Source: a virus. From it: DNA of 31,573 nt. Under the pieces are notes generated by a model. The model saw nothing but the letters and a program-made list of their open reading frames with translations. It did not search any database and was not told the DNA's origin. A program made the position numbers and the translations under genes. Shown in pieces: positions 1 to 31,573 of the stretch (position 1 is its first letter; every line of letters starts with the position of its first letter). The stretch spans positions 1 through 31,573 of the IMG/VR virus record IMGVR_UViG_3300007363_000067; one strand, 5' to 3'.

Positions 1-18
1 CTTAAAAACTCCAAATAA
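1..18 (+). CDS. Possible 3' end of the scaffold-like gene (wraps from the right end)
   Basis: Frame 1 at the left edge reads LKNSK and then a TAA stop at 16-18, 24 bases before the capsid start. If the last two bases of the window (CT) are the same as the first two (CT), the open scaffold-like frame at the right edge continues in frame into this tail and ends here, giving about 210 residues. Without that overlap the frames do not match by simple joining. This is inference; a linear molecule with an unrelated upstream gene is the alternative. Confidence 0.3.
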   Translation, partial: LKNSK

Positions 19-42
19 CCTTAACCCCCTAAAAACAAAACC

Positions 43-978
43 ATGGCATTTTCTTTCGGAAACCTATCAGCCTACACCGAGCAGCAAAGGCTGCCCCTCA
101 TCACCAAAGCGGTCTTCGCCGCTCGTTCTGCTGCCCTGTTCACCAAGCAAGTTGGTATCAAGTCAGCCGCCGCCCTTAACCTTATGGATACCGATGCAAA
201 CATCGGGTCAGGCACCGTCTGCGGTTGGTCTGCAACAGGCAACACCACATTCAGCCAGCGCAACATCACCGTCGGCGTAATGAAAATCCAAGAGGCTCTT
301 TGCCCTCGTTCCTTGGAGCAGTACTGGATGCAATCACAGTTGACTGCTGGTAGCCAATACGACGGCGTACCTTTTGAGCAGGCATTCTCCGAGCAGAAGG
401 CTCTCCGTATCGCCGAGGCTTTGGAAACCGCCATCTGGCAGGGTAACTCCTACTTCAGCGGTGTCAACCAACTGCTAAACGCTGCATCCGGTTCTACCGT
501 TCTTGCTAACGCTTCCTCTACCACTTGGAATCCAGTATCGGCTTCCGTTGGTATCACCACAAGCAATGTCATCAGCATCTTTGACAAGGTGTACAACGAC
601 ATCCCACAGGCCATCTTGACCCGCAATGACCTCGTAATCTTCTGCGGATGGAACAACTTCCGTACCTTGATTGGAGCCATGAAGTCGCAGACGGGTGTCA
701 TGTATAACCAAGTTGACTTGCAAGGTTTGGCTGATGGTGACATCATCTACCCTGGCACGAATGTCCGCATCGTTGCAGTCCCAGGCTTGACTGGAACCAA
801 CCGCATCGTTGCAACCTACCTCGGTAACTTGTTCTATGGTACCGACCTGTTGAGCGACGAGGAGAACTTTGAGTTGTGGTACTCCAAGGACAATGATGAA
901 GTCCGCTTCCAGGCTGCCTTCAAAGCAGGTGTACAATTCGCCTACCCCGACTTGATGGTTGACTTCCGCTTGGCATAA
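43..978 (+). CDS. Major capsid protein
   Basis: A 311-residue protein that most likely forms the icosahedral shell (HK97-type fold expected, not proven by a motif). The protein is soluble, rich in Asn, Thr and Ala, and has no signal or membrane segment. Its C-terminal part (FELWYSKDNDEVRFQAAFKAG, then FAYPDLMVDF) looks like the end of Bacteroidota phage capsid proteins. The start at 43 follows an A/C-rich leader (AAAAACAAAACC) as in many genes here, with no Shine-Dalgarno sequence. A strong terminator follows directly. The assignment is supported by position: on a circular map the XkdF-type protease and the scaffold-like gene lie immediately upstream, the classic protease-scaffold-capsid order. 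Confidence 0.8.
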   Translation: MAFSFGNLSAYTEQQRLPLITKAVFAARSAALFTKQVGIKSAAALNLMDTDANIGSGTVCGWSATGNTTFSQRNITVGVMKIQEALCPRSLEQYWMQSQLTAGSQYDGVPFEQAFSEQKALRIAEALETAIWQGNSYFSGVNQLLNAASGSTVLANASSTTWNPVSASVGITTSNVISIFDKVYNDIPQAILTRNDLVIFCGWNNFRTLIGAMKSQTGVMYNQVDLQGLADGDIIYPGTNVRIVAVPGLTGTNRIVATYLGNLFYGTDLLSDEENFELWYSKDNDEVRFQAAFKAGVQFAYPDLMVDFRLA

Positions 979-984
979 GTGTAA

Positions 985-1018
985 GGGGGGAGGGAAACTT
1001 CCCCCCCGCTTTTTTATT
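985..1018 (+). terminator. Intrinsic terminator after the capsid gene
   Basis: A G-rich arm (985-992) pairs with a C-rich arm (999-1006) around a short GGAAAC loop and is followed by GC and a T-rich run (1010-1018). It begins 6 bases after the capsid stop codon. It probably limits read-through from the highly expressed capsid gene into the next structural gene. Confidence 0.85.
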
Positions 1019-1046
1019 CTTGCAACTCCTAAAATAAAAATACACT

Positions 1047-1580
1047 ATGTCCTGCTCCCTAACTACGGGCTACGCCCTCGGATGCCGAGATTCAGTCGGT
1101 GGCATCAAAACGATTTATGTACAACCAATCAACGCTACGGGTTCGGTCAACACGAACGGGAGCGGATTGGTAACTGGATTCACTCCTACCTCGGTTTCGG
1201 GGTCTTGGTTTGAATACGATTTGACCAAGGCTACCTCTTCAATGACGGAAACGCTGAACGCCAGCACCGAGAACGGAACCTTGTTCTACACTCCCGAAGT
1301 CACCTTCACCATCAACAAGTTGCAGACCGCCGTGCGCAATGAACTGCGCCTCTTGGCTCGGAATCGCTTGCTGGTCATCGTCCTTGACAACAACGGACGC
1401 TACTGGTTGCTTGGTGCCGCAAATGGCTTGGAGGCATCTGCTGGAACTGCTGGAACAGGTACTGCATTCGGTGACCGTAGTGGCTACGAGATGACGCTGA
1501 CGGGTATGGAACCCGACCCGATGCTGAACATCGCCGCTGCAACTTTCTCTGCATCTACGACCCAAATCAGCGGTTCGTAA
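1047..1580 (+). CDS. Structural protein, possibly tail tube
   Basis: A 177-residue protein starting MSCSLTTGYALGCRDSVGG. It is rich in Thr, Ser, Gly and Asn with alternating beta-type segments (for example RNRLLVIVLDNNGRYWLLGA) and a YEMTLTGMEPDP stretch. This is the sort of composition seen in tail tube or capsid-decorating proteins. It lies right behind the major capsid protein and is framed by two strong terminators, so it may be expressed at high level on its own. The internal sequence TFTINKLQTAVRNELRLLARNR could form a helix. No specific motif proves the role; a capsid accessory protein is the main alternative. Confidence 0.7.
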   Translation: MSCSLTTGYALGCRDSVGGIKTIYVQPINATGSVNTNGSGLVTGFTPTSVSGSWFEYDLTKATSSMTETLNASTENGTLFYTPEVTFTINKLQTAVRNELRLLARNRLLVIVLDNNGRYWLLGAANGLEASAGTAGTGTAFGDRSGYEMTLTGMEPDPMLNIAAATFSASTTQISGS

Positions 1581-1593
1581 GTATCTTTGACCT
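1581..1593 (+). promoter_or_regulatory. Bacteroidota -7 box TATCTTTG
   Basis: TATCTTTG at 1582-1589 matches the TAnnTTTG -7 consensus and begins directly after the TAA of the previous gene. The 13-base string GTATCTTTGACCT is repeated exactly at 11276-11288. No clear TTTG -33 box is seen. Transcription from it would give only a short hairpin RNA before the terminator at 1628-1659. Confidence 0.45.
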
Positions 1594-1594
1594 G

Positions 1595-1660
1595 CGGTTC
1601 TCATACGCCGCATGGTTTAGTGGTCAGGGGCCATCTCGCAAGGGGTGGCCCTTTTTTTTG
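1595..1660 (+). ncRNA. Short promoter-hairpin-terminator unit
   Basis: Between the -7 box at 1582 and the T8 run at 1652 lie about 65 bases with a small hairpin (TGCGG 1593-1597 with CCGCA 1608-1612) and then the terminator hairpin. If the -7 box is active, the product is a small structured RNA. The alternative is that this is only the terminator of the preceding gene and the box is fortuitous. The same arrangement (gene stop, -7 box, hairpins, terminator, next gene) occurs at 14139-14267. Confidence 0.3.
1628..1659 (+). terminator. Intrinsic terminator, 10-bp stem with GCAA tetraloop
   Basis: GGGCCATCTC (1628-1637) pairs with GGGGTGGCCC (1642-1651) using two G-U pairs. The stem closes a GCAA loop of GNRA type (1638-1641) and is followed by eight T residues. 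It is one of the strongest terminators in the window. Confidence 0.9.
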
Positions 1661-1668
1661 TACCTTTG
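1661..1668 (+). promoter_or_regulatory. -7 box TACCTTTG for the glycosyltransferase gene
   Basis: TACCTTTG is a perfect TAnnTTTG match ending 3 bases before the ATG at 1672. The expected start of transcription is therefore at or next to the start codon, which implies a leaderless mRNA. It lies immediately downstream of a terminator, so the gene appears to be its own transcription unit. Confidence 0.5.
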
Positions 1669-1671
1669 GGC

Positions 1672-2745
1672 ATGAGAATTTGCATCGTTTACAACGCCCA
1701 TCCGACGGGCTGCTCGTTCTATCGGCTGGAGATGCCGAACGCCTACCTTGGCGACAACTACACCGAGTTTGACTATGTCTGCGTGGACAACATCGCCAAT
1801 GTCAAGGACGAGGACTTAAAGACCGTTGATATATGGCTTTTTAATCGCCTTTGGTGTCAAGGTACCTTGGACCAAATTCGCAATGTCTACAAGGCTTTGA
1901 CGGCCTTTGGGGCGAAGGTTATCTTGGACCTTGACGACTACTGGGTGCTGGAGAGCGGGCATATCATGTATCGGCACTATTTGTCCACGAAATTGGATGA
2001 GCAGATACGGGAGCATATCCGCTTGGCTGACCATGTGACCACGACCACGGAACACCTGGCCCAAAAGATTCGCCTGCTCAACAAGAAGGTCACCATCCTG
2101 CCGAACGAACCCTACGAAGCCTACCAGCAGTACTTGCCCGACACGACTGCCGAACCCGAGCCGCACCTGTTCAAAATCGGCTGGTTTGGTGGGGCGCAAC
2201 ACCAAGAGGACATCGCATTGGTGGAGCATTCGTTCGGACTGTTGGCCCATGACAAATCGTTGGATGGGAGATACAAAATCTACCTTGGCGGGTGGAACGA
2301 GAACCCTGTTTATGCTGACTACGAGCGGATGCTATCGTGCCGGGGATTGAACAAGAACTACGGCAGAATCCAAGCCGCTGACATCTATTCCTATGTCGGA
2401 GGGTACAACTTCATCAACGCCACCATCGCCCCGCTCCGGGACACAAAGTTTAACCGGCTCAAATCGGAGTTGAAAGTGGTTGAGGCCGGCTGGATGGGCA
2501 AGGCTATCATCGCTTCGGAAACCATCCCCTACACCGACATATTGGTCCACGGCCACAACGGTTTGGTCATCCCCTACGGGAAGAAGGATGCTTGGTACAA
2601 GGCCGTCCGCAAGTTTGTGAACGAACCCGACTACGCCAAAGCCCTTGCCGTGCAGTTGTCCAAGGATGTCCGTGAGCGGTTTGACATTACCAAGACCGCC
2701 GAGCGCAGAGCCGAACTCTACCGAAGTATCGGGCGCAAATTGTGA
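1672..2745 (+). CDS. Glycosyltransferase, GT4/GT-B type
   Basis: A 357-residue enzyme expected to move a sugar from a nucleotide-sugar donor to a glycan or protein. The N-terminal half has a Rossmann-like start (MRICIVYNAHPTGCSFYRL) and a VILDLDDYW segment. The C-terminal half has the GT4 donor site: ELKVVEAGWMGKAIIAS (Glu266 and Glu271), then HGHNGLVIPYGKKDAW. The ATG at 1672 is preferred over a GTG at 1645, which lies within the terminator hairpin. It stands alone between capsid and fibre genes, far from the second sugar cluster at 21.9-23.9 kb. It may modify virion proteins or host surface glycans. The fold assignment is solid; the substrate is unknown. Confidence 0.85.
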   Translation: MRICIVYNAHPTGCSFYRLEMPNAYLGDNYTEFDYVCVDNIANVKDEDLKTVDIWLFNRLWCQGTLDQIRNVYKALTAFGAKVILDLDDYWVLESGHIMYRHYLSTKLDEQIREHIRLADHVTTTTEHLAQKIRLLNKKVTILPNEPYEAYQQYLPDTTAEPEPHLFKIGWFGGAQHQEDIALVEHSFGLLAHDKSLDGRYKIYLGGWNENPVYADYERMLSCRGLNKNYGRIQAADIYSYVGGYNFINATIAPLRDTKFNRLKSELKVVEAGWMGKAIIASETIPYTDILVHGHNGLVIPYGKKDAWYKAVRKFVNEPDYAKALAVQLSKDVRERFDITKTAERRAELYRSIGRKL

Positions 2746-2768
2746 AATTCGGGCGCAAAGTACATTTA
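2740..2768 (+). promoter_or_regulatory. Probable promoter: TTG-N18-TACATTTA
   Basis: TACATTTA at 2761-2768 resembles the -7 box, and TTG at 2740-2742 (part of ATTG, one mismatch from TTTG) sits 18 bases upstream. The direct repeat GGGCGCAAA (2731-2739 and 2751-2759) brackets the -33 position. The next gene starts 9 bases downstream. Confidence 0.4.
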
Positions 2769-2776
2769 GGGTTAGG

Positions 2777-3175
2777 ATGATATACCTATCCCCCAACACC
2801 ACCAACACCATCGTCGTCACTTGGACGCAGCGGGCCTCTTCGGGTGACCGCTACATCTTGCGGCTCACCAACATCGCCAAGAACTCCACCACCGACTTCA
2901 CGCTGCTCAAATCGGCCAACCTTTCCAACTACACCGAACGCTATGACAAATTTTCGCTTACCGTGGGGCAGGTTGAAACAGGCTCGTATCGTTACGAAGT
3001 TTACGATACCTCTTCCACGGTTAGCGCAGCCGTTGCGGTGGTTGAAACGGGCTTGGCGTATGTACAGGTAGTATCGCTAACCTTCAACACCTTCGCAAAT
3101 TCCATCCAGTACAATGTCTATGGCGCAAGTGCTGTGAGCATATTTGATTCCACCTTTGACCAAACATTCCAATGA
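2777..3175 (+). CDS. Small structural protein, Ig-like beta fold suspected
   Basis: A 132-residue protein beginning MIYLSPNTTNTIVVTWTQRA. It is all-beta in appearance (YILRLTNIAK, TGSYRYEVYD, LAYVQVV), like the single-domain Ig- or Fn3-like proteins found next to fibre genes in Bacteroidota phages. The start at 2777 is chosen because an upstream in-frame start would overlap the glycosyltransferase by 100 bases and the -7-like box lies at 2761. Its stop overlaps the next start by 4 bases (ATGA), so the two are translationally coupled. Likely a tail fibre or capsid surface component. Confidence 0.7.
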   Translation: MIYLSPNTTNTIVVTWTQRASSGDRYILRLTNIAKNSTTDFTLLKSANLSNYTERYDKFSLTVGQVETGSYRYEVYDTSSTVSAAVAVVETGLAYVQVVSLTFNTFANSIQYNVYGASAVSIFDSTFDQTFQ

Positions 3176-3726
3176 GCGTACAAACCCGAAGCCAATTGAC
3201 GGCATCTGCCGCAACTATCACCAACGAAACGACCGCCGCAGCCAATACCGCCGCCCGTGTCGGTGGTTTATTTGACGACCTTGCAGACACCGCCACCTTG
3301 GACCGAGAGCGGGGCGTGGCCAACCTTTACCTTGATTCCGATACCAACTTCACACCCACCCAAGGGAGCGCAGTAAAACTGAACTCTACGATGAAGTCGG
3401 GATTGCTGACTACCTACAACTTCACACGGACCACAAATTCTATCACCTACACAGGCACGACTAATGCTTCTTTGCGGGTGTCCGTCAGCATGGTGTTGTC
3501 GCAGAACAATAACACGCAATTAAAGGTGTATATCGCCAAGAACGGAAACGCCATCAACCAGTCCATGACGGACTTGACAACCACCCACACTAACGGCCAT
3601 GCGGTGTTCACGGAAACAGTTCTACAAGGTACTGCAAACGATGAATTTACCATCCTAATCAACGCCATTGATTCGGGCGCAGACATTACTATTTCGGCCC
3701 TTTCATTTACCGTACACACGCTATGA
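3172..3726 (+). CDS. Fibre-like protein with jelly-roll-type C-terminal domain
   Basis: A 184-residue protein. The N-terminal part (residues 1-45, rich in Ala and Thr with AANTAARVGGLFDDLAD) is a short helical linker of a kind found at the base of Bacteroidota phage fibres. The rest is beta-rich with evenly spaced strands (VSVSMVLSQNN, LKVYIAKNGN, FTILINAIDSGADITISALSF), which resembles a C1q/TNF-like trimeric jelly roll. It starts in a 4-base overlap with the gene before and ends in a 4-base overlap with the portal gene. A receptor-binding or fibre role is inferred from this context. Confidence 0.65.
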   Translation: MSVQTRSQLTASAATITNETTAAANTAARVGGLFDDLADTATLDRERGVANLYLDSDTNFTPTQGSAVKLNSTMKSGLLTTYNFTRTTNSITYTGTTNASLRVSVSMVLSQNNNTQLKVYIAKNGNAINQSMTDLTTTHTNGHAVFTETVLQGTANDEFTILINAIDSGADITISALSFTVHTL

Positions 3727-5831
3727 GCAGTATAAAACAATCGTTCACCCAATGGCTGGGTATTGAGCATAAAGTCCCCGTCATGCTTGAAAACAAGGCG
3801 GGCAAATACATCACCTATGGGGCGTTCAACGAATACCCCTACTACCTGTTGGACAACTACCGCCGAAGCAGCAAGCACAACGCCATCGTCAACGGGAAAG
3901 TCAACTACATCATTGGCGGTGGATGGAAACCTGGGGACAAGATGACGGTTGAGCAACAAGCCCGCTACGCCAAGTTTTTTGATGGTTTGTCTGAGCATGA
4001 CGACTTGAACGACATCACCGAAAAACTCGTCCTTGACTTGGAAATATTCAACGGGTTTGCGGTTGCCGTCACTTGGAACAAGATGGGAACCATCGCCAAG
4101 ATGGAGCACATCCCCTTTGAAAAGATTCGTGTGGACAAGGACGAGCGGATGTTTCAGGTGGCAGATTGGTACAACGACGACATGGTCCAACTTTACCCCA
4201 AGATTGGCGATGTCGAAAAGATTCCCGCCTTTGATGCTGACAACCGCATCGGCAAGCAGTTGTTCTATTACAGGGTCTATGCTGCAGGCGTGAAGTCCTA
4301 CCCCCTCCCCGAATACATGGGAGGGCTTGCATATATCGAAGCGGACTGTCAAATAGCCAACTTCCACAACAATAACCTCCGCAATAACTTTTGGGGCGGG
4401 TATTTAATCAACTTCAACAACGGCATCCCGACACCCGAAGAGCAGGGCGATATTGAGCGTCAAATCAAGCGCAAGTTCAGCGGGACCGATAACGCAGGTC
4501 GCTTTGTGGTGACCTTCAATGACGATGTGTCCAAGGCTCCCACCTTGGAACCGCTGACTCCATCGGATATGGACAAGCAGTTTGAAATTTTGAACAAGAC
4601 CGTGCAGCAGGAAATCTTTATCTCGCACCGTGTCGTGAACCCAATGCTATTCGGCGTTAAGACCGAAGGCCAACTGGGAGGCAGGCAGGAACTGGTGGAG
4701 GCGTACGAGTTATTTAAGGCTACCTATGTGAACGACCGAGTTCGCAAGGTGGAGCGGATGATTAACTACTTGGGTAGTTTCAACGGCGTGGAGGGTATGG
4801 AACTTATCCCCGTAGAACCCATCACCGAGCGACTATCCGAAGCAGCCCTGCTGCAAATAATGACCCCGGAGGAATTACGGGAAAAAGCCGGCTTGCCGGC
4901 ATTGGAAAAGCAACCCGCCGATGTGGTTGGACCCAATCCCCAGCCCGACGAGCAACCGCAAACACCTGCACAACTAAGCAACGACAACATCAAGAAACTA
5001 TCGGGCAGGGAGTACCAGAACTTGATGCGTATCGTCCGCCATTATGCCCAAGAGAAAATCACCTTGGAGATGGCCCGCACGATGTTGTCCGCTGGATTCG
5101 GGTTGACCCCCGAAGAAGTGAACACGCTATTGGGTGTGCAAGAGCAGGCGTTTTCCGAGCCTACATGGGGCGAAGAAGACACCGAGGACTACGGATGGGG
5201 CGACGAGGAGTTCAAGGTACTGGAGGTCGTTGCAAGCAAGTTTGGAAGCAACGCAGATGACTATGTGGTGATGCATTCCAAGCCAATGCGGTTTGATGCC
5301 GATATAGACGACCAAGTGCGACAAGCGTTTGCGGAACTTGGGGAGGAAGAGAAAGAACTAGACGAGAAAATTGAAGCCTACCGCAAGAAGAACCGAGATG
5401 CATCCGTGGAAGAAATGGCCAAGGAGTTTGGAGTAAGCAAGGCCAAGGTCGCCAAGCGGGTGGCTTACCTAATCAACAAGGACCGCTACCCCATCGCCCG
5501 TGCCGTGGACCAAATCGCCAAGGAAGGTGCAAAGCCAACCGATGAGCCCGTGCTTGAAGTCCGCTACAAATACGCATGGGCGGCAGGTTTCAGCAACAAA
5601 GACAAACGCACGAGCCGTGAGTTCTGCAAGGTCATGTTGGACCTCGCTGACCAAGGCAAGGTGTACACACGGGATGACATCAACGGCATTTCCAATATCA
5701 TGGGATATAGCGTTTGGAATCGCAGAGGCGGTTGGTACCATACCGCCAGCGGAGTGAATCGCCCCCAATGCCGCCATGTATGGGAGCAGCAACTCGTCAT
5801 CCGCAAGGGCAATAAAATCACGAAAGCATGA
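3723..5831 (+). CDS. Portal protein with MuF-like C-terminal extension
   Basis: A 702-residue protein. Residues 1 to about 400 look like a portal: NAIVNGKVNYIIGGGW near residue 55, FEKIRVD, NNFWGGYLINF, and the stretch with ISHRVVNPMLFGVKTEGQLGG before a long helix. The portal forms the dodecameric DNA gate at one capsid vertex. The C-terminal end (residues about 625-695) carries RTSREFCKVM, VYTRDDINGIS and CRHVWEQQL, matching a cysteine/histidine module fused to portals in Bacteroidota phages and related in layout to MuF-type head proteins. Between them lies an acidic linker and a short HTH-like stretch (about 559-582). It overlaps both neighbours by 4 bases. The length, greater than a plain portal (400-500), fits a fusion. 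Confidence 0.85.
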   Translation: MSSIKQSFTQWLGIEHKVPVMLENKAGKYITYGAFNEYPYYLLDNYRRSSKHNAIVNGKVNYIIGGGWKPGDKMTVEQQARYAKFFDGLSEHDDLNDITEKLVLDLEIFNGFAVAVTWNKMGTIAKMEHIPFEKIRVDKDERMFQVADWYNDDMVQLYPKIGDVEKIPAFDADNRIGKQLFYYRVYAAGVKSYPLPEYMGGLAYIEADCQIANFHNNNLRNNFWGGYLINFNNGIPTPEEQGDIERQIKRKFSGTDNAGRFVVTFNDDVSKAPTLEPLTPSDMDKQFEILNKTVQQEIFISHRVVNPMLFGVKTEGQLGGRQELVEAYELFKATYVNDRVRKVERMINYLGSFNGVEGMELIPVEPITERLSEAALLQIMTPEELREKAGLPALEKQPADVVGPNPQPDEQPQTPAQLSNDNIKKLSGREYQNLMRIVRHYAQEKITLEMARTMLSAGFGLTPEEVNTLLGVQEQAFSEPTWGEEDTEDYGWGDEEFKVLEVVASKFGSNADDYVVMHSKPMRFDADIDDQVRQAFAELGEEEKELDEKIEAYRKKNRDASVEEMAKEFGVSKAKVAKRVAYLINKDRYPIARAVDQIAKEGAKPTDEPVLEVRYKYAWAAGFSNKDKRTSREFCKVMLDLADQGKVYTRDDINGISNIMGYSVWNRRGGWYHTASGVNRPQCRHVWEQQLVIRKGNKITKA

Positions 5832-6409
5832 AGGCACTATTCATAAGCGAGCAGACGCTCTTGGACAACTCGGTCATAAACGAGAATGTTTCCTTTACGC
5901 AAATTCGGCCCACCATCGTCAAGGTGCAGGAGATGCGGATTCAGCCCATCGTTGGGTCTGCTTTGTACAACGAAATGGTCGGGCAGGTGGTCAGCGGCAC
6001 GACTACGGCCTTGAACACGACGCTCTTGGAGGATTACATCCAACCCGCCATGGTGCAATGGCTCTACTACGAGTTACCAATGGTCCTTGCGTTTAAGTAC
6101 ATGAACAAGGGAATGGTCCGCCGTACCAGCGAGGAATCGTCGCAGATGAGCATGGACGAGATTACCCGCCTCACCGACAAAGTGAAGAATGATGCCGAGT
6201 GGTATTCGGAACGCATTACCAGGTACTTGATGGAGAACCGCACCGACTACCCGCTCTTCAACTCTCCGCCATCGGCTTTGGATACCATTTATCCCAACGG
6301 TACGAACTACAACACAGGCATGGCTTTGGATGCAAGAACCCTGCGCCGTGGTGCTGGCTTGGACCGCCCTTGGCCTTATGGATATGACCCCTACTGCAAC
6401 AACTGCTAA
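5828..6409 (+). CDS. Head-tail connector-like protein
   Basis: A 193-residue mostly helical protein directly after the portal, overlapping it by 4 bases. The N-terminal part (LFISEQTLLDNSVINENVSFTQIRPTI then RIQPIVGSALYNEM) fits the pattern of adaptor proteins that bind the portal ring in Bacteroidota phages (similar to the family annotated DUF6712). The C-terminus is rich in Tyr, Pro and Asn. A connector role is inferred from the family resemblance and from the position after the portal. Confidence 0.65.
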   Translation: MKALFISEQTLLDNSVINENVSFTQIRPTIVKVQEMRIQPIVGSALYNEMVGQVVSGTTTALNTTLLEDYIQPAMVQWLYYELPMVLAFKYMNKGMVRRTSEESSQMSMDEITRLTDKVKNDAEWYSERITRYLMENRTDYPLFNSPPSALDTIYPNGTNYNTGMALDARTLRRGAGLDRPWPYGYDPYCNNC

Positions 6410-6451
6410 CTATGGGCGCACACGCAAAAAACATTTTGAAACTACAAGCCT

Positions 6452-6955
6452 ATGTCTTGGATAAAAATCAAGCAAGCACTCCTTGCGCTTGCAAATGCCC
6501 ATCCCCAGGTAAACTCCTTCGGGACGGGCGACCCTCTTGCAATAGGGACCGACAACACGATAAATCTTCGCACCCCAAGCCGTGAGCGCATCGTCTATCC
6601 GCTCGTCTTTGCGGATGTTCAGTCAGCAAGCACGGATTTGGGTACTCTCAACCTTACTGTGGGTGTCTATTTTAGCGACCGAGTGGAATCCATTGCCACG
6701 ATGGGTGGCGTGGTTTCGGGCAGTCCGACGCTGGGCTGGCAAGACAACGAAGACGAGGTTTTGAGTGACCAACTGCAAATCGCACAGGACTTCATTTCAA
6801 GCCTTACAAACGACCCGACGCAAGAGTGGACGCTAAGTACCTCCGTGTCGCTTACGAGGTTTGTAGAGAGCCGTGACGACCGCACGGCGGGATGGGTGGC
6901 TACGATGTCGTTCCAAATTCCATACTCTCACTCTGTTTGTGAAATTCCGACCTAA
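6452..6955 (+). CDS. Head-tail joining or tail terminator-like protein
   Basis: A 167-residue protein starting MSWIKIKQALLALANAHPQV, with an N-terminal helix followed by a beta-rich core (IVYPLVFADVQ, LNLTVGVYFSDRV, WTLSTSVSLTRFVESRDDRTAGWVATMSFQI). The phrase about a region being measured against DRTAGW and ending in a strand is typical of small joining proteins that follow the connector in Bacteroidota siphoviruses. It lies one gene after the connector. The 42-base gap before it holds no convincing gene. The role is inferred from context. Confidence 0.55.
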   Translation: MSWIKIKQALLALANAHPQVNSFGTGDPLAIGTDNTINLRTPSRERIVYPLVFADVQSASTDLGTLNLTVGVYFSDRVESIATMGGVVSGSPTLGWQDNEDEVLSDQLQIAQDFISSLTNDPTQEWTLSTSVSLTRFVESRDDRTAGWVATMSFQIPYSHSVCEIPT

Positions 6956-6965
6956 CCTACATTTA
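6936..6965 (+). promoter_or_regulatory. Promoter TTTG-N18-TACATTTA
   Basis: TTTG at 6936-6939 and TACATTTA at 6958-6965 are separated by 18 bases, close to the known Bacteroidota spacing between -33 and -7 boxes. The next gene starts at 6984. The -33 box lies in the end of the previous gene. This is one of two places in the window where both boxes are exact or nearly exact at this spacing (the other is 30325-30354). Confidence 0.55.
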
Positions 6966-6983
6966 CCCTAAACACCCCAAGCA

Positions 6984-7259
6984 ATGCCTACTCCTATCTT
7001 ACAACAAATGCTCGGCCAGGGCGGTTCCATGCGATTCGTGGACGCTGCGGTATCGGGCCAAAACTTTGACTTCATCGTGGTGAATACCGCCGCTACCTTC
7101 ACGACCCTCACGGGTTCGGGAGGCGAAGACCTGCTTACCGCCTACGCTTTGAGCGGCAAGTCCGTGTCCGCTGGCATCGTCATCAGCGGAAGAAACGGCG
7201 GCAAGATTACGGCCGTAACTCCAAGCGTCGGAAGCGTCATCGGTTATACATTCCTGTAA
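6984..7259 (+). CDS. Conserved-type small phage protein, function unknown
   Basis: A 91-residue protein starting MPTPILQQMLGQGGSMRFVDAAVSG. It has a beta-rich body (NFDFIVVNTAATFTTLTGSGGED) and ends in GSVIGYTFL. I recognise the overall pattern as a small protein that sits before fibre genes in Bacteroidota phages, but I know of no function. No membrane segment or catalytic motif is seen. It has its own promoter-like element upstream and is followed after 3 bases by another small gene of the same kind of neighbourhood. Confidence 0.65.
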   Translation: MPTPILQQMLGQGGSMRFVDAAVSGQNFDFIVVNTAATFTTLTGSGGEDLLTAYALSGKSVSAGIVISGRNGGKITAVTPSVGSVIGYTFL

Positions 7260-7262
7260 GCA

Positions 7263-7436
7263 ATGCTGATAGGATACGGTTACGGCTATCCATTAAGCAC
7301 CCTGCAAGGAGGTGGCTTATCGGCTGCGGCTTGGGCTGCCTTCAACACCCGTGCTGATGCGGACGGCGCAGCCACGGCAGAGGCCGCCGTCAGCGGATGC
7401 CTGTTCGGAAGATTTGCTACGATTTACAACTTCTAA
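7263..7436 (+). CDS. Small protein next to the lectin-like fibre gene
   Basis: A 57-residue protein (MLIGYGYGYPLSTLQGGG at the start, Ala-rich middle, ending RFATIYNF). Very short genes starting MLIGYG are frequent just before fibre genes in Bacteroidota phages, which is why I accept it. It lies 3 bases after the previous gene and its stop is 2 bases before the next start at 7439, a spacing typical of a true operon. Function unknown; perhaps a fibre attachment or assembly peptide. Confidence 0.6.
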   Translation: MLIGYGYGYPLSTLQGGGLSAAAWAAFNTRADADGAATAEAAVSGCLFGRFATIYNF

Positions 7437-7438
7437 CA

Positions 7439-8746
7439 ATGCCGACACCTTCCCTCCTGATAGTTCCCGCTCGTTTCAAGTCGGGCAAGTTGTATTCCCA
7501 AATCCCAACCAGCGGAGCAGGTGACTTCACGGTGACCCGTGCGACTTCGGCAACTCGTGTAAATGCGAGTGGCTTGATTGAATCGGTGGCTTCGGGGATA
7601 CCGAGGTTGGACTACTTGGCCAGCGGTGGAACGGTTGGATGTCCTGCGCTACTTGTTGAACCAAGTGGGAGTAATTTGGCGTTTAATTCTCAAACTTGGG
7701 CAAGCGGAAATAATTGGGGATTAAGTAATGTTACGATAGCAACTGCAACCAGCGAAACAACTGCACCCGATGGGACTTCAACGGCAAATGCTTTAAGCCC
7801 GACGAGTGGAAATGTTGTTCATGTCACTGTTTCCAATTCTTCAACTCAAATCGCTTACACAAGCGGCACCATTTACACCCAGTCAGCCTTTTTCAAACAA
7901 GGCACAGGTGTAGCAGGGAGATATGTGCAGTTGACTTTTAATGCGACAGCGTTCACGCAAGCAGGGTATGCTAACTTTGACTTACAGGATGGCGTGGCAT
8001 TTACACCATCAGGCACAACCGCAGACGCTAATCGGGCATCAAGAATTGAAAACTATGGTAATGGATGGTATCGGTGTCGTTTCAGTGCTACTTGTAACGC
8101 AAGCGGGAACGCAAATGGGTTAAATGCCGTTTTTATCACCGCAAGCGGAGATGTCCGTCGTCCTTCTTTTTCGGGCACAGTCACAGATGTACTCTACGGC
8201 TGGGGCGCACAACTTGAAACAGGCTCGTTCGCAACTTCCTACATCCCCACCACCACAGCGGCAGTCACACGCAACGCAGATGTGGTAGCGGTCAGCGGAA
8301 CGGCGAGCGGGAGTATCGGGCAGACGGAGGGTACGATTTATGCGGAGGTGGACATCAAAAATTTTACAAATGGAACAAGAATTTTAGCGATAAGCGATGG
8401 AACGCAAGCCAATAGGATAGCCATATTATTTAATACAACGAACAGGATTCGTCTTTTAGCAACAGTTACAAGTGCAACTCAAGCCGATATAAATACCGCA
8501 ACAAATCAGCCTGCTGGCATTTACAAAATAGCGGTTGCGTACGCTACAAACGATTATGTTTTATATGTTAATGGAGTGCAGATTGGAACGGATACAACCG
8601 CTTTGGTTCCCGCTTGTTCGTCAATTTTTCTTGGCACGCTTGAAACTGGAAGCGGCCTATCATCTCTCAACGACCGCATCCGTGCCGCCGCCCTATACAA
8701 CACCCGCCTGACCAACGACCAACTCGCAGCCTTAACAAGTCCGTAA
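7439..8746 (+). CDS. Lectin-like tail fibre protein (ConA/LamG-like C-terminal domain)
   Basis: A 435-residue protein likely to bind the host surface. The N-terminal part (residues 1-80: FKSGKLYSQIP, DFTVTRATSATRVNASG, IPRLDYLASGG, CPALLVEPSGSNL) is a well-recurring phage fibre module. The middle is a beta-sandwich-like segment (YVQLTFNATAF, GWYRCRFSATCN). The last third (GTIYAEVDIKNF, YKIAVAYATNDYVLYVNGVQIG, LNDRIRAAALYNTRLTNDQL) is a concanavalin A/laminin G-like domain. The start at 7439 is chosen over 7397 because the earlier one overlaps the small gene. Parts between about 7670 and 8620 look richer in A+T than the flanks, which suggests exchange of the receptor-binding region. Confidence 0.8.
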   Translation: MPTPSLLIVPARFKSGKLYSQIPTSGAGDFTVTRATSATRVNASGLIESVASGIPRLDYLASGGTVGCPALLVEPSGSNLAFNSQTWASGNNWGLSNVTIATATSETTAPDGTSTANALSPTSGNVVHVTVSNSSTQIAYTSGTIYTQSAFFKQGTGVAGRYVQLTFNATAFTQAGYANFDLQDGVAFTPSGTTADANRASRIENYGNGWYRCRFSATCNASGNANGLNAVFITASGDVRRPSFSGTVTDVLYGWGAQLETGSFATSYIPTTTAAVTRNADVVAVSGTASGSIGQTEGTIYAEVDIKNFTNGTRILAISDGTQANRIAILFNTTNRIRLLATVTSATQADINTATNQPAGIYKIAVAYATNDYVLYVNGVQIGTDTTALVPACSSIFLGTLETGSGLSSLNDRIRAAALYNTRLTNDQLAALTSP

Positions 8747-9021
8747 TGGCTACATTCCGCAAATACGAGTTTGCCGTTTACGCTGACTTCCGAACCATTT
8801 ATGATGCAGAAGCCTCGCAAAATACCTGCGTAGAATTGGGTCGCATCAACCCAGACAACCCGAAGGCTTTTTGTGTGGACATCCTTTGGGAAGGCGAAGA
8901 ACCAAGCCATTGGGTGCGCCATCAGGTGTGGCCCAAGCCTTGCGGAGTGCATTCCTTCCTCGGATGGGATGCGCAATACGAGGCAGATTACCAAGAATTT
9001 GCAACACCGCAAAGCAAGTAA
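8746..9021 (+). CDS. Small hypothetical protein after the fibre gene
   Basis: A 91-residue protein (MATFRKYEFAVYADFRTIYDA at the start). Tryptophan- and proline-containing middle (ILWEGEEPSHWVRHQVWPKPCGVHSFLGWDAQYE). No signal, membrane segment or known motif. Its start shares a base with the fibre stop (TAATG), so it is probably co-translated with the fibre gene. A fibre chaperone or tail accessory is possible only from position. Confidence 0.6.
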   Translation: MATFRKYEFAVYADFRTIYDAEASQNTCVELGRINPDNPKAFCVDILWEGEEPSHWVRHQVWPKPCGVHSFLGWDAQYEADYQEFATPQSK

Positions 9022-9032
9022 CATTTCCAACT

Positions 9033-9260
9033 ATGGGACTATTTCGCAAACGCAACCCTGACAAACCCAACCTTATGCAATCAGCCATCATCGCCCTCCT
9101 TCGCCATTTACTCACATTTATTGGCGGCACACTCGTAGCCAAAGGATTACTTGACGCAACCGCTTTGCAAGAAATCATTGGTGCGTTAATCACTTTGCTT
9201 TCAGTAGGTTGGATGGCCGTAGAGAAAGTAAAGGCTAAACCCGAAGCACCGAAGGCGTGA
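9033..9260 (+). CDS. Putative holin (Pam3 gp28-like pattern)
   Basis: A 75-residue membrane protein. A short basic N-terminus (MGLFRKRNPDKP) precedes two hydrophobic segments, about residues 16-36 (AIIALLRHLLTFIGGTLVA) and 45-62 (EIIGALITLLSVGWMAV), and ends in a charged Lys/Glu/Pro tail. This is the layout of small phage holins that open the inner membrane at lysis, and the RHLLTFIGG segment matches the Pam3 gp28-like holin pattern. The start at 9033 is chosen because the N-terminal extension from 8871 would overlap the previous gene almost entirely. It is followed by a 4-base overlap with a spanin-like gene. Confidence 0.65.
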   Translation: MGLFRKRNPDKPNLMQSAIIALLRHLLTFIGGTLVAKGLLDATALQEIIGALITLLSVGWMAVEKVKAKPEAPKA

Positions 9261-9532
9261 ACTTGATTGAAACGACCATCATCGGCACGGTCAGCGCAAT
9301 CGTTGGCGGTGGAGTCGCATGGATTACGAAGGGAAAGTTCACGGCGGATAGTTTGCAAGTAAAGCAAGCCCAAGCGGTGCTGGCGATGTGGCAGTCAACC
9401 GCCGAGGCCCAGCACAAAGAGTTGACCGAATTACGCAATGAACTTGTAGTTTTGCGTCAGCGGATAGAGTCGTTGGAGAACACCATCCAGCAACTTGAAG
9501 CCGAGAACGCAAACCTCAAATCATTGCAATGA
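9257..9532 (+). CDS. Membrane-anchored coiled-coil protein, spanin-like
   Basis: A 91-residue protein with a GTG start that overlaps the holin stop. An N-terminal hydrophobic stretch (TTIIGTVSAIVGGGVAWI) is followed by a long predicted coiled coil (residues about 45-88, heptads of Leu and Val such as LRNELVVLRQRIESLENTIQ). One anchor plus a coiled coil next to a holin is the layout of an inner-membrane spanin or an Rz-like lysis protein. No partner outer lipoprotein lies inside it; the small lipoprotein at 17224 is distant. Function inferred from layout. Confidence 0.6.
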   Translation: MNLIETTIIGTVSAIVGGGVAWITKGKFTADSLQVKQAQAVLAMWQSTAEAQHKELTELRNELVVLRQRIESLENTIQQLEAENANLKSLQ

Positions 9533-10413
9533 TTCTACCACTAACCAAGCATTCCCGTAACATCCACGACTTGACCTGCCAATCGGGGCAGGAGTTTCTT
9601 CTTATCTCCGACCTGCATTGGGACAACCCGCATTGCGACAGGGGACTGCTGACCAACCACCTCAAAGAAGCACAACGCAGAAACGCAGGAGTCATCGTCA
9701 ACGGTGACTTTTTTTGTTTGATGCAAGGAAAAGGCGACCCACGCAGGAGCAAGGAGGATATCCGCCCCGAACACAACAACGCCAGGTACCTGGATAGTAT
9801 CGTGAACACGGCGGTGGAATGGTTTGCACCATACGCCAAGAACCTCCTGCTGGTTGGCTACGGGAACCACGAAACAAGCATCATCCACCACCAAGAAACC
9901 GACATCCTGCAACGCTTCGCAAGCACGCTGAACTATGCAACGGGGTCAGCAGTTGAAGTGGGAGGCTACGGCGGCACCATTGACATCCGAGTGCAACACG
10001 ACCCCAACCGTGGGATGAACTTCGTCGTTCACTATTACCACGGAGCAGGCGGGGGTGGACCAGTTACAAAGGGTGTCATCCAAGACCAACGCTTACTCGC
10101 ATCAGCCGAAGGCTACGACCTCACATGGATGGGCCATGTCCACGAACTATACTATCACCAAAACATCATCCACAAATATGACCGCCAAACCAAGACCCTC
10201 ATTCAAAAGCCTGTTCACCAACTTCGCACGGCTACTTACAAGGAGGAATGGGACGGCGGATACATGGGCTTTCATACTGAACGAGGAAGAGGCCCGAAAC
10301 CTTTGGGTGGATATTGGATGAAACTTGAAACGAGCCGCAACAAGAGCAAAGACAACAAGGGAACCGAGTTGCAACTCCACGCCACCTTCACTCCTGCGGA
10401 TAGGTTGTACTAA
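9529..10413 (+). CDS. Calcineurin-like metallophosphoesterase
   Basis: A 294-residue enzyme with all the metal-binding motifs of the calcineurin-like family in order: SDLHWDN (Asp28, His30), VNGDFF (Asp60), GYGNHET (Asn113, His114), VVHYYHG (His168) and GHVHE (His203, His205). These coordinate a two-metal centre for hydrolysis of phosphate esters. The substrate (nucleotide, RNA end or DNA) cannot be read from the sequence. It overlaps the spanin-like gene by 4 bases and is the last forward gene before the convergent lysis amidase, so it is transcribed with the lysis and fibre genes rather than with replication, which is curious. Confidence 0.85.
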   Translation: MILPLTKHSRNIHDLTCQSGQEFLLISDLHWDNPHCDRGLLTNHLKEAQRRNAGVIVNGDFFCLMQGKGDPRRSKEDIRPEHNNARYLDSIVNTAVEWFAPYAKNLLLVGYGNHETSIIHHQETDILQRFASTLNYATGSAVEVGGYGGTIDIRVQHDPNRGMNFVVHYYHGAGGGGPVTKGVIQDQRLLASAEGYDLTWMGHVHELYYHQNIIHKYDRQTKTLIQKPVHQLRTATYKEEWDGGYMGFHTERGRGPKPLGGYWMKLETSRNKSKDNKGTELQLHATFTPADRLY

Positions 10414-10416
10414 GTT

Positions 10417-10457
10417 GTACGAAGAAATCGTACGCCTAAAGTAGCGGAATCCGCTAC
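10417..10457. terminator. Two hairpins between convergent genes, bidirectional terminator candidate
   Basis: GTACGA (10417-10422) pairs with TCGTAC (10428-10433), and GTAGCGG (10441-10447) pairs with CCGCTAC (10451-10457). They fill the 54-base gap between the stop of the forward phosphoesterase and the stop of the reverse amidase. Neither is followed by a long T run, so termination efficiency is uncertain. Confidence 0.55.
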
Positions 10458-10467
10458 CTTGCGCAAA

Positions 10468-10893
10468 TTATCCCTCCTGCGTATCGTTGACGGTTAGGTA
10501 CAAGTAACCGTACTCTTTCTCGGCGTTGAACTGCGGGCAGGCTTTGGTCACACCTGGGAAGTCCCGATGGCCACAAATGCGGGCCTTCGGATATTTCTGC
10601 AACCAAGACAGTAGCACCCCTGCGATGGCTTGCCTCTGCTGAATGGTGCGGTCGTCGCTATCCTTACCGCCGATGTAAGACACATGGAGCGAGGTAGCGT
10701 TGTGTCCTGCAACCCCGTTGGTCACTTTGTCATCGGTCGCCAAGGTCATGATGTTGCCGTTGGGTTCCACAATCTTGTGGTAGCCCACGGACTTCCATCC
10801 CAACCCCTCCTTCCAATGTCTGCGGATGGATGCAATGGTGGTGTTCTTGGGTGTAGCCGTGCAATGGACGATGAGGTGGGTGATGTTTCGCAT
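10468..10893 (-). CDS. N-acetylmuramoyl-L-alanine amidase (T7 lysozyme type endolysin)
   Basis: A 141-residue Amidase_2 enzyme that cuts the lactoyl-alanine bond of peptidoglycan. Zinc ligands are visible: His10 in LIVHCTAT, His109 in ICGHRDFPG and Cys119 in TKACPQF. Tyr38 (SVGYHK) and Lys117 match T7 lysozyme Tyr46 and Lys128. The length is close to T7 lysozyme (about 150). There is no signal peptide, so export must depend on the holin. It is on the reverse strand behind a small gene at 10896, 2 bases apart, and converges on the forward lysis genes. Confidence 0.9.
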   Translation of the reverse strand: MRNITHLIVHCTATPKNTTIASIRRHWKEGLGWKSVGYHKIVEPNGNIMTLATDDKVTNGVAGHNATSLHVSYIGGKDSDDRTIQQRQAIAGVLLSWLQKYPKARICGHRDFPGVTKACPQFNAEKEYGYLYLTVNDTQEG

Positions 10894-10895
10894 GG

Positions 10896-11147
10896 TTATT
10901 CTTCGGGGTTAAGTAGGGGGTAATAGCAGACGGTGTGGTCCTGCTCGGTGGGTAACTGGGATGCAGACACTTCGTGAATCCCCGCCCATTGAGCCTTGGC
11001 CGGGTCGTAGCCCAGCAACTCGCAGGCCCGGCGATATTCGCATAGAAGGGCGTGGTTCTGCTCAAGGTCAGCGGGGGATATGGCTATCATCAGCCGCTCC
11101 AAGGCATTCGTGAGGGCTTTTGCAGGTCTTGTGGAGTGGTAGGTCAT
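10896..11147 (-). CDS. Small hypothetical protein upstream of the amidase
   Basis: An 83-residue, mainly helical protein (ALERLMIAISPADLEQNHALLCEYRRACELLGY) with no recognised motif. It is the first gene of a two-gene reverse-strand operon with the amidase. A -7 box lies 4 bases before its ATG. It might regulate or assist lysis, or be an early anti-host protein; nothing in the sequence decides. Confidence 0.6.
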   Translation of the reverse strand: MTYHSTRPAKALTNALERLMIAISPADLEQNHALLCEYRRACELLGYDPAKAQWAGIHEVSASQLPTEQDHTVCYYPLLNPEE

Positions 11148-11151
11148 GATG

Positions 11152-11159
11152 CAAATTTA
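11152..11159 (-). promoter_or_regulatory. -7 box TAAATTTG for the reverse-strand operon
   Basis: On the reverse strand the sequence reads TAAATTTG, an exact TAnnTTTG match, followed by CATC and the ATG at 11147. The predicted transcript would begin at or beside the start codon. It faces away from the forward early genes, so 11148-11307 is a divergent control region of 160 bases. That region is A-rich (for example 11221-11229) and shows no other clear element. Confidence 0.5.
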
Positions 11160-11275
11160 TACCCTTTAGGTTCTAAATATGGCGAAAATTAGGAATTTAT
11201 ACCGCATCGGGTGTAGGGCCAAAAAAAAAGTTTCATAAAAAAATGACACGAGAGGTCGCAAAAGGAAAAACCGCC

Positions 11276-11288
11276 GTATCTTTGACCT
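11276..11288 (+). promoter_or_regulatory. -7 box TATCTTTG for the early operon
   Basis: TATCTTTG (11277-11284) inside GTATCTTTGACCT, the same 13 bases as at 1581-1593. It lies 23 bases before the ATG at 11308. A run of A residues lies about 50 bases upstream (11221-11229), and no TTTG -33 box is evident. It is the only promoter candidate I see for the early cluster that runs at least to the SSB-like gene. Confidence 0.5.
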
Positions 11289-11307
11289 ACAAACCAACCA
11301 CTAAACC

Positions 11308-11544
11308 ATGAAAACCATCAAAACCCCCACCCACAACTTCATCACCTTGTTTGACAATTCTTTGTTTATCAACTTGACCAACGGCAAAATCACCGCCACC
11401 GGCTTCGGCGCACAATGGCTTCGCCTTGAGGAGTGCAGCATCAGCGACCTTGATGCTTCCGGATTGGCCGACATCAGCAGCCAAATCGTCCGTCAGCATG
11501 GTGCTTGTGTTGCAGCGAAATTCAACCAATTCTCCGGACACTAA
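11308..11544 (+). CDS. Small early protein, function unknown
   Basis: A 78-residue protein starting MKTIKTPTHNFITLFDNSLF. It has no membrane segment, no Cys/His cluster and no known motif. It is the first gene of the forward early operon, directly behind a -7 box and an A/C-rich leader (AACCACTAAACC) before the ATG. First genes of early operons in phages often act on the host, but this is only a positional remark. Confidence 0.6.
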   Translation: MKTIKTPTHNFITLFDNSLFINLTNGKITATGFGAQWLRLEECSISDLDASGLADISSQIVRQHGACVAAKFNQFSGH

Positions 11545-11554
11545 CCCCAAAACC

Positions 11555-11674
11555 ATGACCCACGAAACCAAAACCAAACTCAAAGCAGCCCTTGCGACGG
11601 GCTACATCGTGCTGACCGCCTGCCTCGGCATCGTATTCTTCGGCAGATTCATCCTTGCAATTATCACCAACTAA
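11555..11674 (+). CDS. Tiny single-span membrane protein
   Basis: A 39-residue protein: a short charged N-terminus (MTHETKTKLK) and a hydrophobic segment of about 25 residues (AALATGYIVLTACLGIVFFG and on). It follows the A/C-rich leader CCCCAAAACC, the same as at the next gene. The start at 11555 is preferred over 11426 because the longer frame lies within the previous gene. Possible inner-membrane early protein; role unknown. Confidence 0.55.
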   Translation: MTHETKTKLKAALATGYIVLTACLGIVFFGRFILAIITN

Positions 11675-11685
11675 ACCCCAAAACC

Positions 11686-12246
11686 ATGCACAAATTCAAA
11701 ACCACCAACATCAAAGGGAAGGACTATGTTGAAGTCAACCAACGCCTGCTCTATTTCCGCAACGAGCCAACCTTCGCTGGTTGGTCCATTGAATCCGACC
11801 TCGTTGACCTGCAACCTGACCGCTGCTGCATTAAGGCCATCATCCGTGATGCCGATGGCCGCATCCGTGCTACTGGTCACGCTCATGAGGACCGCACCTC
11901 CAGCATGATTAACAAGACCTCGTATGTAGAAAACTGCGAAACCTCTGCCTTTGGTCGTGCTTTGGCCGCTCTTGGTATCGGAATTGAAACAAGCATCGCA
12001 AGTGCCAACGAGGTGTCCATGGCTATCGCCAAGCAGGAGCAGTTCAACGACTTGACTGACAAACTTGGATTGGTTCCTTCGTACGATGACTTGACCGTTG
12101 CGACCCTCAAAGCCGACTTCCTGAAGTTGGTGCAGAAACTTCCCGCTGACCAGCAGGAACGGTTCCTCAAAGACATTGACCAAATGACCCCCGCCCGCTT
12201 TGAGAAGGGCATCGCATTCATCCAAAATCAACTCTCTAAAAAATAG
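11686..12246 (+). CDS. Putative single-strand annealing protein (ERF/Sak-like)
   Basis: A 186-residue protein with the block SYVENCETSAFGRALAALG, then GIETSIASANEVSMAIAKQ (residues about 78-116). I know this block from a family in phage recombination clusters, distantly like ERF/Sak annealing proteins that coat ssDNA and promote strand annealing. The N-terminus is beta-rich (DYVEVNQRLLYFRNEP, CIKAIIRDADGRI) and the C-terminal 50 residues are helical, which could be a partner-binding tail. It lies in the early operon ahead of the SSB-tail protein, primosome and VRR-NUC genes, consistent with a role in replication or recombination. The function is inferred. Confidence 0.6.
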   Translation: MHKFKTTNIKGKDYVEVNQRLLYFRNEPTFAGWSIESDLVDLQPDRCCIKAIIRDADGRIRATGHAHEDRTSSMINKTSYVENCETSAFGRALAALGIGIETSIASANEVSMAIAKQEQFNDLTDKLGLVPSYDDLTVATLKADFLKLVQKLPADQQERFLKDIDQMTPARFEKGIAFIQNQLSKK

Positions 12247-12249
12247 ACC

Positions 12250-12489
12250 ATGACCCTACTTGAAAAATGCAACGCCGATGTGTTCAAAGCCATCCTTGAA
12301 GTAAAGGAACAAAGCCCCGAAATTGGCGAGAAACTTATCGCTTTACTGCGAGAGTATCAGTTTTGGTGGCAGATGCTTGCTGGTGATATGCTTTGGTTTT
12401 CTGCCCATCTTCCTCGCGAAATTTGGGACGGCAAAGCCCACACCTTCCAATTTCTCTTTCAATCCCAACAAACCACCGAAATGCTATGA
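12250..12489 (+). CDS. Small early hypothetical protein
   Basis: A 79-residue protein (MTLLEKCNADVFKAILEVKE at the start) with a helical and aromatic middle (REYQFWWQMLAGDMLWFSAHL). It starts 4 bases after the annealing-like gene and its stop overlaps the next start (ATGA), so it belongs to the operon. I do not recognise it. Confidence 0.55.
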   Translation: MTLLEKCNADVFKAILEVKEQSPEIGEKLIALLREYQFWWQMLAGDMLWFSAHLPREIWDGKAHTFQFLFQSQQTTEML

Positions 12490-12935
12490 ACCACTTAGTC
12501 ACCATCCCCAAGTCGGACATCTCCAAGCAGGACATCGCCGACATTGCCGCTGGCCTTATCCACCGAATAGAGGAAGGCGAGGTCAACCCCATCGCCGCCC
12601 ATGTACGCTTGAAGGCAGTCGTCAAAGCCTTGGAGCAAGTCCTCAAATCCACCGAGGACATCGTGCGGGATGAGGCCGAAAAGCACGGCAAGACCTTCTC
12701 CGCCTTTGGTTCTGAAATCCAAATCAAGGAGGGTGCGCTCACTCCCGACTACACGCACGACCAGGTGTGGAGTGACTTGCAGGCATCCATGAAGGCGAGA
12801 GAAGAACTGCTAAAGATGGCATTCCGCAACGCTGGCAAGGCCACGGTGTACGACGAAGCAACTGGCGAGGTCGTTCCTGTATGTCCCGCAAAAGGGACAA
12901 AGCCATCCATTGCAGTAACTTTTAAGACCACTTAA
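12486..12935 (+). CDS. Conserved-type early phage protein, function unknown
   Basis: A 149-residue, mostly helical protein. The sequence EEGEVNPIAAHVRLKAVVKALE, with DEAEKHGKTFSAFGSEIQI after it, follows a pattern found in Bacteroidota phages near recombination genes (a helical N-terminus and a small strand region beginning at GSEIQ). The start at 12486 is chosen because it overlaps the previous stop (ATGA); the longer frame from 12393 lies inside that gene. A role linked to recombination or DNA handling is possible from its neighbours. Confidence 0.6.
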   Translation: MNHLVTIPKSDISKQDIADIAAGLIHRIEEGEVNPIAAHVRLKAVVKALEQVLKSTEDIVRDEAEKHGKTFSAFGSEIQIKEGALTPDYTHDQVWSDLQASMKAREELLKMAFRNAGKATVYDEATGEVVPVCPAKGTKPSIAVTFKTT

Positions 12936-12937
12936 CC

Positions 12938-13246
12938 ATGAAAGACGGACAAACAATCGGCCAATGGCTAAAGTGGGATTTTGATGCGAATGGGGTTTTG
13001 AAAATTCAAAACAAGGATTTTAGACTTCTCTACCAAGAACTTTCAAATGGATGGTGGGCAAAGACTGAATACGATTTGAATGGCAATGAAATCTACCATG
13101 ACGACTCAACTGGATTTTGGGTAAAGAGGGAATACAATACTCAAGATAATCAAATCTACTATGAGAATTCGTATGGTACAATCATAGACAACCGCACCCC
13201 CGAAATCATTGAACACAACGGCCGCAAGTACAAATTAATCCCCTAA
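12938..13246 (+). CDS. YD-like repeat protein, function unknown
   Basis: A 102-residue protein with about three tandem repeats of roughly 20 residues: KWDFDANGVLKIQN, KTEYDLNGNEIYHDD and KREYNTQDNQIYYEN, each with an aromatic, Asn-rich beta-hairpin look. The DNA is visibly richer in A+T than the neighbouring genes, which hints at recent acquisition. It follows the same CC-ATG type of leader as the genes around it. Small proteins with such repeats are seen in Bacteroidota and their phages; I know of no proven function. Confidence 0.65.
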   Translation: MKDGQTIGQWLKWDFDANGVLKIQNKDFRLLYQELSNGWWAKTEYDLNGNEIYHDDSTGFWVKREYNTQDNQIYYENSYGTIIDNRTPEIIEHNGRKYKLIP

Positions 13247-13248
13247 CC

Positions 13249-13491
13249 ATGCCCAAACCAAAAGGAAAAGAAATCCAACGAAGGGTCGCCACCATCTACG
13301 CCGTGTCGTACCTGTCCTCACGCCCATACAGGGCCGCAGAACTCGCCGAAGTGCTTGGACTGAACCTTCGTACCACCTACCGAATTTTAAGCGATTTACG
13401 GGCATCAAATTGGCTCATCAAAGAAAACCTTACCTATTCAATTCAACCTAACCAAACCCCAACCCAAAACCATGAAAACACCTCCAACTGA
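13249..13491 (+). CDS. Winged-helix type DNA-binding protein
   Basis: An 80-residue protein with a clear helix-turn-helix: YRAAELAEVLGLNLRTTYRI (residues about 27-46), followed by LSDLRASNWLI, the recognition helix to wing transition of IclR/MarR-like winged helices. The N-terminus is basic (MPKPKGKEIQRRV). The C-terminus is encoded by an A/C-rich repeat that also serves as leader of the next gene. It could control early transcription. Partner, operator and effector are unknown. Confidence 0.7.
   Translation: MPKPKGKEIQRRVATIYAVSYLSSRPYRAAELAEVLGLNLRTTYRILSDLRASNWLIKENLTYSIQPNQTPTQNHENTSN
13450..13471 (+). repeat. 22-bp direct repeat, copy 1 (pre-start leader)
   Basis: ACCAAACCCCAACCCAAAAC plus one base on each side is repeated exactly at 13871-13892. 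Copy 1 encodes part of the tail of the HTH protein and ends exactly at the ATG of the next gene (13472). Confidence 0.85.
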
Positions 13492-13897
13492 AAACCGAAG
13501 GAATCAAAAAGCCTTTGTCTTCGGAACTGCCCTTTGGTTCATATGCAAAGAGCCAACGCCAGCCAAGCGAATAAGCGCATTGTGTCAAGCGTTTAAAGTT
13601 TCAGCCACTCTGCACGATTACTTTGTCGCTGCTGGAGTTATTGAGAAGGTGGCCTACGGCAAATACAAGGCCGTCAATCAAATCAGCCCATCGTTTGAAA
13701 CTTGCGTTAATTGCTACGATGCACAAACCAAAAAAGTAAACGAATCAAAGGCAAAATCCAAACCAAGCCCCGAACTATTTACCGAAGAGCCTGCAAGTGT
13801 CCAAGAGTTGACCATTGAATCTCTTGCCCAGCAGGTATTCAAACTTACCGAAATCATGAATAAATTAGTAAACCAAACCCCAACCCAAAACCCATGA
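13472..13897 (+). CDS. Early hypothetical protein with possible winged-helix core
   Basis: A 141-residue protein. Residues 20-70 (ALWFICKEPTPAKRISALCQ, FKVSATLHDYFVAAGVIEKV) have the size and rhythm of a small winged helix like that of the gene before it. The C-terminal half is charged and ends in a helix (LAQQVFKLTEIMNKLVNQ). The gene overlaps its neighbour by 20 bases and ends over the second copy of the 22-bp repeat. Regulatory function is only a suggestion. Confidence 0.55.
   Translation: MKTPPTENRRNQKAFVFGTALWFICKEPTPAKRISALCQAFKVSATLHDYFVAAGVIEKVAYGKYKAVNQISPSFETCVNCYDAQTKKVNESKAKSKPSPELFTEEPASVQELTIESLAQQVFKLTEIMNKLVNQTPTQNP
13871..13892 (+). repeat. 22-bp direct repeat, copy 2 (pre-start leader)
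   Basis: Exact second copy of the repeat at 13450-13471. It lies one base before the ATG at 13894 and also encodes the C-terminal residues of the preceding gene (NQTPTQNP). Both copies are therefore at gene boundaries, in front of starts. Confidence 0.85.
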
Positions 13898-14136
13898 GCG
13901 ATTACCAACCCCAACCCAACACCTTCACCTTGTTCGCTAACGACAAAGGTGACAACCCCAAGCGTCCCGATTACAGGGGCGAAGTCATCCTCCCCGACGG
14001 GACCAAGATGCGGTTGTCCGCATGGTTCAAGGTAGGCAAAAGCGGCAAGCAGTTCCTAAGCGGCAAAGTCGAGCCGATGAACGAATCCCGTCCCGCCAAC
14101 GCTTTTGAGCCACAGGACAAAGATTTGCCGTTTTAG
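13894..14136 (+). CDS. Small protein with SSB-like C-terminal tail
   Basis: An 80-residue beta-rich protein (TFTLFANDKGDNPKRPDYRG, VILPDGTKMRLSAWFKVGKS), reminiscent of the DUF736 pattern. It ends QDKDLPF: an acidic stretch plus a terminal Pro-Phe, as in the SSB C-terminal tip that recruits replication and repair proteins. It lies between recombination-like genes and the replication initiator. An ssDNA-associated or replisome-recruiting role is a good guess, but the OB fold cannot be confirmed by eye. Confidence 0.6.
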   Translation: MSDYQPQPNTFTLFANDKGDNPKRPDYRGEVILPDGTKMRLSAWFKVGKSGKQFLSGKVEPMNESRPANAFEPQDKDLPF

Positions 14137-14138
14137 TG

Positions 14139-14146
14139 TAACTTTG
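14139..14146 (+). promoter_or_regulatory. -7 box TAACTTTG before the structured RNA
   Basis: An exact TAnnTTTG match beginning 2 bases after the TAG stop of the SSB-tail gene. No protein start follows for 125 bases; instead there are three hairpins and a terminator. No TTTG at the expected -33 distance is seen (a TTTG at 14124-14127 is too close). Confidence 0.45.
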
Positions 14147-14151
14147 CCCGA

Positions 14152-14267
14152 AGATTACATTTGCAATAAAGGCGGTTTGCTGAAGTAGAGGTCAGCAAGT
14201 CGTTTAGATAAAAGGGTTCCTCAACTAACCCTGCCCCGACTGCCTCTACCAGTTGGGGCTTTTTTTT
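14152..14267 (+). ncRNA. Candidate structured RNA with complementary (kissing) loops
   Basis: About 115 bases between a -7 box and a T8 run with three hairpins. H1: stem 14173-14183 with 14192-14202 (11 bp including two G-U pairs), loop AGTAGAGG. H2: AGGGTT 14213-14218 with AACCCT 14227-14232. H3: terminator stem 14233-14241 with 14251-14259, loop GCCTCTACC. Loop 1 GTAGAGG (14185-14191) is perfectly complementary to loop 3 CCTCTAC (14243-14249), allowing a 7-bp kissing interaction. It could be an independent small RNA, an attenuator controlling the replication gene at 14272, or both. No match to a known RNA family comes to mind. Confidence 0.5.
14233..14267 (+). terminator. Terminator directly before the replication initiator
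   Basis: GCCCCGACT (14233-14241) pairs with AGTTGGGGC (14251-14259) with one G-U pair and is followed by eight T residues (14260-14267). The ATG of the next gene comes 4 bases later, so the initiator must be expressed by read-through, antitermination, or a start not visible to me. Confidence 0.85.
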
Positions 14268-14271
14268 ACTC

Positions 14272-14976
14272 ATGAAGCAAATATCATGGTTTAAGTTCTG
14301 CCCAGCCGATTGGATGATGGGCCGAATATCACGCCAACCCGCCGAGGTGCAGGTGGCCTTCATCCGACTCTGCTGCGTCTATTGGAACGCAGAATGCGAG
14401 ATGTCAACCGACCACGCCGAACTGGAAGCCGATGGGCATCTTGAACGGTTACTCCAAACCCGCTTGGTAGAATCCAACGGGCCGTCTGTGTTCATCAAGT
14501 TCCTTGACATCCAATGGGAGGAAGCCAACCTGCATCGGACCAAGATGTCCCAAGCGGGCAAGCGGAGTGCTGAAAGGAGGTCAGCAAAGGTTGAAGAAAA
14601 TACAACTAAGGTTGAACCTATGTTGAACCTACCTTCAACCAATGTTGAACCTGTGTTCAATAGAGAAGAGAAGAGGAGAGAAGAGAAGAAGAGAGGAGAA
14701 GGTACTTGTGTCCTTTTTGACCAATTTTGGGCCTTGTACCCAAGGAAGACATCCAAGCAGGCCGCATCCAAAGCATTCGCCAAACTCAAGGACGAAGACC
14801 AGCAGAAGGCCATTGCAAACATCGGACGGCTCTACTCTCAAACTCCCATCCAGTTCGTACCCCACGCAGCGACCTACATCAACCAAGCCCGCTGGGAGGA
14901 CCAAGTTATACCCCGCAATGCTACCTTCAACCCACTAAACCAAACCGATGACGAACCCCTACCATCTTACCGCTGA
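14272..14976 (+). CDS. Replication initiator / helicase loader-like protein
   Basis: A 234-residue protein in two parts. The N-terminal part (residues 1-105: MKQISWFKFCPADWMMGRIS, VQVAFIRLCCVYWN) matches the winged-helix start of phage replisome organisers. The C-terminal part (FDQFWALYPRKTSKQAASKA, then PHAATYINQARWED, residues about 148-210) is the conserved module of the same proteins, thought to contact helicase. Between them is a linker (residues about 106-145) rich in Lys, Glu and Arg encoded by phased repeats and a homopurine tract, a probable origin. The gene overlaps the helicase by 29 bases. Its start sits 4 bases after a terminator. Confidence 0.75.
   Translation: MKQISWFKFCPADWMMGRISRQPAEVQVAFIRLCCVYWNAECEMSTDHAELEADGHLERLLQTRLVESNGPSVFIKFLDIQWEEANLHRTKMSQAGKRSAERRSAKVEENTTKVEPMLNLPSTNVEPVFNREEKRREEKKRGEGTCVLFDQFWALYPRKTSKQAASKAFAKLKDEDQQKAIANIGRLYSQTPIQFVPHAATYINQARWEDQVIPRNATFNPLNQTDDEPLPSYR
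14587..14702 (+). other. Candidate replication origin inside the initiator gene
   Basis: GTTGAA or its inverse recurs with helical phasing, centred near 14592, 14603 (one mismatch), 14613, 14624, 14636, 14646 and 14657, that is every 10-12 bases. ATGTTGAACCT is repeated exactly at 14620-14630 and 14642-14652, and AGGTTGAACCT at 14609-14619 is an odd palindrome. The repeats fall in different codon frames (VEP versus MLN), so they are not just a repeated peptide. A 41-base run of only A and G follows (14662-14702). The layout recalls the lambda origin within gene O. Confidence 0.5.
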
Positions 14977-16231
14977 ACGCAGGCTCCTGTCCTGCCTCAT
15001 GGACCAATTTATCAACCGAGCGGTCCTCCTCCTGCAAATTCCAGAGCGACTGTTTACAGGAAACCATGTTCTTGTTTACAGGGCCATTGAAGCCCTCCAC
15101 CGAGCGGAGCGACCCGTGGACCTGGTAGCCGTTCACAAATACCTCATCGACAACGGTCAAGCCCATGTCATCGCCGATTTCGTGGACATCTTGGACGGCA
15201 ATACCCTGACCTCCGACTGGAAGGTCTATGCCTCCGACCTCAACGAGGCTTGGAAGCAGCGAGAGGAACAACGCATCATGGACGAACTCGCTCACGACCG
15301 TGACATTCCCAAAGCCTTCGCCAGGTACCAATCTATGCAGGCGGTAGAAACCAACGCCTCGGAAACCACGGCCCACGAACTCGCAAAAGCGTTTCTGCTA
15401 AACATGAACGAGGTCCGTGAAGGAAGGCGCAAGGACTCCATCTTCCCAACTTACATATCCCCGATGGACCGAATGCTGACTGGATTCAAGCCCACCGAGT
15501 TCATTCTCTTGGGCGGCAGGCCCGCAATGGGCAAGACCCTCTTGGCCCTGCAAATCGCCATGAATCAAGCAATGGCCGACATCCCCGTCGTGTTCTTCAC
15601 GCTGGAAATGTCAGCGGAGCAACTGACCCAGCGGATGCTATCCAACCTCGCAACGATGGACGGGGCGGCATTCCTTAACCCGACCGAGCGAATCAGCACA
15701 AAAGATTTTATGGACCTTGGACAAAAAGCGGACCTCCTAAAGTCCAAGCCGCTCTATATCGTGGACTTGCACCAAGCCAACCTTGACCGCATTGAAGGGG
15801 AAATAGCGAAACTGAAAACCAAGTACGGAATTTGCGGATTCTACTTGGACTACCTCCAACTTGTAGAACCGACCAAAATAGATAAGGCCAAGCCCAAGAT
15901 TGAGCAAATGACCAACATCAGCAAGACCCTCAAAGCAATCTGCAAGCGGCAGAAGGTGTTCGGGGTCGTAGTTTCCTCCCTATCCCGTGCAACCGAGGGA
16001 CGCAGCGATCATCGCCCGATAATGTCCGACCTTCGGGAAACGGGTCAGTTGGAGTTTGACGCAGATAAAATCGGTTTTGTTTACCGCCCCTACGAACACG
16101 ACAAAAGTCAGCCAGCGGATTTGATGGAGGTCATCGTCCGCAAGAACCGCAATGGCTCGCTTGGAATTGCCGAGGTCCAATGCCACCTTCCCTACACCAA
16201 AGCCAACGAATACCCACCCCATTCCCTATGA
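14948..16231 (+). CDS. DnaB-type replicative helicase
   Basis: A 427-residue ring helicase that unwinds DNA at the replication fork. The N-terminal domain (residues 1-115, beginning AERRLLSCLM) is DnaB-like. The C-terminal RecA core has Walker A GGRPAMGKT (189-197), the catalytic Glu220 in FTLEMS, Walker B GFYLDYLQL (297-305) and the SSLSRATEGR and SDLRETGQLEFDAD blocks. The length is close to the family norm (about 450). The start overlaps the initiator gene by 29 bases and the end overlaps the methyltransferase by 4, fitting a tightly coupled replication operon. Confidence 0.9.
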   Translation: MTNPYHLTAERRLLSCLMDQFINRAVLLLQIPERLFTGNHVLVYRAIEALHRAERPVDLVAVHKYLIDNGQAHVIADFVDILDGNTLTSDWKVYASDLNEAWKQREEQRIMDELAHDRDIPKAFARYQSMQAVETNASETTAHELAKAFLLNMNEVREGRRKDSIFPTYISPMDRMLTGFKPTEFILLGGRPAMGKTLLALQIAMNQAMADIPVVFFTLEMSAEQLTQRMLSNLATMDGAAFLNPTERISTKDFMDLGQKADLLKSKPLYIVDLHQANLDRIEGEIAKLKTKYGICGFYLDYLQLVEPTKIDKAKPKIEQMTNISKTLKAICKRQKVFGVVVSSLSRATEGRSDHRPIMSDLRETGQLEFDADKIGFVYRPYEHDKSQPADLMEVIVRKNRNGSLGIAEVQCHLPYTKANEYPPHSL

Positions 16232-16875
16232 GCAAGGTAAAAGTTTTAAATCTTTATGCCTGTTTAGGCGGCAATCGGTATAAATGGGACGAGGTTACTG
16301 ATATTGAGGTTACGGCGGTTGAACTTGACCCCGAAGCAGCAAGATTGTATCAAGAAAGGTTCCAAAGCGATAAGGTTGTGGTTGCTGATGCCCATCAGTA
16401 TCTGCTTGACCACTTTAATGAATTTGACTTTATTTGGAGTTCGCCGCCTTGTCCAAGCCACTCAAAGGCAAGATTTGCGAGAAAGTCAACAACATCGGCC
16501 ATATACCCTGACTTTAAACTTTACGAAGAAATAGTATTTCTTGATAATTATTTTGAGGGAAAGTACTGCGTTGAGAATGTGGTCCCATTTTATGAGCCAT
16601 TGATACCAGGTAAAAAGAGGGGAAGGCACTTGTATTGGACGAATTTTAATTTGCCTGGTGACTTAAATGAAAGGAAGGTTAGTATAATGGAGGGCAAGGA
16701 TGAGGTCAACCGATGGTGTGAATTTCACGACTTTGATTTCTACCAATACAAAGGAAGCCAAAGGATTGACAAAATGGCCCGCAATCTTGTGGACTATGAG
16801 GCAGGCAAAACGATTTTTAGCGTAGCAATGGGCGTAGTAATTAAGTCAAAAGACAACCAACAAAGCCTTTTTTAA
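16228..16875 (+). CDS. DNA cytosine-5 methyltransferase, short form
   Basis: A 215-residue enzyme that transfers a methyl group from S-adenosylmethionine to cytosine in DNA. Motif I is LNLYACLGG (7-15), the acidic motif II residue is Glu32, and motif IV SSPPCPSHSK carries the catalytic Cys75. Motif VI is ENV (116-118), RHLYWTNF (133-140) resembles motif VIII, and RNLVDYEAGKTIF with VAMGVVI forms the end. It is shorter than typical C5 enzymes (300-400) with little room for a target-recognition domain. The start at 16228 overlaps the helicase stop. The DNA is clearly richer in A+T than both neighbours, suggesting recent acquisition. Likely protects phage DNA from restriction. Confidence 0.85.
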   Translation: MSKVKVLNLYACLGGNRYKWDEVTDIEVTAVELDPEAARLYQERFQSDKVVVADAHQYLLDHFNEFDFIWSSPPCPSHSKARFARKSTTSAIYPDFKLYEEIVFLDNYFEGKYCVENVVPFYEPLIPGKKRGRHLYWTNFNLPGDLNERKVSIMEGKDEVNRWCEFHDFDFYQYKGSQRIDKMARNLVDYEAGKTIFSVAMGVVIKSKDNQQSLF

Positions 16876-16876
16876 T

Positions 16877-17203
16877 ATGGAAGAATACAACCTCCAAGCC
16901 GCCTGCGTAAAGCTATTTGCAATGCTCCGCCCCAACGAGCAAGGTTTGCTATTCCTGAACCACAACAACCCCCGAAGCCGTTCCAACGGTTACTTCCTTA
17001 AAAACATTGGCCTGACCGCTGGAGTTGCAGACATGACCTACCTATCCCCCAAGGGTGCGGTGTTCCTTGAGTTCAAAACCCCAAAGGGCAAGCAATCCCT
17101 GTCGCAGAAATGGTGGCAGGGGGTCGTTCAAGAGGCGGGGTACAGGTACGAGGTCATCCGCTCCGTGGAAGATTTCCAACGGGTGTTGGCTGAATGTGGG
17201 TAG
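16877..17203 (+). CDS. VRR-NUC nuclease
   Basis: A 108-residue stand-alone VRR-NUC domain of the PD-(D/E)XK superfamily. Catalytic residues are Asp52 (GVADMTY), Glu65 and Lys67 (FLEFKTPKG), with Gln77 in the usual following helix (QSLSQKWW), and the end GYRYEVIRSVEDFQRVL. Such proteins resolve branched DNA or act in phage recombination. It starts one base after the methyltransferase stop, in the replication cluster, and so may help process replication or packaging intermediates. Confidence 0.85.
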   Translation: MEEYNLQAACVKLFAMLRPNEQGLLFLNHNNPRSRSNGYFLKNIGLTAGVADMTYLSPKGAVFLEFKTPKGKQSLSQKWWQGVVQEAGYRYEVIRSVEDFQRVLAECG

Positions 17204-17211
17204 AGTGTGTA

Positions 17212-17219
17212 TATCTTTG
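17212..17219 (+). promoter_or_regulatory. -7 box TATCTTTG for the small lipoprotein gene
   Basis: TATCTTTG followed by ACCC and the ATG at 17224. It is an exact -7 consensus with the same TATCTTTGACC core as at 1582 and 11277. The distance implies a leaderless transcript and a separate start for the next set of small genes. Confidence 0.5.
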
Positions 17220-17223
17220 ACCC

Positions 17224-17415
17224 ATGCACCGCATACTGCTCCTATTCCTCCTGACCGCCTGCACCAACGACCGCCCGTGGACGGTTATTGAGGTTCGGCC
17301 CAAGGGGGATGCCTGCGAGTATGTGCTATCCCGCTCCAACGGCTTCGGGCCGCAGTTAAAAAACATAACCGCACCATGCGGGAAGTATCAACTTTTCCAA
17401 ACCATAAACCCATGA
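17224..17415 (+). CDS. Small predicted lipoprotein
   Basis: A 63-residue protein whose first 13 residues form a lipoprotein signal with a lipobox: MHRILLLFLLTAC, the Cys at position 13 being the predicted lipid attachment site. The mature part (about 50 residues) has two more Cys (GDACEYVL and APCGKYQ) that could form a disulfide in the periplasm. It has its own -7 box. Roles to consider are superinfection exclusion at the outer membrane, or an outer spanin partner for 9257. No sequence match settles this. Confidence 0.65.
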   Translation: MHRILLLFLLTACTNDRPWTVIEVRPKGDACEYVLSRSNGFGPQLKNITAPCGKYQLFQTINP

Positions 17416-17564
17416 AACCAACCCCAACCGATTTCCGCCGCTGGCAGATTCACATCCGCAAGGAGTGCGTGAGTTGCTCCCGCCCCGACCGCTCCGAAAC
17501 CATCAAGGCGTGGTCCGTCAACTGGACCCTGCTCGGAAGAATCCTTCAAGCCAAAAACGCCTAA
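17412..17564 (+). CDS. Small CxxC protein
   Basis: A 50-residue basic protein with one CVSC pair (KECVSCSRPDRSE). The start at 17412 overlaps the lipoprotein stop (ATGA). A single CxxC could bind a metal with another partner. Function unknown. Confidence 0.5.
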   Translation: MKPTPTDFRRWQIHIRKECVSCSRPDRSETIKAWSVNWTLLGRILQAKNA

Positions 17565-17567
17565 CCC

Positions 17568-17750
17568 ATGCCCTGGATAAGACCCCAAGACCAAATGCCC
17601 AAGGAGGGCGAACCTGTGCTGATTACTGACAAGGAAGGAATGCAAATCGTTGCTTGGATTCCGTACGGCCAAGATGTGTGGTGTAGTGAGAACCACACCT
17701 GGTTCACTCACGAAGTCAACTACTGGATGCCCATCCCCGAAATAGTTTAA
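17568..17750 (+). CDS. DUF551-like small protein
   Basis: A 60-residue protein with the DUF551 pattern: MPWIRPQDQMPKEGEPVLIT at the start and VNYWMPIPEIV at the end (Trp-Met-Pro-x-Pro). These proteins are common in phages and have no known function. It starts 3 bases after the previous stop, inside a run of very small genes. Confidence 0.75.
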   Translation: MPWIRPQDQMPKEGEPVLITDKEGMQIVAWIPYGQDVWCSENHTWFTHEVNYWMPIPEIV

Positions 17751-17753
17751 GCC

Positions 17754-17900
17754 ATGACCACCACAAAAGAAAAAGAACTTGCTGCGTATGTAAATTATTT
17801 GACCGACAAACTCAAAATTTACAACATCTTTTTTCAGGACTTTGAAGCATGGAAAAAACGGCAATACCCAACCTTTTTTCCCCCACCCCCCAGCAAATGA
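17754..17900 (+). CDS. Tiny hypothetical protein
   Basis: A 48-residue Lys-rich helical protein (MTTTKEKELAAYVNYLTDKL) ending in a Pro-rich tail (FFPPPPSK). Its stop overlaps the ATG at 17897 (ATGA), the arrangement used throughout this genome, so I accept it. Accepting it also settles the start of the next gene. Confidence 0.5.
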   Translation: MTTTKEKELAAYVNYLTDKLKIYNIFFQDFEAWKKRQYPTFFPPPPSK

Positions 17901-18247
17901 CCCCAGCCCTCATCCACCACCTCGTTGATACCACGGCAGCCATCTTCGGCATAACGCCCGACCAGGTGCGGTCCCCGTCAAGGGAACGGCCCTGCGTTAT
18001 CGCTCGCAACATCGTGGCCGACATCGCCTACAACGAATACCTGTTCACCTTCATGGCCATCGGGAAGGAACTGAACCGCCACTACTCCACGATAATCATC
18101 AACTTGGAATCCTTCCACAACGACTGCAAGGCAAAGCCGCAACTGCGCTACCTACGGAGGCAAGTTTTCAACAATGCGCAGGAGTACTTGCAGACCGCTG
18201 AAGGGGCGTACATAACTGATACTCTGCAACTTCCGAGCGGAGAATAG
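17897..18247 (+). CDS. DnaA domain IV-like DNA-binding protein
   Basis: A 116-residue protein like the C-terminal DNA-binding domain of DnaA without the AAA+ part. The pattern is clear: DTTAAIFGITPDQVRSPSRE, IARNIVADIAYNEYLFTFMA, IGKELNRHYSTIIINLESF. The Arg in ARNIVA and the His-Tyr-Ser-Thr motif correspond to the parts of DnaA that touch the DnaA box. The start at 17897 is preferred over 17849 because of the ATGA overlap with the small gene. It may bind host DnaA boxes or a phage origin, or block host initiation; this is inference. Confidence 0.75.
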   Translation: MTPALIHHLVDTTAAIFGITPDQVRSPSRERPCVIARNIVADIAYNEYLFTFMAIGKELNRHYSTIIINLESFHNDCKAKPQLRYLRRQVFNNAQEYLQTAEGAYITDTLQLPSGE

Positions 18248-18270
18248 GGCCAAACCGCCTGCCTACCTTG

Positions 18271-18303
18271 GGGGGGTGCTTAACTGCATCCCCCTTTTTT
18301 TTT
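18271..18303 (+). terminator. Terminator at the end of the replication cluster
   Basis: A G-rich arm ending in TGC (18271-18279) pairs with GCATCCCCC (18286-18294) around a TTAACT loop and is followed by nine T residues (18295-18303). It separates the replication cluster from the sigma-like gene. Confidence 0.9.
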
Positions 18304-18305
18304 GC

Positions 18306-18313
18306 AATCTTTG
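18306..18313 (+). promoter_or_regulatory. -7-like box AATCTTTG
   Basis: One mismatch from TAnnTTTG, ending 3 bases before the ATG at 18317, right after a terminator. The spacing is the same as for the other leaderless candidates, which supports this as the start of a new transcript. Confidence 0.4.
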
Positions 18314-18316
18314 CGT

Positions 18317-18871
18317 ATGCAGTCAGCAGAACAAACGATACTGGAACTCTACCGCACGGGCGAAATCCGAAAGGCGTGCCTCACGATTACAGGCGGCGAC
18401 CCGCTTTGGCGTGACTTGGAACAAGAGTGCGTGTTAATCCTATTGGAGAAAGACCCCGCCAAAATCCTGCAAATACAGGCGCAGGGGTATTTCAAGTTCT
18501 ATGTGGTGCGCCTGCTGCTGAACCTCTACCGAGGCAAGAATAACCAGTTCGCCCAAAAGTATCGCCACCACGACCTGCTGGAGGAACTCAACCCCGATGC
18601 CCCCATATCACAGGCCGAGTACGATTCCCTCATGGACGACCTTTGGGCCATCGCCGAGGCCGAGATGGATACCTGGGCCAAGGACGGGGCGTTCCCGTAT
18701 GACAAGGAACTGCTGAAACTGCACCTGCGAACGGGGAACATGAAGAAACTCTCAAGGGACACGGGCATACCGTATCGCTCAATAATCTACTCAATAGACC
18801 AAGCCAAGGCCAAAATCAAGGCCGCCATTCAAGCACATGGACACGCTGATATTTCCCCTGCTGATAAGTAG
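18317..18871 (+). CDS. Sigma-factor-like protein
   Basis: A 184-residue protein with the layout of a small sigma-70 family factor. Residues 35-75 (LWRDLEQECVLILLEK, GYFKFYVVRLLLNLYRGKNN) resemble region 2, which binds core RNA polymerase and the -10/-7 element. Residues 130-175 (LKLHLRTGNMKKLSRDTGIP then YRSIIYSIDQAKAKIK) are a region 4-like helix-turn-helix. The ATG at 18317 is chosen over a TTG at 18302 that sits in the terminator. It stands directly before the terminase and late genes, so it may switch host polymerase to late promoters. Confidence 0.65.
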   Translation: MQSAEQTILELYRTGEIRKACLTITGGDPLWRDLEQECVLILLEKDPAKILQIQAQGYFKFYVVRLLLNLYRGKNNQFAQKYRHHDLLEELNPDAPISQAEYDSLMDDLWAIAEAEMDTWAKDGAFPYDKELLKLHLRTGNMKKLSRDTGIPYRSIIYSIDQAKAKIKAAIQAHGHADISPADK

Positions 18872-19088
18872 TTTGACCGCCCTCGCCATTGCGGAGTACC
18901 ATGTCCTCCCGCAATGGTGGTACCGGACTTGGCTTGCCCGGAACAAGCCGTTCTCCTGCGTCACCTGCCTCACCTTTTGGGTGGCGGTGGCCCTGACCTT
19001 GCCTACCTGCGGTTGGGTCCTCGCCCCCGTTTACGGCCTCGCCTCGGCGGGGTTGACCGTTGTAATCCTGCAACTGACGAACCGATGA
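18837..19088 (+). CDS. Small membrane protein with CxxC
   Basis: An 83-residue protein with three hydrophobic segments (about residues 3-22, 42-58 and 61-79) and a CVTC pair at the edge of the second (KPFSCVTCLTFWVAVAL). The pattern is like small DUF1360-type membrane proteins with CxxC-x-FW, which is a resemblance only. It overlaps the sigma-like gene by 35 bases and the next gene by 4. Possible membrane or redox function; unknown. Confidence 0.55.
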   Translation: MDTLIFPLLISSLTALAIAEYHVLPQWWYRTWLARNKPFSCVTCLTFWVAVALTLPTCGWVLAPVYGLASAGLTVVILQLTNR

Positions 19089-19360
19089 CCCAAGTGGAAT
19101 ACCTCACGGCCCAAAAGCACCGCCACTATTGGGAGCAATATCAGGCCGCCCTGTTTATGCGGTTGTCCCCCGAAGCGGTCCACGACCTGCAGACCATCCT
19201 TGTGGCCCACGGACGACCCAACACAAATTGGTGGTGCGCTGACTGCGTAAAATCGGCTCTTTCCTACATTTACCAAGAGGCGGACCAATTCGCCCAAGCC
19301 AACCAGCAACAAGTCAGTCATGCCATTACCAACCCCGAATCCCCAAGAGCCGAAGGATGA
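19085..19360 (+). CDS. Small hypothetical protein with CxxC
   Basis: A 91-residue helical protein. The centre is TNWWCADCVKSALSYIYQEA with one CxxC pair. The start overlaps the previous stop (ATGA). The end runs 41 bases into the next gene. I do not recognise it. The CxxC here and in the previous protein may be coincidence or may mark a metal site. Confidence 0.55.
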   Translation: MTQVEYLTAQKHRHYWEQYQAALFMRLSPEAVHDLQTILVAHGRPNTNWWCADCVKSALSYIYQEADQFAQANQQQVSHAITNPESPRAEG

Positions 19361-19787
19361 GTTTATCCAACGCTGCATGGGCGACGCAAAGACCAATTCC
19401 GAGTTCCCCGATGCTGGGCAACGAATGGCCGTCTGCGCTCACCTGTACGCCAACGACAAGCGACAGGAGTTCCAAACCTATGCCGACTATGGCGAAGGTG
19501 TGCGCAACAACGCCAAGAGGGGCATTGAACTCAACGAAAGAAACGGCAACAAGTGCGCCACGCAGACAGGCAAGGTCCGAGCGCAGCAACTCGCAAATGG
19601 TGAAGGGGTATCCCTTGCAACCATCAAGCGGATGCACTCCTACCTATCCCGTGCGGAAACCTACTATGACAACGCTGACAGTACCAGCGACTGCGGCTAC
19701 ATCAGTTACCTGCTTTGGGGCGGCAAAGCGGCCCTTGGGTGGTCAAGAAATAAACTGCGAGAACTTGGCGAACTCAACGAAGGTTGA
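19320..19787 (+). CDS. Conserved-type phage protein near the packaging genes
   Basis: A 155-residue protein with two recognisable blocks. The first is KDEFIQRCMGDAKTNSEFPD followed by QRMAVCAHLY. The second runs NNAKRGIELNERNGNKCATQ, KVRAQQLANGEGVSLATIKR and ISYLLWGGKAALGW. These blocks occur in Bacteroidota phage proteins, often linked to head or packaging genes, and the first also sits at the front of some protease or portal fusions. I cannot name a reaction. Four Cys residues are spread through it. The next gene is a tiny acidic protein and then the small terminase. Confidence 0.65.
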   Translation: MPLPTPNPQEPKDEFIQRCMGDAKTNSEFPDAGQRMAVCAHLYANDKRQEFQTYADYGEGVRNNAKRGIELNERNGNKCATQTGKVRAQQLANGEGVSLATIKRMHSYLSRAETYYDNADSTSDCGYISYLLWGGKAALGWSRNKLRELGELNEG

Positions 19788-19812
19788 CCCCGAAGCCCAG
19801 GTGCAGGCGAGG

Positions 19813-19953
19813 ATGGACTCCCTCATGATGGTCATCACGACCCTATGCGACTGCATTGGGGCCGTGGAGGAATCCAATGCCCCGAACGCTTTTGCGGTCA
19901 AGATGAAGATAGTGGACAAGATTGATGAACTTATTGACAAAATAGAGTATTGA
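19813..19953 (+). CDS. Tiny helical protein before the small terminase
   Basis: A 46-residue acidic helical protein (MDSLMMVITTLCDCIGAVEE, ending KMKIVDKIDELIDKIEY). The pattern of ESNxPNAFxxKMKI is one I know from small proteins before phage terminases. A GTG at 19801 or a TTG at 19765 could be the true start and would add a few residues. The stop overlaps the next ATG (TGATG). Unknown function. Confidence 0.5.
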   Translation: MDSLMMVITTLCDCIGAVEESNAPNAFAVKMKIVDKIDELIDKIEY

Positions 19954-20360
19954 TGGCTTGGCACGAAAAGTCGTTTGAAACACCTCAAGACCTTTGGGAC
20001 GCATTCGTCAAATATGCCGAAGAGGTCAAGGCAAACCCACGCCTTAAGACCGTCTTTGTGGGCAAGGATGGTGAGCAAAAACTTGAACCATTGCAGCGTC
20101 CTTTGACGATGGAGGGCTTTCAACTATTCCTCTGGGACAAGGGGATAGCCAAGGGTGCAGACCAGTATTTCACGAATCAAGGGGGCAGATACGACGATTA
20201 TGTGGAGGTCTGTTCACGCATTAAGAAATCCATCCGCAAAGACCAAATTGAGGGGGGCATGGTTGGTCAGTACAACCCCTCCATCACGCAGCGGTTGAAC
20301 GGTCTTGTAGAAAAGCAGGAAACCAGCATTACCATTGAGCAACCCCTATTCGGTGAGTGA
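19953..20360 (+). CDS. Terminase small subunit
   Basis: A 135-residue DNA-packaging protein that recognises phage DNA and feeds the large terminase. The family pattern is visible: FETPQDLWDAFVKYAEEVKA, RPLTMEGFQLFLWDKG, a central helix region with VEVCSRIKKSIRKDQIEGGM, and NPSITQRLNGLVEKQET. The ATG at 19953 is chosen; the TTG at 19950 is less likely. It sits two genes before the large terminase with a tiny MazG-like gene between. Confidence 0.8.
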   Translation: MAWHEKSFETPQDLWDAFVKYAEEVKANPRLKTVFVGKDGEQKLEPLQRPLTMEGFQLFLWDKGIAKGADQYFTNQGGRYDDYVEVCSRIKKSIRKDQIEGGMVGQYNPSITQRLNGLVEKQETSITIEQPLFGE

Positions 20361-20541
20361 TTCCATCGTTGAGAGCGTGGTTCAGCAGTTCCACGACAGG
20401 GCTGCAAAGGGCGAGGCCAAGTACGGCACGACCATGGACCGCAACGACCTGACCACGATGCAATGGATTCAGCACTTGCAGGAGGAACTGATGGATGCGG
20501 TGGTCTACCTTGAAAAGGTAAAGCAGACGGGTGGAGTTTAA
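20353..20541 (+). CDS. MazG-like / phage nucleotide pyrophosphohydrolase-type protein
   Basis: A 62-residue protein with the pattern GEAKYGTTMDRND then WIQHLQEELMDAVVYLEKV. The EExxDA motif (EELMDA) is the metal-binding half site of MazG-type all-alpha NTP pyrophosphatases, here with one helix pair, so it would act as a dimer or be a relic. The GTG start at 20353 overlaps the terminase stop; the TTG at 20335 is an alternative. It overlaps the large terminase by 11 bases. Confidence 0.65.
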   Translation: MSDSIVESVVQQFHDRAAKGEAKYGTTMDRNDLTTMQWIQHLQEELMDAVVYLEKVKQTGGV

Positions 20542-21709
20542 GTACACCACGGCCATCAAGAAAATTCGGGCGATGACCGCTCGGAAGAAGGTGATACAGG
20601 GCGGAACAAGTGCATCCAAAACCTTCGGCATCCTTGCGGTCCTGATTGACCATGCGGCTCGTTATCCCAAGTCCGAGATTTCGGTCGTATCCGAATCCGT
20701 CCCTCACCTACGACGGGGGGCTATCAAGGATTTTGCGAAGATTATGCAATGGACCCACCGATGGGTTCCTGACAGGTGGAACAAGACGCTCCTGCAGTAC
20801 AACTTCGCCAATGGGTCCACGATTGAGTTCTTCTCCGCTGATTCGGAAGCCCGCCTCCGAGGGGCAAGGCGGCAAATCCTCTACATCAACGAGGCGAACA
20901 ATATTGACTTTGATTCCTACTACCAGTTGGCCATTCGTACAAGTCAGGAGATTTACATTGACTTCAACCCAACGCATGAGTTCTGGGCGCATACGGAAGT
21001 CCTTCCAGAAACGGATGCGGAGTTCCTCATCCTCACATACCAAGACAACGAGGCTCTTCCCGATACTATTCGCAACGATATTGAGTTAAACCGAACCAAA
21101 GCCGAAACGAGTGCCTATTGGGCCAACTGGTGGAAGGTGTACGGCCTCGGTCAGGTAGGAACGCTACAGGGTGCGATATACGGCGATTATACGATGGTTG
21201 AGGGTATTGACCCATCCACGATGAAGTTTGTCGCCTACGGGCTTGACTGGGGGTTCAGCAACGACCCCACGGCCTTGGTCGCAGTTTACCGAAGGGGCGA
21301 CGACTTGTTTGTCCACGAACTGCTCTACCACCGAGGGCTAACCAACTCCGACATCGCCACAAGGCTAAAGGAGTTCGGCATCACCCGTGCTTGGGAGATT
21401 GTGGCCGATTCGGCAGAACCGAAGTCCATTGAGGAAATTTACCGCTTGGGGTTCAACATCAAGCCCGCAAGCAAAGGCCCCGATTCGGTGAGGCAGGGCA
21501 TTGACATCGTTAAGCGATTCAACCTTCATGTGACCAAGGATTCCACCAACCTCATCAAAGAACTCCGCAGTTATACTTGGGCCACGGACAAGGACGGCAA
21601 GGACACGGGGGTCCCCATTGACTCCTACAACCACGCCTGCGATGCCCTGCGCTATGTGGCCCTCAACAAATTGGCGGTCAGTAATTCGGGGAAGTACTTG
21701 GTGGTGTAA
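20531..21709 (+). CDS. terL: Terminase large subunit
   Basis: A 392-residue packaging motor with an N-terminal ATPase and a C-terminal nuclease. Walker A is GGTSASKT (24-31), Walker B is ILYINEA (116-122), the coupling motif is YIDFNPT (142-148). The nuclease acids are Asp239 (YGLDWG), Asp293 (VADSAEP) and Asp371 (NHACDALRY). The start is GTG at 20531 and overlaps the MazG-like gene. The length is in the usual range. It is 20 kb from the portal on the map, unlike the usual terminase-portal order. Confidence 0.92.
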   Translation: MEFKYTTAIKKIRAMTARKKVIQGGTSASKTFGILAVLIDHAARYPKSEISVVSESVPHLRRGAIKDFAKIMQWTHRWVPDRWNKTLLQYNFANGSTIEFFSADSEARLRGARRQILYINEANNIDFDSYYQLAIRTSQEIYIDFNPTHEFWAHTEVLPETDAEFLILTYQDNEALPDTIRNDIELNRTKAETSAYWANWWKVYGLGQVGTLQGAIYGDYTMVEGIDPSTMKFVAYGLDWGFSNDPTALVAVYRRGDDLFVHELLYHRGLTNSDIATRLKEFGITRAWEIVADSAEPKSIEEIYRLGFNIKPASKGPDSVRQGIDIVKRFNLHVTKDSTNLIKELRSYTWATDKDGKDTGVPIDSYNHACDALRYVALNKLAVSNSGKYLVV

Positions 21710-21714
21710 CTTTA
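21707..21714 (+). promoter_or_regulatory. -7-like box TAACTTTA
   Basis: TAACTTTA followed by CCCC and the ATG at 21719. It overlaps the terminase stop codon. It is one mismatch from TAnnTTTG and has the same short distance to the start as the others. It could drive the two tiny membrane genes and the glycan cluster. Confidence 0.4.
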
Positions 21715-21718
21715 CCCC

Positions 21719-21817
21719 ATGAACATACTCGTAATCTGCATCGGATTTTTCCTTTGGTTCTATGCGGGACTTTCAGTTGGAAGGTCCTACGAAAAATGGA
21801 AACATTTAGAGAAATGA
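21719..21817 (+). CDS. Tiny single-span membrane protein
   Basis: A 32-residue protein (MNILVICIGFFLWFYAGLSV, then a basic tail GRSYEKWKHLEK). One membrane span with a charged cytoplasmic tail. It overlaps the next start by 4 bases. It may be an assembly partner of the glycan enzymes or a lysis-related peptide; unknown. Confidence 0.5.
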   Translation: MNILVICIGFFLWFYAGLSVGRSYEKWKHLEK

Positions 21818-21915
21818 ACCTTGAATCCCTCCTTGACCTCGCCCTCGCCATCGGTCGGGTCGTGCTGGCCTTGGTGTTTATCGGCTGCATCCTAACCCTC
21901 CTACTGACCCAATGA
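21814..21915 (+). CDS. Tiny single-span membrane protein
   Basis: A 33-residue protein (MNLESLLDLALAIGRVVLAL, ending CILTLLLTQ), almost entirely hydrophobic after the first 8 residues. The start at 21814 gives an ATGA overlap with the previous stop; an in-frame ATG at 21796 would add 6 residues. Together with the gene before it, this forms a pair of small membrane genes at the head of the glycan cluster. Confidence 0.5.
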   Translation: MNLESLLDLALAIGRVVLALVFIGCILTLLLTQ

Positions 21916-22571
21916 AACTCATCCACTACTACCACATTTACTGCGGCGGCGGCGGCCAATGGCAGTTGATAATGCACCAACACATGATGGCCCTGTGCAA
22001 CTACGGGCTGATTGAGCAACTGGACGAGATTCGGGTGGGCATCGTCGGTCCTCCGGAGCAGCGGAAGTTGGTCAAGGAAATCTTGGAGAACTCGCTTGTG
22101 GCCGCAAAGGTCAAGGTCGTGGTCACCCGAACCAACGCTTGGGAGCAGGCGACGCTTACCGAGATGTACCGAGCAAGCCAAACCGAGGATGCAGCCTACC
22201 TCTATGGGCATACCAAAGGCAGTTCCGACCCGTCCCTCATCAACCAACTGTGGTGCAGGTCTATGATATTCTTTAACATCGTCGCTTGGGAGCGGGCCAT
22301 CGCAGAACTTGAAAAGGCGGATGCGGTCGGAGCCTACTGGCTGACCAAGGAAGAGTTCCCCCAAATTGCTGACCACAACAACCCCGACGGATACCCCTAC
22401 TTTGCGGGAACCTTTTGGTGGGCGAAGTCCTCTCACATCCGTGAACTCGGAGAACCCGTCCGTGAACACCGCTGGCAAGCCGAGCATTGGATTGGAAAGC
22501 GGGAAGGGATGACCGTGTACAACTCCTGCAAGGGATGGCCAGGTCCCGATAAGTTCGTGATAACCTTTTAG
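21912..22571 (+). CDS. Putative glycosyltransferase
   Basis: A 219-residue protein of a type I know from phage and capsule clusters. It starts MKLIHYYHIYCGGGGQWQLI and has TEDAAYLYGHTKGSSDPS (YGHTKG), WCRSMIFFNIVAWERAIAEL, YFAGTFWWAKSSHIRELG and QAEHWIGKREG. The YGHTKG and FAGTFWWAKS blocks are conserved in such proteins. No classical DxD motif is obvious, so the fold is not certain. The start overlaps the tiny gene (ATGA). Expected substrate: a nucleotide sugar. Confidence 0.7.
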   Translation: MKLIHYYHIYCGGGGQWQLIMHQHMMALCNYGLIEQLDEIRVGIVGPPEQRKLVKEILENSLVAAKVKVVVTRTNAWEQATLTEMYRASQTEDAAYLYGHTKGSSDPSLINQLWCRSMIFFNIVAWERAIAELEKADAVGAYWLTKEEFPQIADHNNPDGYPYFAGTFWWAKSSHIRELGEPVREHRWQAEHWIGKREGMTVYNSCKGWPGPDKFVITF

Positions 22572-22573
22572 CC

Positions 22574-23323
22574 ATGGCCAAAATCCCCGTCATCATCACC
22601 AACTTCAATCTCTACACTTGGCCCAAAGCCATGGTCAAGAAACTGATGCGGATGCCTGGGGTCGGACCCATCCTAATCGTGGACAACGATTCAACTTACG
22701 GCCCCACGCTGGAATGGTATGAACAACTCAAACTGGAGGCCAACGATGTTGCGGTCATTCGCACAGGAGGCAACTTTGGCCACCTCGTCGCATGGCAGGC
22801 CCAAATCCCGCAGCAGTTATTTGACATGGGCTACCCCGACTACATCGTAACGGACCCCGACCTTGACCTTTCGGCCTTACCCGATGACACGCTCCTGCGT
22901 ATGCGGGAACTTTGGTACGACCTGCCCGAAAAGACCTACATGTACGAGCAGGAGGAAGGTGACCCGTTCAACGGTGTCAAGTTCTCGGTGAAGGACAAAA
23001 TCGGGCTTGGCATTCGGACGGATGATGTGCCTGCCGATGCTTTGTTCTTCCAGCAGGCCGAAATACGCTACAAGAATCAACCATACTTCCACGACCTGCA
23101 ACTTGCACCCGTTGACACGACCTTTGCCTTCTACCACCACCAACGATATCAGCGGGTGGTTATTGGAGGGGCAAGGATGGTCGCACCTTACGAGTGCAGG
23201 CATCTTCCCTACTACCTGACCGCCGAGGACTTGAATGCGGACTGGGAGTTCAGGCAATACCTGGACAAAGCCAACCACGCCAGCACCGCCAAGAAGATTG
23301 CGGACGGCCTCAAAATCTTTTGA
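22574..23323 (+). CDS. Glycosyltransferase, GT2/GT-A-like
   Basis: A 249-residue protein with a GT-A type start (MAKIPVIITNFNLYTWPKAM), the segment VGPILIVDNDSTYGPTLEWY, and a DxD-type metal site in VTDPDLDLSALPDD (residues about 96-110). The C-terminal half has the RYQRVVIGGARMVAPYECRH stretch. It starts 2 bases after the previous gene. Together with 21912 and the methyltransferase at 23326 it forms a sugar-modifying cassette. Confidence 0.75.
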   Translation: MAKIPVIITNFNLYTWPKAMVKKLMRMPGVGPILIVDNDSTYGPTLEWYEQLKLEANDVAVIRTGGNFGHLVAWQAQIPQQLFDMGYPDYIVTDPDLDLSALPDDTLLRMRELWYDLPEKTYMYEQEEGDPFNGVKFSVKDKIGLGIRTDDVPADALFFQQAEIRYKNQPYFHDLQLAPVDTTFAFYHHQRYQRVVIGGARMVAPYECRHLPYYLTAEDLNADWEFRQYLDKANHASTAKKIADGLKIF

Positions 23324-23325
23324 CC

Positions 23326-23943
23326 ATGCAACGATACTGCAACGCTATCCGAAATGCGGGAATAACTCCAACGACCGTGCTGGAAATCGGTTCACGGGAT
23401 GGACACGATGCGAAGGCGATTGCAGACCATTTCGGTGCGAGTTCCGTGTGGGTCTGCGAGCCAAACCCAAGCCAAGCGGATTACATCGCTCAAGCCTATC
23501 CGAACTTCAACCTGGTCCGCAAGGCAATCTACAAGCATTCGGGCAAGTTGCAGTTCATCCAAATGCAGGGCAGTCCCAACGAGGTGGGCACTTCATCTTT
23601 GCTGGACCGTTCCTACGACAACCTCTACGCCAACGCCAACAGGATTGAGGTGGAGGCCATCATGGGTGCGGAACTCCTTGCGATGATTGAAGGCCCGATT
23701 GGGGCTTGCAAGGTTGATGTGGAGGGGGCGACCCTTGAAGTCCTGCAAAGCATGGGCGATTCCATCCATCGGGTGCAGACCTTCCACCTTGAATGCGAAC
23801 ACGAAGAAGTTTGGGTCGGCCAAGCACTCTACAACCAAGTCGCAGCGTTTATGATTGCGAAGGGCTACGAGCAGGTGGACTTTGATTTCGTGATGCCTGG
23901 ACTGCAAAGCGATTCTATTTGGATTAAAACCATCAACCCATGA
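23326..23943 (+). CDS. FkbM-family methyltransferase
   Basis: A 205-residue SAM-dependent methyltransferase. Motif I is VLEIGSRDGHDA (residues about 18-29), the acidic end of the next strand is CEPNPSQADY, and the FkbM hallmark KVDVEGATLEVLQSM is present. FkbM enzymes O-methylate sugars or related hydroxyl groups. The start at 23326 is chosen over 23194 because the longer frame lies within the glycosyltransferase. It overlaps the next gene by 4 bases. It probably decorates a glycan made by the two preceding enzymes. Confidence 0.85.
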   Translation: MQRYCNAIRNAGITPTTVLEIGSRDGHDAKAIADHFGASSVWVCEPNPSQADYIAQAYPNFNLVRKAIYKHSGKLQFIQMQGSPNEVGTSSLLDRSYDNLYANANRIEVEAIMGAELLAMIEGPIGACKVDVEGATLEVLQSMGDSIHRVQTFHLECEHEEVWVGQALYNQVAAFMIAKGYEQVDFDFVMPGLQSDSIWIKTINP

Positions 23944-24506
23944 AACTCCAAGACCTGACCATTGACCAATTCCAACGCATCGCTGCGCTGGAGTTTAGCC
24001 CTGTGCTTACGGACTACGACAAGCGTGCAGGGGTCGTGGCGATAGTGGAGGGGGTGGATGTATCACTCGTCCGAGAAATGCCCGCCAAGGGGCTTACAAA
24101 GCGTTACAAGACCATCATTGCGGAGTGGAACGAACTGCCTGCCCTTGGATACAAGCGGCGGTTCAAGGCAGGCGGCAAATGGTGGATTCCAACGGTATTC
24201 ACGGATGAACTGACCGCTGGGCAACTGATTGACCTCATGGACACGGACACCACGGACGAAAAGAAACTCGTCCAAAACCTGCACCGGATAATGGCCACGC
24301 TATGCCGGGAGGGTGGGTTCATGGGATGGTTCCCGAAGAAGTACGACGGGGCTTCGCACCAAGAGCGGGCCGAACTTTTCAAATCCCACGCCAAGATTGG
24401 AGATGTTTGGGGGGTGGTCAGTTTTTTTTTGTTAAGTTCCGAAAGTTACTTGAAAGTTTTGAGCGACTATTCCAAGCACCTGACGAAGGGGATGCAGGGC
24501 CAGTAA
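23940..24506 (+). CDS. Tail assembly chaperone, short (zero-frame) product
   Basis: A 188-residue protein (MKLQDLTIDQFQRIAALEFS at the start; PALGYKRRFKAGGKWWIPTV and MATLCREGGFMGWFPKK further on). In siphoviruses the gene before the tape measure region makes such a protein with a -1 extension that helps polymerise the tail tube around the tape. A nine-T run at 24422-24430 lies 76 bases before its stop. The start overlaps the methyltransferase stop. The role is inferred from the frameshift arrangement and from the location ahead of the tail genes. Confidence 0.7.
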   Translation: MKLQDLTIDQFQRIAALEFSPVLTDYDKRAGVVAIVEGVDVSLVREMPAKGLTKRYKTIIAEWNELPALGYKRRFKAGGKWWIPTVFTDELTAGQLIDLMDTDTTDEKKLVQNLHRIMATLCREGGFMGWFPKKYDGASHQERAELFKSHAKIGDVWGVVSFFLLSSESYLKVLSDYSKHLTKGMQGQ

Positions 24507-24685
24507 CCAACCCGCTTGCTGGCTACGGTTGGCTCATGGTCGTGTGGAGAATGGCGAACAAGGATGTACTGAAGTTTGATGCCATCTTTGCGATGAAGGC
24601 GGTGGAGTTCCTCAACTATGCGCTGCTCATTCACGATATTCTTGAAGCCGAACGCCAAGAGGCAGAGCGGATGCGGCGCAGGTAG
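23940..24685 (+). CDS. Tail assembly chaperone, -1 frameshift fusion product
   Basis: The frame in which 23940 starts meets T_TTT_TTT within GTTTTTTTTTG (24421-24431). Slipping back one base re-reads FFFVKFRKLLESFERLFQ and continues without a stop to TAG at 24683-24685, giving about 248 residues. The second frame has no start codon of its own until an ATG at 24536, which would drop the first half of the extension. The extension is helical with many Glu and Arg at its end (EAERQEAERMRRR). This is the G/GT-type arrangement of tail chaperones; the efficiency cannot be judged from sequence. Confidence 0.65.
24422..24430 (+). promoter_or_regulatory. Slippery T9 site for -1 frameshifting
   Basis: Nine T residues in the zero frame read AGT TTT TTT TTG. 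The heptamer T_TTT_TTT allows full re-pairing of both tRNAs after a one-base backward slip. T_TTT_TTG would also work. I did not find an obvious strong hairpin at 5-8 bases downstream by eye. Confidence 0.65.
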
Positions 24686-24704
24686 GACACTTTGTTTGCG
24701 GGCC

Positions 24705-24712
24705 TACATTTA
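24705..24712 (+). promoter_or_regulatory. -7-like box TACATTTA
   Basis: TACATTTA, identical to the boxes at 2761 and 6958, ends 5 bases before the ATG at 24718. No TTTG at the right -33 distance, although TTTG occurs at 24691 and 24695. It could start a transcript for the tail operon. Confidence 0.4.
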
Positions 24713-24717
24713 CCAGC

Positions 24718-25317
24718 ATGGAGTTTGATGTATTCGTAGGCGGGTCAGGCAAGAAACTGACCGATTTCCAAAAGCAAGCGTTGCCCGAATTTGGGGTCAA
24801 TCTTGCGGAGGGGGCTATTGACAATAAATCCTACGCAATAGTCAAGAAATGGTTGGACGGGGTCATCAAATTGGCCAAGCAGAACCTCGCAAATTCAGGG
24901 GCCATTGCAAGCGATTCCCTATCGGCGAGCATTGACTTTGAACCCATCACCCTGACCGACACTTCCTTCGTGGTCGCTATTGTGGCCAACGATTACTGGA
25001 AGTTTGTGGACCTCGGTGTCAAGGGTGCGGTCAGCAGCAGCCGTGCGCCCAATAGCCCGTTCCAATACAGGGACAAGCGGCCACCTATCCGACCTATCCA
25101 AGAGTGGATTGCCTTCAAAAGCATTCCGCTGGAAGGCAGGGACAAACAGGCGGCCAACCGTTCCTTCGCCATAAACATCGCCAACAAGATTCGGCGGGAA
25201 GGCTTACGGGCCACCAACTTTATGAGCAATGCCGTGACCGAAGACATGGTCGCAGTACTTACCGAAAACATCGCCGAAGTCCTCGGCAAATCCATCAGCG
25301 TAGCAACCGTCCGATAA
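24718..25317 (+). CDS. Tail completion / neck protein, HK97 gp10-like
   Basis: A 199-residue protein. The section DYWKFVDLGVKGAVSSSRAP, SPFQYRDKRPP and IQEWIAFKSIPLEG, followed by SFAINIANKIRREGLRATNF, is the pattern of HK97 gp10-like proteins that join head and tail. The N-terminal half is helical (residues about 40-70, AIVKKWLDGVIKLAKQNLAN). It lies between the tail chaperone and two large tail proteins. Confidence 0.65.
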   Translation: MEFDVFVGGSGKKLTDFQKQALPEFGVNLAEGAIDNKSYAIVKKWLDGVIKLAKQNLANSGAIASDSLSASIDFEPITLTDTSFVVAIVANDYWKFVDLGVKGAVSSSRAPNSPFQYRDKRPPIRPIQEWIAFKSIPLEGRDKQAANRSFAINIANKIRREGLRATNFMSNAVTEDMVAVLTENIAEVLGKSISVATVR

Positions 25318-25318
25318 T

Positions 25319-26548
25319 ATGGCCATATCAGTCCTTTCGGGTTCGCCCCAATCCGCAACCCCTGTCTTCAACAAAATGCTCTTCAAGGTCAGCGGCTCGT
25401 TGACGAGTGCGACCAATTATCGCTATGTCTGCGATGTCAAGGACGCAGCAGGCACGACCACGCTTGCACGGCTAAAGTGCGACAAACTGCCCACCACCAA
25501 TTACGGATTCTTTGATGTCAGCAGGGTGGTGGAAACATTGGTAGCCCCGACCAAGCCAACCTTGGCCCAGGTCGGATTCGCTGACCATGCGGGGTTCTAT
25601 TCCGGATACAGGCTGACCTTCATGGAGGAATACGGAAGCACGCCTGTGGTGCAAACAGGAACGACGACCAATGTGACGGGGAATGTTGCCTTTGCAGGAA
25701 ACTTGGAGCAGTTGGAATTGGCCGATTGGAGTGGCGGCACTTACTTCCCTCCTGCCCCCTTGACCGCAAATACAGGCAAATCCCTCACGACCACGCAGGA
25801 CGGCACAAGCGTTAGCAATGCGATTGCAGTGGTTTACGCTGATTCCTACGGCTACCTATGCTACGGCAAAGGCTCGGCAAACACAACCAACGCCGTAAGG
25901 GTCCGATATAGGGACGCAAGTAATGCGGTGACAAGGGAGTTTTTTGTGAGCGAGGGAGCTGCAAGCGGAAGCACTATCGTCCGCTTTGGGTCTGGTCCGA
26001 TGAACCTCAACGCCTTGACTTCGGCGCAATGCTCCGATGGATTGGCGGGGTCTGCGAGTTTCCCCATCACCGAGGGTGCAGGGTACTCCATTGAGCCGAT
26101 TGATACGCTCAACACGGGTCTGCCTTATTACCCCGTCTATTATCGCCTCGGCCCTTGTCAGCGGTTTGATTCCGTCCCCGTTCACTTCGTCAACAAGTAC
26201 GGCGGGATTGACTCCTACACCTTCACGATGAAGAACCGCAAGCGAGCCAATATTGAGCGAGAGGTGTTCGGCTACAACTCCGATGTGTACGCAACCACCA
26301 CCTACAACAAGGTTTGGGCCGGGTCCTTTGACTATGTCTATGCGCTGAACTCCGATTGGCTGACCGATGCCGAATCCGAGTGGCTGATTGAAATGGTACG
26401 GAGCGGGTATGTTTGGCTTGAACTGAACGGTCAACTTGTGGAAGCGGTGGTCAACGCCAACCAGTATCAATTTGTAACCAGACGGAACGACCGCCTCACG
26501 CAGTTGCAGATTGAGGTGGCCGTTGCTTACGACAACTCCATCCTATGA
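25319..26548 (+). CDS. Large tail protein, distal tail-like
   Basis: A 409-residue beta-rich structural protein. The N-terminal part looks like an Ig-like strand pattern (LFKVSGSLTSATNYRYVCDV). The middle is rich in Gly, Thr and Ser (TTNVTGNVAFAGNLEQLELA). The C-terminal third (DSVPVHFVNKYGGIDSYTFT, MKNRKRANIEREVFGYNSD, then SDWLTDAESEWLIEMVRSGY) is a block found in Bacteroidota phage tail proteins upstream of the tape measure. A distal tail or tail-tip role is inferred. It overlaps the next gene by 4 bases. Confidence 0.65.
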   Translation: MAISVLSGSPQSATPVFNKMLFKVSGSLTSATNYRYVCDVKDAAGTTTLARLKCDKLPTTNYGFFDVSRVVETLVAPTKPTLAQVGFADHAGFYSGYRLTFMEEYGSTPVVQTGTTTNVTGNVAFAGNLEQLELADWSGGTYFPPAPLTANTGKSLTTTQDGTSVSNAIAVVYADSYGYLCYGKGSANTTNAVRVRYRDASNAVTREFFVSEGAASGSTIVRFGSGPMNLNALTSAQCSDGLAGSASFPITEGAGYSIEPIDTLNTGLPYYPVYYRLGPCQRFDSVPVHFVNKYGGIDSYTFTMKNRKRANIEREVFGYNSDVYATTTYNKVWAGSFDYVYALNSDWLTDAESEWLIEMVRSGYVWLELNGQLVEAVVNANQYQFVTRRNDRLTQLQIEVAVAYDNSIL

Positions 26549-28791
26549 GCGTCACCCTAATCGCTTACCCGCTCAACGATAGTAACACCGAGGTCCCCTA
26601 TGTGCTGGACACGATGGGCGGGACTGACATCGCAGTCACCTATTCCATCGGGGATATTGAGGATGTGACCAAGCAGCGGGGCAGTTTCAGCAAAACCATC
26701 ACTCTGCCCAACACCCCGACGAATCGGGCCTGCTTTGCCTACGCCTACAACATCCAGTCCTTCGTGGGTGGATTCCAACCCAACAAACGGATTCGTGCCG
26801 CTATGTGGGAGGACGGGGTGCAGGTGTTCAGCGGGGTGATGCAACTGCTATCCATGTCCAAAACCAAGGGAACGGTCACCTACGAGGCGGGGTTGTTCAC
26901 CGACAATGTGTCCCTATTCAAAGCCATTGAGGGGAATATGCTGGTAAACACGGCGGGCGTTACAGGCATGAACCACACACCAACCAGCGGCCATGTGTCG
27001 GGTACCTGGACGGCATCGGGTGCGGCATCAAGCGGGTATGTTTACGGGGTCATTGATTCGGCGGGGTTCACGGACATCCTCAACCAAGGAGGCGGTTGGT
27101 TCCAAGCCCCGTGGTGGAGGCTCGGTCCGAGCATCTATGTCAAGAAGATGGTGGACTTGATTTTCACCGAGGCAGGGTTTAGGTACTCATCCAACTTCTT
27201 CAACTCGTCCCTATTCAGCAAGTTGGTCATCCCTTACGCAGCGGGGACCATGCCGATAAACCTATCTGGGTCCAATATTCTTGCACAAAGCACGGGGAAT
27301 GTGACCTTTGCAGGAACGGCAAACGCAACCGCTCTATTCCCCAAAGACACGCCTGCCCCGTTCTACGATAATCCAGGGTATTGGGTCGCATCGTCCAGCG
27401 TGTTCTCAAATCCATCCGTTCCAACCCGTTGGAATGTGGATGTGACCTTGACGGTCAGCGGCACAACTGCTGGAAGATTCGGGGCGAATATGTCCATCCG
27501 AAATATCACGAACTCCACGGACAACGCAGTCATCACAGGGATAAGTTTTGCAACCAATACCCAGTTCACGGTTCGCTTCCAAAATGTAACCATCCCCGCC
27601 AACACGACGGCCAATATCGGGTTTGCAGTCACGGCGGGTCCGAACTATTTGACGAGTACTTTCTCCATCCTTTCGGGAGCAACGGTCCAATGGACCTGCC
27701 TTGAGAACCCGCAATCACTTGGAGTGCTGGATATGCGGACCGCCCTGCCCGCTGATGTCAAGCAGAGCGACCTCCTGCAGGATTTGCAGAAGATGTTCAA
27801 CTTGCAATTCATGCCCGATTCGCAGGACCCCAAACTGCTCTACATTGAGCCGTGGAAGGACTTCTATTCGTCGGGCGTGGTGGATTGGTCGCAGAAATCG
27901 GACGAGAACGCCGAGCAGAATATCACCAACGGCGACCCCAACGCCTATACCAATGTCATCTTCAAGTACAAGGATATGGACGATTATTTGTCCAAGACCT
28001 ACAAGCAGTCCTACCCGCTTGCAAGGGAAGGCTACGGAGGCCGAATCTTCAACACCAGTAATTTTTATGGCAAAGGCGATAAGGTCGTTGAAACTCTTTG
28101 CGGGACTTTGATACCCGCCTCGTTCAGCACGGATAAAATAGTTGGAAGAACCTGGGACATTGAAGGAACGCTCGCAAGCGGAACGGTCAAAGCCTTGCAG
28201 ACAGGCTACCGATTGGCGCAGTACAACTTGATTGAGGGGCAGACCGAATGGGCCTACCAGTACGGGGTCAGCGGGAACACAGCTCTATCCGTTGGAATCT
28301 TGCGGATGCCCTTCGTATCCCACATTGACAACCCCTACGCTCCATCGGTGGACTTGGCCTTTGGTCAGCCAAGGTTGGTGTACTACAACGCAGTCAACGC
28401 AAGCGGTTCGCCGTACGCATACACCAACAACAACCTTTACAACACCTACTGGCTGAACTATATAAACGAAACGGTATCGCAGGAAGCCTTGCAGTTGGAA
28501 CTCACGATGCTGCTATCAAGCGTGGACATCTACCAACTTGACTTCCGGAAGCCCATCTATTACGGCGGCATCCGTTGGAGGTTGCTTGAGATTAGGGACT
28601 ACCTGGTAGGACAAATGAAACCGTGCCGAGTGACCCTGCGACGCATCCTCAACCTTGCCGACTTTGCTGCTACCAGTACCGCTGCAATCGCAAACGACCC
28701 ATCGGGACTATTCAACGGCCCGATTGACCCCGACCCTGTTGACCCAGGGTATGAAGCACCCGTAAACCCCGAACTCCCATCCGAAGGATAA
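26545..28791 (+). CDS. Large tail/baseplate protein
   Basis: A 748-residue structural protein. The N-terminal section (residues 20-90) contains TYSIGDIEDVTKQRGSFSKT and ITLPNTPTNRACFAYAYNIQ, then RIRAAMWEDGVQVFSGVMQL. This is the start of a hub-like tail protein found in Bacteroidota siphoviruses. The middle is beta-rich and variable. A later part has QSDLLQDLQKMFNLQFMPDS and PWKDFYSSGVVDWSQKSDEN, the pattern of a second hub domain. The C-terminus is Pro-rich (DPDPVDPGYEAPVNPELPS) and probably flexible. It is followed by the tape measure gene after 3 bases. Confidence 0.7.
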   Translation: MSVTLIAYPLNDSNTEVPYVLDTMGGTDIAVTYSIGDIEDVTKQRGSFSKTITLPNTPTNRACFAYAYNIQSFVGGFQPNKRIRAAMWEDGVQVFSGVMQLLSMSKTKGTVTYEAGLFTDNVSLFKAIEGNMLVNTAGVTGMNHTPTSGHVSGTWTASGAASSGYVYGVIDSAGFTDILNQGGGWFQAPWWRLGPSIYVKKMVDLIFTEAGFRYSSNFFNSSLFSKLVIPYAAGTMPINLSGSNILAQSTGNVTFAGTANATALFPKDTPAPFYDNPGYWVASSSVFSNPSVPTRWNVDVTLTVSGTTAGRFGANMSIRNITNSTDNAVITGISFATNTQFTVRFQNVTIPANTTANIGFAVTAGPNYLTSTFSILSGATVQWTCLENPQSLGVLDMRTALPADVKQSDLLQDLQKMFNLQFMPDSQDPKLLYIEPWKDFYSSGVVDWSQKSDENAEQNITNGDPNAYTNVIFKYKDMDDYLSKTYKQSYPLAREGYGGRIFNTSNFYGKGDKVVETLCGTLIPASFSTDKIVGRTWDIEGTLASGTVKALQTGYRLAQYNLIEGQTEWAYQYGVSGNTALSVGILRMPFVSHIDNPYAPSVDLAFGQPRLVYYNAVNASGSPYAYTNNNLYNTYWLNYINETVSQEALQLELTMLLSSVDIYQLDFRKPIYYGGIRWRLLEIRDYLVGQMKPCRVTLRRILNLADFAATSTAAIANDPSGLFNGPIDPDPVDPGYEAPVNPELPSEG

Positions 28792-28794
28792 GAT

Positions 28795-30342
28795 ATGGCA
28801 GATGTAAACAAAGAGATTGCCCTCAAAGTAGTCGCAACCGATGCGACAGGGCCAGCACTTCAATCGCTTGAAGACAAACTCAACGCCGCCAAAAAGCGGA
28901 TGGTTGAACTCGCTGCGGCGGGCAAGCAAAACACCGAAGAGTTCCAACGCCTGCAAGTTGAGGCGGGTAACTACAAGCGGACCATTGAGGGCGTTGAGCA
29001 GTCCGTTGATTCGTTTGCAAAAGGAGGTAGCAAAGCATTCACCTTAATCGTGGAAGCCTCTCAAGCAGTTGCGGCAGGATTTGCGATTGCCCAAGGTGCA
29101 GCGGCACTATTCGGTGACGAGAACGAGGACTTGCAGAAGGCAATGGTTCAAGTCCAAGGGGCAATGGCCTTGGTAAATGGTATTCAACAGGTCAACATCC
29201 TACTTACCCAAAAATCCGTTATCACGACCGAAGCAGCGGCAGCGGCTCAACGGGTTTACGCCATAGCCGTTGGAACCAGCACGGGAGCATTGAGGGCGTT
29301 TCGGATTGCACTCCTTGCAACGGGTATCGGTGCAGCAGTCGTAGCCGTTGGCCTGCTTGTAGCCAAGTGGGACGAATTGACCGCAGCCGTGCGTCGCTAC
29401 CTCAACCTACCCGACCCAAAGCAACGGGCGATGGAAGAAGCCCAAGCCTTGATGAGGCAGGAGGCTACTTTGGAGAATTATCGGGATGCTTACGAAAAGC
29501 ACACGAACGACCTCATCGCTAATGATGCTAAGCGCAAAGCAGCGGCAGAAGAAGCCACAAAGAAAAGGCTGGAAAAACTCAAAGAGGAAAACAACGCCAT
29601 CATCAAGTTTGTTGAAGATTTGAACCTCACCCTCTACGAGATGAGGTTGGATGACCAAGCAGCCCAAGAGCAAGCCATTATTGATGGAATGCGAAAGGAG
29701 GGCCAAGCCCGTGCATCAGCGGCGGCAAGGACTATTCAAATTGAAAAAGCCAAAGCCGAAGAAATCAAGCGGATTGAGCAGGCCGTTGCTGACTTTAAGC
29801 AGCAGGTCACCTTTGATTCGCTTACCGCTATTAGCCAAACCCTATCTGCATTCGGCAACGAGAATAAAGGCTTGGCCATTGCGGCCTTGGCGATTGAGAA
29901 AGGGTCGGCTATCGCCAATGTCATCATAAATCTTCAAAAAGAGATGTCTGCAAATGCGGCAATGGCTTTCGCTAATCCAGCAAACGCTTTGACTGGTGGT
30001 GCAACAGGTATCGCACAAACCAAGGCTCTAAACACGATGGCCAAGATTCGTGCAGGCTTACGGATTGCAGCGATTACGGCAGCGGGGATTCAAGCAGGCA
30101 AGACCATCATGGGTGGGGGGGAATCAGGCGGTGCGCCTTCACCTGGTGGACCGATGCCGATGGGAGCAGGTGGCGGTGCTGCACCTCCGATTTTCAGCAA
30201 CCCCAACACGACCGACCTGTCCTCCTTCGGGAACGGCCAAGGCCAAGGGATGCAACCCATGCGGGCCTATGTGGTTGAGCGTGACATCCAGCAGACGACC
30301 AGCAGGGTGCGCCGCTTGTCCGAATTTGCAACATTAGGCTAA
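28795..30342 (+). CDS. Tape measure protein, short
   Basis: A 515-residue protein that sets tail length. It begins with an Ala/Lys-rich coiled coil (residues 25-75) and has hydrophobic segments (LIVEASQAVAAGFAIAQGAA and ALLATGIGAAVVAVGLLV). Another long charged coil follows (residues about 215-350, EEAQALMRQEATLENYRDAY, KAEEIKRIEQAVADFKQQV). The C-terminal part is Gly/Met-rich and ends RAYVVERDIQQTTSRVRRLS, a tail I know from Bacteroidota phage tape measures. At about 1.5 Angstrom per residue it would give a tail of roughly 75-80 nm. It is the last gene before the protease region. Confidence 0.85.
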   Translation: MADVNKEIALKVVATDATGPALQSLEDKLNAAKKRMVELAAAGKQNTEEFQRLQVEAGNYKRTIEGVEQSVDSFAKGGSKAFTLIVEASQAVAAGFAIAQGAAALFGDENEDLQKAMVQVQGAMALVNGIQQVNILLTQKSVITTEAAAAAQRVYAIAVGTSTGALRAFRIALLATGIGAAVVAVGLLVAKWDELTAAVRRYLNLPDPKQRAMEEAQALMRQEATLENYRDAYEKHTNDLIANDAKRKAAAEEATKKRLEKLKEENNAIIKFVEDLNLTLYEMRLDDQAAQEQAIIDGMRKEGQARASAAARTIQIEKAKAEEIKRIEQAVADFKQQVTFDSLTAISQTLSAFGNENKGLAIAALAIEKGSAIANVIINLQKEMSANAAMAFANPANALTGGATGIAQTKALNTMAKIRAGLRIAAITAAGIQAGKTIMGGGESGGAPSPGGPMPMGAGGGAAPPIFSNPNTTDLSSFGNGQGQGMQPMRAYVVERDIQQTTSRVRRLSEFATLG

Positions 30343-30354
30343 CTGCTACATATC
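30325..30354 (+). promoter_or_regulatory. Promoter candidate TTTG-N18-TACATATC
   Basis: TTTG at 30325-30328 lies in the end of the tape measure gene, and TACATATC at 30347-30354 is 18 bases downstream, the same spacing as at 6936. The -7 box departs from TAnnTTTG at two positions. The protease ATG follows at 30360, 5 bases on. It would start a head operon of protease, scaffold and capsid. Confidence 0.45.
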
Positions 30355-30359
30355 CCCCT

Positions 30360-30953
30360 ATGGAACTTCCCGTGTACCGAATGACGGTTGATGAGGTGGA
30401 CGAAGGTGTGCAATTCGTCGCCCTCGTTGATATGCCTGCCATTGAAAAACCATTCCAAGCCTTCGCCAAGACCCCGCAAAGATTCGCCGAAACGGGTGAA
30501 CGCAGGGTGCTGACTGGACCGCTGATGCTTGCCGATACGCCAATCTTCCGCAAGGATGACACTTATGGCGAGTACTATGTCGTTTTTGACAAGGCCACCA
30601 TCCGCAAAATCGTGCAGAAGTATTTCAAGCAAGGGAATCAGCACAATGTCAATGCCTACCACAACGCCGAACTTGACGGGGTCTTCATGTTTGAATCCTA
30701 CATCACTGACGCAGAACGGGGCATCCTTCCCCCAAAGGGATACGAGGACACCCCCGACGGGTCTTGGTTCGGGTCCTTCAAAGTAGAGAACGACGAGGTG
30801 TGGGAGAACCGTCACGCCTTCAAAGGTTTTTCGGTTGAAGGACTATTCGGAATGAAGAACACAGGCACCGAACTTGAGGTCGCACTCGCTGGCCTCGCAG
30901 ACGACTTAACCGCTTTTTTGCAACATATCAACCCAACCTACAAATCCCTTTAA
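30360..30953 (+). CDS. Prohead protease, XkdF type (Peptidase_S78_2)
   Basis: A 197-residue protein with the XkdF pattern: GPLMLADTPIFRKDDTYGEY, YVVFDKATIRKIVQKYFKQG, NVNAYHNAELDGVFMFESYI, LPPKGYEDTPDGSWFGSFKV, HAFKGFSVEGLFG. His in YHNAEL and the Ser in GFSVEG are candidate catalytic residues. It should cut the scaffold and capsid precursor during head maturation. The gene lies just before the scaffold-like gene, which together with the capsid at the left end forms the canonical trio. Confidence 0.85.
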   Translation: MELPVYRMTVDEVDEGVQFVALVDMPAIEKPFQAFAKTPQRFAETGERRVLTGPLMLADTPIFRKDDTYGEYYVVFDKATIRKIVQKYFKQGNQHNVNAYHNAELDGVFMFESYITDAERGILPPKGYEDTPDGSWFGSFKVENDEVWENRHAFKGFSVEGLFGMKNTGTELEVALAGLADDLTAFLQHINPTYKSL

Positions 30954-30956
30954 TCT

Positions 30957-31573
30957 ATGAACCTAAAAGCAGCCATTGATACTCTCCGCACCGAGTTGCG
31001 GAAGTTCACAACCCAAAAGCAAGCCTTTGCCGACTACAAGTTGGTAGATGGTACGGTCATCCGTGTGGACGGCGACCTCGTTGCTGGAACTCCTGTCTAT
31101 GTCATCACCGAAGACGAAACCCTCCCCGCTCCCGATGGTGAGCATGAAGTGGAAGGCGTTGGCGTAGTCAAAACCGAAGGCGGCAAAATCACCGAAGTTG
31201 TCGTAGCCGAAGCCCCAGCACCTGCCGAGGAAGTGGCCGTTGCCGCCGAGATAACCCCCGAAGTTGCAGGTGAAGTGGTGAGTGAAATCACCGAAGGCTA
31301 CCCATTGGTGGACCCTGCGATGGTGGAAGAAATCGTCAAGAAGCACTTGGTGTCCATCATGGAGGAACTCAAAGCCGCCTACACCGAGATGGGCAAGATG
31401 AAGGACAAGATGGCCGCCTTTGCCTCGCAGATGGAAACCATGACCGACATCGTAGAGAAGGTTGCCGAACTTCCATCCGAAGCCCCCAAGCCAACCGCCT
31501 CCGCCATCGTGGAGCAGCGCAAGGCATCAGCCGCCCAAAACTTTGCGGCCATCGCACAATCAATCCAAACTCT
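30957..31573 (+). CDS. Scaffold-like protein, truncated by the window edge
   Basis: At least 205 residues, open to the right edge. It begins with a helix (MNLKAAIDTLRTELRKFTTQ), continues with a small strand-rich section (YKLVDGTVIRVDGDLVAGTP, then DGEHEVEGVGVVKTEGGKIT), an acidic Ala/Val/Glu/Pro stretch (about residues 80-120) and a C-terminal helix that looks like a coiled coil (VKKHLVSIMEELKAAYTEMG). This organisation and its position after the protease match scaffold or capsid-assembly proteins of Bacteroidota phages. It may continue into the left edge and stop at 16-18. Confidence 0.75.
   Translation, partial: MNLKAAIDTLRTELRKFTTQKQAFADYKLVDGTVIRVDGDLVAGTPVYVITEDETLPAPDGEHEVEGVGVVKTEGGKITEVVVAEAPAPAEEVAVAAEITPEVAGEVVSEITEGYPLVDPAMVEEIVKKHLVSIMEELKAAYTEMGKMKDKMAAFASQMETMTDIVEKVAELPSEAPKPTASAIVEQRKASAAQNFAAIAQSIQT

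Follow-up and report, generated by a model that had tools for sequence, protein, structure and literature searches.

Matched kissing loops in a predicted phage RNA that ends in a terminator ahead of replication genes

Attenuators of plasmids of the pT181 and pIP501 types terminate transcription before the replication gene under RNA control. The CI RNA of phage P4 pairs with sites in the leader that encodes it, and transcription then ends before the phage's own replication genes are reached (PMC4825925). In plasmids, mutations in recognition loops create new incompatibility groups (PMC4485353). The ingredients of the locus described here (kissing loops, attenuators and specificity groups) are known, and what appears to be new is their combination: within a single phage RNA the loop of a terminator matches one further upstream, and the loop types are exchanged. 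No description of such an element was found in the open-access full-text literature. When the window and nine relatives of different types were compared with Rfam 15, no match was found above the gathering threshold, and the best sub-threshold match was to Spot_42 (24.4 bits versus 80). As nothing in Rfam passed either the gathering or the E-value threshold, assignment to a known RNA family was rejected.

The element was identified in IMG/VR virus record IMGVR_UViG_3300007363_000067, all 31,573 bases of which were analysed and are referred to as the window. Phage head, packaging and replication genes were recognised, and the window contains promoter boxes of the Bacteroidota type. The best cultured match of its portal protein is to flavobacterial phages, only Nonlabens phages P12024S/L, at 30% identity, and a search of annotated phage collections by DNA found no close record of the window phage. 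No integrase or repressor was found among those window genes that were scanned, which make up part of the gene set. A small protein encoded at 17849-18247 has a DnaA C-terminal (DNA-binding) domain (PF08299, E 1.2e-8), and is possibly a second replication-control protein.

The predicted RNA is approximately 117 nt long (about 14151-14267) and lies between an SSB-like gene and replication genes. The SSB-like gene (13894-14136, + strand; stop codon at 14134-14136) is of the OB-fold type, matches phrog_18154, single strand DNA binding protein (E 6.9e-7), and ends in DLPF; nearly all relatives have DMPF, DLPF or DFPF at this position. The downstream gene (14272-14976, + strand) encodes a phage replication-initiation/primosomal protein (phrog_9327, E 1.7e-21; phrog_270, E 1e-16), and the second gene behind the element (14948-16231, + strand) a DnaB-like replicative helicase (phrog_19, E 3.9e-73). 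Directly after the SSB stop is a -7 promoter box, TAACTTTG (14139-14146, + strand), which fits the Bacteroidota consensus TAHHTTTG. In Flavobacterium johnsoniae the G of this consensus is at -5 (PMC6847099), which places the RNA start near A14151 and gives the predicted length of about 117 nt. The box, noticed already in the first-pass annotation of the window, is conserved: 144 of 151 distinct relatives have it no further than 30 nt behind the end of the SSB gene, and the letters that vary are the two free positions of the consensus. Boxes of the TAHHTTTG type are no more frequent in the whole window than expected (9 found, 8.8 expected), so that the evidence is conservation at this site and not the mere presence of a box. 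An inverted repeat, TGTAA-N13-TTACA (14137-14159, + strand), surrounds the -7 box and is possibly an operator or a small hairpin. Most close relatives still have its TGTA...TACA, but diverged ones, L344 and L477 among them, do not, so the repeat is clade-specific and was rejected as a general part of the element. Elsewhere in the window, a TATCTTTG box at 11277-11284, 24 nt upstream of a gene starting at 11308, is likely to be the promoter of an early operon that ends in the SSB gene.

Folding of 14151-14267 yielded three hairpins, all on the + strand. Hairpin 1 (14170-14205) has a stem of 14 bp (14170-14183/14192-14205) and a loop, AGTAGAGG (14184-14191), that holds the kissing sequence GTAGAGG (14185-14191; L1). 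Hairpin 2 (14213-14232) has an AGGGTT/AACCCT stem (14213-14218/14227-14232) and a variable loop. The third hairpin (14233-14259) is GC-rich, has a stem of 10 bp (14233-14242/14250-14259), and is followed by a U8 run (14260-14267), the predicted RNA 3′ end, so that it has the features of an intrinsic terminator; the run ends 4 nt before the initiator ATG (14272). The terminator loop, CCTCTAC (14243-14249; L3), is complementary to L1 over 7 loop-loop pairs, which use the whole of it. The first-pass annotation had described the hairpins, loops and terminator, and every part was recovered where it had placed them; its positions for both stems were right, hairpin 1 being somewhat longer than it had stated and the terminator stem gaining one further G-C pair, which leaves the loop of 7 nt. 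The fold has a z-score of -3.46, was equalled by 1 of 200 shuffles, and is better on the + strand than on the - strand. The annotation had also called a chance 7-nt match between such loops rare; for two loops of this kind the chance is about 1e-4, and of the 312 pairs of window hairpins separated by less than 80 nt (134 on the + strand, 178 on the - strand) no other has one. Taken alone this would be modest evidence; what decides against chance is the covariation in relatives described below. A second strong intrinsic terminator (GGGGGGGTGC-TTAACT-GCATCCCCCT then T8) occupies an intergenic position at 18270-18303, and no kissing partner for it was found within 140 nt.

To follow the element in relatives, several hundred loci were gathered by viral scans, one of them designed for diverged forms, and were recognised via the upstream SSB-like gene; the counts of matched loops use distinct SSB 3′ ends only (n = 151). 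The loops were matched in 149 of 150 assessable relatives, 146 of them by script and three by eye (L337, TGTGAGG/CCTCACA; L345, ATTACGG/CCGTAAT; L364, TTCCGG/CCGGAA). In the remaining distinct relative, L405, which falls outside the 150, a gene is inserted ahead of the element and the sequence ends early. The sole clear mismatch is L271 (L1 ATAGCAG, L3 CTGCGAC), in which the -7 box is damaged too, suggesting either recombination or a chimeric assembly; one loop pair is mismatched in L307, a further record that was found by pattern. At least 16 loop types were distinguished, each with its complement in the terminator loop: GTAGAGG, ATTGCAG, TGCTGG, TTCCGG, ATAGCAG, ATTCAGG, ATTCCAG, TTGCGG, ATTACGG, ATTCCGG, GTCGCAG, TAACGG, AAGCGG, TGTGAGG, ATTGAGG and GGCAGC. 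The first-pass annotation had singled out loss of the paired loops from relatives that keep the genes as evidence against its proposal; this was checked, and the loops proved to be retained.

Covariation was measured in an alignment of 28 rows that included both mismatched records, L271 and L307. The loop-loop helix is 98.4% paired, compared with 75.8% in shuffles, and 11-67% when the register was slid. Two-sided changes occur in five of its seven pairs, and no pair has changed on just one side, giving 42 double-change cells (12.7 in shuffles) and a covariation score of 0.578 (0.179 in shuffles). For the three helices together, pairing is 95.6% and the double-change cells number 91, where 28.2 would be expected. 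The stem of hairpin 1 also covaries (6 of 7 counted pairs change on both sides). In the terminator stem 99.6% of cells are paired in the 28 relatives, and the variation includes 28 G-U and no A-C cells; the hairpin 1 stem taken alone is less clear, with 12 G-U and 9 A-C cells. Since terminator-stem variation uses G-U and never A-C, the functional molecule is the + strand RNA. A structure at the DNA level or on the minus strand was rejected for this reason and because the + strand folds better. Pairs of near-identical backbones swap both loops together (L013/L325, L257/L292 and L276/L268); between L013 and L325, matched changes are found in both loops while the intervening sequence is unchanged. 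The kissing contact and the undescribed phage RNA element, both put forward at first pass, are thus strongly supported by compensatory loop changes across at least 16 types, the latter also by the lack of an Rfam match.

Switching between loop types is almost unconstrained by the SSB tree. A tree of 134 SSB DNA sequences required at least 79 loop-type changes, compared with a mean of 92 and a least value of 87 for shuffled labels. Identical SSB DNA is found with different loop types in four cases, in which hairpin 1 is 57-86% identical, and conversely one loop type recurs on SSB genes down to about 65% DNA identity, the lower values in the comparison involving truncated or frameshifted SSB copies. 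As complementarity is kept through this switching, the element must be exchanged as a cassette or quickly re-matched. Recombination within the element is evident from L170 and L179, which have different loop types and a common extra 30-40 nt or so in the hairpin 2 loop that folds as a branched hairpin. Cognate loop pairs were calculated at -7.3 to -11.1 kcal/mol and most non-cognate pairs were weaker than -5.5, with cross-matching between a few related types. Such a pattern would be expected if the loops were specificity alleles that pass between phages as one unit.

The family is large and its members are lake phages, in which the element lies between the SSB gene and the downstream genes. 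The upstream neighbour is always an SSB-like gene, except that L286, L357, L375 and L405 have, in the first 200 nt behind the SSB stop, a small gene inserted between SSB and the element, MDTYIAKIWKLSQDEEGPV... in the last three and a similar one in L286. The stop of the inserted gene overlaps the -7 box and the element resumes at a TAACTTTG or TAAATTTG box, which marks the box as the left boundary of the cassette. The hairpin 2 stem is kept in relatives, GGTC/GACC taking its place in the diverged members L344, L337 and L506. The downstream gene usually encodes one of three initiator-like proteins (one with DUF6291) or a VapE-like primase-helicase (PF05272, PF08707), and in a few diverged members, including L504 and L506, a DUF4326 protein. 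The T-run is 3-10 nt from the next ATG in most records, and about 20-30 nt from the start in diverged members with the DUF4326-type gene. L492, L496 and L505 retain hairpins 1 and 2 with the terminator half replaced, L492 having a C-5 methylase-like gene next. More than one copy per genome was looked for; the element is present once in each. Presence in cellular genomes or prophages was looked for by a scan of 84,980 genomes, with a pattern that covers most loop types and is blind to 6-nt-loop types or a different hairpin 2. It gave four matches: one that was read (L256) is a chance match, and the others are from unrelated genomes, of Hydrothermus and two Caldilineaceae.

The best reading of the element, to which we assign a probability of roughly 0.4, is that it is a self-specific attenuator or small RNA gating the downstream replication genes in the manner of P4 CI RNA. 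The roughly 117 nt would be a gene for a small RNA, supplied with a -7 promoter and an intrinsic terminator of its own; a promoter-to-terminator RNA was proposed at first pass, and the conserved TAHHTTTG box and the U-run point to one. The terminator would double as a gate, passed by any transcript that extends into the replication genes immediately downstream. Loop 1 would be matched to the terminator loop as its recognition partner, and contact between the two, made by the finished RNA or by the nascent leader itself, would set the frequency of stopping before these genes. The RNA would also act in trans on genomes of the same type, as a count-sensing or superinfection signal to which genomes of other loop types would give no response. 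We infer transcription, the effect on read-through, and the action in trans and its sign from sequence features. The role as a gate is suggested by the anatomy, on the assumption that the hairpin with its U-run terminates: the terminator precedes the genes, and the 3-10 nt behind the T-run in most records leave no room there for another promoter. Shine-Dalgarno sequences are not used for translation in this phylum, in which structure around the start codon matters (PMC6847099), so the terminator hairpin might also make read-through RNA harder to translate. When a separate target in trans was sought in the same phage sequences, loop words showed no consistent type-specific enrichment, so that any such target would be the element itself.

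Several observations speak against attenuation. The gene downstream is not always a replication gene (DUF4326 in L504 and L506), the terminator half is gone from L492, L496 and L505, and a GC-rich stem of 10 bp followed by U8 should be an efficient terminator unaided. A switch controlling the initiator and helicase genes, as first proposed, is plausible as an interpretation; since the next gene varies, no single initiator goes with the RNA. It is possible, though less likely than not, that the loops are a self/non-self tag, whose matched alleles, at least 16 in number and exchanged as cassettes among freshwater Bacteroidota phages, would define RNA-based superinfection or copy-control groups, the RNA of each phage restraining or licensing the replication genes only of same-type genomes.

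A somewhat unlikely alternative is an attenuator or anti-terminator that works in cis only, in which contact within one nascent RNA delays or locks the terminator; the trigger might be SSB, the ribosome finishing the SSB gene, or temperature, and any complementary pair of loops would serve. Its location directly behind SSB and ahead of replication genes suits this arrangement, as does the fact that no other target was found. We had considered that hairpin 2 and the short linkers might make intramolecular contact impossible, and this was rejected by a geometry calculation, in which the contact required 70-90 Å and mostly 75-112 Å was available. A nearly taut intramolecular kissing fold is allowed by the linkers in 45 of 57 folded types; in the window's own type they are about 12 Å too short unless the stack bends or frays. 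By this calculation, most types can make the contact within one molecule, so that action in trans is not needed. A cis-only mechanism nevertheless leaves unexplained the fast turnover of types, with identical SSB genes carrying different ones, the types common to distant lineages, and the near absence of mismatched intermediates. Recognition between RNAs of the same genome type would better explain the strict matching, the many types and their free exchange, and we favour it on these grounds.

The element is unlikely to be a stable, compact phage sRNA with an intramolecular kiss that acts on a host target or protein. The terminator would then merely end the RNA, and the downstream genes would have their own read-through supply. 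The strong fold, the conservation of promoter box and terminator even where the flanks diverge, and the interchangeable downstream genes are in keeping with such a molecule, yet the exposed sequence likeliest to touch a target is, besides the stems, the most variable part. Self-assembly is very unlikely: loop 1 would pair with the terminator loop of the next molecule to form dimers or rings, and the types would bar mixed assemblies of co-infecting phages. Two complementary, non-palindromic loops in one RNA are indeed the arrangement of phi29 pRNA (PMC7357161), but the element is in the replication region, away from the packaging genes (terminase, 20531-21706), and contact within one molecule is also possible. 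Finally, an ordinary operon terminator with a chance loop match, although the hairpin alone is a good intrinsic terminator, has almost no probability and was rejected, being refuted by covariation far above controls and by complementary loops in 149 of 150 assessable relatives through at least 16 types.

Very strong support thus exists for a hitherto undescribed RNA family, placed at the entrance to the replication genes in an abundant group of phages that are uncultured. The recognition surface varies greatly and yet stays matched, an unusual combination for an RNA contained in a single transcript and one that points to selection for specificity. If the loops act between genomes, the element would be a phage RNA counterpart of plasmid incompatibility groups. 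With the loop types also comes a naturally occurring collection of kissing-loop pairs, about a dozen in number and largely orthogonal, that are coupled to a terminator.

The pT181 and pIP501 attenuators resemble the element in the RNA-controlled termination before a replication gene that we propose for it; they differ in that no countertranscript was found here and both loops are in the leader. The prohead RNA of phi29 likewise has two mutually complementary, non-palindromic loops in one phage RNA (PMC7357161), but it pairs over 4 bp and serves DNA packaging, whereas the element pairs over 6-8 bp, is in the replication region and ends in a terminator. With ColE1 RNA I/RNA II and other plasmid copy-control RNAs the element shares fully paired loops of 6-7 nt as the recognition surface, and loop changes that define specificity groups (PMC4485353). 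The partners in ColE1 are antisense transcripts of one DNA stretch, so that a single mutation changes both, whereas the two loops of the element are separate sites in one sense RNA and two changes are needed. Opposite-strand partners of the ColE1 kind were not found, as both loops are on the + strand and the wobble pairs of the stems fit this strand only. The comparison with RNA I in the first-pass annotation thus stands for loop chemistry and specificity types, but not for an antisense pair. Another likeness is to P4 CI RNA and its seqA-seqB-seqC leader, together with the C4 antisense RNAs of P1/P7-like phages, which are also encoded in a leader before phage replication genes. Complementary stretches within one transcript are present in both systems (here L1 and L3), and premature termination before the replication genes is the likeness that we propose. 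No sequence similarity was detected (no Rfam match), no lysogeny genes were recognised among the window genes examined, and no antisense RNA cut from a longer leader is evident. In the element, one of the targets is instead the terminator loop itself, and the RNA is short and has its own terminator.
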